Origin: Adineta ricciae
Lineage: Eukaryota > Rotifera > Eurotatoria > Adinetida > Adinetidae
Reading direction: 5' to 3'
NCBI GenBank assembly: GCA_905250025.1
Contig: CAJNOJ010000197.1
Coordinates: 81,824 to 145,823 of the forward strand
Length of the DNA stretch: 64,000 bases
The notes beneath the pieces were generated by a model. The model saw nothing but the letters and a program-made list of their open reading frames with translations. It was not told the origin of the DNA and made no database searches. The position numbers and the translations under genes are program-made. Shown in pieces: positions 1-64,000 of the stretch. The stretch's first letter is position 1; each line of letters begins with the position of its first letter.

Positions 1-90
1 TTGACTTCGAAATGTATAAAGTAATGGGTTGGAACTTGTATTAGTTGTATTTGAAGTATATGATGGAGTGCCATAGGTAGTTGTACTCAT
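1..90 (-). CDS. 5' end of a gene leaving the window
   Basis: The ATG is at 90-88 on the minus strand, and 30 codons stay open to the window edge. The N-terminus is rich in Thr, Ser and Asn (starts MSTTTYGTPSYTSNTTNTSS), which suggests a disordered or O-glycosylated segment. A TATA box lies 38 nt upstream at 129-136, which makes a real start likely. No signal peptide is visible and the product is not recognised. The rest of the gene lies left of the window. Confidence 0.5.
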   Translation of the reverse strand, partial: MSTTTYGTPSYTSNTTNTSSNPLLYTFRSQ

Positions 91-1272
91 GTTTGAAGTT
101 TTTACTTTAATTTCTTTCTTCACACTCGTATTTATAGAGAAGGGTAAATCTGTTTACTCGGTAGTGGGCCAACGGACGGAAGAAGGAAGAGATAAAAATA
201 TGTGTCTTGATGAGTAAGACACGGTTATTAATAAAAAAAAAGTATCATTAATTAACGATCAACGTATTTTCATTAGTTACTTTTATCTAAGAACGAAATA
301 TTTATACATGGCTATTCTTCATCAAAGCAAATGTAACCTGCTCGGATTCGATATGCTCCACTGAAAGTACGTTGGTTTTTAGTAAATAAGAATCGTCAAT
401 ATGAATCAAGGATAGCAAAAAACGGAAGTAATTAAATTCTGTTTTTTCAAATTTAATTATTTCAAATTATTTAACACAGATAAGAACAATTTATTATTAA
501 CCAACCGGTTTTTCTTATCTTTTTTCAAAATCAAATATGTTATACTCATTATTAAAGGACTAGGAAGTAGTAAAATCCATCACTCCTCTGGACATGTTCA
601 CTCCCATCGTTTCAATTAATTAACAAAAGAAATGCTCGTAAAAAGAAGAAACGATTGTTACTTTTATGATAATAAACATATGGTGTTGTATTCTTTGAGC
701 GCTTTTCGAAAATTTCCATCGATCTGACAATGTTTATTTATACGAAGAGATTTCTTATTAGAAAATGAAAGAAAAACGACTAATAAATTGTGAACTGAGA
801 ATAAAACAATTGATAAAAGTCAAAATTGGAGATAATATACGAGAAAAACATATGTAAATTCAAACATATCTGTCAAATGTTTATGAAGAAATTTTAGATT
901 TTTTTTTTGTTTTGTTTATTTGAAAATGTTTGTGTTTGGTTGAAATATTAGTTTTGAAAAGATTTCAAATGATTTGAATAGTTGACAGAGATTTGAAATA
1001 TCTCTAAGACATTTTAATCTGAATTTATAGAAAGAAGAGCATTTTATGAAAGAAATATACAGTTTATATTGAGAATTCTATTTGATTATTAATTTTTATC
1101 ATGAATATGGAACTAATGAGGAAATATTTGATGAAATGAAGAATTCATATGAACACAAGAAATAGAAACGAAAATCTTTGAAAGGAATTTGTAAGAAAAA
1201 TCACAAATGAATTTGATGTTATTTTTCGTTCTTTATGGTTCATTGATATATAAGATCTCATCAGGTCTGTTT
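91..1272. other. intergenic, no gene seen
   Basis: AT-rich sequence holding the TATA box at 129-136. I see no coding exon on either strand. Confidence 0.6.
129..136 (-). promoter_or_regulatory. TATA box of the left-edge gene
   Basis: TATAAATA on the minus strand, ending 38 nt before the ATG at 90. The same octamer at a similar distance precedes both cysteine-rich peptide genes and the SABATH methyltransferase in this window. Confidence 0.5.
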
Positions 1273-1689
1273 TCAACCGATTCTTCGTCTAATAATGCTT
1301 ATTCCATTATAACCTTGACTTGTTCCTGACATATGACTGGTCGTTGTGAATATCAACTCCAGTACATAATAGACTAAATTAGTAAAAAATAATATTATTC
1401 GTAAAAATATCAAAATAAAACATATAATTCCAATAATGGCCAATGGATTTGCATTTCTTTGAGCAATTCTTTGATTAATTTGTATTAAATAATTTGTAGA
1501 TATTTGCCAGATTTGTACAAATGCGAATAAAATAGAGAGAAATATAATCAAATAAGCAATTAAAGCAAATAGACTGTTGAAATCCGTTTTGACTGCAGCG
1601 ACAGTCACAGGTGCCCATAAACCGGTCAATGAACCAAATATGTAGAATAACCTGGAACAGATTGAACCAATGAAAGAAATTAGATCCAT
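1273..1689 (-). CDS. small multi-span membrane protein
   Basis: A single-exon 138-residue protein. It has a short hydrophobic N-terminal segment (about residues 4-20), a strong membrane span at about 40-62 (LFALIAYLIIFLSILFAFVQ) and another long hydrophobic stretch at about 82-113. A polar loop with QRIAQRN separates the spans, and the C-terminal tail ends RRRIG. The pattern is that of a 3-4 span protein. It has no motif I can tie to a family. The composition (Ile, Leu and Phe in blocks, polar loops) argues against a chance reading frame. Function unknown. Confidence 0.55.
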   Translation of the reverse strand: MDLISFIGSICSRLFYIFGSLTGLWAPVTVAAVKTDFNSLFALIAYLIIFLSILFAFVQIWQISTNYLIQINQRIAQRNANPLAIIGIICFILIFLRIILFFTNLVYYVLELIFTTTSHMSGTSQGYNGISIIRRRIG

Positions 1690-3479
1690 TGAAGTTATTA
1701 ACTATTGAAGAAAATAGATTTTGGAAATCTAAATATTTGAAATAATATATTTTAGAAGCGAAAAACCTTCTGAGAATTTCATACTTTTCTAAAAAGGTGA
1801 AAAATTAACATCTCTTCTTCTTCCTCCTCTGTACTGAACGGCAGATATTTAAACAACCAATGATTTTTTTTCTTTCTTAGACCAATTTAATCAACTTATA
1901 CCCTTCAAAGACATGTTACTGTGTTGTCACCGGGAAAAAGCTTTACAACACAATTAAAAGATCTAAAGCCCAAATATGACTCAGTGTTTTACTAAGGAAA
2001 CGAGAAAATGATGGGAACGCGTACAAAAAGAGGCAAAAAAGAAACTGGAGTAATCGATGAACAATTTCAAAAAGAAGTATTTCTTTTCTTCAGTTTACTT
2101 TTCTTTGTGAAATCATGTGAATGGAATACAATCGAATCATGAATTTTACAAAAAGATATTTTAAAACTGACACGAGCGAATCTTTTATGCTGAGAAATCA
2201 TTGTCGTATTTGCCATATTCGATGTTGTTTAATATTGATGTAAATATTTCTTTCCGGGCTTCTCAATCAAATATTGTTCTAATTCGTATCTGAAGCCTTT
2301 AGATTATTTGGAATAAGTTTTATTAAGACGAATCTATCAATAAATCGAGTTTTCTTCTGTAAACACACTAGATGCGACAAAAATTAAGCATTTGATGCAT
2401 TTGGACGCATTATAAACCATTTTTTATACATCAAACGCGTTTATTCTGCGTTTGAGAGTTACATGGGAGAAAACAAAGAATACAATACTTCTCTACCTTC
2501 GTGATAAAAGACGATCCTATCAATGGCTTGAAACTGAAAAAAAAATTTTTATCGTGTTTAAAGACATATGTTTACGACTCTGTTACCTAAACAAACTGTT
2601 GATCAAGATACTGACAGCAAATAATGAAGTTTACATCTTTTTATTGATAATTCAAAGATACAACGTCACTTTTTCTATTCAGTAAATCATGAGTAAAGAA
2701 TCACTAACTCTAACCTCGGACTTTTTCGTTACCCAGTAAAATTTTCTTCAAGTTGTATTTCACTATTGACTGAAAAAAAGCAAAATAAACTACGCCAGTT
2801 TGAAGATCTTTTTTGAGTTTTATCGATCTTCAAGTGCTGACATGTGTCGCTTTTTTTCCTGCACAATCAACTTCTTATTCCTTTTCGCCTGTCTCCTCAG
2901 AACGAACCATCACAATTATAACTATACAATATTAATTCTATAGAACAATAGTCAGATATCAATTAGCTTTATCGTTCGAAACAAGAGTTCATTCATTCTG
3001 GAAAATCGATCGATTCTCAATGATTCCTCAAACTGCAATCAGTTTTTCTCTTCTTGTTATATCATATCTGTCTCGGTCATGTTTGAAAACCCGAATGAAG
3101 ATTAAGGAACTTTTCGATAGATTTGTTGTAACTGATGGCAAAATTTCATTTCTTGAAATTGTTGGCTTTAGTGAAGAAATTACTGTGAGATATACACGCT
3201 TCAACTAGACTGATTATTTCATGACCATCTGTTGTGAGAGAAACAACAATCTTGAGTATTTTTTAAAAGCCCATAAAATTTGTAATAAATGATCGAAATG
3301 AAAGTACAAAACCAAATACAAGAAAAATGATGATTAATGTAAGTAATAAAAGAACATTTATCATAGAATGTTTTTTTAAATATAGTACGACACATGAGCG
3401 AATGATCTTAGTAGATCGCGTATTCTCATTATATTATTAACGTTCGAAAAAAATACGATGCATCCTTAGAAAAGAAGTT
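1690..3479. other. intergenic, no supported gene
   Basis: About 1.8 kb of AT-rich DNA. Plus-strand frames of 77 and 62 codons at 2452 and 3020 have no recognisable domain, start context or splice structure, and I treat them as chance. The last 100 nt are probably the 3' UTR of the FG-GAP gene. Confidence 0.55.
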
Positions 3480-6400
3480 CTAACAATGAAACAGGATTCC
3501 GACATAATTTGCGCCATTGAGTGCATCATTGTTCGCCGTAACTATGTCAGGTTTGTTGTCATTATTCAAATCAGCAATAGCAACCGAATATGGATAATTA
3601 CCAGCCGAGTAACTGATTCTAGGATTAAACGTGCCATTCCCTTTACTGAGAAAAACACCAATAGCGGGTATACCAGTCTCCCCTGTGATTATATCAGGTT
3701 TGCTGTCACTGTTTATATCGAACACAGTAATTGAGCGGGGATAAGAACCAACTGAGTAACTGAGTTGAGAATAAAATGTACCATTACCGATATTCACAAG
3801 AACACTAATAGTGCCTGTCCCATAGTTAGCCGTAATGATATCAGGTTTGTTATCATCATTTACATCGGACACAGCAATTGAGCGGGGATAAGAACCAGTT
3901 GAGTAAGTAATTTGAGAAGAAAATGTACCATTGCCTTTATTGAGAAGAATACTAACAGTATTTGCATCATTATTGGCCGTAATTATATCAGGCTTGTTGT
4001 CACTGTTCACATCGACAACCGCAACTGAATATGACCCGTTGCCAGTTGGGTAATTAATTTGAGAAGAAAAAGTAGCATTACCTGTATTGAGAAGAATACT
4101 AACAGTGTTTGAAGCATAGTTTGCTGTAATTATATCAGGTTGATTGTCATTATTTACATCAACCACAGCAACTGATCGTGGAAAGGAGTCAGTCGAATAA
4201 TTATTTCGAATAGAAAATATGCCATTGCCCGTATTAATAAGAATACTAACAGTATTTGAAGCATAGTTTGCTACAATTATATCAGGCTTATTGTCATTGT
4301 TTACATCAACAACCGCTGCTGAAAACGAACCATTGCTAATTGAGTAATTATTTTGAGAATAAAATGTAGCATTGCCTGCATTGAAAAGAACACTAATAGT
4401 ATTCGCATCATTGTTCGCTGTAACTATATCAGGTTTATTGTCATTGTTCACATCAATAATTACTACTGATTGTGGACTGCTTCCAGTTGCGTACATAATT
4501 TGAGACGAAAAACTTCCATTTTTTATATTAAAAAGAACATTAACAGTGGCTGTTCCATAATTAACCGTAATTATATCAGGTTGATTGTCGTTGTTTACAT
4601 CAGCAATCGCAACTGATGATGGGCTGCTGCTAGTTGCATAATTAATTGGAAACGCAAATATACCATTTCCAATATTCAAAAGAACACTAACAGTGCTTAC
4701 AGCATAGTTAACCGTCACTATATCAGGTTTGTTGTCGTTGTTTACATCAACAACTGCAACTGAGTATGGACGAGTACCAGTTGAGTAAGCAATTTGAGAA
4801 TAGAACGTACCGTTACCCATATTGAGAAGAACACTAACAGTATTTGCACCACCATTAGCCGTAATTATATCAGGCTTGTTGTCATTGTTGACATCGACAG
4901 CCGCAACTGAGTACGTACTGGGACCAGCTGAGTAAGTAATTGGTGAAGCAAATATACCATTACCCGTATTCCGAAGAATACTAACAGTGCCTGTACCAAA
5001 GTTAGCCGTAATTATATCAGATTTGTTGTCATTGTTTACATCAACAACTGCAACTGAGTATGGAAGATTGCCAGTTGTATAATTACTTTGAGGAGAGAAT
5101 GTACCATTACCATTATTGAGAAGAACGCTAATAGTGCTTGTGCCGACGTTTGTCGTAATTATATCAGGTTGATTGTCATTGTTAACGTCTGCGAGAGCCA
5201 CTGAGTATGGATAATTACCGACTGGGTAAGTTATTGGAGAAGCAAATGAGCCATTTCCGATATTCAGAAGAACAGTAACTGTATTTTCACCTGAATTGGC
5301 CGTAACTATATCAGACTTATTGTCACCGTTTGTATCGGCCGTAGCAACTGTCTGAGGACTTTTACCAGTTGGATAAATAACTTGAGAAGAAAACGTACCG
5401 TTGCCGCGATTGAGAAGAACACTGGTAGTATTTGTAGTGTAACTTGCTGTAACTATATCAGGTTTGTTGTCACCATTCAGATCTGTAACTGATATTGTGA
5501 GCGGAGAGTAGCCAACAGAGTAACTAGGTCGATTGTAATACATGCTATTGCATTCTGTTAGAAACAAATGAAACGGGTTACTTATGTAGTTGAAAGTTTT
5601 TGGAATATTTCGCACTTAATCGAAGAAGGATATTAGCTGAAATAGTATAATTGATTATATTCGAGTCATATTTGACAAGACTTATTAGATTTTATTTCTT
5701 TTCAGAAGTCACAAGCATTAAGTTCGCAAATTTGTAAAATCTTCGACAAATGTCAACAAAAACTTTCATAAAGTTCTTTAAATGATATGCGAAACCATTC
5801 ATATTTCTATAATACTGTAGCTTTTACTCTCAACAGAACGTGTGTAATTGTTAGAAAAAGATTATAGGTATAAAAAGTTTGAACTGGTAAATGATGAGTA
5901 AATTCAAGTGACTGCCTCGTGATACCTGATTGTGAAGATCATCAGTGTGCAAAGAAGTGTTTTCTTCGGCATTTTTATAGATTTTCAAGAAAATTTGGAT
6001 AGAACTATAGAATTTATAACAAAGGTCGCTAGTACCTTTCTAATTTAGTAACACTGGTATAGCTATTTCTTCCGTAAATGTTTTTGAAGTAATGTAGTGA
6101 CATATTTTTCAATATGTAGAAAGAAGCATCTATTCATTCTTTTACGTACCATCAGGTATTAGTGTTATCGACGTTGTTGTTGTTGTTGTTGTCGACGTAG
6201 TTGGTGCGACTGTTGTTGATGTAGTAATCGAGTCTATATTTTGTTCAAAAAAAAGTTCAAATGAAAGAATAGAAGTGACAGGCTTTTTTAAAACTTTTTC
6301 TTCAATCTACCAAGAGTATATCTAGTTCATCATAGTCTTTATCTTTACCTCATTATTATTCAGATACTCATATATGTAAAAGAAAGCACACGCACCACAA

Positions 6401-6875
6401 CAGACGAATCAAACCTACAAAAACTAGACTTGTTTGGGCCTCTGACAGGAAGGATGCGTTTATAATCTTCAAAAAATCATGATTTGCAATATGTGCAAAA
6501 TCGCACTCTCACGGATTTGTAAACACTGTATTCATCCTTACCGGACGGTATTCGTGTTCCAGAGACGACCATCATAGCAACAGTACCGATAGTTAATACC
6601 AAACTATTGTTTTGATTCGGCATGCTATCAAACAATTGACAACTAGAATTTGATTGGTGGAAACTAGCAGCTTTACATTGAACGTGCGCTAAACAGTTAG
6701 ATTGACACTGAACAATATTTGATGCAATATCAGTAGAAAATGGTAAACAGGTTGTTGCAGCACATTGAAATTGCCATCCAGCCATAATGGACATGAAAAA
6801 TGACCTTGTGTTTTGTGCGACTGATTGTACAAGAATAGAAGTCAAAAGTAAGAGAGATAATCTCATCCAAGCCAT
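3480..6875 (-). CDS. secreted PAN-domain / FG-GAP repeat protein
   Basis: Three exons: 6542-6875, 6150-6233 and 3480-5554. The introns (308 and 595 nt) are GT-AG and both phase 1, and they join into one 830-residue frame. Exon 1 encodes a signal peptide (LSLLLLTSILVQSVAQ) and a cysteine-rich module resembling a PAN/Apple domain (CLAHVQCKAASF, then SSCQLF). Exon 2 is a Thr-rich linker of 28 codons. Exon 3 encodes about 14 repeats of roughly 45 residues with the core D-x-N-x-DN-x-PDI and GNGTF. This is the FG-GAP/VCBS repeat of integrin-alpha-type propellers, where the Asp/Asn loop binds calcium. Fourteen blades could form two seven-bladed propellers. Likely extracellular, with a binding or adhesion role; the ligand is unknown. 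No C-terminal membrane anchor is visible. Confidence 0.85.
3505..5500 (-). repeat. tandem ~135-bp repeats coding FG-GAP blades
   Basis: Direct repeats of about 132-135 bp. In plus orientation each carries a core like atatcaggtttgttgtcatt and an aacagt block at fixed spacing. About 14 units diverge only modestly from each other, so the array probably expands and contracts by unequal exchange or gene conversion. Confidence 0.85.
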
Positions 6876-9497
6876 AACTCGTCAAACTTCAACTTGTTTC
6901 TTCAGATGAATTGTATGAAATTCCAAATGAAACAAAAAGTATATAGTGTTGATAAATTTCTATTTATTTCACACCTCTTTTTCTCTTTTTCTACATGGGG
7001 ACTACTTTTTGTCTTGCTTGGCTAATCTTTTAAGAAAATCATACTCAAGCTTTTCTTTTCTCTTTCAATTACTAAATAGAACATGATATTGAAATCAGTT
7101 TCTTTTACTTTTTAGAGCATTCTGACGTAGTATAAATATGAAAAAAGGATTGCTTTTTCTTCATTATCCTGCAGATAGTAGTGACCTAATAGAAAAAAAA
7201 AGTGTTCATATGACCGTAGCCAATATTTCTTATTAAAACAAAAAGAGGGCGAGGGTGTGAGTGTTAAAACTCCAAACATGAACGAATTCAGAATATACGT
7301 AAACATGTTTTTCTCCCACAGCTATCAATGAATTCTAAACATGTATGAAAATTAATCCTCGTCATCTATGACTTGTTGAATCATCCACTGAATAATTCAC
7401 AAAAGAAAACATTTCGAACGTTTTCTCAAACATTCACCATATCTGTATCGAATGTATTTCTATTCCTAATCCGTGAATATCAATTTGTACTATTATTATA
7501 ATTGAATAATGATCACAAAACAAATGTGTTACATAGTATTCTCTCTCACTAAGAATGTATTGTGCGAAGGGGTTTTTATCATATGGAGACCGGCAGTTTC
7601 AAAAATCATCTGAATTTAGAACCGAACCGGTGATTTCGATTCCGGTTATTATAAAATTAAAAGAAGTGGTCGTACAGACGACTCCGAAAAACTTAAATGG
7701 AACCGTTATAATTTAGATATGCTATTTTAAATAGTTCATTTGGCTTTATATCATCAATATGTATTTTCTCCTTTGCAATCGATTAAATTTACTATTTTAT
7801 TTAAAAGCAACCCTTTCGAATTACATGAAAACTTTCCGCCCCCCTGAAAGTCAACTTTTGGTAATTCTTTAAAAATGTTCCACTTGATAGAGCAAGTTTG
7901 CCGCTATCGAATGCACTGTACTTTGTCTATTTTACGATGGTTTTCCGCATGATATATATGTAGGTTGTTCTTAGATGGAACGCCCTAGATAATGTTTTTT
8001 TTCGAACAATTTAGCGATTATAGTGTTTCTGGTTTCGTTTTTGAGTGTAATGGATGCGAATATCAAGTGTTGTGAAGTCTAATAAACTTTGAGAGAAAAA
8101 TTCAATCCTTAAAAATATGGAACCATGAATCAATGAAATCCAAAGTTTTCTACACATAACCTATTGGAACTTACTCATTCATCAAAAGTAACGTTGGCAC
8201 TACTATCACAGATAAGTTTTTCCATGTTTTCTCCATTTAATATGATGTTATGCATTCATTTGTCATTCTATGTTTGAGTGTAATTTCACTTTTTTGTGTT
8301 CTTTCTATCGTGAAAACTTGTGTGAAGCGTATATTGCTCTAGAAATACTGATAGATGTGTTCTGCTGATTTCGCTATTCTCAAAATACTATTATTTTGTC
8401 GCATCTTGAGGGTGATGTTGTAGTTGGTTCTATTGAAAAACTAAACATAGATATGCTTTATTATATCTCTAAGGCCTTCATTACAAATACGATCAGATTA
8501 ATAATAGTCATAGTAATAATATCATACTATGATTTGGATTTGATATATTATTAAGAAGTAATTGACAAATAGAATTCGATTGAGAAAAAATTTGCAGTTT
8601 TACAAAAAAATGCATTCATTATTGTTATTAACTACAGCTGGAAGAACAAACAAATATGTCTTTTGCGATATTAATCGTCCCCTGTACGATCCTGTAACAT
8701 TAATAAATCGTTTAAACACAAGAAGCATCGCGATATTATAATAATATACAATTCCAATGCTGTAGTTATGTGAAACATACTTCGAACGAGTTTCCTGATC
8801 ATATTGCTAATCTACATAAGATCAAAGATCTTCTAAAGATTTAATAATGTACTTGGATGGATTTTCTCGAAAATATAAATTGGAATTTTCATATGTCATT
8901 CAATTTCGTATTCCCTTTGGTTTATTTTTAGATTTTATCGTTGATAATAAATATTCATAAGAGAAATTTCGAAGGATAATCACAAAGAACCATCTTTCTG
9001 GTGAAAATGACCTTTTAAAAGCATTTGATTTCATACAACTTGAGTAAATTAGATGGAAAAAAGTTTGCTTTGATGGTTCATTACATGTGCGATTGTGATC
9101 CTCGACGTTTTTATTTGATTTAGAAAAAGAATAATGAAAATTAATCATATGATATCGGGCCCATTCAAAAAATTTGTTATTTAGCAAACTGAACGGATCA
9201 ATATTCACTTATTCGAACAGACGAGAAAATTTATAAAGAAAAATAACCACAATTGTCTGTCAAAAGGATATGTAGACTTATAATCGTGTCTTTATTGAAC
9301 ATAACTTATAAAAGAATGGTCGAGAGTCAATATTTATCACGCGAGTTTATATGTAACATTGTCAATCAACATTCCTGTTCGTTAAATCTTCAAATTGTAG
9401 CCGAGCTGATATTTGAATCGAAAAAAAGGTTTGTGTTAACGATAAGAGAAACACGTGAATTTATTAAGCTGAAGTAAAATATACATATTCGATAAAA
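6876..9497. other. intergenic, no supported gene
   Basis: About 2.6 kb. It holds the 5' flank of the FG-GAP gene and, at the other end, the 3' flank of complexin. A short imperfect hairpin (aaccgg / ccggtt) lies at about 7624-7648. Minus frames of 64 and 102 codons (7112-7306, 8900-9208) and a plus frame at 9253-9477 show no domain, splice structure or promoter, and I do not call them. Confidence 0.5.
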
Positions 9498-10091
9498 TTA
9501 TTTCCACCCAAATTTCGTTTTGAGATTATTAAATGCATCACTTGTCATTTTAATTGGATCAAAACCTAAAATGAAAGTTTTCAAAAGCAAATCTATTTGA
9601 AAAGTATGGAAAAAACCTTGATTGTGTGTTGGTGGAGGTAAAGGAGATGGCGCTCGAACTGGTTCAGCAGGAACTTTGTGCGATGAAGATGGTTCATCTT
9701 TTTTCTTGATATTGTACTATAAGAAACAAATCTTATGAAATGATGTCAAAAATTTGTTGATTTGTACTTTATCTCGAATCTTTTGTCGAGCTTCTTCACG
9801 TTCTTTTTCCACTTTTGCATGTCGTGCTTTTCGTTCAGCTTCTGCTTCTTTCAATCGTTTTTCTTCCGCCTAAACAAATCAAATGTGAAGAGTTCATTTA
9901 GAAATGAAATTTCAACCAGAATTTCCGAAGCGGACATTCCACTAGCGACATCTGAATTTTCATTTGAATCACTTCCAAAACCAAATTCTAAATCAAATCT
10001 TCGATCTTAGGATCATCTCCAATCGACTTTTACCTTTTGCAACTTGACTTATTTCATTTCCAACGACAGATTTAAATATATACGAAGACAT
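9498..10091 (-). CDS. cpx: complexin (SNARE-complex regulator)
   Basis: Five short exons: 10034-10091, 9917-9987, 9768-9869, 9617-9716 and 9498-9565. The introns are 46, 47, 51 and 51 nt with GT-AG ends. The phases close to a 132-residue protein. The N-terminus (MSSYIFKSVVGNEISQ) matches the amphipathic N-terminal helix of invertebrate complexins. Residues 44-58 form the accessory helix. Residues 59-77 (RHAKVEKEREEARQKIRDK), followed by YNIKKK, are the conserved central helix that lies in the groove of the assembled SNARE bundle. Complexins clamp and then promote calcium-triggered vesicle fusion in neurons. The tail is Pro-rich and then ends FGWK, with no CAAX prenylation box, unlike many invertebrate complexins. 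The gene was found by reading small exons; no single long frame exists. Confidence 0.93.
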
Positions 10092-10924
10092 TTTTTTACA
10101 ACGAAATAAAACGCGAACTTGTCTTTATGTGTTAACGAAATAACAAAATGGTCTGAGTCACGTGGATTTTTTCCTTTTCGCTTTCATATACCACCACTGT
10201 TTCTATGTTGCTCTTGTGCGCAGAGGTCGTTTGATCATTATATGATTCATAATCAAATGAATATTCGTTACGAATATTATACAAGAAAAAAAAATGATTC
10301 AACGTGTTCGTTTATGATTAATGGTTTTGAACCGGTAAAATTGAGTACATAGAATATTCCCTAAAGATATTCAATAGTGCAAATAACATTTATTATTCTC
10401 AATAATGATAATCGATACTTTCTGGTAGAGTTTTGCTTGATCAATCATAATTGGTGATTTCTTTTTAAAACATTTTGTTCAGTTGATCACCAGTCTGTAA
10501 GAGAGGAAGACAATGACTGCAAATTTCTGCTACTAAACCAATTTTCGGTAGTTGGATCAAAATCTTACTCATCAATAGTCTATTAACAGTTTTTTTTCGA
10601 TTTGAGAAGTTCGTCTCGAATGCAATTTGTCCTAAGCTTAAACTTCTGAATACTTGGGACATTTTTTCGCTCTGATGAACACACGAAAACGGATGACTAA
10701 TTACTGTCTATAACGAATATATTCAGGGAAGAATCCAACAAAACATACGAAAATAACCTGTGACAGTTTTTGTATTCAATTGAAAACAACGATATTCAAG
10801 GGATTAACGATAAAACGGATTTTTCCAATGTCGAGATATTGTACAAAATGTAGGAAAATTTTCCTCCAAATTAAACCGTATAAAAAGGCATAGCTTCGCA
10901 TATTAAATCACATTCTTTACTAAA
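10092..10924. other. divergent promoter region between complexin and the GTPase gene
   Basis: About 830 bp between divergent genes, with the GTPase TATA box at 10879-10888. A 65-codon minus frame at 10465-10662 has no supporting feature. Confidence 0.6.
10879..10888 (+). promoter_or_regulatory. TATA box of the tandem GTPase gene
   Basis: TATAAAAAGG, starting 46 nt upstream of the ATG at 10925 on the same strand. A strong TATA sequence at a distance that fits a short 5' UTR. Confidence 0.6.
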
Positions 10925-13117
10925 ATGAACAACGAGATGGTTAACGAACAACAAAGCGAAGAAACTACAATTACGTTTCTCTTCGAACCGATTACAAACG
11001 AAAATAATGCGAACGCAATTGACGGGCATTCAACTTCCGATGATGAATCAAATAGCTCCGATGAGGAAAGTTTGCCTTCTTCTACATCTAACTTTCAACT
11101 TCCAATCAGCGAAGATTTCGTTGAAGAATCGATTGATTCAACCACTGAAGATCATTCAACATCTTCTTTAAGCTTCACGGCAAATCGTGATGACGTTCTC
11201 AAGCGAACTCAAATGTCAGTCGAACACGCCATGATTAACAATGCCTATGAAAATGAAATTCAATATGTAAAAGACACTTTGGAGTTCAATATTCTTCTTA
11301 TGGGCGCACCACGAATCGGTAAGAGTCAATTGACCAATGCTCTGACCGGAAATAAAATACATAAAGCACAAACGAGCTCAAGCTTGGAATCGTGTACCCA
11401 AAGACTCCAGAGATACGAAGTGACATGTGGATCATCGAATGATTCTTCAAATGAACAATCGAAAGTTTTTATCTGGGATACTAAAGGCATTGAAAATTGG
11501 TCAGACGATAACGTTGTACGAGAATTGATTCATGTTATTGAAACAATTCATCCGATTGCTGTGATTTACTGTGCTGCACCAGGTACTTTCGCAAAATTAC
11601 ATCAAGTGGAAATTATTCTTAACTATTGTATGTACAAAAGCATCTTCTGTGCAGCAGTCATAACAAATATGTGGTCAGGTAAGTTGTGAAACTTTCTTCG
11701 AACAAATTTAGAATATTTTATGCGATTAGGTACACGAGAAGCTCGATTGTCTGTTCAAAATGATTTAGAAAAGATTCTCGAACGATTTGGTCCTCGGAAA
11801 ATTCTCGAATTTGATACAAATGATCCCATTCTTCGTAAACATGAAGTGATTATGTATGGCGATAAAGCTCTATGTACCATGGTGAACAGCACACCATTTG
11901 TTAATTTGGATTTATCATCAGTTGAAAAACCCGTTCGTGGAATTGATGAATTAACATATTGCATCATGCAATCATTAGCAGAAGACAAAGTGCGAGGCTG
12001 GTGTCAGGCTGTTCTGGGTAATCGAAGCTTTTGGCAAAAGATTCGACATCAGACATATGGCTTTGTATTGGAAAAATATTCGCAATTACCTATAATTGCA
12101 GAGAAACTTCAACACGGTTTAGAGACCATGTTTTCGGATGTTTTAAATACTTTGAACACTTTATTTCTTTGAGTTGAAGTTTTTTTTCATATAACATATA
12201 CGAGTTTTCATTGTAGATGGAAAGATGTTTTACAATAACCGTATGTGGAGCAAGTCGAGTAGGAAAAAGTACATTAATCAATGCAATCGTTGGTAAAGAA
12301 GTGGCACAAACCAGTGATAGTTTGAATTCAAACACGACAACACTCAAAGAATACGTTATAGAAAAACAAAGAGATGAAAATGATCCTCGTTCGAATTATA
12401 CATTGAAATTTTGGGATACACCAGGAATTGAATCATGGACAGAAGAAGGTGTTCAAGAGTATTTTGCGGCATTGATGCAAAGAACAATGCCAGTTTGTAT
12501 TATCTATTGTATTTCACCTTCATCGTTTGCTGATTTGGGACGAGTCAAATGGTTTGTCGAACAATGTATGACAAGAAATATATTCGTTGCATTGGTTTGT
12601 ACGAATATGTATTCGGGAAATCGACGTTCACAGATTATGGAACAATTTACTAAATTGTTAATCAGTATTAATCCAAATTTTGTACGATGGAAACAAGAAA
12701 ATATTGAATATTTCGAAAACAAAGCTTTATGTACAATGGTAAATAGTAAACAATACATTGATGAAGATTTCGGAATTAGTAAAGATCCATCAGGCGTTAA
12801 TGAACTGATTGTTGGAATTGCACAATGTTTAAGTGGTGAACAACAATTGTTTTGGCTCCAAGCAGTTGCAGGAAATCAAAACTTTTGGTCAAGAATGGGT
12901 TCATATGTCAATTCAGCTTTTCGAATACCTTCCGACACTTTATCGAGTGTTACTAATCGAGCATCAACTGTTGCCAGATACTTTCTCTCATGGTGTCCAT
13001 CAACAAATAGTGTAGTTGAAGTTTGTTCATTTTGTAGAAGATTTTAATTATCATTAATATTTGCTTTTTCTTCAATTTTAGAATGAATCTCGATCGAATC
13101 GCAAGAGGAAATTGTAG
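10925..13117 (+). CDS. protein with two related P-loop GTPase domains
   Basis: Four exons: 10925-11678, 11730-12139, 12217-13020 and 13082-13117. The frame closes to 667 residues. The N-terminal 90 residues are acidic and Ser-rich (disordered). Domain 1 has GAPRIGKS (residues 127-134, P-loop), WDTKGIENW (DxxG) and TNMWSG. Domain 2 has GASRVGKS (399-406), WDTPGIESW and TNMYSG. Each domain is followed by KALCTMVNS and a QAVxGNxxFW block, so the halves arose by internal duplication. The fold is TRAFAC/AIG1-like; the usual G4 NKxD is replaced by TNMxSG. No membrane span is seen. The third intron (12140-12216, donor gttttaaa) and the last (13021-13081) are inferred: without the former the protein would end at 12172, and without the latter at 13047. 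Related plant and vertebrate AIG1/GIMAP GTPases act in immunity; a role here is inference. Confidence 0.8.
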
Positions 13118-13717
13118 ATGATTTGAAACTTTCTTCTTTTTAAATAAATTCTTATTTTAATCAATAACTCAACAACGAATTCTACCGATAAAATGACAAA
13201 TTTGATGAGTATTATTTTGTGTAATTAACAAGAAGAAGACACATTTCTTATCGATGTATTTATTCTTCACTATTATCTATTCTCACTTTAATCATTCAAA
13301 AAGAAAATATATCAAAAGTCGATGAAATATCAAAATAAAAGCTGAACGACCCATGAACTTTAAACTACATTTGTTTTCACATGGCGATTCAGCAAACAGA
13401 AACAAAAATATTTGTTTGATCGATTTCGAAGAGAGAGACACTAACAATTAGTGAACAGATCAATCAAAAATGTATGTCTTTGTTCTGAATGACATATGAT
13501 TTTCATCTGCCGGAAACTGTGAAATCTGATATAACACCTTCATTTTGTGTCATATCACTTCAATAATCTGACGTCGCGTCTTTGAATAGAAATTTTATAT
13601 TTCTTCTGAATTTACCTGTGTTATGAATGACATTCGATAGTTCTACTCTGTTATTTTAAGAGAGAACACAAAAAATTACTTCCATATCGTTTTTCATATT
13701 GGATCCAAATAAAATCC
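13118..13717. other. intergenic, no gene seen
   Basis: Holds the 3' UTR of the GTPase gene (AATAAA at about 13144) and the upstream flank of the Fringe-like gene. No coding signal. Confidence 0.65.
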
Positions 13718-14644
13718 ATGCGTGTGTATATTTCATGTCTGTTTCGAATATTAATTCTTCTTTTTTTAATCATTTTTTATCTTTATCTTAATTCTTTGAA
13801 ACAACCTGATAAATCTTCTATTCGAATAATGTATGTCGTTCGAACAATATCGAAATATTATTCATCTCGTTTGTCTTATCTTCTTGAAACTTGGATTAAA
13901 TCAGTTGCAACTGATGTTTATTTCATAACTGATAATCATCTTCCTCATATTGATCCTAATCATTTCATAACAACTCAAAACACATGTGGAAATACTTCAC
14001 ATTCAGTTCGATCTCTTTGTTGTCAAACAAGTCATGATTTTCTTCTCTATCGTAAACATCTCGATAAATATCAATGGTTTTGTCATTTTGATGATGATCA
14101 ATATGTTCATACTGAGAATCTTTATCGATATTTATCAACATTAGATCATCAAAAAGCGTATTACATTGGAAGAAATTCTTGGAATAAGACATTTAAACGG
14201 AAAAAATCGCCTCATCCACGTCATTTTTGGTTCGCTACACTTGGTGCTGGTGTTTGTTTCTCTCGTCGAACAATTGATTTACTTGAATCTTATACAAAAA
14301 CGGTTTCCCAATTTGTTAATGGATGTTTAAAAGAATTTTATCCTGATGATATTTATCTTGGATTTGTTTTGAATAATCATTTGAATATTTCATTGACAAA
14401 AAATACGGAATTTCATTCGCATTTAGAACGTTCGTTATTCAATGACAAACGAGATTTAATTGATAATTTTCATCGACAAATTACTTTCGGTTTTCCTCTT
14501 TCACGAACATTTTTTCGATTTCTTCCAAATTTATTTCCAAACGAACAAGATCCAATGAAAATTCGAACAATTCATTGTCTTTTCTATAACCACTTTCAAG
14601 ATTGTTCAACTCGATTACAAAAATTCATTTTTAACACGAAATAA
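13718..14644 (+). CDS. Fringe-like beta-1,3-glycosyltransferase (GT31)
   Basis: A single-exon 308-residue type II Golgi protein. It has a short cytosolic tail, then a signal anchor at about residues 8-25 and a lumenal catalytic domain. Diagnostic Fringe/GT31 motifs are WFCHFDDDQYV (DDD at 125-127, which coordinates Mn2+ and the nucleotide sugar), FATLGAGVCFSRR (173-184), the PDD acid motif (209-211) and FHSHLE. Conserved Cys residues lie in NTCGN and LCC. Fringe enzymes add GlcNAc to O-fucose on EGF repeats such as those of Notch; the exact acceptor here is not shown by the sequence. The length is slightly below animal Fringe (about 320-380), with a short stem. The next gene downstream on the same strand is a fucosyltransferase-like enzyme. 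Confidence 0.85.
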   Translation: MRVYISCLFRILILLFLIIFYLYLNSLKQPDKSSIRIMYVVRTISKYYSSRLSYLLETWIKSVATDVYFITDNHLPHIDPNHFITTQNTCGNTSHSVRSLCCQTSHDFLLYRKHLDKYQWFCHFDDDQYVHTENLYRYLSTLDHQKAYYIGRNSWNKTFKRKKSPHPRHFWFATLGAGVCFSRRTIDLLESYTKTVSQFVNGCLKEFYPDDIYLGFVLNNHLNISLTKNTEFHSHLERSLFNDKRDLIDNFHRQITFGFPLSRTFFRFLPNLFPNEQDPMKIRTIHCLFYNHFQDCSTRLQKFIFNTK

Positions 14645-15232
14645 TCGATTTTTTCTCTCATTCATCGAAAGAATATTGATTTCGCCGATTTTCTCTGTTC
14701 TTCTCAAAGATTATATTAAACTCTCTTCTATAATAAAACACCCGGGGGTCTTCTTTTATGTTTCTCAAATCTCCTCGAAATGTTCGTGAACCTTCATACA
14801 AGCTGCACATTATTTACATAGAACATTTTTTTTCAGAGGAGTCTTCTATTATTGGCGGGTGTTTTATTATAGAGAAGAATTTACACAAGATTTTATTAAT
14901 CTATATTTACCGATCAAATTTCTTCTGATGTACAGTAATTCTATCAGCTGTGAGCGTGAGAGAGAAATTCGATTGTTGTCATAACTAAGATATTCATACT
15001 GATTGATTTAATTTCTACAAAACTGTTTTGGGTTGAACGAACAAGTGAGGAAGGTCATTGGTAAGGAGAAAGTTGTCTTTGACAAGTGTGACTCTTCGTG
15101 AATGAATCCGTTCAAATTCGAATATTGGCAAACAAAATGTGTGATTTTCAAGGTGCTGAATTTCTATTGGTATTGGGAATAGTGTTAAACACTTGATGGT
15201 GATTTCGAACACAATATCTTATTCTAGATACA
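14645..15232. other. intergenic with a 145-bp inverted-repeat element
   Basis: Between the Fringe-like and fucosyltransferase-like genes. Apart from the element at 14728-14872 I see nothing coding. The minus frame at 15015-15212 has no support. Confidence 0.6.
14728..14872. mobile_element. MITE-like element with 17-bp terminal inverted repeats
   Basis: The left arm 14728-14744 (ctataataaaacacccg) is the exact reverse complement of the right arm 14856-14872. The 111-nt centre has no coding frame. The arms begin with TATA, which would fit insertion at a TA target, as for Tc1/mariner-type MITEs, but no autonomous partner is present here. It could also be an unrelated palindrome; copies elsewhere in the genome would decide. 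Confidence 0.5.
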
Positions 15233-16741
15233 ATGCGTATTTTATCTTCGTTAAGACATTTTTTTCGTAAATGTCAACGTCTTTCATCTCGGAGACATTT
15301 CATTTGTCTATTTTTCTTTCTCTCTTGTTTCGTACTCTTCTTTTCATTATTCGTTAGTCCTGTTTATCCATCTTCGTCGTTAAATTACCTCGATGAATGT
15401 ATGTACGATGTTACTCCATGTTATCCAGATATTGATCAATCATTGGATCGTTATTTTAAGAAATATAAAAACAAATATTCGATGTTGTTGAATTATCATC
15501 CGAAAATCGATTGTAATCACGGTCGATATCTATTGATAAACAATGCTCGATCATCACGTGTTTATCACGGTACAGGATCAATTTTAATGTGGTATTTAGG
15601 TGTGTTGAATATCGCGTATCAACTGAATTTAACTTTAATCCAATTCGATTGGATCGCTGAACATTCTGATGACGAAAATAACGTTGAAAGAGAAAAATAT
15701 TGGTTATTTTCCGAATGGCAAATTCCCTATTCAGCATATCAATCATGTCCACAGAATTCTTCGATAAAAAAGAATATTTTCTCTTACAATTTAATACCAA
15801 ATCAAACATTAGATCAACATCATCAAGGTAAACAATCTTTTACAATCAAATCTCATCTACACGAGTCTTTCTCGGCATTTTTAACAAATTTAACCAATGA
15901 AAATGATGGTTTCACATTCTATTCAAGTCAAACAATCACTATAACTTCGTCATTGATGGAATTAGGAATTGTTATGGAAATCCGCTGGTGGTTACAACAT
16001 CGTAAATCGTTTCGATATCCTTATGGAGTTTGGGCAGGAATTTCCATTCCTTTGCACAATCAACCAATCGATTATTTTTCTCATTTAAACCAAAAATCGC
16101 CAATAAAATGTCGTTCAATTGATTTGAAGAAAAGTTTCTTAATCGGTGTTCATATTCGTCATGGTGATGTTGTTAAACGTGATGCACAAGGTCGAATTCT
16201 CTCGGGTAATCTTTATCGTTATATTTCTCATTCTGCTTATGCACCACTTTTAACATTTCTAATCCAATCTTTACCTAATGAAATTCGAAAGAAATATTTT
16301 CTCACGATTTACAGCGAAGGTCATGAAAGTGATTTTAATGATATTCTGAATGAATTGAAAGAAATTCTTCCGGAATTACAATGTCGAATGTTATTGATTT
16401 TAAATGGTCGAACTTCGGAGACATTTAATCGTTTGTTACGTGATGATATTTTAATTCATGCATTCAGTACATTTAGTTTGGCTTCGGGAATCTTCAATAG
16501 TCGACAATTAAAAATTGGACCAAAACATAATCAAGGACGAGTTCATGGAATGAGAAATTTTCTTCAATTAAATTTAGATTTTAATCACACAAAGTTTCAA
16601 TTAACGAATGAGAAACAAATTTTGATTCGAAAAAGAATTCGTTACGTTTGGAATGAAAAACAAAAGCAAAAAGAAACATTTGTTCCCTTGTGGGTAAAGA
16701 ATTACCTCGATGATTATCCTGAAGAGTTCATGTTGATTTGA
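15233..16741 (+). CDS. fucosyltransferase-like type II membrane enzyme
   Basis: A single-exon 502-residue protein. It has a basic cytosolic tail, a signal anchor at about residues 22-44 and a long lumenal domain. SFLIGVHIRHGDVVKRD (301-317) matches the GVHxRxGD donor-binding motif I of alpha-1,2/alpha-1,6 and O-fucosyltransferases. Near the C-terminus, DDILIHAFSTFSLASGIF resembles motif III, where a Ser/Phe pair follows an Asp in the GT-B fold. Potential N-glycosylation sites (NLT, NQT, NHT) fit a Golgi enzyme. The precise linkage specificity cannot be read from the sequence. It lies 590 nt downstream of the Fringe-like gene on the same strand; Fringe enzymes extend O-fucose, so a shared pathway is possible but not shown. 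Confidence 0.65.
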   Translation: MRILSSLRHFFRKCQRLSSRRHFICLFFFLSCFVLFFSLFVSPVYPSSSLNYLDECMYDVTPCYPDIDQSLDRYFKKYKNKYSMLLNYHPKIDCNHGRYLLINNARSSRVYHGTGSILMWYLGVLNIAYQLNLTLIQFDWIAEHSDDENNVEREKYWLFSEWQIPYSAYQSCPQNSSIKKNIFSYNLIPNQTLDQHHQGKQSFTIKSHLHESFSAFLTNLTNENDGFTFYSSQTITITSSLMELGIVMEIRWWLQHRKSFRYPYGVWAGISIPLHNQPIDYFSHLNQKSPIKCRSIDLKKSFLIGVHIRHGDVVKRDAQGRILSGNLYRYISHSAYAPLLTFLIQSLPNEIRKKYFLTIYSEGHESDFNDILNELKEILPELQCRMLLILNGRTSETFNRLLRDDILIHAFSTFSLASGIFNSRQLKIGPKHNQGRVHGMRNFLQLNLDFNHTKFQLTNEKQILIRKRIRYVWNEKQKQKETFVPLWVKNYLDDYPEEFMLI

Positions 16742-16800
16742 TGCTTTCTTAGACAAAAAGTATTCAACAAAAAGGATTTATTTTATTTAAATCATATTGT
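16742..16800. other. spacer after the fucosyltransferase-like gene
   Basis: A short AT-rich spacer ending in an acceptor-like TTTTAG at the start of the GPCR relic. Confidence 0.4.
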
Positions 16801-17225
16801 TTTAGGTGGACTTTGTGGATTAATTCTTAATGCGATTATTGGACTTTTTCATCGAAGAAAATAGTGTTGGAATATTCTATTTAACAACAATTTCTATTGT
16901 CAATTTAATTCAATGTCTAACTGAATTTATTTCTGTTGAATTTTCTCGTTTTAAGTTTTCTCAGTTCATTAGCGTATTCTTGTTTATAAATAATTCATCA
17001 ATATTCTTCTCAAATTTCTCATCAACATGTTCAAAATTATTTTTCTATACAAAATTAATTCGTTCATTGGCAACAATTTTTTATTTTCTTTGGCTTTGTA
17101 ATGGAATTGTTTATTTATTAGTCTATAATTTGTTAAACGATAAACATTTCGTCCATTTGGATCAAAATTCATCAAAGTTTAATAATCTTCGTCTACGGTG
17201 TAATAATTCCAAGCATCCAGAATAA
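16801..17225 (+). pseudogene. GPCR fragment (TM1-TM3 region), frameshifted
   Basis: From 16806 a frame reads GLCGLILNAIIGLFHRR, like TM1 of the local rhodopsin-type receptors, and then hits a stop. One base out, NSVGIFYLTTISIVNLIQ continues like intracellular loop 1 plus TM2, and CSKLFFYTKLIRSLATIFYF could be the ECL1 Cys plus TM3. Dropping one A from the A-run near 16860 would join the frames. There is no DRY motif and no TM4-TM7. I read this as a truncated, decayed receptor; a coincidental hydrophobic frame cannot be excluded. Confidence 0.3.
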
Positions 17226-18330
17226 GTAACGATAAGTTTAAATCAGCAACAGCTGCGTAATCCTTGATTGACTTCAAACAAAGATAAATATTAACGATCG
17301 TTGGTAACCAGATTAATAAAATTGTATAGAAATTGGCAAAAGATTTTAAAAGTCGATCGAATCGTTTCATTATGACGAGTAAATGGAGATATTTTTCCTC
17401 GTACCAACTCTATTCTCAACCTCAATAGGAAGTACAGAGGAAAATGTAATTAACGCAATAGAAATATCAAACGAGTAAAGAAAGATCATTCGAATCTTTT
17501 CTATTCATTAATATTTCCGCTCAGGAAACATATTAATTACATTTAGACTTGATTCCTCAATAAAAATTCAATCTGTGTCTTTTTCGTAAATAAACCGTGT
17601 GATTTCTCTTTGAAGATATTCTTAGTTGTAAATGATTCTATAACATACTGAATTAGTTCGAATACTTGATCGATGTACAAAATCCTAATAAAGGATTCAA
17701 AAACGCATAAATGATAATATAAGACAAACAAAGGAATGAAAGCATCACTCCCAATGCTCAAATATTTTTATATTTCAACTCTAAATGACTTTAACGATGA
17801 TTGAATAGACGAATTTCATACAATATCGTCAATCGATGAATCGAATCCAATTGAAGTAAAATGTCACAGCAAGGATCCAAACATACATGACATTATTCGC
17901 TGAAGGATAAAAAATTTCCAACACAAAATACGAAGATATCGTTGAGTTAAATTAGATGCGTAATGACATTTTCAAGGCAACGATGTGCGTCGAGTGTTAA
18001 TGCATAACAAGAACATAACCAAGTGAACTTTCGATTAGTACAGACGATCTTTCCACTAATGAAAAATGATTTTGCAAAAAGAACAAATTTTTTTAAAGCC
18101 GATTGAAAATAATTTGAATTTTCACTTTGATTCATTAAAGTTTCATCGTGTCTTGTTGATTGACCTTCTAAGCAACCGATTGAATGAATAACTAAACAAT
18201 TTCTGGGCTCGTAAATAAAATTGGTGTAACAATAAACTCATAATTATTTCCACAACGTGGAATTAGTCCGAGACCCGTCGCAAAATAGCAACACAGACAA
18301 AAGTAACAAATATTCACATCAATTTATTAT
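17179..18330 (-). pseudogene. relic of an unidentified membrane protein gene
   Basis: Several coding-like minus-strand pieces lie in order but in different frames with intervening stops. About 18320-18210 reads GLGLIPRCGNNYEFIV. 18170-17947 contains FVLFAKSFFISGKI. About 17900-17830 reads NVMYVWILAVTFYFNWIRFI. 17761-17543 reads IPLFVLYYHLCVFESFIRIL. 17370-17179 reads FYTILLIWLPTIVNIYLCL. Codon use and alternating hydrophobic/polar blocks look protein-like. I could not join the pieces with GT-AG introns, so a decayed gene is more likely than an intron-rich one. The family is not recognised. Confidence 0.3.
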
Positions 18331-18424
18331 TTTCGATTACACATCCTCTATGAAGCAATTTAAATTTGTTCTGACACTATAGAAACGCAGTAAAAAAATC
18401 AAAGATGTTGTTGAATTGTGAAGT

Positions 18425-21013
18425 TCATTGAATGGCAGAATTCGATCTTTGTTTTGCTTGAAGCGCCTTATTGAAATATTTCTGTGCTTCTGACTTGTCA
18501 CCCATTTTTTCGTACACTAAACTGATCTTATTGTAGATTTCACCTATATGAAAATCATTCGGTGACACAGATTTTTCTTCGATTTCAAGTGCTTTATTGT
18601 AGTTTTCCAGAGCTCTTGAATGTTCACCCATTTTCATATAGACTTCACCAATGTTTTTATAAGTTGTGGGGAAATTCGGATGAATAGACGGTGAATTCTT
18701 GCGTAGAACTTCCAGTGCCTTATCGAAGTATTCAAGTGCGCTGGAATACTCACCCATATGAGAATATACAGCAGCGATGTTGTTATAACTCGTGGCCAGA
18801 TTGACGTGACTGAATGGTAAAGATTTGCGAAAAATTTCAAGAACTTTATTATAATTTTCCAAAGCTCTTGAATATTCACCCATATGAGTACAAGCTAAAC
18901 CCATGTTGTTGTACACTGCGGCTAGATGGGGATGAGCTACGTGTAGCGTCTTCGCGTAAATCTCAAGTGCTCTGGCGTAGTTTTCGACAGCGCTTGAGTA
19001 TTCACCCATGTCGTAATATACTAAACCGATGTTGTTGTAACTCGTGGCGAACTCGATATGAGTCGACGGCAGTGTTTTCCGATGAATTTCGAGAGCTTTG
19101 TTGTAATTTTCCAGAGCATCATCGTGTTTTCCCATATCATAATATACTGCACCTATATTGTTGTAGTTAATCGCTAAACTTGGATGTGTAGATGGCAGAA
19201 CTTTGCGTTGAATTTCAAGCGCTTTGTTGTAACTTTCGAGAGCCTGTATGTGCTGACCCATTTCAGAATATACTGAACCTATACTATTGTAACTTCTAGC
19301 TAAATCTGGATGGGTCGGCGGCAACACCTTTTGGTAAATTTTCAGCGCCTTGTTGTGATTCTCCAGAGCTCTGAGATGATTCCCCATACGAGAATACACT
19401 ACACCTATTCTGTCGTAACTTCCAGCTAAATCTGGATGAGTCGATGGAAAGGCTTTCTTTTGTATTTCAAGTGCTTTCTTGTGATTTTCAAGAGCTCTTG
19501 ATTGATCGCCCATGTCAGAATACAGTGAACCTATGTTGTGGAAGCTCGTTGCGAAATTCGGATGACCCAATGGTAATACCTTTCGATAAATTTCAAGCGC
19601 CTTGTTGTAGTTCTTAAGAGCTCTGGAATACTCGCCCATATCAGAGTACACTGAACCTATATTGTTCCTGCTGGTGGCTAAAGCGGAATGAATGGACGGA
19701 AAAGTTTTCTGAATAATTTCAAGTGCCTTATAATAGTTTTTGAGAGCTCTTGAATGATCACCCATGCGAAGATATATAGAAGCGATATTGTTATAGCTCG
19801 CTGATATATCAGAATGAGTCGGTGGCAAAGTCTTCCGATATATTTGAAGTGCTTTGTTATAAGTTTGAAGAGCTCTTGAATAATTTCCCATATAAGAATA
19901 AACACCTGCGATGTTATTAAGAGTCCTTCCTAAGTCGGGATGATTGGGAGATAAATATCGTTGTTGAATTTCTAATGCTTTGTTGCAATTTTCAAGAGCC
20001 TTCGAGTATTCGCCCATATCTAAATACGATAAACCCATACTACTGTAAGTTAAGGCAAGATTAGGTTGACTAAACGATATCGATTTGGCATAAATCTCAA
20101 GTGTTTTGTTGTAGTTCTCGAGAGCTCTTGAATTGTGACCCATATGCGAATATACAGAACCTATATTTGTATAAATCATGGCTAAATGGGGATGAATTGG
20201 CGACAACGTCTCTTGATAGATTTTCAGTGCTTTGTTATAGTTTTCAAGAGCTCGTGATTCTTCTCCCATATAGAAATACGCTAAACCAATGTTATTATAG
20301 CTTTTGGCTAAATCTGAGTGAACCGGTAACTTTTGCAGAATATGAAGAGCCTTGTTAAAGTTTTCAAGAGCTCTTGAATATTCACCAATATCGATATACA
20401 CTGAACCAAAGTCATTATAAGTTGTAGATAAATCTGGATGAATTGATGATAATGTTTTTTGTTGAATATCAAATGCAATGTTATGATAATGAAGAGCATT
20501 TGAGTATTGACCCATATCACGATATATTGATCCGATATCGTTATATGTTTTGGCTAAATCTGGATGATTTTGGGAGAAGAGTTTTGTTTGAATGACAATC
20601 GCTTTTTCATAATTTTCAAGAGCTTTTGAATATTCCGTAGCCATGTGATGATTTTGACCAATATTGATAAGTTTTGTAACTAAATTTACGTAGAAAAAAA
20701 AAGAAATGATATCGATGTGAAATTATACACTGTTTAGTTAAAATCAGAGAATGAAAAGTTATTCAAAACTTTATGTTCAAATGAAATGATTTTCTACTAT
20801 TTTTGTATTTGATTTGATTTCTTTGTTGATTAAAAGTGAGAAAATCTGACCTTGTTGAAATTTAGAATTTCTTTGAATAAAATTCCATAATCGAATAAGA
20901 ACAAATGGAAAAGTAAGAACAGTAAAAATAATGAAAATGAATAGACAAATATTTAATGATCTTTTAGTTTTGAAATAAAATAAATGAAAATTGTTTTTCT
21001 TCTCATTTGACAT
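18425..21013 (-). CDS. membrane-anchored 18-TPR protein (kinesin light chain-like repeats)
   Basis: Two exons, 20851-21013 and 18425-20679. The 171-nt intron is phase 1 (donor GTCAG, acceptor TTTAG), and the frame closes to 805 residues. Exon 1 encodes a basic N-terminus and one membrane span (about residues 20-42), a type II signal anchor. Exon 2 encodes 18 tetratricopeptide repeats of 42 residues, consensus YNNIGxVYxxMGEYSRALENYNKALEIxxKxLPxxHPDLA. That spacing is the TPR_12 type found in kinesin light chains and in many bdelloid proteins. It should form a long superhelical protein-binding scaffold on the lumenal or extracellular side. No catalytic domain is attached, unlike the ART-TPR relic at 58.4-60.3 kb. 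The ATG at 20644 would also open the frame, but TPR-like sequence continues upstream of it and the exon 1 phase fits, so I prefer 21013. Confidence 0.85.
18430..20640 (-). repeat. 18 tandem 126-bp TPR-coding units
   Basis: Direct repeats of 126 bp. The plus-strand core resembles ttgttgtagttttccagagc. The units diverge at silent sites but keep the reading frame and length almost exactly, which fits repeated unequal exchange under selection for the protein. Confidence 0.85.
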
Positions 21014-22000
21014 TAATATTGATCAAAGTTGATTTTCTAAAGTATAAAATTGAGAAAAAGCATTTGAAAAGATTATTTTTAATTGTTAAAAACTCTTCTC
21101 AATAATTTCATCTTTTTAGTTTTATCCGAATAGAATTTGTTGATTTGATATTCCATTAAAAGAAAGAATTTGAATAAAATTGATGTTCGAATGTTTTAAG
21201 AGAATCATAACAAGATGAATATCTGTTAAAACTTCGATAAGAATGTCAAAATCATCATTATTCTTTTTTGAGAACAGAATTGAAAACACTAATGAATTGA
21301 TTTTAACATAAAACCAAATGAAAAAAGATTCGAATTGATTAAGAAGAAATCGAAAACATTGAAATAAATGTCAAATGATATGAAAAGGGTAAAGTATCAA
21401 ATAACTTCATTTTCGAAATAAATCTTTGTCTTTCTCAATTCCTAAATTATATAAAAAACAGGATCTGATGAATTGATAACATTTCAAAAAGAAACAAATG
21501 AAGATTTTGAGAATTTCATGTGAAATTCATCATTAACAACTATTTTCTTTATTTTTTATCAATGAATTAGAAAATTCTTTGTTATTCTATTTGATTTCCA
21601 TAAATATTGAGAAGATCTCATCGAAAATTTGTCAATATTATTTTCTTGTTTTTGATTAAAAGTAATTTCAGCAAATGAACAGATATTTGTCTATTAGTCG
21701 ATGAAGATAATAAACAAAAATCGATTTTGTTATGTGAAAATCAACACAAGACTCCTGATGGAAATATTTCCATGTGACTTTGTTTATCATCGACAAATAT
21801 TTGTCTCTCTTTGATTTCACCAGTAAATTGACATTGATAAGACTTGACTGATGAATCTTAAGAGATATGTGAAACAATGAGAAATTCACCATATTTATTA
21901 ATCGGGTTTTTTCCAATATTTCTGTTAGATTTTCTCGTATAAAATCTCTTTTGTATGTAACTAATGAAAGTAATTCAAATCGATTTTCGAAAATAACAAA
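21014..22000. other. intergenic between divergent genes
   Basis: Very AT-rich. The 150-codon minus frame at 21668-22120 overlaps the signal-peptide gene on the plus strand and lacks any domain, so I treat it as a shadow. A TATAAAAT at 21938-21945 could serve the plus-strand gene. Confidence 0.5.
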
Positions 22001-22198
22001 ATGAAGATTTTCTTCTTTGCTTTTCTTTTCTTGGCAATTTTCTTCACAATGAATTTCTCTTGTGAAATTAATCAAACAACGTCGAATGTGTTCCAAACAA
22101 GAGGAGAAACAATTCGACAAGTTTTACAAGTTCAATTGTTACCTGATCTCAATAGTTTACACAGTTGCAAACGTTGTGGTCGATGTAATTCCCAATAA
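22001..22198 (+). CDS. small secreted peptide with CxxCxxC tail
   Basis: A 65-residue frame with a clear signal peptide (about residues 1-21, FFFAFLFLAIFF then a Cys). A short polar mature part ends in SCKRCGRCNSQ, with Cys at 56, 59 and 62. A TATA-like sequence lies 56-63 nt upstream, and poly(A)-type AATAAA sequence follows the stop within 35 nt. It could be a secreted peptide or hormone-like product; CKRCGRC could bind metal or form disulfides. No homologue is recognised. The longer minus frame across it looks accidental. Confidence 0.45.
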   Translation: MKIFFFAFLFLAIFFTMNFSCEINQTTSNVFQTRGETIRQVLQVQLLPDLNSLHSCKRCGRCNSQ

Positions 22199-22504
22199 AA
22201 AAAAACTTTTAAACGAAGTTTTATTTAAATAAACTATAACAAAACAAGAAGAACAGTTGAACCAACAACTTGTGAATCATTGGAATTTGAATAATTTGTT
22301 GACTCTTTTCCTCGACTTCTATCAATTGAGATTGATTTCCAATCATTTCAGATGTTTTTAACATTCAAAAAAGTGTAATTTCTTTTGATAAAATATTATA
22401 ATTTATTTATTCACTGTAATTACATGTGAAGTGAAAGAAATTCTCGAGAAAATTGTTTTTAATTTCTCAATGAAGTCAGTCGATTGATATTGATGAGTTT
22501 AAAT
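22199..22504. other. convergent 3' flanks
   Basis: 3' ends of the plus-strand peptide gene and the minus-strand B-box gene. AATAAA-type signals only. Confidence 0.6.
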
Positions 22505-23282
22505 TTAATTTGCTTCATCAAAATCATCTTTTATTTCATCATCAATTCCAAATTGATCACCTGGAATGAGAATTTGATCTAAACATGACAATTGTTCAAG
22601 TTGATCGAGAAATTCTTTTCGTTGTTCATAACTCGTATTTTCTTCATTATTCGATAAAAACAATGCGAATTGATTTTGAAATTGTTCTGATGAAATCAAT
22701 TGAAGAAAATCTGACGAAAAGAAGTCCGTTAATTTGTCATAGAATTCATTAATATGTTCTCCAATATATTTCGCTCGTTTCAATCGTTTCATAATTCGAT
22801 CGGTTTTCAATTGTCTCATTGTATATTCATATTGTAATGTTCGAATGCGACATGATGAAAAGTTTTCTACTTGTCGACGATATTCTTTTAAATGAAAAGA
22901 AAAGAAAAGTAAGGAGAGAAGAATTTCTCCAATGAAACTTTTGTTTTTATTTACCATCCCAAAATTCTCGATTTTTCTGTAATTGTGCGTCTCTCCATTG
23001 ATCTAATTCTCTTTCAGTATTTTCAATCGCTTTTAATCTTTGTTCAACTTCCAATGCTAAAGATTCTAAATCTTGTAAAACTTTTTGTGCATCCAAATGA
23101 CGTTTTTCTTCACAATTATCACATAAATACAAAATCACAGTCGAATCAGTTGTTTGTTGAGATTTTCTTTGTCGTTTCACAGATTCATCAATGATTGAAC
23201 AATCATCACATTGATGAATTGTATCGATTTCTTCAATTAATTCATCGAGAAGTTTCGAAACGACTTCTTCGACCATTTCCAT
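22505..23282 (-). CDS. B-box-like zinc finger / coiled-coil protein
   Basis: Two exons, 22955-23282 and 22505-22884, with a 70-nt phase-1 intron (donor GTAAAT, acceptor AAAAG). The product is 235 residues. Cys25-x2-Cys28, Cys54-x2-Cys57 and His62 form a partial B-box-like zinc site. A charged coiled coil follows (about 60-105 and, in exon 2, about 110-160, rich in Glu/Lys/Arg with Leu heptads), then an acidic tail ending DDEIKDDFDEAN. It resembles the B-box/coiled-coil part of TRIM-type proteins but has no RING and no NHL or SPRY domain. The ATG is immediately preceded by CCTTTTAG after a pyrimidine-rich run, and the SLC3A2 stop is only 90 nt upstream, so it may be the second gene of a trans-spliced operon. 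Function unknown. Confidence 0.7.
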
Positions 23283-23312
23283 CTAAAAGGAAATGAAAAG
23301 GAATATTTTATT
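23283..23312 (-). promoter_or_regulatory. poly(A) signal plus splice-acceptor-like AG before the B-box gene ATG
   Basis: On the minus strand AATAAA (23312-23307) is followed by a pyrimidine-rich tract and CCTTTTAG (G at 23283), then directly ATG. This arrangement (upstream gene cleavage signal, then a 3' splice site) is what spliced-leader operons show. A spliced leader is known in bdelloid rotifers. No cis donor in an open upstream exon was found. Confidence 0.45.
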
Positions 23313-23372
23313 ATTAGGGAAAACTATTCATCTAAGATTTGATTAAAGAAAATGTGATAGATAAGGAAAGAA

Positions 23373-25755
23373 TTAGCATTTATGTTGATGTTGCTTGGCG
23401 CGTTCATATAAAACATCAGGTTTAATCATTTTCGGTGCCCAGGAAAAGATATTTATCGATTGAGGATCAATTAATAAATTATCCGAATCGATATGAGTTG
23501 TATTCGATCGAGGAAGAGTATATTTTGGCCATTGATATTCATTATGAATACTTAATGGAACATCTTCATCGGTTAGACGATTCAATGCTATATGAGCAAA
23601 GTCCTTCGTGTTCTCATTTAGATTTAATAAAACCTTTGAAAGAAAAGAAGAGAGAGAAGAATTTATGAATTGAAAAAGTCCATCTTACGATAAAACCTCG
23701 ATGACCAGGTGCTTCACGAATGAACCAAAAGAGATTTGATTGTTGATCACAACCTGTTTGAACAATTCCATGTTGAAATGATTCACTCAAACGTATTTGA
23801 GCTAAATGACGAAATACATTCAGCAAAGAATCTTTGGATTCACCACCCAACGCTTCTTGTCGCTGGAAAAATGAGATAAATTCATTTCTTTCTTTAATCT
23901 CACAACAAAAGATTCTTTACTTTAACACTCGTTTTCGATGGATCGATCGAATAATTTAAAAATCGATCAAGACATTTCTTTGTCGAACAATTCGAAAATC
24001 CTCGAGATTTGTCATCCGGTGACCAAGACATAATTGGATAAACTTTCTAAACAAATTCATTTCTCAACAAAAAAAAACTTCTTTCAATGAAAAAAACTAC
24101 AAACTTGATCGAGACCGATTTCTTCTCCATAAAGAACAATCGGTGTTCCACCTAAGAGCATTGTTATCGTTAAAAGCATTTCTTTCTTCAATTGATTTTC
24201 GGTTAAAATTCCAATTTCATCACTTCGTCGTTTTGATCCCAACTTTATCGAAATGAATGTTTAAAACAATGAAAATCAAACATATTCGAACACAAACCTG
24301 CCAAAATTTCGGTTTCGAAAGAGTTTTTTCTTTGAACGAATCGATTCTTCGATATAATTTCGATGCATCGATCTTTTGTCGCTGATAACCATTGGATAAA
24401 TACAACGAATGCGCTGTTTTACTGTTAAGATCGTCATCAGTAATGAAATTTTGTAAACCAAATGGAATATCGTAGATTAATAATCTTCGACAAACGAGAA
24501 AATTCCGATATTTTCCAATAAAAGAAATCTTTTACTTTGATTTTGATTTCTTCTCAATATCATTTTTGAGATCATTCCATTTTTGAATCGTTGAATAGGA
24601 AATATTATAAGAACCAGTTGATGAAACATATTCAAGTGGAAGATTCACACGAATTCCATCAACTTTCTTCGTTGTTAACCAATATTTTATACGAATCTGA
24701 AACTCTTCAAATAATTTTAATGAAAAAATCTTTTCTTTTTTACTTCAGATTCTTCGTAAATTTGTGCATCATTGAAATCCAATGGTAATCGACCATAAAA
24801 TTCTAAAAACCGACAAGCGAGATCATTTCGGCTTCTTGAACATGGATTCTAAAAGAAAAGAAAGAAGAAAATCACTTGAGAAGATAAATCTTCTTTAAAC
24901 GAACGGCGATTGAAGAACGAAGAGGTTTTGATCCATACCATAATTGACCATTTGGATCAAGAGTTGATGATAAGGGTAAATCAATAATTAAACGCATATC
25001 TACATACAAATCAATGATCAGTTTTGACGGAAAATTCCAAAGAAAATTTGAACCTTTTCGATTGAGAATTTTAATAAAATTTTCGAAATCATTTTCACTT
25101 CCGATTGATGAATCCAATGTGATTAAATCGATATTTTTATCATGAGGTATTCGTCCATCCAATTGAAGAGAAATTCCACCTGTTGCATTAAATATCGAAG
25201 ATTGAAAGAGAAGTGATTTGATTCGATTCTTTTCAAAATATTTTAATTTCTCTTCAACACCTAAATTCTCAAAATAAATTATTCACAATATTCGATTTTC
25301 TCATATTTACCTTTAATATCTCCAATTCCATCTTGATTCGAATCTCGAAAGAATGGAACATCAATTTCATAGATAATTTCTTTTTCAAACCAATGAAGAT
25401 GAGGTTTCGGTGGACAACGTTGTGATGTTACAATTAAAACAATCGAACCAATTAAAAGTAGAAGAAGAATAAGAATATATAAGAAAGCAATGATCCAACG
25501 AATTCGTTTCCATTTCGGATTATTTATATATTCTTTTAATTCTTCTTTTGTTAAACCAACAAATTCTTTATTAATCTTCGCTTTTTTATATCCAACTAAT
25601 TCATCAATGGTCTCAAGGTCACGTTCTTCTCCATCTCGATGAAACTTTGCAACTGGACCTACTTTTGTTTGAACATCACTTCCATCGGTTAATAATGATT
25701 GATGAACATCATCAGGAACAACAACTGAACTAGTTGTTTCAGCTTTTTCAGACAT
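23373..25755 (-). CDS. SLC3A2: SLC3A2/4F2hc-like heavy chain of amino-acid transporters
   Basis: Ten exons: 25311-25755, 25054-25260, 24905-24999, 24744-24848, 24536-24696, 24298-24484, 24105-24242, 23921-24046, 23689-23862 and 23373-23633. The introns are short (50-60 nt) and GT-AG. The frame closes to 632 residues, against about 630 in mammals. Features in order are a cytosolic tail with the conserved VGLTKEEL and WKRIRW, one membrane span (about 85-110) and Cys114 just outside it. That Cys is at the position of the 4F2hc Cys that disulfide-links to the SLC7 light chain. A GH13 amylase-like ectodomain follows (EIIYEIDVPFFRDSNQDGIGDIKG; TPIVLYGEEIGL; PIMSWSPDDKSRGF). The acidic catalytic residues of glucosidases are not evident, as expected for 4F2hc. 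It brings amino-acid exchangers to the plasma membrane. Eight tail residues (KQHQHKC region) are basic and end in Cys. Confidence 0.95.
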
Positions 25756-26534
25756 TTTCTTTACTGTTCAAAGTGCCTTTCTCGTTAATCACAAAAAAAG
25801 GTTATGCAAAAATATATGTCCTTCGGATAAAAAATAACAAATTGATATGAAACAACCAATGATTCTTATTGTCAAGAAACATCTACAGGACATTAACGAC
25901 ATCTTTGTCAATGTGATTTTATATACAAAATAGAATCACTCAATGCACATTGGAAGAAAACGCAAATGATTTATGGTGTTGTTTGAAAATAAAAGAGAGA
26001 AATATAAATTCATCGATGTGAACATTTCTTGTGTCGATAGATATGATGGACATTCACTTTTTTTTTGTATATTTCTTTTAATAATATGTCATTTATTTTT
26101 TCATCTACTCTTCTTTCTCTCGTTCCTTCCGGTTATTACACAGAGAGAAAGAAAGAAAGAGTCGAGACAAGTAGAAAAGGTGTATACTTATAATGACGTT
26201 TTAATAACAAAAACCTGAGAGACGTGTCTGGTCATGACAATTAGAGTCACATGGAAAATTGTGTCTTGTTATACACGGTTGCGAAGAAAATACCTGAAAT
26301 TCGGAATAAAAAAGTGAAATATTATTGAAAGATTTCCATGTGTGTGTGTGTACAAACACAACTTAGTGAATATTTTATGATTTATAAACGTTTTATTATT
26401 CTTAAATCTTTTTGAATCATTAACTTTCGACGTTACTCGAACGCTTAAATTCATCTATTAGAAAATGATCTCCGATTATTTCGAATTTATTAAATGAAAA
26501 GCAATGTGATGTTTTGAAAATATTTCTTAAAATA
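25756..26534. other. intergenic, no gene seen
   Basis: Upstream of SLC3A2 and downstream of the ART gene. Contains a short (TG)n run at about 26339-26351. The 81-codon plus frame at 25973 is low-complexity and not supported. Confidence 0.6.
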
Positions 26535-28044
26535 TCAATGATCACATTGACAGACATGCCGAATAAAGCTGTCAATGTGATTGTTTTGAAGACATATGAT
26601 ATGTTCATCATCATTCTCCTCGTTAATATCAACGAGATCTTCAGTACATGTCGCATGTGGATAAACATACCAACGATGACGATGGAGAATATTTTGAGAT
26701 TTATGACGCAATAATTGGTCATAATCTTCGCAAATATTTCCATTATAATGCCAATCTGTACATTTTCCACAATAAGAACATGCTGGACCTCCACAACTTC
26801 TCGTGGATTTCTGTCCACGTTGGAGGAAACTGTTCAACATATCAGTTGTGATCATATCTAAATGAAAAGAAAAAAAGAAATTAGTTTTCTTTTTGTGTAA
26901 ATTAATCTTACTTGATTGTTTTGGTCGAGTTGGAATAAACTAAAAGAGAAATATTTGATTTGATTTGAATATTGTAATCGAAGAAAAACAAAGGCACATA
27001 CAAATTGATTTATAGTTGTCATAAATCGTTTGAGAAATCGTTGAACAGTATTTGTTCTTTGTTGTTGAGGAACTAAAGTTTCGAAGAGTTTTTCATTCTC
27101 CTACAAATTTGTTTTTCTTTAGTAAAATCAATTGAAAATATTCCAACATACTATTTGTTCATTCTTTTCAGCTTCTTCATCACTTGGCATTCGATTTTTA
27201 CTTTTATCTAAAAGTAAAGATTTACATTTGATAAAATATCAAGAAGAAGATTTTCTCAAAATTTACCCAAAATCAATTGTTTTAATTCATTCGGGAAGAT
27301 TCGTAAATGTAAATAACGACCAAGTGGTTCAACCTCTTCCAACAGAATTAGTCGGAGGTCGCGTTCTACGTATATTTCTGAAAGTACTTTAAAATATGTC
27401 CCAGGAAAGATGAGAACTTCGTTCTCATGTGGATAATTCGAATAATTTCGAATGTTTTTTCCCCAAATATTTCTAATAGCAAATAATGTTCGTTCACCAT
27501 TAGTTCCCAGAAATGTCTCTGAACATGAAACATCAACTGAATACGTAGTTGACGAAAATGCCCACCAAGCGATCACTTCATCCTTCTTATAATTTCCATT
27601 GAAGTTCATTTTCACACCACGAAAAAGAACTTGACGATTATCTGAAGGAATACGACAAAGTCCAAGAAGAAAAAGTTTTAAATATGCGAACCATGGTCTA
27701 AGATGTTCGCGACTCTTTGTTCGAAGTGTTTTATTAAGAAGATAATATAAACAAGTGTTTGTGGGATTCCATGACATCGTATATAAATATATCGATGCCG
27801 ATTCATCCTTTGTAAGTCCATCATTCGGGAAATTTAAGCACATTTCTTTGGCAAAATGTGCTCGATCGATAATATTCGGGATGAAACGAACGAGAGGTTC
27901 AACAGCAATTTCTAATGAAACTACTGGAATATGTTCAAATTCTTCTCCATTGAGAAGAGGAAGACGAATCGCTAAAGATCCATTGTTCGTATTCTCAATT
28001 TCTGCATTATAATTCGCAGAAAGTCTTTCATTTCCATTAGCCAT
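26535..28044 (-). CDS. arginine-type ADP-ribosyltransferase with Cys-rich C-terminus
   Basis: Five exons: 27267-28044, 27152-27207, 27002-27100, 26912-26939 and 26535-26857. The introns are 51-60 nt and GT-AG. The product is 427 residues. The catalytic domain carries the R-S-E signature of R-specific mono-ADP-ribosyltransferases: Arg142 in VLFRGVK, FSST (163-166) and the active ExE in HENEVLIFPG (Glu207-x-Glu209). The second Glu would be the catalytic residue that transfers ADP-ribose from NAD+ to arginine. Exons 2-4 form a polar linker. Exon 5 encodes a separate Cys/His-rich module (SCGGPACSYCGKCTDWHYNG, and more Cys/His to the end), which may bind zinc. There is no signal peptide, so the protein is probably intracellular. 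No TPRs are attached, unlike the relic at 58.4-60.3 kb. The substrate is unknown. Confidence 0.88.
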
Positions 28045-28771
28045 TTTGTATTTACACTTTTCAAGTCAATTTATATTCAAAAATGTTCAAAAAAACCTAC
28101 TAGAATAAAAAGGAAACATACCTTGTTGATAATAATCAAAGAAGAGAAAAAAAAGATGCAACACACGTCTATTCGGTAGTTTTGATAAATGAGTGATGTC
28201 TGTACAGGTAAAAGCTTCGAATAATTTTTCTTTTCTTTACATTCCCGATGATTATTGAAGTGTGACTCGAGAGAAAAAATGTATTTTTACACGTGATAAA
28301 GGTAAATGAATACATTTATAGGTGATTTATCATCGTCTGAAAGAGAACAAACCATCGATATAATTTTTATTTAAAACTAAATTTCTCTCTTGAACTCCAC
28401 ACATTATGTTGAAATCGATGATTCAATTTCTTCAAGGCTTTGAAAAATATGTGAAATTCTATTCTTAACGGAAATGACAATGAAGCTCCTCGATTTGAAA
28501 ATGATTTTTCAAAGTACAAAAATCGTCCGGATGTTTCTTTTTTCCCCTGTGTCGAAATTAGTTTGATCTGAATGACTTAGAAAAGATAAAGAATATGAAG
28601 ATCATTTCTCTTCCGATGACGAACACGCAAGTGTAAATTTTCAATAAAAGTTCCAAAAGATATCTGATCTAATTGAAATAATGAAAGAGAAAAAGTGAAT
28701 TTCTCTCGTTGATTTTGTTTTGTTTGAAACACAACAAAAAAATCCAAGTTCACAAGTTAAGCAAATTCATC
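28045..28771. other. divergent intergenic region
   Basis: 5' flanks of the ART gene (minus) and the orphan gene at 28772 (plus). A TATAAATT at 28068-28075 lies 24 nt before the ART ATG, which is closer than usual for a TATA box. No coding exon seen. Confidence 0.55.
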
Positions 28772-29254
28772 ATGGAAAATGAAAATAAAAAAGACAAATT
28801 ACATTTAACATTATTTGAATACGCTGAACGACAACGTTTGATTTATATTGAAGACGAAGAATTTGTTCCATTGTCTCGATATATTCAATTGAAATCAATA
28901 AAATCCGAATGGATACAAATGGATCAAACATTTTCTTCATCAATTGAATCTGATGAAGAATTTGTAACAAAATTAAATTTCGCTGCAAATAAATATCATA
29001 ATCGAGTTACTCAAAGATTTCAACAAAATTCAATAGAAAAATCCATTTCAAATACGAAATTATTAACTTTAGAAGAATATGCACAAAGAAAGAAAATTTC
29101 TCGAGAAAAATATCAATGTTTAGATAATCAACGATTAAACAAATTAATTGAAAATATTAAACAAACATTTTCATCGAAACAATTCATTCAAACGGAAACT
29201 TTTCATTCGATTAACAAATCATTCGTTGGACAAATCGATTTAATTGAACTTTGA
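28772..29254 (+). CDS. orphan charged protein with repeated LTLxEYAxR motif
   Basis: A 160-residue single-exon protein starting MENENKKDK. An in-frame ATG 63 nt upstream (28709) is less likely because its leader (MILFCLKHNKKIQ) is unlike the rest. The sequence is polar and mostly helical. It carries a motif twice: LHLTLFEYAERQRL near the N-terminus and LLTLEEYAQRKKI near residue 110, each followed by a basic helix, which suggests an old internal duplication. There is no membrane span, signal peptide or known domain. Function unknown. Confidence 0.55.
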   Translation: MENENKKDKLHLTLFEYAERQRLIYIEDEEFVPLSRYIQLKSIKSEWIQMDQTFSSSIESDEEFVTKLNFAANKYHNRVTQRFQQNSIEKSISNTKLLTLEEYAQRKKISREKYQCLDNQRLNKLIENIKQTFSSKQFIQTETFHSINKSFVGQIDLIEL

Positions 29255-29606
29255 CATCAATGATAAGAAAATTGATTTATTTTAGAAAATAAAAAACAAG
29301 AAGCAAATATTCTGATTTCGTTAGTCACTGCTGATCGTTGTTCCAATAATAAAGTCGAAAATGTCACGGATAATCATAGAAATCTCAATAAATGAAAAGA
29401 TTTTCATTTTGATGAAGATGGCAGAGAATTCTATTAGTTTGAGTTGGATAATTTGAAATCGCTGGATCTTTGAATAAATCGAAGAAATATTTGTCAATGA
29501 AACCTTGAAAATCCATTTGGATTGAAAGAGTTAAACATGCTGATGTTTAACATTTCTCATCTGATTCGTTTGAAAAAGAAAAGTAAAGATCATTGATGTG
29601 TAAAGG
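29255..29606. other. convergent 3' flanks
   Basis: 3' ends of the plus-strand orphan and the minus-strand membrane protein. Nothing else seen. Confidence 0.6.
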
Positions 29607-30185
29607 TCATACGTGTCGTATTCTTTTCTCTTTATTTCTCTTTCGTTTAGAAAAGAGAAAGAATAAACGAAACCAAATGAACAATAAACATGTGAAAGAA
29701 ATGAATAAGAAGACAAAAGCAACAAGTTTTAATGTCAACCATTGATAATCATTTTGGAAAAAAATTGAATTTAATGAAATGAAAAACATCCAGAGAAGAA
29801 AAATTGAAAGAAGAATTAAACAAATATATTGACGAAAATATGAATGAATTTGAAAATGAAGAAGAATTTCATTTAAATAAGAAATTATTAAAAAGATTAA
29901 GAAAACAAATAAGAGAAGAAAAACAAACCAAAAGAAAAGATTTTGTTTCAATAAAATCGAAGATTTCTGCAAATGAAGATGAAATTCCTTTTCAAAATCA
30001 TTTAAAAATCTTAATGAAGAATTTTCCAATTTATTGATTGTTGGATTTATTTCAAATAGAATTTGTTTCACTCCATTTTCCACACTTCCTAACACATTCG
30101 ATATCGATGAACCCATTCGCTTCACTTTTTCTTCTGAACTTTCATGAGAAAACATCTGTGAACTTTTCTTTTCTCTCTCGGTCAA
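29607..30185 (-). CDS. three-span membrane protein, unknown family
   Basis: A 192-residue single exon. The first 75 residues are soluble and helical (KVKRMGSSISNVLGSVENGVKQ). Three strong membrane spans follow: about 82-103 (FFWFVFLLLFVFLIFLIISYL), 118-141 (ICLILLSIFLLWMFFISL) and 152-176 (LVAFVFLFISFTCLLFIWF). The tail is very basic (KRKRNKEKRIRHV). The plus-strand frame at 29804-30037 is its antisense shadow. There is no known domain; the layout would put the basic tail in the cytosol if the N-terminus is outside, or the reverse. Confidence 0.6.
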   Translation of the reverse strand: MTEREKKSSQMFSHESSEEKVKRMGSSISNVLGSVENGVKQILFEINPTINKLENSSLRFLNDFEKEFHLHLQKSSILLKQNLFFWFVFLLLFVFLIFLIISYLNEILLHFQIHSYFRQYICLILLSIFLLWMFFISLNSIFFQNDYQWLTLKLVAFVFLFISFTCLLFIWFRLFFLFSKRKRNKEKRIRHV

Positions 30186-30885
30186 TGTTTTATCTCATAG
30201 AAAGGAAAATTCAGCGATTGGCTTCTTTTATTTTAAACATCAATGTGGACTTGAATGAAGAAAAATGAGAAGAAATAAAACGGATAAAACGATAAAAACT
30301 CGTCGAAAATAAATATGATTTGATTTCATATCGATTTCCGATTTTTCAATTAATAAATCCTAAAAGAAAAATGAAGATTTTTTAAATAAAGAAGAAAAGT
30401 ATTGAATATTTTACATAATATGTACGAAATCGTTGAACATTCGATACAGTTTTTTTGTTCTTCATCGTGTGTGTTCTTTCCTTGATGATCAAATTCAATT
30501 GTAAATGAATGTCACTCAGAGAAAAAGTTATTTCATTTCTTTTTCTTCTTTTCAAATGTAAATTTAATGACTAAGAGAAAGAAAGCAAAATCTGTTTCAC
30601 ATTGATTATACAATCGATTCACATTCTCACTTTTCATTGTTATGATATTTAACAATTTCAATTGACTTATGAAAAAAGAAAGAATAACAATGATCAAGTC
30701 AAAACAAATATTACGCAGAAAATCTTCAAAAGACAAACTGTTGTCAATTTGTTATGAATTTCGATAAAAGAGAATAGAAATGAATTGTAGAAAGATCAAA
30801 AAAAAGTGAAAATGGAATTGTGTCAATTTCTGATAAATAAAGACGAGAGATACAAAAGTCTTTTCGAGTATTTCGATGAATTATT
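30186..30885. other. intergenic, no gene seen
   Basis: AT-rich. Holds the 5' flank of the membrane protein gene and the 3' flank of the methyltransferase. The 67-codon minus frame at 30533 is not supported. Confidence 0.6.
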
Positions 30886-31926
30886 TTAAATTTTTCTTAA
30901 AATGACATATGTTTGACAACATTTAAGTTGAAATCGTTCCGGATTTAATTTAACTTGATCATAATAATAATTCCAAAATCGATCCGTTAACTGAATAATT
31001 TCGTCATTTGATCGTTTTTTAGTAAATTGCAAAGTTTGTTGTAAAATCGATTGAGTTGCACTTCGCATAACACCCATTTGAACTTTCGCAAACGTATCTA
31101 AAGTTAATTCTTTCTTCATTAATTGATCGTAAAACTTAAAATCTACACACGATGTTGTCGAATCAATTAATTCAAATGAATATTTCGTAAATAATTTCGT
31201 ATCAACACATTCATCATATGAACGAATGTAAACAGGAATTGTATATTCATCTAATTCTTCTTTTGTCAATGAACAATGTCGTGCGCATTCATATAGAAGT
31301 TCGTAAACACTTTCAGTCATCGTTAAATTATTTTCATTAAGACAATTAATGACTAAAATAAGAATTCCATTTTTCATTAATTCAATTGAGCGATGTTTTA
31401 AAAAGTTTTCATAATCAATTTTCGATTGATTTCGAAAAAGCTCAAGTTCTTTGCCTTGTGCGTATACCGATATACAATGATTTGATATATTACAAGGTTT
31501 TCGTGAAAGCCAATGGATTGAAGCGGATGAAAACCCGATTGTTAATGAATTTGGTTGAAGACAAGCTTCGTAAAACGAACGACCATTTGCCAATGCATGA
31601 TATGGTTGATCTTGTTGATTAATTAAATCAAACAATTGTTTCCAATCGTTCGTTGGTAAATCATTATGAATAAAAAGAAAAGATTTGTTCCAATTTTGAA
31701 TTTCCTTAATGAAATTCGCAATGATTTTCATTATATGAATGGAATTTGCTCCATGTGAAGATCCAAAATCTGCTAAAACTAAGGAAGACAATGAGAAATC
31801 GATTTGCAATTTCTCAATTGCCTTTTTAATCAATGGAATTGCTGATTCGATCAATGCTAGTTGAGGTGAAGAATTGTTATTATAAGAACCAATCATACCT
31901 AACGTTGCACCGGTGTTCGTCGTCAT
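30886..31926 (-). CDS. SABATH-family SAM-dependent carboxyl methyltransferase
   Basis: A single exon of 346 residues, close to the usual SABATH length of 350-380. SABATH (Methyltransf_7) enzymes methylate small carboxylic acids such as salicylate, jasmonate and indole acetate. Matching motifs are LADFGSSHGANS (51-62, SAM-binding, compare ADLGCSSGPNT of plant members), HNDLPTNDW (87-95), SFYEACLQPNSL (117-128) and GFSSASIHWLS (131-141, compare SSYSLHWLS). The family is mainly plant with bacterial, fungal and protist members and is not typical of animals, so horizontal transfer is likely in a bdelloid. The missing introns fit that origin, while base composition matches the neighbours. A TATA box lies 39 nt upstream. 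The substrate cannot be predicted. Confidence 0.9.
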   Translation of the reverse strand: MTTNTGATLGMIGSYNNNSSPQLALIESAIPLIKKAIEKLQIDFSLSSLVLADFGSSHGANSIHIMKIIANFIKEIQNWNKSFLFIHNDLPTNDWKQLFDLINQQDQPYHALANGRSFYEACLQPNSLTIGFSSASIHWLSRKPCNISNHCISVYAQGKELELFRNQSKIDYENFLKHRSIELMKNGILILVINCLNENNLTMTESVYELLYECARHCSLTKEELDEYTIPVYIRSYDECVDTKLFTKYSFELIDSTTSCVDFKFYDQLMKKELTLDTFAKVQMGVMRSATQSILQQTLQFTKKRSNDEIIQLTDRFWNYYYDQVKLNPERFQLKCCQTYVILRKI

Positions 31927-32318
31927 TTTTTCTATGGATGTGAATCAAATCAGTTTTCGACACGTATTTATATGAAAACCTGTTTGTACTTATTGGATCG
32001 AACTCGGTTTTTCGATGAGGGTGAATGATTATCAATAAGGACGACTGTAGACGAGTCCTGGTTTTCGAAAAACGACTCAATATTTATTTTATCGTCATTG
32101 ATAAGTCAGGTTTTTTTCTTTTTTTTTCTCATTAACAAGGTAAGGAGAAAAGTATTTGATTTGATCTTCAATGAATAGAAATATTTGTCTCTTTCTCTTC
32201 TTCTTCTTCTTTCCTTTAGATAAAATAAATGCACGTCAAGAGCAAATTAGGAAATATAGTTCGGACGTTTATTGATGAATAAAATGAAATAGATTGACGA
32301 GGTGAATAAATAAGTACT
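31927..32318. other. intergenic, no gene seen
   Basis: Promoter of the methyltransferase plus 3' flank of the kinase gene. A short CT-rich run (ttcttcttcttcttt) lies near 32200. Confidence 0.6.
31965..31972 (-). promoter_or_regulatory. TATA box of the SABATH methyltransferase gene
   Basis: TATAAATA on the minus strand, 38 nt before the ATG at 31926. Confidence 0.55.
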
Positions 32319-33464
32319 TCATGCGAGAGCATTTGTATTTGTAAATGGATGCTTCTGAATCCACTGCAATGATGGACGACTATTGGGATTTTTGATCAAA
32401 CATGATTCAAGAATATTTTTAATTAAAAGTGAAGACGTTTGTGAACGACTTGATGGAGGTTGATGACTTTCATAGATAGGTGGCATACCATATGTTAAAT
32501 AATAAAGAATCGCCCCTAATGACCAGATATCTGTCTTCAACGTGACTAAATACTGACCTGTAATGCATTCTGGACCACTATAAAAACGTGTTCCGACGGT
32601 AATACGTCGTCGACCTGTGTTACAAGATGTTAATCTGAATAAAACGAAAGAAGAAAAAAAAACATCGAAGAAGAGACTTTTTCGAGATTTTTTTACACGG
32701 AAAGATCGTTTGTTGTGATTCCCAAGTCGGTTAATTTCAATTTATTTCCAATATAAACGAAACTATCGGGTTTTAAGTCTCGATGAACCTATTTCAAACG
32801 AAAGTTGTCTCTGAGAAAAGAAATTGTGAGAAAATGTGACTTACAATATTATATTGATAAAGAATCTGACAGATGTCAACCAGTTGGATCCAAATTTCCT
32901 TTCTATTCTTCGGCGGAATGAAATTATCGCTCAGTTTGGAATTTGATTCATGAAGTGTTCGAACATATTCTGTTAATGATTGATCACCTAATTCCATCGC
33001 GATTAAAGCAATATTTCGATGTGCATCGTAGTCGAAACCAAAAATATTGATGACAGAATCATTCGTTTCGCGAATACGACAAATCAAATCGATTTCTGTT
33101 TGAAATGATTTTATAATTTCTGTTGTTGTTAACTGTTGTTGTAAACGATTTAAATGAAAAATCTTTACCGCCGCGTAGTTTCCTAATGAAGATTTGTTTC
33201 TTCAATAAAGCATCAAGAAAAACTGTTGAACGACTCACCTGTTCCATCTGCACATGACCAAATCGAGCCAAATTTTCCTCCTCCACGACGTTGAAGTAGC
33301 GTATACAAATGATTTCGCAAACGAAATGTATGATACGCAAGCCAAAGATCTTCCTGGGGAATCGGAGGACGTCGATAAGCTCCTATTTCATTCGAATAAC
33401 ATCTCACATGAAATCTCGGATAAAAGAACTCACTTCGTCGTCTCTTTGCTTGTTGATTTCCCAT
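32319..33464 (-). CDS. Mps1/TTK-like protein kinase with altered catalytic residues
   Basis: Four exons: 33239-33464, 32845-33182, 32697-32788 and 32319-32634. The introns are 56, 56 and 62 nt, and the product is 323 residues. Kinase landmarks are a Gly-rich loop (GGGKFGSIWS, 61-70), Lys82 in YAAVKIF, alpha-C Glu105, hinge MELGDQSL, HRDLKPDS (190-197), DLG (209-211), VGTRFYSGPE and KTDIWSLGAILYYLTYG. The last motif, and CLIKNPNSRPS near the end, resemble TTK/Mps1 most closely. Oddities: the catalytic-loop Asn is Ser197 and DFG is DLG; metal binding may be weak, though the HRD Asp and both Lys/Glu partners remain. The N-terminus MGNQQAKRRR could be myristoylated. There is no N-terminal TPR region as in animal TTK, so it may be a derived paralogue. 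Confidence 0.85.
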
Positions 33465-34074
33465 TGAAAATTCGAATTGGTACTTTTTCTTTACTGATGA
33501 GAAAACTCAACACTAATTTCTGCTGTATATAATCACTTACTTTGTAAATTTTGTGGAAATAAAATGAACTTTTATGAGAGACATCGCGTGTTTTATATCT
33601 CTACTCTCCTCCCGAAGACATTTCGGCAAATATAACAGTTTTATTAAATTGAAAATTAATTAAAAAAATCAAAATCATGACTTTACTTTCTTAATCTTTA
33701 CATAATATTAAAAAAGCCAGAAAGAGAATTACAAAGTACACTAAAACCATTTATCTTCTCAATCGATTCAGACTGCGAATATTCAATTTGTATTTCATAA
33801 AACAAAAGCCTTCGTTTAACATTGAGATTTCTATCGGAAAACGTTTTTTTCTTTGAACACAATGTGATTCTGCATTGAAATTCATCTCGATTTAAAAAGC
33901 GTCATTTTATAAAAACGAGTTGATGATTTTCATATTCTATTTGACGTTAAAGATCGACTTGATTCGAATCTTTCCGATGGCAAAGAAAGGTTTGACGATG
34001 AAGACAAATTTATTTTTCACGAAACACAAACGAATGAACAACATCGAACATAAAATTTGTCGTTTTTTTTGTTT
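33465..34074. other. intergenic, no gene seen
   Basis: Kinase 5' flank (TATATA near 33522) and 3' flank of the acidic protein gene. No coding exon seen. Confidence 0.6.
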
Positions 34075-34726
34075 TTAAAAGAAAAATTCATCCGATAAGA
34101 ATTGATCATTTGAGAACAACGAAAACGGATCATTTAAAGGATGAACATTGTTGGATTGTTGAGTATTTGGTGGTGTTGGTGTGATGAAGAGATATGAATT
34201 TAATGAATCATCATCAAAACTATCGTGAGAAACATTTTCAGGTAAAAGAATAAATTCATCTGGAAAACTTTCCGTTATTGATATTTCATCGAAATACAAA
34301 ATATCTAAAGAAAAAGAAGAAAATATCGAGATGAACAAGAAGATTTTCAAAAGAACTTTGTGTAGTCGAAGTATTGTTTTGTTCAATTGAACGTTGTTGA
34401 ATAAGATATAAAAGATCATCAATGATTTCGATTTCCTCTTGACAGACTTCGATTTCTTCTTGTTTCTTCTGTCTTCTTTCTAATAAAGTTTCAAACGCAT
34501 GTTTTCGATATTCTTCATTCTGAAGATTCGAAAAGAAAACCTGACAAAGAAAACATTTGTCTCTTCGATTATTTGTCGCGAACAAACTTACAGCAATTTC
34601 ATCTGTTTCGTGAGCGATTGCGATGGGAATTTCATCGGTTGTCGTGTTTAAAATCGGATCTTTTTCGAGTGATTTCAAAAAATATTCCAATTCGTCAGAT
34701 GGATCATCAAATTGCAATGGACCCAT
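34075..34726 (-). CDS. acidic coiled-coil protein, unknown
   Basis: Three exons: 34592-34726, 34357-34540 and 34075-34304. The introns are 51 and 52 nt and GT-AG, and the frame closes to 182 residues. Exon 1 is acidic (MGPLQFDDPSDELEYFLKSL). Exon 2 is a charged coiled coil (RRQKKQEEIEVCQEEIEIID). Exon 3 is acidic with hydrophobic residues at intervals and a Pro-rich stretch, ending FLSDEFFF. Acidic stretches with spaced aromatics resemble transcription activation domains, but no DNA-binding domain is present. The exon 2-3 junction uses a weak donor (GTTCTT) chosen because it is the only one that keeps the frame. Family not recognised. Confidence 0.6.
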
Positions 34727-36293
34727 TTCACAATTGTAAATTTATGTTACACAAGACAAGTTTGACTTAACTTTTTATTTAGGAAAGTAGAGAAACGATA
34801 CGACGAGAAAGAATTTCATTGGATAAACACAAATTGTCTATGCGTAATAATTAATAAAAATATTCATTTATCTTTTACTTAAATATGATGAAAAAAGAAG
34901 CATTTGTGCTCTTGTCTTCGTCTTTGATATTCTTTTTCCTTCAAGATCGATTAGAATAAGCTTGAATGACTTTATTTGCCTTTAATCGATAATAAAAGAT
35001 AACTTTGACTTGAACAAATATGTTTAGGGCAAATTCATTTTATTCGTAAAAGAAATCTTCATCAGAAGCGTCATTGAATATTTTAAAAGAATCTTCTCGT
35101 CGTTTATTTGGATGAAGAAAGTTTTGTGCAAAAAATTCATCTCAGAATGAAATCCTGTTGTTCATCTTGTCGATTGAACAAGAGAAACGAAGGTGTTCGA
35201 AATGATTTTCCGTGTCAGAATTAGTAGATAGTTATTCATTTCGTTATTGACTTTTGTTGAGAAAATTTATGAACAAGAATCAATAAGAAACGAATATCTC
35301 GTTACTAAAAAAAGACTTTGATAAGAAATTTCAATAAAACAATGACGAAATAAAGTCTGTAGACGTACAAATTCATTTAAATTAATTATCGCCGAAAAGA
35401 GACAAAGGTATGTAATTATTTTTCTACTGTCTGAATCAAAAGATTGATAATGAAGAACAAAAGTCAGTTTTTGACATAATGTAATTTTTAAAAACCATTT
35501 TACTCGATGTTTTTCTAAACTCTTGATTAATCCTTTTCGAATTTGCGGATCTTATTGACATGGGATTTAATTGACTAAATCAAATAAAAGTAAATGTTTC
35601 ATTATTTAATATGAAAATTCCCACGGATACAAATTTATATCGTTACGTCAAAGCATTTAATGATATCCGGGACAAAGAATAGTTTTCTATACTGAATAAC
35701 TTTATTTTTATCCTTGTAAATCGATGTTTTTTTTTGTTTTAATCATTCGGGATTCGTTTGTTAATTTAAACAAAATGTATCTTAGAAAAAAAAAGAGTTC
35801 AGACATCACATAAAATGTGTGAATAGTAATTAACATAAAAATCGTTTATTTGAAAATTTTTATTGATTTCCTTTTTCCCCGAACTTTCTCTGTTTGAGTA
35901 ATCGATTCTTTTAAATAAACAAACGAGTCTCGAGAAAATCTGACCTTAGATAAAAAGCAAAAGTTCTGGAATTGAAGTGTCGAATCTCTTCAATTCGATG
36001 CATCAAATACTTTTGTCGTTGAAGTTACTTTAAAAACACTTCTAACAAAAATATCTTTTAAATGATGCACTGAAAACAACTTTAGTGTATATAATATTAT
36101 GACATTTTCTAATCATTCTGAATGCAACGAACAAATAATTTGCCTTTTCTTATTGTATATGATTCCGATGTCAAAAGAATATAAAACTCGTTTTTCTGAT
36201 ATTTTTATAAATCTTAATTGAAGATCTCACTTAAACATGAATATTTTCTTTTAAAAATAACGGAACAAACATGTGATATTTATTGTAAATTAT
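34727..36293. other. intergenic, no gene seen
   Basis: About 1.57 kb of AT-rich DNA without a coding frame of note on either strand. Confidence 0.6.
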
Positions 36294-37817
36294 TCATAGG
36301 AAATCTTTCGATAATCTTGGAATATAAATTGACGATGATAATGATGAACATTGTTCAGGTAATGTAATGACTTTTAACAATTTTATATTCGGTGAATCTT
36401 TCAAAATCAAACTTGTATTTCGTTTGGTTTCATTGAAACTTTTCAGATTTCGATGTTCGATCGTTAAATATTTGGAAAACATTTCATAATGATGTAAACC
36501 CAACATTTGTATTGCTGATGAACGATAATGACTCACACCCAAAATATAAAGAAAAAAATTGATTCCCAACGCACCGATATTCAACAATTCACTTAAACGT
36601 CTTAAAATACGAAATGTTAAAATCAAACGAATATTACAATGAATTGGATAATAACGAATGAGTATCGTCGATATTGTTTGAACAATCGCATAAGGAAAGT
36701 ATAAGGATAAAAATATTAAAGAAACTAAGGTCAAAGTGCCTGTTAAACGAGATCTTAAATGTTCATTTTGATTACTAACAATTTGTCTTGGAGTATGAAG
36801 ACGTTTTAAAATAGCTGAAAGAAATACAAATGATGTTGATGAGAAAAAGAAGAAAGAGTCAATACAGAAGATTTCTAAACTAACCTGCATTGCTCGCAAT
36901 TAAAATAATTGCTGGGAGAATTGTATAAGATAATAAATGAAAAATATAATTATGCCAAAGAAGAAAAAAATCCTTTTTATGATTTTCTAACGACGGAGAA
37001 ATTCGACAGACACACATTTGTTTGTCAAGAATGCGTTTTGTTTGATTGAATGTACCTTTGGACTTGTAAATCGCACTGTGTTCGTAGTTATTTGGTCGAC
37101 AATTCCATTCTTTATACATTAAATGTGGAATGTTAATTAATAGAGAAAGACAAATTAAAAAAGCAAGGACACGTCTGGCACATGTCGAATTACACAATCG
37201 ACGAGATAAATTTGGCCATTTTTTCGAATAGGGAGTACAAACAAGAATATAACGATCGAATGTTAAAATAACAATTGTCCAACACGATAATAAAATAATC
37301 GAATGTTTGATATAATCATGAAATTTACAAACAATTGAAGAACGAAAATTTAAAAGAGTTGTGGAAAATAAATACACAGATAAATCATTTGATGAATGAA
37401 GAACTTCATAGAATAAAGTAAAAAAATCAAAAAATGATAAAGCACGAAGATATTCAACGAACGAATGTTGAGATAATGGAAAACGACAAACAACGAAAAA
37501 ACATATGAAATTACCAATTAAACCAGTTAAACCAAACACAAGTGTTCCTGAAAATAATTCACATTCAGATTCCAAAAAAAAAAGAGTTTGAATCATTTCA
37601 TACCAATGACATTGATCCACCACCACCATGAACCTGAATCATCACTAAATGCTTGATTTAACATTGAATATGAATAATTTTTTTGTCGAAAAATGTCAAT
37701 ACAATCCATTATTTCATAATCTGAAACTATCGATTGTGTTAAAGGAGAAGCGAAGAGAAATGATGAAGATGTTCTTTCTGTTTCTTTTGTGAGAGAAAAG
37801 AAAGTAAATGATAACAA
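36294..37817 (-). CDS. rhodopsin-like GPCR (bdelloid-type)
   Basis: Three exons: 37604-37817, 36885-37547 and 36294-36814. The introns are 56 and 70 nt, both phase 1, and the product is 465 residues. The N-terminus is extracellular with an NYS glycosylation site. TM1 contains GLTGLIGNFICFF (the GN of class A). TM3 ends TFDRYILVC (DRY motif) with the ECL1 Cys in IVCKF. ECL2 is long with several Cys (MCVCR). The third loop carries LKRLHTPRQIV. TM6 has FPYAIVQ, and TM7 GALGINFFLYILGVSHYRSSA replaces NPxxY by NFFLY. The C-terminal tail is about 75 residues. The ligand is unknown; peptide receptors are the nearest type by eye. An alternative start is the Met at 37709. Confidence 0.85.
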
Positions 37818-39388
37818 ACATGGTTTTTTCCCTCTCTCTTCATTTCAAGTAAATGATTCGATAAATATTCAATTGAAACACAGACGGTTCAATGTCAACT
37901 CAACAAGATGATCTCATATAATTCTCTTTTTAATCGATTCAATCAATATCGTTGTTGTTGTTTTGTTTTAAAGAACTAATCGTCATTCTGCCTTTCATCA
38001 TAATACATATAAATGAGAAAATCTGCATATATAACTTCGAGTTAATAATCAGTTTTCTTACATGTTTAGGCGATGTCATTTAATGATTTTCTAGTGGAAA
38101 TGTCAACAAATGTCAGGCTATACTGGAAAACAAGTTATCTCCAAATATAAAAAGAATCATTAGAATTGACATGAATAAAACATCAAATGTAATACGAAGT
38201 CTACATTTGTTTCTATCTCTGATGATTATTAAAACATCATCCGGAAGAAATTGTCTATGATCGTCGACTACGTAAATAATACCTCGTGTTCTCTTCTCGA
38301 GCACTTGAGATCTGACGCATTTACTATTATGAGAAAAGAAGAAAAAAAAAGGCAGAGCGATTTTGTACTCATGATTTTTCTTTTTATAAGTCAATTGAAA
38401 TGAACACCTGTTGGAGTAGAGAATTTCGAGTAAAGAAAAAGTAATTCACTCGGCTTGGAATGAGTAGAAGAAAAAACGTTCGTGTCAAAGTATTAATCAA
38501 TTATTTCTCGTTCAGAAGTTTAATAGAAGAAATATCTTCTCGAAAAGAAACAAAAAACGCCTCTCCGTATTCGAAAGAATTTGAGTTTTGACTCAAATAA
38601 CGACAGTTATGCATATTTAAATAACAAATTCCGCAACATGTGCGAAAGATTAAAAAACCACTTGTTTCCCTGGAAAATATTTTAAATTAACGTTGCATAA
38701 GTTCGAGTGGGCGAAAATATTAATTTCACGCAATTGATCAAAAGGTGAAAAGAGTAGAAAATAGTTAAGCCCTGTACTTTTAACAGTCTTTAATTGTGCA
38801 TACGCACGAGTTAACTACTTTAGCTAAGATCAAGATTATTGAAAATGTAAAGAGGTAAAAGTACTTAACAGGAAAGAAGAACATTTGTTTTCTTGTCGAG
38901 TTTAATTGGAAATATGTCATAGAAATGTCTTCAAAGAGCTCGCTTCGTTAGAATTTTGTTTCGTGATAATTAACACGAAGCAACACGCGGCTCTTATTCG
39001 AACAATCTCAACATGTGGGAATGACAAAATGACTATGGAATCTACTGTCGAATAGAATTATAGAGACAGAAAATCGAAAAGCAAAAACGGTTTTTATGTA
39101 AACATTTCCGATGCTTCTACACGATGTGTAGACTTTTTTGACTAAATTTAAATTTTTCCGATTGATTGATATTTTTTGTGCTGAGATTATTTTGACCCGA
39201 ATGAATGATATACGAGATGAAAACAAAGGAAATGACGATTTCTTTTTTGTTAATTTTTGAGATTTGACTATGTCAATGTCAACTTCAGTCAATGGTGCCA
39301 TTTGGTATTTTTATCAATAAACATTTGTGTTTCTAAATTGATCTCGGAGTTTTGTTTGAAAGGAATTCATTGAAGAAAAGATCAACCA
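37818..39388. other. intergenic, no supported gene
   Basis: Divergent region of about 1.57 kb upstream of both the GPCR and the F-box gene. Minus frames of 93 and 97 codons (38113, 39008) lack domains, splice sites or promoters and are not called. Confidence 0.55.
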
Positions 39389-40468
39389 ATGGAAATGAAT
39401 GAAGATGATTCATTTATTCTTTACTCATTTATGATGATGAAGCTGTTCAAGTTATTCAAAAAACAAAAAATTCAAGGAAATGGTTCGCTATTTGAGGATT
39501 TAACCAATGAAATTTACTATGAAATCTTTGATTATTTATCTTACAATGAAATAACTTCCTCATTTTTCAATTTAAATATTCGTTTCAACAATTTAATTTC
39601 AAATTATCCACAACATTTTCATCTGAGGAATCATCAAGTCATTCCGAGATATATTCGTTCGTTTAAAATTACATTAACATCTCAAATTTCATTGTTCGAT
39701 TCAATTGAATCGTCACACTTTTGTTCCCTTCGTTCAATTTCACTTGCAAATTTACGGTGTGACCAAATTCTTGGAATTTTAAATACAATTCCTTCGAAAC
39801 AATTGGAACATATTTATCTTGGAATTTGTATTGATGATCGAAAAGCTAATTTCTCCAAAGTTTTATCTACAATTCAAATTCAAGTTCTCAGTTTAACCCA
39901 CTATCGACTGAAATCCTGTCAAATCAAAGATCAATTTTCTCTTGCAATTTCTGATTTATTCTCTCAATACGATCAATTAGAATATTTACAGATCAAATCC
40001 TGTGAGAACTTTTCTTTTCTTTCCGAAATTCTTCTGCGAACGCCAAAATTAAATTCACTCGATGTGTCCCTTCGAGAATCGAATCAATCGATATTGACAC
40101 CTAATCAATGTTATTTAACAACGCTTAATTTGCGTCCGCATTCGACTTGTTCAATTGCTGAATTGAAAGACTTTCTTGGTCAATGTTGTTCGCATCTACA
40201 CAACTTGTCTGTTTATTTATATGTTCACCGACATACGCCACCGGAATTACTTGTTGATAAAGATCAGTGGAAGAATATTTTACCTATACAACTGAAATAT
40301 TTTCGTTTGAAATCGATTCCCAATTCCTCGATTCATTTCTATCAATTTGGTATCGACAATGAACAGTGTCACAAACCTTTCCACGATCAAATCTATTTTC
40401 TGTCAGAACAACATCATGTTTGTCGAGTCCGTATCGATGCGGTTTTCGTCAAATATTGGAATAGATGA
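39389..40468 (+). CDS. F-box protein
   Basis: A 359-residue single exon. An F-box lies at about residues 34-75 (FEDLTNEIYYEIFDYLSYNE, then FFNLNIRFNNLI); this is the motif that binds Skp1 in SCF ubiquitin ligases. The rest is a degenerate leucine-rich-repeat-like region (LRSISLANL, QVLSLTHYRL, LEYLQIKSC, LNSLDVSL, LTTLNLRPH), presumably the substrate-binding part. F-box proteins of this shape are strongly expanded in bdelloids, and a broken relative lies at 56668. The true start may be a later Met (MMMKLFKLF at about residue 15). Its stop is 60 nt from the stop of the convergent propeller gene. Confidence 0.85.
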   Translation: MEMNEDDSFILYSFMMMKLFKLFKKQKIQGNGSLFEDLTNEIYYEIFDYLSYNEITSSFFNLNIRFNNLISNYPQHFHLRNHQVIPRYIRSFKITLTSQISLFDSIESSHFCSLRSISLANLRCDQILGILNTIPSKQLEHIYLGICIDDRKANFSKVLSTIQIQVLSLTHYRLKSCQIKDQFSLAISDLFSQYDQLEYLQIKSCENFSFLSEILLRTPKLNSLDVSLRESNQSILTPNQCYLTTLNLRPHSTCSIAELKDFLGQCCSHLHNLSVYLYVHRHTPPELLVDKDQWKNILPIQLKYFRLKSIPNSSIHFYQFGIDNEQCHKPFHDQIYFLSEQHHVCRVRIDAVFVKYWNR

Positions 40469-40528
40469 CATTTGATGAATATTTTGTATTGAGAAAAAAA
40501 TCTGCAACGAAAAAGTTTAAATAAATAA

Positions 40529-41558
40529 TTAAGGAACAAAGATTAATCCATGTGGAAAAAGTGATGTTTGAATATTTCCAATCAGTTCCATTTGATCTAA
40601 ATCAACAATGTCAATTCGATGACTCAATCCACACGAAATAAAAGCTAATTTGCCATTTTTTGTTACGATGATGTTTACAGGATTTTTGCCGACTTGAACT
40701 TTTCTTCCGAGATGCTTCGTTTCGAAATTGATTTCTTGTAAAAATCCGTCATCAGCGGAATAAAAACCGTTTTCGTAGCCAACGTTCATGTGTCGAACAT
40801 AAATCAATGATGGATTGACTGGTGAAATGATAAAACCGCTAGGTGGGTATTCTAGATTGATATGATAAACAATTTCATCTGTTTTTGTATCGACAATCGC
40901 CATATCAGTGGATGTTGACAATGTACTTAAGAATATAAACTGACCATCGGATGAACAACAAAGATTTTCACTTCCAAATGGTGCGTCAATTTTATGTAAA
41001 TACTTATTTGCTTTCAAATCAAGAACGGAGATATATGCAAGTTCTTTGTTTGCTGTATATGCTTTGGTTTCAGATGGAAGTATTGTAAACCAATGTGGGC
41101 CGTGAGCGTGAGTTGGAATCGAACAGATTATCTATATGGAAAAAATAGATTTTAACGGACCAGAAAAGAAACGCAGTGTGATTTACCTCCAGATCATTGT
41201 TTGTATCCATTTTTAAGATTTCTCCGTTGTTCGATTCACAAGAAACGTATAAATAACCCGTTTTGTGTCCAATTTGCATTCCGTGTGGTTTGAAATGGTT
41301 CGGACGGAGATTGTAAATATCTTTGACTTTATTTTCATAAACATCAACGGTAACTATCTCATGTCCTTCTCCATGATGATCGTTATAAGTTCCTTCTCGG
41401 TAAGGAATACTAACATACGCTAGATTTTCACGGAAACAATCAGCGATAATTTCATGTGGACATGCTGGAACTTGAATTTCACCAGTTTTCGTCAATGTGT
41501 TCAAATCAAATATTTGAATGACACTTTTGCCAACACTGACGACGAATAAACGAGTCAT
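40529..41558 (-). CDS. YVTN/lactonase-type beta-propeller protein
   Basis: Two exons, 41187-41558 and 40529-41131, with a 55-nt phase-0 intron; the product is 324 residues. It has about seven blade-like repeats of 40-45 residues with alternating V-x-V strands: SVIQIFDLNTLTKTGEIQVP; EIVTVDVYENKVKDI; KTGYLYVSCES; AYISVLDLKANKYLHKI; MAIVDTKTDEIVYHI; KLAFISCGLSHRIDIVDLD. A recurring PHEI/PHGM/HGPHWF/PHGL step is typical of YVTN and 6-phosphogluconolactonase-like seven-bladed propellers, best known from prokaryotes and fungi. There is no signal peptide. The bacterial-type repeat suggests possible transfer, but it has gained an intron. Function unknown. Confidence 0.75.
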
Positions 41559-42180
41559 TTTATCAAATGACTACACCTACTGAATGAATGAATGAACGAT
41601 TATACATATAGCATGACCGTTCATATGTCTTTTTCATTTATCTATTCATTTCATCTTTTCCGTTCTGTACGAGTGATCTATTCTCTTTCTTTTCTCTTTC
41701 CTCGAATTTTTCTTTTGGCAACTTATCTTTGAGGAAGATACGCGGACTCGTTCAACTATTGACCGCATATTGTCTAATACTCGAAAAGATTTTTGTTAAT
41801 AGATATTTCATTAGCTGAGCGTTGACAAGATTTGTTCACGAATTACTTCATCGTTTATTTTTATTTTCAATGAAACAAGTCTATTAGTACATAAGGGAGA
41901 TTTTGATTGCTTTGGTATAAATGAGTTGAGTAGGACTAAAGCTTTTCAGTATGAATTTGTCGAATTCTACCTGCGATCGTCGAAAGCCGTATCCAATGTA
42001 ATACAACTAATCTATTTTTGGATTCTTCGTGATTTACTCCTTTTCGCAGAGGTACTTTAACTAATGACGCCTTGTTTCACTTTTAATGTCAGCAGATACA
42101 TTACACATAATAAATCGATCGTAAGCAGCAGCTTTATTGCTTGTATAAACTAAATCAATATTAAAGACTGGTTGCGACAT

Positions 42181-42199
42181 CTGGGCTTCGCCCGGCTAG
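42181..42199. repeat. GC-rich hairpin followed by CTAG (Helitron-end-like)
   Basis: The stem GGGC/GCCC with loop TTC sits inside ctgggcttcgcccgg and is directly followed by CTAG. Helitron 3' ends have a short GC-rich hairpin followed by CTRR. The base after CTAG is A, where a Helitron insertion expects T, and no 5' TC end or Rep/Hel gene was found, so this is weak. It stands out as a GC island in AT-rich DNA. Confidence 0.25.
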
Positions 42200-42334
42200 A
42201 ATAATACGACTTCAAGTTTATTTTAATCAGCACCAGGCTTGAATTTAGAACAATTTCTGTTGAACTTAATTTTTTACACGTTTCAATGCCAATAACGTTG
42301 ATAAAAATAAATACATTTACCGTTATTCCACCGC

Positions 42335-42370
42335 GTTTATTGAATAGGCTGTGTAATTAATTCAATAAAC
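42335..42370. repeat. 11-bp perfect inverted repeat (hairpin)
   Basis: gtttattgaat (42335-42345) is the exact reverse complement of attcaataaac (42360-42370), with a 14-nt loop. It could be a transcript hairpin or the remains of a palindromic element. No gene is adjacent. Confidence 0.4.
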
Positions 42371-43290
42371 TAGGACACCCTTTTGCACAATATTCCGTAT
42401 TTTATAAGAAACTATTACTATTAAAATAAAATCGTCATTAATACGCTTATCGCTGTCTATGTACATCTACAAAAATCATAAAAAAGAATGTATCGGAGGC
42501 GACTAAAAACATATCGCGTATAAGTATATTATTATGTTAATTACCCAAGAAGAAGATTTTTCTGCACCACTTATGAATTCGAATCTCTGAACGCTGGCTT
42601 TAATTGACTGTATTACTCTCATCCGAATGACCAGATGAAGGGAGCATCCCGTTAGACAAATGCAAAAGCCGCCTTCCAAAATATGCATGCGTGCAATCTA
42701 CAGGGAAGTTTTGTTACGTTAGATCATTTTGGCTTTTCAAATTATAGTAATACTTCGCGTATTTCACTGCAATTGAAAGAAAACCTCGTAATATGGATCG
42801 TCTCCGCCACCCAAATGATATGAACGAAAGCAACAAACATCTCGAATGATTAATTGCTCCAGTATAAGGGAAATACTACACGGTCGAAATATGCTGTTCA
42901 CCCTCCGTATATATCTACAACATCGTGAAGAGATTTCACTGCCGAAGACATACTGACCCTTGGTATCGAAGAACTCAATGCAAACGTTGTTGTTAGTTGT
43001 TCAGTCATTTTTCTTGTTGTGAAATTGTAGTTTAGATCTGATTATTTATAGAAAAGAAATTCTGAATCGTGTCATTTGTGAATGATGTCGAGTTGTGATC
43101 ACCGATTTTTTATAACTTCGTCTAGAGCAATGTATTAAGAACTGACGATATCCTATATTAATGTTTTGTATTTGTATGATTGAATGAAAATTTTACAAAA
43201 AGAACTCAATCGTAAATTTTGAACTACATCAAAAATAAATTATATTATATAATAAAAACAGTTTAATGAAAACTTTATCTTCTTTCTTTT

Positions 43291-44777
43291 TTATTCGTAT
43301 TGAATATCGAATTTTTGTACTCGATGATTATCTTTATCAGCGACAAACAGATTCCCATGCCGATCGAATGTAATTCCTTTGAGACTATTAAATTGATCAG
43401 CATCATTTCCTTTTCCACTGCCTCCAACAACGATTGTACCTTGACGTGCATCTTTTAGCCAACGTACGACGCGATCATTGCCTGAATCAGCAATATAAAT
43501 ATTACCTAAATGATCCCCAATAATTCCACGTGGAAAAGACAACTGTTGCAGATGATTTCCCGGCCCACGCCCGCCTGCAACAACAATTCCGGCAGTAGAA
43601 TTTTTAAACCATTTCACTACCCGATGGTTCAACGTATCGGAAATATAAATTGAATAATCTTGATCGACAAAAATATAAGTTGGAAAATGCAATTGATCAT
43701 GACTACTACCTTCTCCGTTTCCTCCCGCAACAATGACTCCTTCTAAGTTGCCTTGTTTCCATTTTCTAACTTCATTATTTTTCCAATCTGAAACGTAAAG
43801 ATCACCATTATTATCCATTGTTATTCCCCAACAATTAATATTCGAAATAATTGTCTCGAAATTTCTTTCGTCTCCACGAAACCATCGAACAACGCGACAA
43901 TTTCGATAGTCACAAATAATTAATGAATCATTTCTTTTATCAAGAATAACATCCGTTGGATAATTTAATTGATCCATTCGATTTCCCTCGCCATTGCCTC
44001 CCACAATCACTTCACCATTAATTCCACATTTATATTCAATGATTCGATGATTTCCACAATCAGCGATATAAACTGTTCCATAATTATCATCAATACAGAG
44101 TCCATAAGGAGAATGTAATTCATTATTGTCTTCAATGTCACCAGCGACCGTTGCCCCAAATTCTTTCCATCGACTATTATTTGCGATTCTCAATGATGGA
44201 ACAAATTTTCCTACAAAGACATAAATGATTTAGTCATTTAATACAAACTTTTCTTCTTACCAAAAGAAGCTAAAACAGAAATTTGACTGATAAATTCGGT
44301 CGGATGTTGTTGAATGTAAATATTTGGTGAACGATCGAATTGTTGTTGTAATTTTTTAAGTTTATCTTTGAAATAATTCAAATCGATTTCGTTAAAATCA
44401 TTTTGTTGTCGAAGTTTCCTCAACTGTTCAGTTAGTTTCATAAAACAAATATCGATTTGATGAAAATATTCATTGGTATGTTTAAACAGAATCTCTTTAC
44501 ATTGATTTGCTGTTTCATGAATTAACTCGATTGATTTTTCTTCCCATTGTTCAATTTGCTTAATTAAAGAATATTTATCCGGTAAATTAATTTCGTCGTT
44601 AAACGTTTCTTGAAAAAGGTCACGTTTCAATTCTAAATGATCCAGTTGACGATTCAATTCTTGCTGATGCATTGTCAAATGATCGAAACAAAAATCTTGT
44701 AAACAACCAGAACACGTCGACGTGAATCTTTCTTTTCCGCATTTAACACAGTGAGATTTTTGTATTTCTGCTGGCAT
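43291..44777 (-). CDS. B-box / coiled-coil / NHL-repeat protein (TRIM-like without RING)
   Basis: Two exons, 44261-44777 and 43291-44210, with a 50-nt phase-1 intron; the product is 478 residues. The N-terminal B-box has Cys10-x2-Cys13, Cys22-x2-Cys25, Cys30, His33 and His37. A coiled coil covers about 38-150 (QLDHLELKRDLF, KLTEQLRKLRQQ). From about residue 190 come six NHL repeats with the pattern LxxPxGIxxDxxGNIYIADSxNHRVVRW, which form a six-bladed propeller. In TRIM-NHL proteins the propeller binds RNA or protein; no RING means no ubiquitin-ligase activity of its own. B-box-NHL proteins of this build are numerous in bdelloids. GGxGxG loops recur between blades. Confidence 0.85.
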
Positions 44778-45363
44778 TTTCGACTTTATTCTTTATGGGA
44801 AAAAGAACAAAATGAATAGAATATCGATAGACATGCATTCTTTTGTTCAAGGATTATCTTCATATCTGAGACGATTGATATTTTGTCGCATTGAAGAACG
44901 TTGCACATCAATAGAATAACAAAAATAAGTGGCAAGGACACATTCTTTTGAGAGATTGGTTTCATATTGAATTGAATTGAATTCGATTCGATTGTTTTGT
45001 TGTTCACACAGAGAATATTTCAGCAAGTCTAACTGAAAAAAAAACTTGAGAGTAAAGGAAAAAATTTAATTAAGAACAACGTGTTTGAATGAGTCAATGA
45101 TGATATCAAGGTATACTTTTGTTTTCATAATCAGGGCCTTGGGACGTTGAAAGAAAAGAAAAGAAAAGAAGAGATTATTTCACAAAGCCGCATCATATCT
45201 TTTCGTTACTCTATGGATTTTGTTGAACATTTTCCAGCTTCTTCAAAAGCCTTTCGATTAACAATACTGGTTGAATTGACTAAGTGATTTTATTTGAAGA
45301 TGAACAGACAGAAGAAAAAAAAATTCGATGTGTAAAATGTTCATTAAGAAATCGAATATCGTT
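44778..45363. other. 5' flank of the NHL gene; weak signal-peptide frame
   Basis: A minus frame from 44965 to 44786 starts with a hydrophobic leader (PLIFVILLMCNVLQC) and could encode a 59-residue secreted peptide. It ends only 9 nt before the NHL gene ATG, so it would overlap that gene's promoter or 5' UTR. Not called as a gene. Confidence 0.35.
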
Positions 45364-45525
45364 TTACAAAGTGTGTAAAAACTTGAGCATTGTTTGATAT
45401 GCATCACCAATAGTTAAAACAATTTCGAGAATGAGTTTCAACACTCGAATATGAATCTTCACAAAAATCTTTCGTTGTTGTCGTCGTGCTAATCGTATTT
45501 GACATGTTTGACTTTCTTTCTTCAT
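45364..45525 (-). CDS. possible 53-residue basic/hydrophobic microprotein
   Basis: The ATG at 45525 opens a 53-codon frame. It starts MKKESQTCQIRLARRQQRK and continues with an amphipathic, hydrophobic half (VLKLILEIVLTIGDAY) that could be one membrane helix. It reads more like protein than the overlapping 83-codon minus frame in another register (45404-45655). There is no homologue, splice structure or strong promoter, so this is tentative. Confidence 0.3.
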   Translation of the reverse strand: MKKESQTCQIRLARRQQRKIFVKIHIRVLKLILEIVLTIGDAYQTMLKFLHTL

Positions 45526-46517
45526 GGCGAAGATGTTTAAAGAAGACCGTTGACGATTTCAAAGAGAAAACCTTATCCACAAATGACTTCAACCTCTTTT
45601 TCTCCTTAATTAAAAAACATTTTACTATGCTCGAGTTTCTTTTGGCAAAAAGCATTTAGTTCTACTTCGATTCACACGCCGTTTTTTTTTCCTTGTAAAA
45701 ACTTCGACAATTATAAGTTCAGAGAGATGAACTCAACATCGACTCAATAACGAAGGTGCAAATCTCATGAGAGAGACGCGTCTAAATTAAGGATTGACGT
45801 CATCGAGCAAACCTTGAACTGTGAATAAGCGAAAGAATCATTCCGGATATTGTTCATTTTCAATATCTCGTTTGCGTGAAGATTTGCTTTGTCGATATTC
45901 AACCTGGAATAAAATAAATAAATCTTTCATGTCTCAACTGTTCTCTTCTATATTTGATTTTTAATAACAAGACAAATCTTTCCAAGCAGATTCACATTGG
46001 TGGTGGAGGTAAAATTTGGAAGATTTCTTTTTGCCCCGCGAATGCGACATCTGTTTCTTGAACATTTTTGTGTCCTGGCTGAAGATTATTACCAGACGAG
46101 AGGATTAGAAGAAACATGACTCTTTTGTTGAAACAAGAAAAATGATTATGAATAATTAATAAAACTCATCATGTAACAGGAATTTGATTAGTGTCTTTTG
46201 CTTCTTCACCATAACGTTATTGATCAACCGGTTGATGTGAGTATGAAGTTTTTTAATTGCTCAGTGCTCGCTGGATTTGATCAATGAAACGTCGTGATTT
46301 TATATTTGTTGAAAGGATATTTTTAGAATACGCTTGTAGAAATTCTCTTATTTGCAATTTTATTAATTAACATTCTCATTGTGATGAGCTTTTACCTTCT
46401 GGTATTCATCAAATGAATTAAAAATACTTTACAGAAGAAAAAGAAAAGAGTTTTTCTCATATTGACAAAGTTCAAATATTGTTTATTTGAAGATCTTGTC
46501 AACAAAAACATTTTGCA
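45526..46517. other. intergenic with unresolved coding-like pieces
   Basis: On the minus strand near 46066-45970 a frame begins MFKKQMSHSRGKKKSSKFYL and includes CESAWKD. A 21-codon exon-like piece (VEYRQSKSSRKRDIENEQYP, stop) follows a good TTATTCCAG acceptor at about 45904. I could not join them with a GT donor in phase, so I do not call a gene. The SK channel promoter lies at the right end. Confidence 0.35.
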
Positions 46518-48204
46518 ATGAATTTTCCGTTGTTTACTTCGCTTTCATCTGAAACTCACAGTGCGATTTCATCTGTCATGACAAATATGATTTGTATGCC
46601 AAATTCTCCATCAGTCGGATCTGTTATTCCATTGTTAAAACCATTCGATGAAGATGAACATCAATTCGTTAGTACAAAAAGACGAGCATCACCAAAAACG
46701 ATCCTTATGGCAGAAATAAGTCGAAGATTAATGAGAAGAAAACTTTTATACAATCGACTGTAATACAAATATCATCTTGATTCTATTTCAAACACTCTTT
46801 TGATGTTCTAGACACGTTATCAGTATAATCATGTGTAGTCTTGGTCTTCTCGGTGTACTTTTAATGATAATTAATAATGAAATTATTTTTTCGAATCTCT
46901 TTCCTCGAAGTATTTATATCTGTTGGTTTATTAAATTATTTATCACAATTACAACTTTGATTCTCATTGGATTTATCTTTTATTATCGTCGTTTAGATTT
47001 AGATTTGTATGCAATTAATAATTCGTTTAAACATTGGCGAATTGGATTGAACACGTCGAAAATACTTTTAACTTTTATCGAAGTTTTTGTTTGTTTAATT
47101 CATCCAGTTCCATTGCCAATACCTTTCTTATCGAAAATTCCATATGAAAATTCGACAATCTACAATTCAACTTCACCCGATTATATAACTTTGGATGTTG
47201 CACTTGGTTTACCAAGTATGTTGAACTTTTTTTGTGATAGAAAATAAAATACTTTTTCGTTGATTTTTCAGTGTTCGGTCGTTTGTATTTATTGTGTCGT
47301 TTTATGATGTTTAATTCTCATTTAGTTCGTGATGCATTTTCTCAATCATTAGGTTCACTTAATCAAGTATCAGTGAATTTTTATTTTCTTATCAAAACTT
47401 ATCTTCAACAATGGCCAGCACGATGTTTGTGTGTTTTTTGTATTTTACTCTTTTTGATTAGCAGTTGGTCTCTACGAGCATGTAATTATAAATCAACTAT
47501 TGTGCATATTTCAATGCTCGATGCTATGTGGTTATTTATTGTAACATTCACAACAGTTGGTAATGTGTCGAGATTTTAGTTAAGAAAAAGTTTTTTTTAA
47601 TTAAGAGAAAATTTTCTTTTAGGTTATGGAGATGTGACACCGACGACGTATTGTGGACGAAGTAAGATGAAATTATAGTTGATCGAATGAATTCTATGTT
47701 ATGTGAATAGGTGTAGCAGCGATAACTGCGATGATTGGTGTGTTATCTACTGCTTTGTTAATATCTGTTCTTGCTCGGAAACTTGAATTGAGTCGTGCAG
47801 AGAAATATGTTCATAATTTTGTTTTAAATATGAAATTGGTGAAAGATCGAAAACATCAAGCATCGAATGTGATTAAATTTGTTTTGAAACTTTGGATTTT
47901 ACGACGCAAAAATCAAGCTTCATCCAATGAATTTCTCAAAGCACAAAGAGGTTTAGTTCGTTCGATGCATTTCAATCAACAAATTAAACAAGAACAAAAG
48001 AAATTAGTTGACAATTGTGTTGGAATGCCGGAATTAATCATTATGCAACGAGATACAAATGATAAAACATGTGAAAATACTGCGACATTAATCATTACCA
48101 AGGAAAAAATCGAGAAAATTGAAGAAAAACTTTGTCAAATCGATCAAACGATGATTGATATACAAAATTCGCTTCGAATCTTAGCAAATCAATTAGCAAA
48201 ATAA
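46518..48204 (+). CDS. KCNN: small-conductance Ca2+-activated K+ channel (SK/KCNN)
   Basis: Five exons: 46518-46759, 46812-47215, 47272-47559, 47623-47661 and 47711-48204. The introns are 49-63 nt, and the product is 488 residues. The order of features is that of SK channels: a cytosolic N-terminus; S1 (HVISIIMCSLGLLGVLLMII); S2-S4 with HWRIGL and CLIHPVP; the MFGRLYLLCRFMMFNS segment; S5; and the pore with the selectivity filter TTVGYGDVTP (GYG at 312-314). S6 follows, then ARKLELSRAEKYVHNFVLN, the start of the calmodulin-binding domain that senses calcium. A C-terminal coiled coil follows (KEKIEKIEEKLCQIDQTMID). As in the family, S4 has few charges. The N-terminus is short (about 80 residues before S1). 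The channel would produce afterhyperpolarisation in excitable cells. Confidence 0.95.
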
Positions 48205-48425
48205 CCTTTTTTTTAGAACATTTGTTTTCAGTGAATAAAACATTCAGGTTGAAAGATTTCACATTTCATTTTTTAATCAATGAGAAAAACAAGTCGACTC
48301 AGATCAGCAAAGTTTCTCAATCTTTGTTATTTCTTTCCAATGAAAAGATATCTCGGTCGAATTCGAAAAGTTTTGTCATAGATCTTTTGTATAGTGCATT
48401 TAACTGCCAAGTTTTACCGAATTTT
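48205..48425. other. convergent 3' flanks
   Basis: A 221-nt gap between the stops of the SK channel and the minus-strand GPCR. No gene seen. Confidence 0.6.
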
Positions 48426-49349
48426 TTATTTCGGAATTGGAATATTTAGTGGAGAAACTCGATTGGTTTGCTGGTGAAAAGAAAAGATGTCCATAAATTT
48501 TTTATGAATATCAGGTAAAGAGAAAGTTGAAACGAGAGGAAGGAGAAGTGTGATGAGATATGATAAGTATAAACTTGCGGAATAAAATTCTGCTCCGATT
48601 GAAGAAGATAAACCAGATGAGTAAAAACAAAGTAAAATCATCGGAGGAAAAAGAAGAACGAGATAAATTGAAGAGATCGACAATAATTGAAATATCATCT
48701 TTCGATACTTTTTCCATCGAAATCGTTGATTGATTCGAAATTTTTGAAACCAAACACGAATTATCAACAAAAGACTAAAGAAAATCAGACTAAATATCGG
48801 TAAAATGCTGTTGATAATTCCATCCCACAAGGCAGTGGAACCATTTTCATATGCACAATTGGTGATTCCACATCGAGTCTTAAGATTTGTAATTGATAAT
48901 GAACAAGGCAACATGAAAAATATGATGAAATAATAAATAAATGGATAAAGACAAAAGAAAAGCATCGGAAAATAATGAAAACAAAGTTTTTTCATTTTCG
49001 TTGAATAAATATTTTGATGAAAAATCAACAAATGTCTTTCGATTGATGTCCACGCGACGAGATATGAAATTGAAACAAAAACAGCGAAATCAATATAAAC
49101 CCAGAGAAAACAAAAGAAATGAGAAGTCGAAATTGTTGTTCCTCGTCGATAGAAGTCAATTAACCAAATGATATCCGTTAAATTATATAATAAACAAAGA
49201 ATTAAAATCAAAATCAGAACATGATTACTTAGAGTTTTACGAAATATTCGATCAGTTAAATAAGAATACAATGTAAATAATGAACAAAACAATGAAGGAA
49301 TAAGAAATATTAAATAGAACCAAAAACGAATCAACGGAATGATTGTCAT
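48426..49349 (-). CDS. rhodopsin-like GPCR, ERH variant
   Basis: A single-exon 307-residue seven-span protein. TM1 contains IPSLFCSLFTLYSYL, TM2 HVLILILILCLLYNLTD, and TM3 ends SIERHLLIF, so the DRY motif is ERH. TM5 has ILPIFSLIFFSLLLIIRVW, TM6 SISSIYLVLLFPPMILLCFYSSG, TM7 SLYLSYLITLLLPLVSTFSLPDIHKKF. Cys residues at the end of TM2/ECL1 (FFCFLW) and in ECL2 (TRCGITNC) can form the class A disulfide. The N-terminus is very short and the C-tail is about 25 residues. This type, with an intact single exon, is common in bdelloids. Ligand unknown. Confidence 0.8.
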   Translation of the reverse strand: MTIIPLIRFWFYLIFLIPSLFCSLFTLYSYLTDRIFRKTLSNHVLILILILCLLYNLTDIIWLIDFYRRGTTISTSHFFCFLWVYIDFAVFVSISYLVAWTSIERHLLIFHQNIYSTKMKKLCFHYFPMLFFCLYPFIYYFIIFFMLPCSLSITNLKTRCGITNCAYENGSTALWDGIINSILPIFSLIFFSLLLIIRVWFQKFRINQRFRWKKYRKMIFQLLSISSIYLVLLFPPMILLCFYSSGLSSSIGAEFYSASLYLSYLITLLLPLVSTFSLPDIHKKFMDIFSFHQQTNRVSPLNIPIPK

Positions 49350-50102
49350 CGAAAATATTACCTTTCCAGCGATATCACCCTAAGTTAGAAACGTTTGTGT
49401 GATGTTTTCAATGAAAATGAATCTGAAAAGTATATCCGTAAGGAAACACTTTATCTTTTTCTAATGAAAATGTCATGACATTAATAACCGATGAAATGAC
49501 AAACTTACGACGTAATAAAACTATGTCAAAAGCTTTTCCAAGGTATATAAAAAATAGAGTAGACACATTAAAAGCATTTTTCATTGTAAAGTCAAAGTAC
49601 AAACGGTAGATTCTGATAGATATTTATACCACCACGGAGGTTGATCCAGAAAAATGATGACGTTAATGGTAAATAATGCGGATTTGAAAGCTTTTTGTAC
49701 AGAGTAAAACTCTTGGTTTAACGAACGTTTTTCGCGTGAGTTTTCTTCAATTGGATCTTGAAACAGTAATGAAAACATATGTGTGAAACGTAAGAAATTA
49801 TCGTAAATATGGTTTCTATCGCCTATAACACGAGAAGAATGTCTGAGATAGAATCAGAGTCGTCGAAGAGCTGATTAATTGAAGAATTTTATTAATTAAG
49901 GAATAAGAAATATCAAAGAGACCTCTGTAATCAGAAGATCTTTCCAGAACGTGATGTTCAAATGTCTCTTTGCATCCGAAATTGCGAAGTTTTGTTTATC
50001 AATCGATTTCTCGACGTCTGTAGAGATAATTTTTGTCTTTGAAATATTTTATTTGCCGAACTGATGGATACACAACGAACAAACATCGAAATAGAAATCG
50101 AG
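49350..50102. other. intergenic with a channel-like relic
   Basis: Apart from the fragment at 49430-49870 I see no coding signal. Confidence 0.45.
49430..49870 (-). pseudogene. fragment resembling S1-S2 of a voltage-gated-type cation channel
   Basis: A minus frame reads SREKRSLNQEFYSVQKAFKS, then ALFTINVIIFLDQPPWW. A second frame, offset by one, reads STLFFIYLGKAFDIVLLRR. The combination (basic helix, S1 ending in a PP motif, S2 with a charged end) recalls two-pore (TPC) or related channels, but only about 100 residues are present. It has no S4 and no pore. It may be a decayed duplicate or an isolated exon pair. The assignment is weak. Confidence 0.25.
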
Positions 50103-51044
50103 TTATTTTCTTAATATAAATTTGTAAAGTTTCTTAAACGATTCTCTCACGTCATGTCGAAAGGATTTGGAAACGACGAAATAAATATAAAATGGTGCTG
50201 ATGTGTTCAAATAAATAAGAAATAATGATAAAAATGAAATAAAATTTTCAATTTGACTTCTTTGAGGAGACTTTTGAATATTCATCGAATTTGTCAAAGA
50301 GATTTCCAAAAGGATAATTGGATAAAGACTCATCGTTACAACATAAACTGACACTTCTGACAGCAACATTTTCAATAAACTTCGATCTTTTTGTTGAATT
50401 GCATTTCCTTGATGATTTGTAATTGTTGTTCCAGATGGTTGAATTCGTGTTCGCATCTGACTCACATTTCGAAAGGATAAATATCCAAAAATAACCATCA
50501 AGATCGGAGGAAGAAAACCAACAAATATGAGAGTATAAACGCTATTCAATATGTAATAAAGACCAAAGTAACCGCAACGACCATTTTGAATTGTCGTCAT
50601 AATGAAGATATGAATGGGAAAAACATGCCAAAAGATGATTGAAATCACGATGAGAATTCGAGTTTTGTTTATGTGACTGAAATTTCGGATCGTTGCATTT
50701 CGATGTGTCAAAAGGAAACGATCAACACACGCGAGAATAACAAAATATCTCGATACTTGTCCCCAAACATGAAAAAAGAAGAAACGTGATTTACAAACAT
50801 AGAGAGATGAACTTGATGGATCAAAATTATCCAAAACATATAATCCATACGGAATACTAACAGATAAATAAATAATATTAAACAATGCTGCGCATAATAA
50901 ATAAAGTGCACAACCATTTTTATGATGATGACTGAATAAATACACAACACCGATATTACCAACAAAACCAAATATTAAGACAACTAATGTTCCATAACGT
51001 ATTAAATTCGTTTGAATTAACGAGAGAATCGGGATAGATGACAT
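50103..51044 (-). CDS. rhodopsin-like GPCR, DRF variant
   Basis: A single-exon 313-residue receptor. TM1 has VVLIFGFVGNIGVVYLF (conserved GN), TM2 LYLLCAALFNIIYLSVSIPYG (the usual LAxxD becomes AALFN). The ECL1 Cys lies in LYVCKSRFF. TM3 ends ACVDRFLLTHRNA (DRF for DRY). The ECL2 Cys is in NGRCGYF, TM5 has VGFLPPILMVIFGYLSFRN, and TM6 has VSVYVVTMSLYPIILLE. TM7 ends NTSAPFYIYFVVSKSFRHDV, with FYIYF at the NPxxY position. The C-tail is short and basic. It differs clearly from the neighbour at 48.4 kb, so the two are not a recent duplication. Ligand unknown. Confidence 0.85.
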   Translation of the reverse strand: MSSIPILSLIQTNLIRYGTLVVLIFGFVGNIGVVYLFSHHHKNGCALYLLCAALFNIIYLSVSIPYGLYVLDNFDPSSSSLYVCKSRFFFFHVWGQVSRYFVILACVDRFLLTHRNATIRNFSHINKTRILIVISIIFWHVFPIHIFIMTTIQNGRCGYFGLYYILNSVYTLIFVGFLPPILMVIFGYLSFRNVSQMRTRIQPSGTTITNHQGNAIQQKDRSLLKMLLSEVSVYVVTMSLYPIILLEISLTNSMNIQKSPQRSQIENFISFLSLFLIYLNTSAPFYIYFVVSKSFRHDVRESFKKLYKFILRK

Positions 51045-51882
51045 TTGGTTTGAATAGATAAGGATGAACTTCAGAATCGCAAGTTGGTTTTGTTTTTTAT
51101 AAGGACAAAAACAGCGAAGAGGATGTCTGTAGACTCAGCTAGTAAAAGGAATGAACGATGAATGAATTCTGTCAATGTATTTTTAACAGAAAGAGAAGTA
51201 CGGAAATGAACCAAATAGTAAAGTTGGTTTTAATTAAAGATAAGATGTTTCTATTTTACAAGTTTCTTTCATATTTAATTATTACACGCTGATTTTCTTT
51301 GAAAAGAATATCTAATTAATGAAGAAAATCACGTTCGGAGAAGGTAAGGAAGTCTATGGCACTTATTAATCTTTCCAATGATGATTAAAGATCAATGTGA
51401 AAAAGAAAACAGATAATTAAATATTACCGAGGAAATAATCGATCATCTTTATTCTTTTCACAAAGATTTGGTTCTTATTACGATGTTTCGGTTAAGTAGT
51501 ACACGAACTCAAAATTCCTCCAGGCATTATTATTACTTTATACAAACAATCAGTTCGAAAAGATCACAACGGATGCAAAAATATGAATTCTATGCTTATC
51601 TACACAAACAAAATACTATCTGGTGGAAAAGTTTTCTCTGTGAACATCCGTCCGGTTAATACAAATCACTTTTCTTGAAAAAAACATCATTGAATAACAA
51701 GGTCGCATGTAATTTCATTCTCTGTACAAAACCAATAACTCTCTTAAATATATAGTAAGAGATATTTTGTTCAGCGTCATCTGTGTATAACTGAATTTAG
51801 TTTCTTGATTAAAGAATAAGCGAGTTTATTGAAGAAAGAAAAAAACCAGTGTATTTCTATTTTTGAAATCAAATCGAAAGAT
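51045..51882. other. intergenic; right end is in the duplicated block
   Basis: 5' flank of the DRF GPCR, then the 3' UTR of cysteine-rich peptide copy A. The 63-codon plus frame at 51468 is not supported. Confidence 0.6.
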
Positions 51883-52179
51883 TTATTTTCGACATCGTTT
51901 CCCTTCTTTACACGATGTACAAACACCACCAAAGAAACATTTGTTTCCAACAGTTGCACAAGGTAATCCCGAACATGAAGGTAAAATTGAACAATCACAT
52001 TTATGATTTGTACATATTCCACCATTTAAACATCGATTTCCATTGGTCAAACACGGAAGATTACATGTTGAAAGAAAACGTTTTTCACGATGATCCATCG
52101 ACGTTGATTTCTCATCACATCGAATCATTGTTGAACAAAATATAAGAAAGACGAAGAAGAGGATGAGTTGTTTGAGCAT
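51883..52179 (-). CDS. secreted 12-cysteine peptide precursor, copy A
   Basis: A 98-residue prepropeptide. The signal peptide covers about residues 1-20 (LILFFVFLIFCSTMIR). A short acidic/polar propeptide ends in the dibasic site REKR (31-34). The mature part covers 35-98. The twelve Cys of the mature part form two related six-Cys modules: C39-x3-C-x6-C-x5-C-x4-C-x-C, then C69-x4-C-x6-C-x5-C-x2-C-x5-C. Each module contains GNxC followed by GGxC. The C-terminus is basic (KEGKRCRK). Such a layout fits disulfide-rich defence peptides, protease inhibitors or signalling peptides; no family is recognised. A TATA box lies 34 nt upstream. The near-identical copy B lies 3.9 kb away. Confidence 0.85.
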   Translation of the reverse strand: MLKQLILFFVFLIFCSTMIRCDEKSTSMDHREKRFLSTCNLPCLTNGNRCLNGGICTNHKCDCSILPSCSGLPCATVGNKCFFGGVCTSCKEGKRCRK

Positions 52180-53970
52180 TGTTTTGTTAATCGAATAAAA
52201 TTGGAGGTTGTGTATTTATAGTGTGTGATGGGATGATCGAAGTATCGATATATCATGAAGAAGATTCAACTGAGTGGTTTTAGTCGGAAGAAAAATATCA
52301 GTAGAGAAAATGTGTCATGAATAAGATACGAAAGAGTACAGGTGAGTAAATCATACATCGATGGATAATTTGTTTCAGTTTGAAGATAAAGCTTCAAGAT
52401 CTCCGCATCCTCATATGAACTAAATCTTTATATATCGAAGTATCAAATTATGAATAACTATAAAATTCTTGCACAAATTTACGTTTGAATTCTACTTTTT
52501 GTTTCTTTTGCATTGAAGTGCGATAATCAACGAAGAGTTGACCTTCGAGTGAAATTTTTATTTGAAAATTTTTTGTTTAACAATTAACCGACCAATAAAA
52601 AAGTGCGAGTGAATCTTGTCTATGGGAAAAAGACAAGTCGATGAAATTTTCTCACATATCTCATCTTGTTAATCTCCTGAAGATTCACAAATTTGATATT
52701 GTTAACGTGAACTCTTTCAACATGATGTTAATTTACATTACTTTTGCTGATTTCTTCTCCTGTTTAAATGCGAACAAATCCAAAATGTCCTTTATTATTG
52801 TATTTAATTTTCATCCGAGATCACGAAAATTCTCCAAATCAAGGAAATACGATATCAATAAGGAAAAAAATCGAAGATTAATCTCACATATCGAATATCT
52901 GCACCAGATTTTTCTCAAGAAATGCAATCCATTTGGATGAAATTCACTTTCAAAACGTTGTTATTGTATCTTCTCTTTAAATGAATAAATCTTGTAAATC
53001 TTATGAAAATCAATTCAGATTGTTCGTTGAATTTATTAAACATCAGTACGGAATAAAGAATCTTGAAATAACGAGTTGACATAAAAAATAGACTCGTTTC
53101 ACATTGATTCGTGAAAGTATCTCGAAGGTTTAATAAAAGTTTCTTCATGACTTTACAACTGAGAGAATAATCGTTGTTTAAAGATATGGAAAGTAGAAAA
53201 TACTGAAAATTTAATTAATTATCCAACGGCTTTTTAGAAATGAAAAGAAAAACGAGAGATCATTGTTTAGAATTTACAGATAATCTTCAACAGCAAAGTT
53301 TTATCGATGGTTTCATTAAACAACAATTGATCAAATTCTACATTTGTTTTGTGGAATGTCGGAAAAGTTATTCAAAATGAAATTCTCTGATTAATACCAG
53401 ATCATTTTCTGTAAAATCAACTTAAAAGACAATTTTACACAAAATGGTCGGGTATTATACTGAGAAATACACAAATCGATATAGATTTTACATTCTTTTT
53501 ATTGTAGGAAAAGTTGCACATGTTAAAGAAGATGATGAAAGTCGGATGAAACATCGATTAGTTTTGAAAAAAAATCAAATGTTGCATCCCACTTTTATCG
53601 CCTTTCTCTACATGTTTTACTCGAAAGTTGAACTCAACAATATTCACATTGCTCTATTTTCTCTCTTTCAATAAACTTTTCTACAATTCATGTTATCGTT
53701 AAAACCTCATCTCTTCTTATAAATATGATGTTCTTTTGTAAAGAGGATGAAACAACAAGTGACCAATATCAATGAAGACATTTAAGGTGGCAAAACAATC
53801 GTGAAGAATATCTCTGCAGAAGCACCGATCTCCTCTTCATTAACATTGGTTCAACGAAGATGAAATTTTATTTGTCAAAAGTTATACACACACGTTTTCT
53901 TTTCTGTGACAAAAAAATGTAATTGAGAATAATGAATCTCGTGTAAAAACTATAGTTCGACGATCGAATT
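52180..53970. other. intergenic, no supported gene
   Basis: Peptide A promoter, then about 1.5 kb. Plus frames at 52641-52940 and 53444-53674 (the latter includes a TTATTGTAG acceptor-like site before GKVAHVKEDDESRMKHR) and a minus frame at 52915-53148 look only weakly protein-like. I could not build a gene from them. Confidence 0.45.
52213..52220 (-). promoter_or_regulatory. TATA box of cysteine-rich peptide copy A
   Basis: TATAAATA on the minus strand, 33 nt before the ATG at 52179. Conserved in copy B. Confidence 0.65.
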
Positions 53971-55503
53971 TTATACTGGTTCTGTGTACTCGGTGGATCT
54001 TTTCTTTAAAATTGTCAAATTAATAAAACCTTCATTTCGTTCTGCTGTAAATCTCTCTTCAATTGCTTGTTGAAATGAAATATTTAATTTAAATGATCCA
54101 GTCGGAATATCCGATTGATGAATAATCGGATTATTCATTGATGTATTCAAATCACGTCGTATATTTTCAATTGTAATCGAATTTCCTGAAATTCTTGGCT
54201 TTAAAACTCCTTTTTCAAATCCAGGTAGTTCAAGAACTAAAAGATATTTCGTCTCATCTTCATATAAATTATATCTCGGTTGCCAATATTCACTTTCATT
54301 ACGAATGAAATATCCAGCATCATCATATATAAGTTGTTCAGATAATTTTAATTCATATGGTCTTTGAGAAAGATCTTCATAATCTCGTCGATTACTAAGA
54401 ACGATAAATGGTTTCGAATTGTGTTGTACTAATTGTAAATTCGGTGTTTGTTCAGTTGAATTTTGAACAAATAATTTTGATAATTTATGATTTATGAAAG
54501 TAATCATGTCATTGATAAGATCCAAATTACGTTTATTATCCGTATTTTGGAGGAAATTCATGATGCCATCAATAGTTTGCATATTCCATAGTTTATCAGC
54601 TTCGGAACCTGATCTTCCTAAAATGTAATGTCGAATATCAGTTCCACCGAATTGTTTTGAAGTAAAATAGATAATATCTTTCATACATCCGTTGATGGAT
54701 AGTTGTGTTTTTTGTTGAACTGCACCGAAAATCCATTGAATTTCTTCGGAAATGATCTTATCAACATCAGGAATTTTTTCCACATCTAACAAATTGTGAA
54801 CGATTATAATAGTCTTCTTATGAGGCGAATTTCGATAGTATTTCAAGATTTGATTGATGTAAATCTGATCCGTTGTTCGTAGTCGATTGACAACAATGAT
54901 GATAAAAGTTGAGAGATGAAGAACAACTTCTCGTAAAAGCGCTTCTCGCGCTCTTTTATATTCGATCTCATCATTTCTTACTGGAGTGTCCGTTCCAGCA
55001 GTATCCAAAAATACAATATTTGTATAATTTTGACGTCCGGCGGTGATAGAAATGCCCTCCGTATGAACTAAAGTTCCCGTTGGAAGAGAAACATTGCAGA
55101 GTTGATTAAGGAGAAACGATTTTCCTCGGTTGTACGCACCGAGAACACTTACAACAACACCTTCTTTCTGTTCATTTATCACCGATGCACCATTTTCACC
55201 AGTACCTTTCGTCGTCGATTTGATGGATTTCGTATGTTGACCTAATAAGATTTCCCATCCATGAGTTCGTAAATCTAGTAGATTGTTTATTCGAACGACA
55301 ATGTCATATGGTGATGCTGTAGTTCGATATTTATTTGAGGCTGCGTCATTTTCATTTTCACCATAAAGTTCCAAACCAGAAAGAATAGCCGATAAGGTTT
55401 TGTTGCTGATTTCAGGAGTTTTTTCACTTACAGACAATGAATTTTCAGAGGAACGAGGGGTACCACTTTTAATGAAAAACCGACCGTGATTGCCTCTACT
55501 CAT
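53971..55503 (-). CDS. GTPase fused to an Hsp20/alpha-crystallin domain
   Basis: A single-exon 510-residue protein. The in-frame ATG at 55602 would add 33 residues, but a TATA box lies at 55541-55548, so I start at 55503. Residues 1-60 are polar and disordered. The G domain has VLGAYNRGKSFLLNQL (P-loop GAYNRGKS 122-129), FLDTAGTDTP (DTAG 167-170), VVNRLRTTDQ, and IIIVHNLLD (N237 to D240, in the place of NKxD). The RGKSFLLN form resembles guanylate-binding/atlastin-type and dynamin-like GTPases. Residues 407-501 read YWQPRYNLYEDETKYLLVLELPGFEKG and on to FINLTILKKR; this is the strand pattern of an Hsp20 domain, with PGF and IPTGSFKLNISF typical of small heat-shock proteins. I know of no common family with this pairing. 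It suggests a GTP-driven factor that binds misfolded or foreign protein. Confidence 0.85.
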   Translation of the reverse strand: MSRGNHGRFFIKSGTPRSSENSLSVSEKTPEISNKTLSAILSGLELYGENENDAASNKYRTTASPYDIVVRINNLLDLRTHGWEILLGQHTKSIKSTTKGTGENGASVINEQKEGVVVSVLGAYNRGKSFLLNQLCNVSLPTGTLVHTEGISITAGRQNYTNIVFLDTAGTDTPVRNDEIEYKRAREALLREVVLHLSTFIIIVVNRLRTTDQIYINQILKYYRNSPHKKTIIIVHNLLDVEKIPDVDKIISEEIQWIFGAVQQKTQLSINGCMKDIIYFTSKQFGGTDIRHYILGRSGSEADKLWNMQTIDGIMNFLQNTDNKRNLDLINDMITFINHKLSKLFVQNSTEQTPNLQLVQHNSKPFIVLSNRRDYEDLSQRPYELKLSEQLIYDDAGYFIRNESEYWQPRYNLYEDETKYLLVLELPGFEKGVLKPRISGNSITIENIRRDLNTSMNNPIIHQSDIPTGSFKLNISFQQAIEERFTAERNEGFINLTILKKRSTEYTEPV

Positions 55504-55776
55504 TTTGCTTCTGTATATTATAACCGAAGAAAGTAATATGCTTATATACACAGATTTGTTCTCAGCGTTATCTGTGTTTTTGTATAGATAACAGTCGGAC
55601 ATGACTTTTTAAGGTCTTCAAAGTAAAGTCACCAACTCATTCTAAAATTGGGTATTTTATCATTTACTTCTGCGCTCAGTATTTATGAATTTAGTTTCTT
55701 GGTTAACGAATAAGCGAGTTTATTGAAGAAAGAAAAAAACCAGTGTATTTCTATTTCTGAAATCAAATCGAAAGAT
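55504..55776. other. GTPase-Hsp20 promoter and copy B 3' flank
   Basis: Contains TATATAAG at 55541-55548 for the GTPase-Hsp20 gene and, from 55686, the duplicated block. Confidence 0.6.
55541..55548 (-). promoter_or_regulatory. TATA box of the GTPase-Hsp20 gene
   Basis: TATATAAG on the minus strand, 37 nt before the ATG at 55503. Supports that start over the in-frame ATG at 55602, which lies upstream of it. Confidence 0.55.
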
Positions 55777-56073
55777 TTATTTTCGACATCGTTTTCCTTC
55801 TTTACACGATGTACAAACACCACCAAAGAAACATTTGTTTCCAACAGTTGCACAAGGTAATCCCGAACATGAAGGTAAAATTGAACAATCACATTTATGA
55901 TTTGTACATATTCCACCATTTAAACATCGATTTCCATTGGTCAAACACGGAAGATTACATGTTGAAAGAAAACGTTTTTCACGATGATCCATCGACATTG
56001 ATTTCTCATCACATCGAATCATTGTTGAACAAAATATAAGAAAGACGAAGAAGAGGATGAGTTGTTTGATCAT
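55777..56073 (-). CDS. secreted 12-cysteine peptide precursor, copy B
   Basis: A 98-residue paralogue of the gene at 51883 with the same signal peptide, REKR processing site and twelve Cys. It differs by three bases in the CDS. Two change the protein (Leu2 to Ile; Thr26 to Met), both outside the predicted mature peptide. One is silent (a Gly codon before KRCRK). The mature peptides are therefore identical. Promoter and upstream flank are also conserved, so both copies are probably expressed together. The pair brackets the GTPase-Hsp20 gene on the same strand. Confidence 0.85.
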   Translation of the reverse strand: MIKQLILFFVFLIFCSTMIRCDEKSMSMDHREKRFLSTCNLPCLTNGNRCLNGGICTNHKCDCSILPSCSGLPCATVGNKCFFGGVCTSCKEGKRCRK

Positions 56074-56106
56074 TGTTTTGTTAATCGAAGCAAATTGGAG
56101 GTTGTG

Positions 56107-56114
56107 TATTTATA
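56107..56114 (-). promoter_or_regulatory. TATA box of cysteine-rich peptide copy B
   Basis: TATAAATA, 33 nt before the ATG at 56073, identical in sequence and spacing to copy A. Confidence 0.65.
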
Positions 56115-56265
56115 GTGTGTGATGGGATGATCGAAGTATCGATATATCATGAAGAAGATTCAACTGAATGGTTTTAGTCGGAAGAAAAATATCAGTAGAG
56201 AAAATGTGTCATGAATAAGATACGAAAGAGTACAGGTGAGTAAAATCATACATCGATGGATAATT

Positions 56266-56667
56266 CGTGACTTTGACTTGAGTTTCGCTGATGAGAATGT
56301 ACAGCTGAGAGAATTTTAGTAAATAGAAAAGTCTCATGTTCACATATTTTTGAAACCTACAAAGAGTATCGGATTTTAGTTGATATCACATATCCTTATA
56401 TTCGTCACACCACATATTGTTTTGCATTATTTATCACAAAGTTGTATTTCAAATAAAGATGGCGCTGTAAATAATGAATTTGGCAAATTGATATAAAAGA
56501 TCTTGGATAAAAGCGAATATGATCAGAAGATTTCCTAAAAAAAGACAATAAAGAAAAGCCTCAATTGATTGTTCCTCGTGAGCTACACCGAGTGAAAATT
56601 TTATTGGTTGCTCAACGTGACAAAGTATGACAAGTTGTTTTAAAAGCATATTAACAAAAAAATCCAT
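56266..56667. other. intergenic upstream of the F-box relic
   Basis: A 72-codon minus frame at 56449-56667 has a hydrophobic centre (LYCLFLGNLLIIFAFIQ) but no other support. Nothing else seen. Confidence 0.45.
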
Positions 56668-57874
56668 ATGGCATCACCAGCTAAAAGAAAATCTTTTGAA
56701 GATCTATCAAGTGAACTTTTTTATGAAATCTTTGATTATTTCGACGGTTGGTCATTATACAAAGCCTTCGCAAATTTGAATATTCGTTTTCAATTGTTCA
56801 TACCGATTTAAAATCAATGTTTCTCATCTGGAAAAGTCCGATACTGATGCATTCTGCAGAAAATGTCTCATTCCGAATCGTCGTCGAGTCAATTCATTTA
56901 CCTTATATTCCGAAAACAATTCTCGTGGTTCTTCTTCAGTCATTTATTTTACTTCCTCGTTTATTCTTCTCAGATCTTTTTCTTGTTAAAATCGTGTCAT
57001 ATCAACGAGGTACGAAAGAAAAGACAGCCGAAGTGTTTGATGTTGTTTATATAGTGAGTGCACTGTTCATGGATAGAATATCACGAGAATTTACCTTTGA
57101 AGAGCATTTTCTTCCAAAGAAGTCCACTTTTCCTTAAATTTACATATTCGAAAAAGTTGCACGATTTTTCACCTTAGAAAGGAAACGCCTACAAATACCA
57201 CGAATTTTATTTTTCTAGGGTCCAAGTATGACGAATATCTTAATCTTACCGAAATCTACTGTTCAATCCTGAAACTTCCCGTTTTCAAATCAATAAAAAT
57301 TTCTTCTTGGTTTCCTGAAACAATATTTCCTATTGCAATGAATTCAACAATTGAAGAGAGTTCTTATGAGAATTGTTTCAATGGACTATTCAAATAACTT
57401 TAACCCAAAATCAATACGAAGATTGTCAATTAAAATTTGTCGCAATTCCTTTTTCCATTTTCCTCGAATTTCTTTAATTATCCAAGATGATATTGATTTT
57501 CAAGGTATCATTTCACCATTGTCAAAACTTCCAATAACTCAACTGATACTTTTTATCGGTGATCAGTATGTTCAATTATTATCTGATATTCTCAAACATC
57601 TGCCAATGTTGATTGTATGAGAAATTCGACCTTTTTCTTTCAATGGAAGGATTTGTTCTTTCTCTCCAACGATCGAAATTGGTCAAACGAAAGTTACAAC
57701 AGTGAAAATCTGCAAAGTGTTCAGATTGAGTTTATCTTTAACTTAGAGAATAGTGGAATGGTTTTATTCTCTAGACTGACAAACGAACTGATGAGTCTTC
57801 TATTTTTATTGATTAACGAGTTTTTTAAACAAAGAATAAAAGATGAAATCCGAATTGAAGACAATGATCAGTAG
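56668..57874 (+). pseudogene. F-box protein pseudogene
   Basis: The ATG at 56668 opens an intact F-box (KSFEDLSSELFYEIFDYFDG, then ANLNIRFQLFI) that closely resembles the intact gene at 39389, but the frame stops after about 47 codons. Downstream, pieces in shifting frames keep the family pattern: CLIPNRRRVNSFTLYSE near 56860; NLTEIYCSILKLPVF near 57240; IIQDDIDFQGIISPLSKLPI near 57480; and ENLQSVQIEFIFNLEN near 57710. At least three frame changes and several stops separate them. It is a full-length but decayed copy. A truncated peptide carrying only the F-box could still be made. Confidence 0.8.
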
Positions 57875-58379
57875 CGAAAGTTTGGAGAGATGAACGAAAA
57901 ACAATCGTGTAAAATATTCATCATTGTTACTGATGACAATGTCGATTATAATTTATTTATATGAAGTTTTCTCGTACCATTGGTGAACTGACAATTCACA
58001 TTCATTGTCATTGGCTTCGATCACACATTTCATCGTCGGATATCGAAGTTATCTGTTAACAATTTGCGCAGAAAAAATATTCGTTATCTGATGAGAAATT
58101 CACAGTTCTTAGTCTTTTATTACGGACCATCAAATTTGGTGCATTACCATCCGAATAAAATGTATTCTAACTTCTGATACTAAATGATGACAAAGAAATA
58201 AATCAACACATGAAAAATGGACCAAAGATTATAATAAAATTCGAAGTGTTTTCGATGACAGAAGTTTTCTCTTATCAAAAATGTGTTTTAATATTAACTC
58301 TTATTTTAATAATCCCGCTCCGATAAGTATTTTCAAAACAAAAGATTCAACAGAAAATCTATTCGAAGTTTAAATGAAA
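57875..58379. other. spacer between two pseudogenes
   Basis: No frame of note. The 5' part of the ART-TPR relic may begin here but I cannot recognise it. Confidence 0.45.
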
Positions 58380-60320
58380 AAAATACAAGACTAACTGTTT
58401 ATTTAAGACAACAAATGAGTCAAATTGAGTTAGAAGAATAAAAACAAAATATTGATAATCTTATCTCAATGAACACATTTTTATCAACGACTTTAGAAGA
58501 ACCAATTGTGATGATCTATGCAGGTATAGGTGAAGGACGTTCTTTTGTTCAATCAGTTCTCTTCGAAATTGATTTAGTTAAACAATCATTGGGTGAGATG
58601 TGAATTGTTAAAATGAACTTCACATCTATTCAATGAACAATTGAAAAATTTGAATGATTGTTTGAAGGATGAAATGAAAAAAACAAACAAGTTTAGTAGA
58701 TTTAGCCAATCTTTTATTAACAATGGGAGACGTTGAGAAAGTTATTCAACTTTTCATTGAAGAAAATCTATGTGAAAAAAGTGATTTGTATGAAAAAGCA
58801 CTTGATTATCAAAGTTCATCTCAATCACCGAATTACTTATGGTTATCAAATGCTTATGAAAATATTGGATATGCTCGTGAAAAACTTGGTCAAACTCAAC
58901 TTGCTTTGAAATATTACGAAAAACAAAGATTACTCTTGCGAATAATTATTAAAAGTCATTGGAAAACAATGAAAAAGCTTTAAAAGAGCTTTGAAAATGG
59001 GGAAACCATCTCGTCGTATTTATCATCTTATTAAATTTTATCTTCATCTTTGAACACACATATTTTGCTTTGAAAGATTATGGAAATTCCATTGATTATT
59101 ATAAGAAAATGCTCGATACAAATCTGTTACAAATATCTAAGAAATTAAAAAAAATAATGGCACAACAATGCAAAAACTGTTTCGATTTGTATTTTTATCG
59201 GACAAATGAAAATATTTACTATCAAATGAAATAATACGATAAAGCTATTGGAAGTTTTCAATATGCGATAAGAACACAAGTGGCATCTGCAAAACAGAAA
59301 AAAGAAGATTTTATTTCATTTTATGAAATTTGGAAAATGTAGATTTCGATGATGTTTATGAATGCTGTAAAGTATATTTTTTATTAAAACTTCAACGGAA
59401 TTCTGAAGAGCCATTAACTGTTGCTGAGACATACTCTCAGTTGGCATCGTTATATGAGACAAACGACAATTATTTAATTGCAATTGAGTAATTAGAAAAG
59501 AGCAGACAAATTTATTTAATATCATCAAGTACTGATACAAAACCACTTGCGCAAAATATTCATTGAGTTAATATATGTATGTCGTGTAAATGACAATTAT
59601 TCAGAAGCTTTACGATATAGTCAAGAAGCATTGGATGTAAAATTAAGAGAAATTATTTTCGACATGTGTTCATTATCATTGATCTATAACGGAATGGGAT
59701 TGAGTGATTATGAACAAGATATTTTGATACTAAGTATCAAATACTTTATTAAGGCAATCGATTTGATGCCCGAAGATGCAACTAACATATTGTGTTTTTC
59801 GGTAATCTTGGTAGAGCATATGAAATACCTAAATTGTATGATCAAGCTCTCAAATATTATCAGAAAACTTTAATTATTAAAGAAAAACACATCGATGCAT
59901 CTTACAACTCTATATCGAAATCATATGCGAACCTTAGCAACGTTTATCTCTTAAAGTGAGACTATGAAATGACGTTGAAGAATTGTCAACAGGTAATTGA
60001 GAAAAATACATCAAAGCATTTATTTTCAGATCCACTGCTTCATTATGGTGCCCTTGCTGAAGTGTATTTTACAATGGGGAATTTCGAAGAAGCGGAACGT
60101 GTTTGTCTGCCGACATTAGGAAAAGAAAAATCTTTTCCGTTTAGAATTCGATCGAAATGTATCAGATTCATATTTGAAATGATGAATCATTAATCAATTT
60201 CGAAAAAGCAGTTTGCAGAATTCATCAATCCAAATCTACAAATTATGAAGTCAAGAGTGCTGTATATAGAAATATCAGAGATTTATACAAGAAAACCTGT
60301 AGTGACAAACGTGAACGTTA
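58380..60320 (+). pseudogene. ADP-ribosyltransferase-TPR pseudogene
   Basis: Starts with a bdelloid-type ART segment: LRQQMSQIELEE, a stop codon, then KQNIDNLISMNTFLSTTLEE and QSVLFEID; the STT/FLST step is the conserved Ser motif. The Arg of the usual YRGQ step is lost (YLRQ). TPR-like helices follow in changing frames: YEKALDYQ and YENIGYAREKLGQTQLALKY (58790-58920); YDKAIGSFQYAI (about 59240); NYSEALRYSQEALDVK (about 59600); YDQALKYYQKTL (about 59840); and HYGALAEVYFTMGNFEEAER (about 60040). Many stops and frameshifts make it non-functional. It resembles intact bdelloid proteins in which an ART precedes TPRs, and it is unlike the ART at 26.5 kb, whose C-terminus is Cys-rich. Confidence 0.8.
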
Positions 60321-60930
60321 AATTCAATTTAAATAGACCAATACTGGCAAAATGTATTTTCTAATAAAATAATCATGTAAGTCAATGAGTTTTCTGAAGA
60401 CAATGGAATAAAATACAACTAAAGTAGTGATTTATTTATTTATTAATAATTCAATTCTGAAATACTTCGTCAAGTGTTGTACTGTGTGCACGAAATTGAT
60501 GTTGATAGTTTGAATATGATTTTATTTCATAATAATAAAGGTGAAATATAAAAATACTTTCTCATTAATAAATTGAAAAGACTTTGAAAATCGTTTTCTT
60601 TTCGCATAATGATAAGAAAAAGAGAAATGGTCAGTTGATCGATTAGGTACGCGATATATTTTTCTCTGAACAGTTCCGATAGAAATCAAATACAACACAG
60701 AAGAAGAAGTCAGACAATCCATACAGAAGTTTCTATTTATAAAGATAAAAAGAAAGAAATCGAGACAACAAGCATCATCCACTTCGACTGCTCTTATATG
60801 ACTTATACGAGAATTTATTTCTCATGCGCAATTTCTTACCAATATACTTTATCTTCAAAGTTCAACAACGAGAGATCTCTTTTTTCATATAATGTCCCGT
60901 CAAAGATCAAAGTGCGTTCTCTTTTGATCT
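60321..60930. other. intergenic, no gene seen
   Basis: The 86-codon minus frame at 60522-60782 has no supporting feature. Confidence 0.55.
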
Positions 60931-61963
60931 TTAACTATCTGTCATTACTTGAATTTTCATTTCATTTGGATTGACTCGATTCTTTCCACATCGATTCGTA
61001 TAAGTCTCATAAAAAACATATTTTGCTTGACGACGAAATCGTTTCGACACACAAATATATGTAAAAAAACGAGTTCTAAACAAATCAACAGACGAATTCT
61101 ATTTACATTTCAGTCATCTTTACCTACTCCATTACTGATTGTGAATATAGCCAGAGTAACTGCATTGATTAAATTCAATTGTGCAAGAAGAATTGGATCG
61201 CGGTTTGTATTCAATGATGAAAATCCATTGGAAATGGCAAATGGGAGATAAGTGCAAATGTAAACACACACTTCTACAAGAACCATCACGGTCAGTTGTT
61301 TGTCCAATTCTCTTCGAACGACTGGGTTTGTTCGAGTTGCCAAACTTCGAGCATTTCGAAAGCCAACACAGCAAACATTGCAGAAACCAACGGAAAAAAA
61401 TTTCCATATGTGAAAAAATATCCATAAATATAATACTGAACAAAAATCTGATTGGTTGCAATGCACGTTGACGTATTGGACAATGCTAATTGATTGAAAT
61501 AAATAAAGAACAGTGATGCGTGAAGAGCCCAAATAATTGTAATAACCAATACGAGACGATGAGCGAGTTTGATATTCGACCATCGCTGCCATTGTGGCCG
61601 AGCGCTTGTCGCGAAGTATTGATCAATTACTGCTAAACACAATGTTGTTATTGCGCCCAAATAACACAAACCGATAATCGAAGTTCGAAGTTGACAATAA
61701 TACAATAAAGCAGGTGTCCAATTAATTGGAAATGCTGTTGAGATAATAATAAGGGATGTGCCGAATACCAGTCGAATAAAATTAAACACTGACATGGACA
61801 TCAGATAGAACGCGCAGGAACTTTGTCGAAAGGTTTTGAGACTGAGGAAAACAATAATACTGAATAATTCACTGATCGAACAGAGAATACAGATCGGAAT
61901 TGAAACATAGGTAGCGAATTGTGAACGGATATAAAAGAGCGAGGCAATGTATTCTGAACTCAT
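60931..61963 (-). pseudogene. rhodopsin-like GPCR, copy 1, with two 1-nt frameshifts
   Basis: From the ATG at 61963 an almost complete receptor is readable: TM1 (ICILCSISELFSIIVFLSL), TM2, TM3 (AVIDQYFATSAR in place of DRY), TM4 and TM5. At about 61345 the frame breaks: one T is missing before CGAAATGC, so TM5-TM6 (RNARSLATRTNPVVRRELD, then CVYICTYLPFAISNG) continue in another frame. A short intron may follow (donor GTAGGT at about 61135, acceptor TTTAG before 61075). In the last exon a run of 7 T carries one extra T before CVSKRFRRQ. Copy 2 (TTTTTCACA) and copy 3 (GCTTTTCGAAAT) show the unbroken state. Either a recent pseudogene or two sequencing errors in T-runs. Confidence 0.75.
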
Positions 61964-62568
61964 GACGAAGAAATGATGAGAATGAAGAGTGTAATACGTG
62001 TTATAGTATGAAAAGGAGCGCGTAGATTTTTTCTTGGTTTGAATAATTAAACGAAGGAAAGTCTTTGTCTTTTCTGAACACAGAGAACGAGTTATTAGAA
62101 AATAATCTCATATTTTTCTATGCTTATAATTAAATTATGTCATTTGGAAATGAGCTAAAAGTCATGTTTGAAGTGATATTATTTCAAGGGTTGTTCATCA
62201 TTTTCTATTGGTTGACAAACTATTCAAATAAAGAACAGAGAAAAGAAAGAGTCTTTCAAGAAAAAAAGCATCCAGGTTTGAAAAGAATTTCACTTGAGTT
62301 GTATTAGAATGTCTGGTTTAATAATGAATAGAACATTGAACTCGAAGCGAAATATTCGATTAATTAATAGATTTTTATTAAGGTCTCACAGTAGTTACTG
62401 ATCAGTCAAGTCGGAAGTCGTTTAAAAGCAACTTAGTGCCAAAAGACATTAAACGATGTGAAAGTAAAGAAAGAATGTGAACACTTTCCCTATGGATTCA
62501 ATAAATTATTAAATAAAACAAAGTATAAAAAAAAGTCGCTTTTTCCGAATCTAAAGAATCAAGTTCAT
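61964..62568. other. intergenic between GPCR copies
   Basis: No coding frame of note beyond flank shared with the tandem receptor unit. Confidence 0.5.
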
Positions 62569-63268
62569 TCAAATTTGATCATACAGAACGAGACTTTGTC
62601 CACATTGATTAGGAAAGTTCCGATACAAAACACGTTTCGACACACAGATGTATGTGAAAAACGAATTCTCAACAACAAAGGAAAACGATGAATTGTCTTC
62701 AATTCAACATCAGTTCACGTACTCCACTAGTTAAAGCAAATGAAGTTATCATTGCTGTATTAATCTAATTCAGTTGTGCGAGAAGGATTGGATTACGATT
62801 GGTATTCAACGAAGAAAATCCATTAGATATTACAAATGGTATAAACATCAGAATACAAACACCGATTTCGACAAGAACCTTGATTTAGAAAATTGAAATT
62901 TCCGTAAGCATGATATTGCAGAAAACCAACATTTGATGATGCACAAATAGTTGTACTCGAGAGAGACATTTGGTTGAAAAAGATGAACAATGGTGTTGTA
63001 TGAAGAAAGCAAAGAATTATTATGATTGCCATGAGACGATGCGATGAAATTTGATATTCGACCGTCGCTACCAACGAGGACGAGAATAAGTAGCGAAATA
63101 TTGATCAACCACTGCTAAGCATAAACTTGTTATTGTCCCTAAGCAACACAAACCAAAAATCGCAGCATGAATTCGACAGTTTAATATTATGAAAGGTATC
63201 CAATTGATTGAAAATGCTGTTAAGATAACAATGAGTGAAAGCACAAAGACCATGTACTGTGAACTCAT
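62569..63268 (-). pseudogene. rhodopsin-like GPCR, copy 2, internally deleted
   Basis: Paralogue of copy 1. It starts MSSQYMVF (copy 1: MSSEYIASLF) but lacks about 55 residues covering TM1-TM2, so it jumps straight to LTAFSINWIPFIILNCR and TM3 (AVVDQYFATYSRPRW). It then runs into a stop, continues in another frame with TM4 and ECL2 (LFIFFNQMSLSSTTIC), and is broken again before TM5. The last exon is recognisable (NSFFTYICVSKR, then degenerate) up to a stop at 62569. Non-functional. The surviving last exon shows what copy 1 looked like before its T-run insertion. Confidence 0.75.
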
Positions 63269-63839
63269 TATACTCTTGAAATAAATAATTAAATGCGATA
63301 AACAAGGCTTCTTCTGTGAACTAAATGTATGTGAATTAGAAACAAACGTTTTGTGTTTTTACCTCTGTAATCGGGTCTTGTTTATCAGAGTTTGATTGCA
63401 AATGACACATCAATTGAATAGTTTTATTGTTCTCTCTTATTGATCTTCAAAGTTTCGTAATTAATAATACCTGAAATAAGGGAAAATAATAATTTGTTTC
63501 GCGATTACGCAAAGGAATTTGTCTGAACGATAGTTTGCACTTCAATGAAGGATTCTTCTATGAAGCGAAAATAATGACAAAAGTATAGAGTATGATGACT
63601 AGTTCAATGAAATATAATTGATTCATTGAAATAAAACCTGTTAATTCTAAAGCCATTAAACACGTGATAAAACAGGTTCGGCACTTACACTTCTATAATT
63701 TCTTTAGTCTGTGATCATCAGGTGATTTTATAGATATATGACGTCTTCAGAAAAGATGGAGAGTAAACAGTGCACAGGCTTGTTTTAGAAAAAGTCAAAT
63801 AAATCTCACCCTGTGACTTGCTAACATCACGAGATTCGC
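63269..63839. other. intergenic between GPCR copies
   Basis: 5' flank of copy 2 and decayed sequence; no gene seen. Confidence 0.5.
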
Positions 63840-64000
63840 TCAGGCAGTTATAAATTTCGCACATTTCGAAAAGCCATCGCAGCGAATATCACTGGGGCAA
63901 AAGAATGAAATTATTTGAAATTGTCATTAAATAATTGGCACTTGAACCTTATCGAAATACATGTTTTTAAACTGAGAAAAACATGGCTTATGAAGAATTC
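63840..64000 (-). pseudogene. rhodopsin-like GPCR, copy 3, fragment at window edge
   Basis: Two pieces of the same receptor type. At about 63970-63985 FLSLKT matches the end of TM1 of copy 1. At about 63900-63850 APVIFAAMAFRNVRNL matches the TM5/loop 3 step of copy 1. TM2-TM4 are missing between them and a stop follows RNL. The copy continues beyond the window. Confidence 0.55.

What the first reader, a model, noticed from the sequence alone, without database searches (positions are those of the whole stretch)
53971..55503. GTPase fused to an Hsp20 (alpha-crystallin) domain
One exon encodes a P-loop GTPase (GAYNRGKS, DTAG, HNLLD) followed by a clear small-heat-shock-protein domain. GBP/dynamin-like GTPases act on membranes or pathogens, and Hsp20 domains hold unfolded proteins. 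The pairing suggests a GTP-regulated holdase or a defence GTPase that recognises aggregates. The GTPase and Hsp20 calls are seen in the sequence; the joint function is inference.
Basis: partly seen in the sequence, partly recalled or inferred. Interest (0 to 1): 0.8.

Follow-up and report, generated by a model that had tools for sequence, protein, structure and literature searches.

The report
GTPase joined to a small heat-shock domain
This animal genome (said to be a bdelloid rotifer) carries a small gene family in which a molecular switch (a GTPase) is built into the same protein as a chaperone domain that normally works without any energy source, which makes a GTP-controlled chaperone a testable idea.

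Summary
The minus-strand frame 53971-55503 (510 aa) has a GTPase domain (Pfam GBP and MMR_HSR1, both 4e-8) and a C-terminal alpha-crystallin/Hsp20 domain. The Hsp20 call is borderline on the window copy alone (17.8 bits, cut-off 20.8) but clear in the C235 paralogue (6.4e-11). It is not a chance join: four uninterrupted copies (window, C164 twice, C235) keep the order, a spliced, more diverged copy (C272) appears to, and GTPase, linker and Hsp20 part are under purifying selection. The fused Hsp20 domain resembles prokaryote/plant-type sHSPs. Two bacterial Hsp20 queries found fused copies as their best matches in the whole genome, and no close non-fused sister was found. The GTPase is GBP/VLIG-like, but the usual GBP P-loop arginine is asparagine and there is no room for a GBP stalk. 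Scans of prokaryote and viral contigs found no fused relative; plasmids and phages gave only Hsp20-part matches; other eukaryotes could not be searched. Ten paper searches listed no description of the architecture. Most likely function: a GTP-controlled assembly switch presenting an Hsp20 client-binding arm. That is inference; stress holdase versus immune GTPase is undecided.

The parts
53971..55503 (-). Whole coding frame, 510 aa plus stop, GTPase + alpha-crystallin domain
   Evidence: paralogues, alignment
54454..55311 (-). GTPase region, residues 65-350 (my boundaries, from conservation): P-loop 55117-55140, switch Thr148 55060-55062, DTAG 54994-55005, HNLLD 54784-54798
   Evidence: Pfam GBP/MMR_HSR1 at 112-237; invariant columns
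54298..54453 (-). Linker, residues 351-402 (my boundaries)
   Evidence: alignment of paralogues and dN/dS
53989..54297 (-). Alpha-crystallin/Hsp20 domain, residues 403-505, with WQP near its start and AERNEGFINLTILKK near its end
   Evidence: alignment with prokaryote and host domains
55504..55602 (-). Possible N-terminal extension (33 codons) if the upstream ATG at 55602 is used; also open in the C1007 copy (93 of 99 bases alike)

Best explanation
The gene is a member of a small family of two-domain proteins: a GBP/VLIG-like GTPase with an alpha-crystallin (Hsp20) domain where a GBP would have its helical stalk. Most likely working: binding of GTP makes the GTPase domains pair or assemble, as in the GBP/atlastin/dynamin group. 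This brings the attached Hsp20 domains, which by themselves pair and bind exposed hydrophobic protein, together into a multivalent binder; hydrolysis or GDP release loosens it. The cargo would be unfolded or aggregated protein, from stress or from a microbe. Shown here: both domains, one frame, a conserved paralogous family, purifying selection on GTPase, linker and Hsp20 part, an Hsp20 type unlike the other host domains examined. Inferred: GTP-driven assembly, client binding, and the coupling of the two. The missing C-terminal I-x-I motif in the window copy suggests that the GTPase, not the Hsp20 tail, drives assembly (inference).
For: Both domains found by independent methods. Same order in C164a, C164b and C235 without stops and, with a sub-threshold Hsp20 match (15.7 bits), in C272, whose two exons are parted by a GT-AG intron of about 80 bases. 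Residues invariant across six aligned members include G122, G127, K128, T148, DTAG 167-170, H236 and N237. C164a against C164b: dS 0.16 / dN 0.04 in the GTPase, 0.13 / 0.04 in the linker, 0.16 / 0.03 in the Hsp20 domain. WxP start, xGF and DG-F/L-x-(I/F/L) sHSP signatures kept. A bacterial Hsp20 (L082) finds three places in the whole genome at E<=10, all fused-family: C235 5.9e-9, the window 1.4e-5, C312 4.6e-4. No C-terminal I-x-I in the window copy.
Against: No biochemical, expression or usable structural evidence. Single-sequence AlphaFold failed for the full protein (pLDDT 33.6) and gave a weak model of the Hsp20 part (55.7; Foldseek TM about 0.3). The GBP/atlastin P-loop arginine position is Asn125, so stimulated hydrolysis of the GBP kind is doubtful. 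The G4 motif is HNLLD instead of N/TKxD, and HNYFN in C272/C337, so nucleotide specificity is untested. C272's Hsp20 match is below cut-off and C337 has none. The Hsp20 domain might be only a dimerisation module.
Confidence: 0.35

Rival explanations
1. Cell-autonomous immune GTPase. A VLIG/GBP-like GTPase is aimed by its Hsp20 domain at foreign or aggregated protein on invaders; duplication and decay of copies reflect an arms race.
For: Among the fetched loci, the GTPase profile's best non-family match is a GVIN/URGCP-like protein on C552 (3.9e-8), itself Pfam URGCP_GTPase 2.3e-27; GBPs are the best PDB matches for the GTPase part. Several decayed copies lie in the genome (C1007, C225, fragments on C197).
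Against: dN/dS is below 1 in each unsaturated comparison, the first 64 residues being loosest at 0.40-0.66; pairwise averages cannot exclude a few sites under diversifying selection. No room for a GBP-size stalk and no recognised lipid anchor at the C terminus. No induction data. PADLOC gave nothing for the window copy at E<=1.
Confidence: 0.25
2. Housekeeping GTPase in which the Hsp20 domain is only a structural pairing module. The protein acts as a regulated scaffold without chaperone activity.
For: Window against C235, the Hsp20 part is more diverged than the GTPase (dN 0.65 and 0.43). The window copy scores only around the Pfam cut-off and has no C-terminal I-x-I. C272 is below cut-off and C337 gives no HSP20 match.
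Against: Between C164a and C164b the Hsp20 part is at least as constrained as the GTPase (dN 0.03 and 0.04); sHSP signatures persist in the window, C164, C235 and C312 copies.
Confidence: 0.25
3. Artefact: two neighbouring genes read as one, or a recent accidental fusion.
For: The window copy's own Hsp20 score is weak.
Against: Same architecture in the window, C164 (two copies, 57% and 55% identical) and C235 (46%), and probably in C272 (28%), which is spliced; linker conserved.
Confidence: 0.02

Closest known systems
Guanylate-binding proteins (GBP; Pfam PF02263)
   Same: G domain matches over cut-off; the G1-G3 stretch aligns with GBP5, including T-x-G at the switch threonine.
   Different: Asn in place of the P-loop Arg; DTAG for DTEG; HNLLD G4; no room for the helical middle/GED region; Hsp20 domain instead.
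VLIG/GVIN/URGCP large GTPases (Pfam PF25683)
   Same: Best non-family match to the family profile among the fetched loci (C552, 3.9e-8); VHNLLD resembles VHTRVD of the C552 protein.
   Different: Window copy scores 14.7 bits against a cut-off of 55; about 510 aa, while the C552 frame is over 1,200; carries Hsp20.
Small heat-shock proteins (alpha-crystallin/Hsp20; PF00011), prokaryote/plant type, e.g. HspA (6ewn, recalled as cyanobacterial) and the plasmid Hsp20 next to lon of Phenylobacterium (L082)
   Same: WxPxxxLxE start, (L/A)xG(F/V), longer mid loop with I.H/HH..(I/L)P.G.F, conserved G near the end; best tblastn hit 1e-7 with the C235 part, 2e-3 with the window protein.
   Different: Fused behind a GTPase; own short N-terminal arm absent; no I-x-I tail in the window copy.
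Other Hsp20 domains of the same genome
   Same: Same domain family.
   Different: The 14 compared lack the longer mid loop and fall on the other side of a 100/98 branch, although a fused + host grouping is not rejected (p 0.316).

Membership tests
GBP (guanylate-binding proteins) | Pfam GBP G domain over cut-off | tested here: met
   Window 33.2 bits, cut-off 21.1; 6 of 6 members of A2 match at E<=1, but C272 (14.8) and C337 (18.2) are below cut-off
GBP (guanylate-binding proteins) | P-loop arginine finger (GLYRTGKS; its role is recalled, alignment) | tested here: not met
   Asn125 at that place; Asn in all 7 copies that have the P-loop in the alignment of 8
GBP (guanylate-binding proteins) | Long helical middle and effector (GED) domains (recalled) | tested here: not met
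   Residues 241-402, 162 in all, lie between G4 and the Hsp20 domain, and must hold the rest of the G domain too
GBP (guanylate-binding proteins) | GTP-dependent dimerisation and hydrolysis to GDP/GMP | not testable with these tools
   needs protein
Dynamin | Pfam Dynamin_N over cut-off plus stalk | tested here: not met
   Window 23.7 bits, cut-off 27, although C235 reaches 27.9; no room for a stalk
URGCP/VLIG GTPases | Pfam URGCP_GTPase over cut-off | tested here: not met
   14.7 bits, cut-off 55
Small heat-shock proteins (alpha-crystallin domain) | HSP20 domain over curated cut-off | tested here: inconclusive
   Window 17.8 bits or 21.7, cut-off 20.8; C235 42.7, C312 27.4, C164a 22.1 over it; C272 15.7 below; C337 no match
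Small heat-shock proteins (alpha-crystallin domain) | C-terminal I-x-I/V motif | tested here: not met
   Absent in the last 15 residues of the window copy and C164a; loose I/V/L-x-I/V/L matches in C164b, C235, C272 and C337
Small heat-shock proteins (alpha-crystallin domain) | Energy-independent holdase activity, large oligomers | not testable with these tools
   needs protein

The most novel reading that the evidence does not exclude
A GTP-clocked small heat-shock protein: the first sHSP whose capture and release of clients is driven by a built-in nucleotide switch, evolved in a stress-proof animal by joining a prokaryote-like Hsp20 domain to an immune-type GTPase, with a cytosolic branch and a branch bearing a secretory leader-like N terminus.
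Probability: 0.2. Interest if true: 0.85.

Novelty: new variant of a known kind. Interest (0 to 1): 0.5.

Why it matters
sHSPs are regarded as energy-independent holdases (textbook knowledge). A conserved family that hard-wires one to a GTPase would be either the first nucleotide-regulated sHSP or an immune GTPase with a misfolded-protein sensor. Both can be tested with one purified protein, and, if the host is a bdelloid, in an animal known for surviving desiccation.

Tried and rejected
Gene-join artefact: rejected by paralogues with the same order. Transfer of the whole gene from prokaryotes or viruses: scans of genome contigs found no relative; they are seeded by short peptide patterns and can miss distant kin. 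Viral contigs gave nothing and then one locus, L081, an MnmE-type tRNA-modification GTPase beside phage-like genes (naming from recalled features), a generic G-domain match. The whole window protein by tblastn matched 2 plasmid and 2 phage records at E<=0.01, all 4 in the Hsp20 part only. PADLOC at E<=1 gave nothing for the window copy and a stray SspC match for C235.

Horizontal origin of the Hsp20 domain: loop and signatures are of prokaryote/plant type, but the tree does not decide it. 35 rows: 7 fused, 14 prokaryote or phage, 14 host. Host rows separate from the other 21 at 100/98. Not rejected by AU tests: fused + host (p 0.316), fused + the five rows resembling the lon-linked bacterial Hsp20 (p 0.313), and the seven fused rows as one clade (p 0.365), which the best tree does not show. 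The prokaryote rows were chosen by similarity to the C235 domain or to L082, so they are biased. Of 85 HSP20 places in the host (six belong to the fused family), 30 were cut out and 14 used; the other 16 were near-copies, held stops, or were the fused C235 itself (L046). The 55 not cut out were not read. Whole-genome searches with two bacterial Hsp20 proteins cover part of that gap: L082 found 3 places, all fused; L083 found 8, of which C235 (1.2e-7) and the window (0.013) lead, and 3 are not of the fused family (C306 0.037, C83 0.049, C166 0.79). Among PDB matches of the fused domain, metazoan sHSPs are not wholly absent: 'Stress-induced protein 1' (4ye0, recalled as C. elegans) at 0.35 and 7pe3 (organism not known to me) at 0.012 and 0.0009.

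Structure: full-length single-sequence fold useless. The Hsp20-only fold was weak; Foldseek showed 50 of 113 matches, 48 of them sHSP entries and 2 Sgt1 CS-domain entries, none at E<=0.001, TM about 0.3, which I do not count as evidence. The telomere-repeat scan did not identify the organism; its control reads the same repeat and is uninformative.

Papers: ten searches. Three held no paper; 9, 87 and 88 held 1, 4 and 3, all listed; searches matched 429, 121, 834 and 1,355 papers, of which only 20, 15, 15 and 10 were listed. No listed title or abstract start describes a GTPase-Hsp20 fusion. Passages only were seen of PMC12220480 and PMC4835503; a term search of PMC11258130 found nothing. The library lacks most subscription papers, and no eukaryote-wide sequence collection was on hand.

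Full report
WHAT IS THERE. The frame 53971-55503 lies on the minus strand and encodes 510 aa from the ATG at 55503; an upstream in-frame ATG at 55602 would add 33 residues. Pfam finds GBP (4.1e-8, residues 112-172) and MMR_HSR1 (4.3e-8, 118-237) over cut-off, Dynamin_N below cut-off, and HSP20 at 415-504 with 17.8 bits, below the cut-off of 20.8. The six-frame genome search gives the same place 21.7 bits. NCBIfam's archaeal Hsp14 model matches at 5.7e-7, far below its own equivalog cut-off. PDB phmmer finds GBP5 (0.0064) and an Entamoeba histolytica Hsp20 (6l6m, 0.013) in the two halves.

A FAMILY, NOT AN ACCIDENT. The window lies in an unnamed 130-Mb genome of 1,033 contigs. A search of it gives 21 matching places down to E 10, the weakest of them generic or chance. 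Intact one-frame copies with both domains: window, C164 (two, 57% and 55%) and C235 (46%). C272 carries a GTPase exon and an exon ending in an Hsp20-like part (15.7 bits, below cut-off) parted by a GT-AG intron of about 80 bases. C397 ends at its contig edge inside the GTPase; C312 has the second half of the GTPase region plus an HSP20 domain over cut-off (27.4 bits). Broken or partial: C1007 (95.8% alike over 1,424 aligned bases, with four gaps against the window copy), C225, a second C312 piece, C337 (one in-frame TAA before its Hsp20-like end, which gives no Pfam HSP20 match) and fragments on C197. In C235 HSP20 is unmistakable (6.4e-11). A profile of six members hits HspA (6ewn) at 5.6e-11 and GBP5 at 1.1e-7 among PDB chains.

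SELECTION. Between C164a and C164b, dS and dN are 0.16 and 0.04 over 290 GTPase codons, 0.13 and 0.04 over 52 linker codons, and 0.16 and 0.03 over 104 Hsp20 codons (my own Nei-Gojobori script). Window against C164a in the Hsp20 part: dS 1.06, dN 0.35; the GTPase part is saturated at synonymous sites in that pair. The first 64 residues are loosest (ratios 0.40-0.66 where computable). GTPase, linker and Hsp20 part are all constrained, so the protein is kept as one piece.

THE GTPASE. Invariant across the six aligned members are G122, Y124, N125, G127, K128, T148, G150, D167-G170, N206, D212, Q213, H236 and N237, among others. The residue facing the GBP P-loop arginine is asparagine in the 7 of 8 aligned copies that have the P-loop. 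G4 is HN(L/F)xD, but HNYFN in C272 and C337. With a profile of the family's GTPase part, searched against frames of 60 aa or more from all loci held then, the best match outside the family is a GVIN/URGCP-like protein on C552 (3.9e-8); next come the MnmE-type L081 (1.4e-4) and C338 (0.0013); no other non-family locus reached E 1. Spliced loci were searched in pieces, which handicaps them. C552 is URGCP_GTPase 2.3e-27. Against a firm GBP label: of the five members with a whole G domain scanned singly, the generic MMR_HSR1 model beats GBP in four and ties with it in the window copy, and NCBIfam lists HydF and Era. I call it a GBP/VLIG-like G domain without the GBP arginine and without room for a stalk.

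THE HSP20 DOMAIN. A genome search with residues 402-510 found 7 places at E<=10, all in the fused family. A bacterial Hsp20 of the lon-linked kind (L082) found 3 places, all fused (C235 5.9e-9, window 1.4e-5, C312 4.6e-4). A cyanobacterial one (L083) found 8, led by C235 (1.2e-7) and the window (0.013), with three non-fused places at 0.037, 0.049 and 0.79. Both were picked as hits of the C235 domain, so this is not independent. 85 HSP20 places exist in the genome; the 14 non-fused ones aligned lack the longer mid loop that the window, C164, C235 and C312 domains share with prokaryote domains; 55 places were not read. As a control, one host sHSP (L023) hits HSPB1 (1.3e-7) and alpha-B crystallin (6e-6) in the PDB, behind 2bol and 7pe3. 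No HSPB or alpha-crystallin chain appears among the 45 and 25 matches or the 60 shown of 75; the Hsp20-type chains there are mainly bacterial, archaeal, plant and fungal sHSPs (organisms partly recalled). The closest bacterial form found with the C235 part is a plasmid Hsp20 next to lon in Phenylobacterium (tblastn 1e-7), and a second of this type also precedes lon. The tree separates host domains from fused + prokaryote domains (100/98), but does not reject a fused + host grouping (p 0.316) and does not settle ancestry. C272 and C337 are the most diverged. C272 has a hydrophobic leader-like N terminus (19-residue mean hydropathy 2.2); C235 (1.5) and C337 (1.5) have weaker ones, the window and C164 copies none. 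C337 ends in DDEL behind its in-frame stop, so its status is doubtful.

HOW IT MAY WORK. Shown: two domains in one conserved protein. From family knowledge (recalled): GBP/atlastin-type G domains pair on GTP binding, and alpha-crystallin domains pair and bind exposed hydrophobic segments. Inferred: GTP-driven clustering of Hsp20 arms. The window copy lacks the I-x-I tail with which sHSPs usually assemble, which leaves assembly to the GTPase. Whether the cargo is the cell's own damaged protein or an invader's is open; I put the immune rival and the scaffold rival at about 0.25 each.

NOVELTY. No relative in genome contigs and only a generic G-domain match in viral contigs. tblastn of the whole window protein against plasmids and phages matched 2 and 2 records, in the Hsp20 part only. 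The C235 C-terminal part matched 36 plasmid records (25 listed; the 18 with an annotated gene under the match are Hsp20) and 2 phage records, none covering 80% of it. Ten full-text searches listed no description of the architecture. Other eukaryotes were not searchable, so similar uncharacterised fusions may exist in databases. I rate it a new variant of a known kind: known domains, in a conserved combination that I found no description of.

Noticed in passing
window 30886-31926 (-): Methyltransf_7 (SAM-dependent carboxyl methyltransferase, the plant SABATH kind by recall), 346 aa, Pfam 1.1e-34; a candidate foreign gene in an animal.
   Followed up: no
window 10925-11689 (+) and 12217-13047 (+); L011 and L018 on the same contig: Small GTPases (Pfam MMR_HSR1). 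Frames of 310 aa resembling the second one by eye occur in L011 and L018, the same 3-kb stretches that hold decayed fragments matching the fused GTPase, which suggests shared segmental duplication.
   Followed up: partly
window 55777-56073 (-): 98-aa cysteine-rich peptide with a leader-like N terminus beside the fused gene; a near copy sits beside the broken C1007 copy too. No Pfam match at 0.001.
   Followed up: no
window 27256-28044 (-): NAD:arginine ADP-ribosyltransferase (Pfam ART 1.3e-15).
   Followed up: no
window 3480-5615 (-) and 18425-20644 (-): Long one-frame repeat proteins: FG-GAP repeats (711 aa) and TPR/NPHP3-like repeats (739 aa) with visible DNA tandem repeats.
   Followed up: no
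L017 (G000:C337) 1072-2876: Diverged fused-family member with a leader-like N terminus, an in-frame TAA before the Hsp20-like part, and a DDEL end behind it: a possible ER-type form that is decaying, or a sequence error.
   Followed up: partly
G000:C164:113357-113422: TGTGGG array about 1.3 kb upstream of the C164a fused gene, inside the contig.
   Followed up: no
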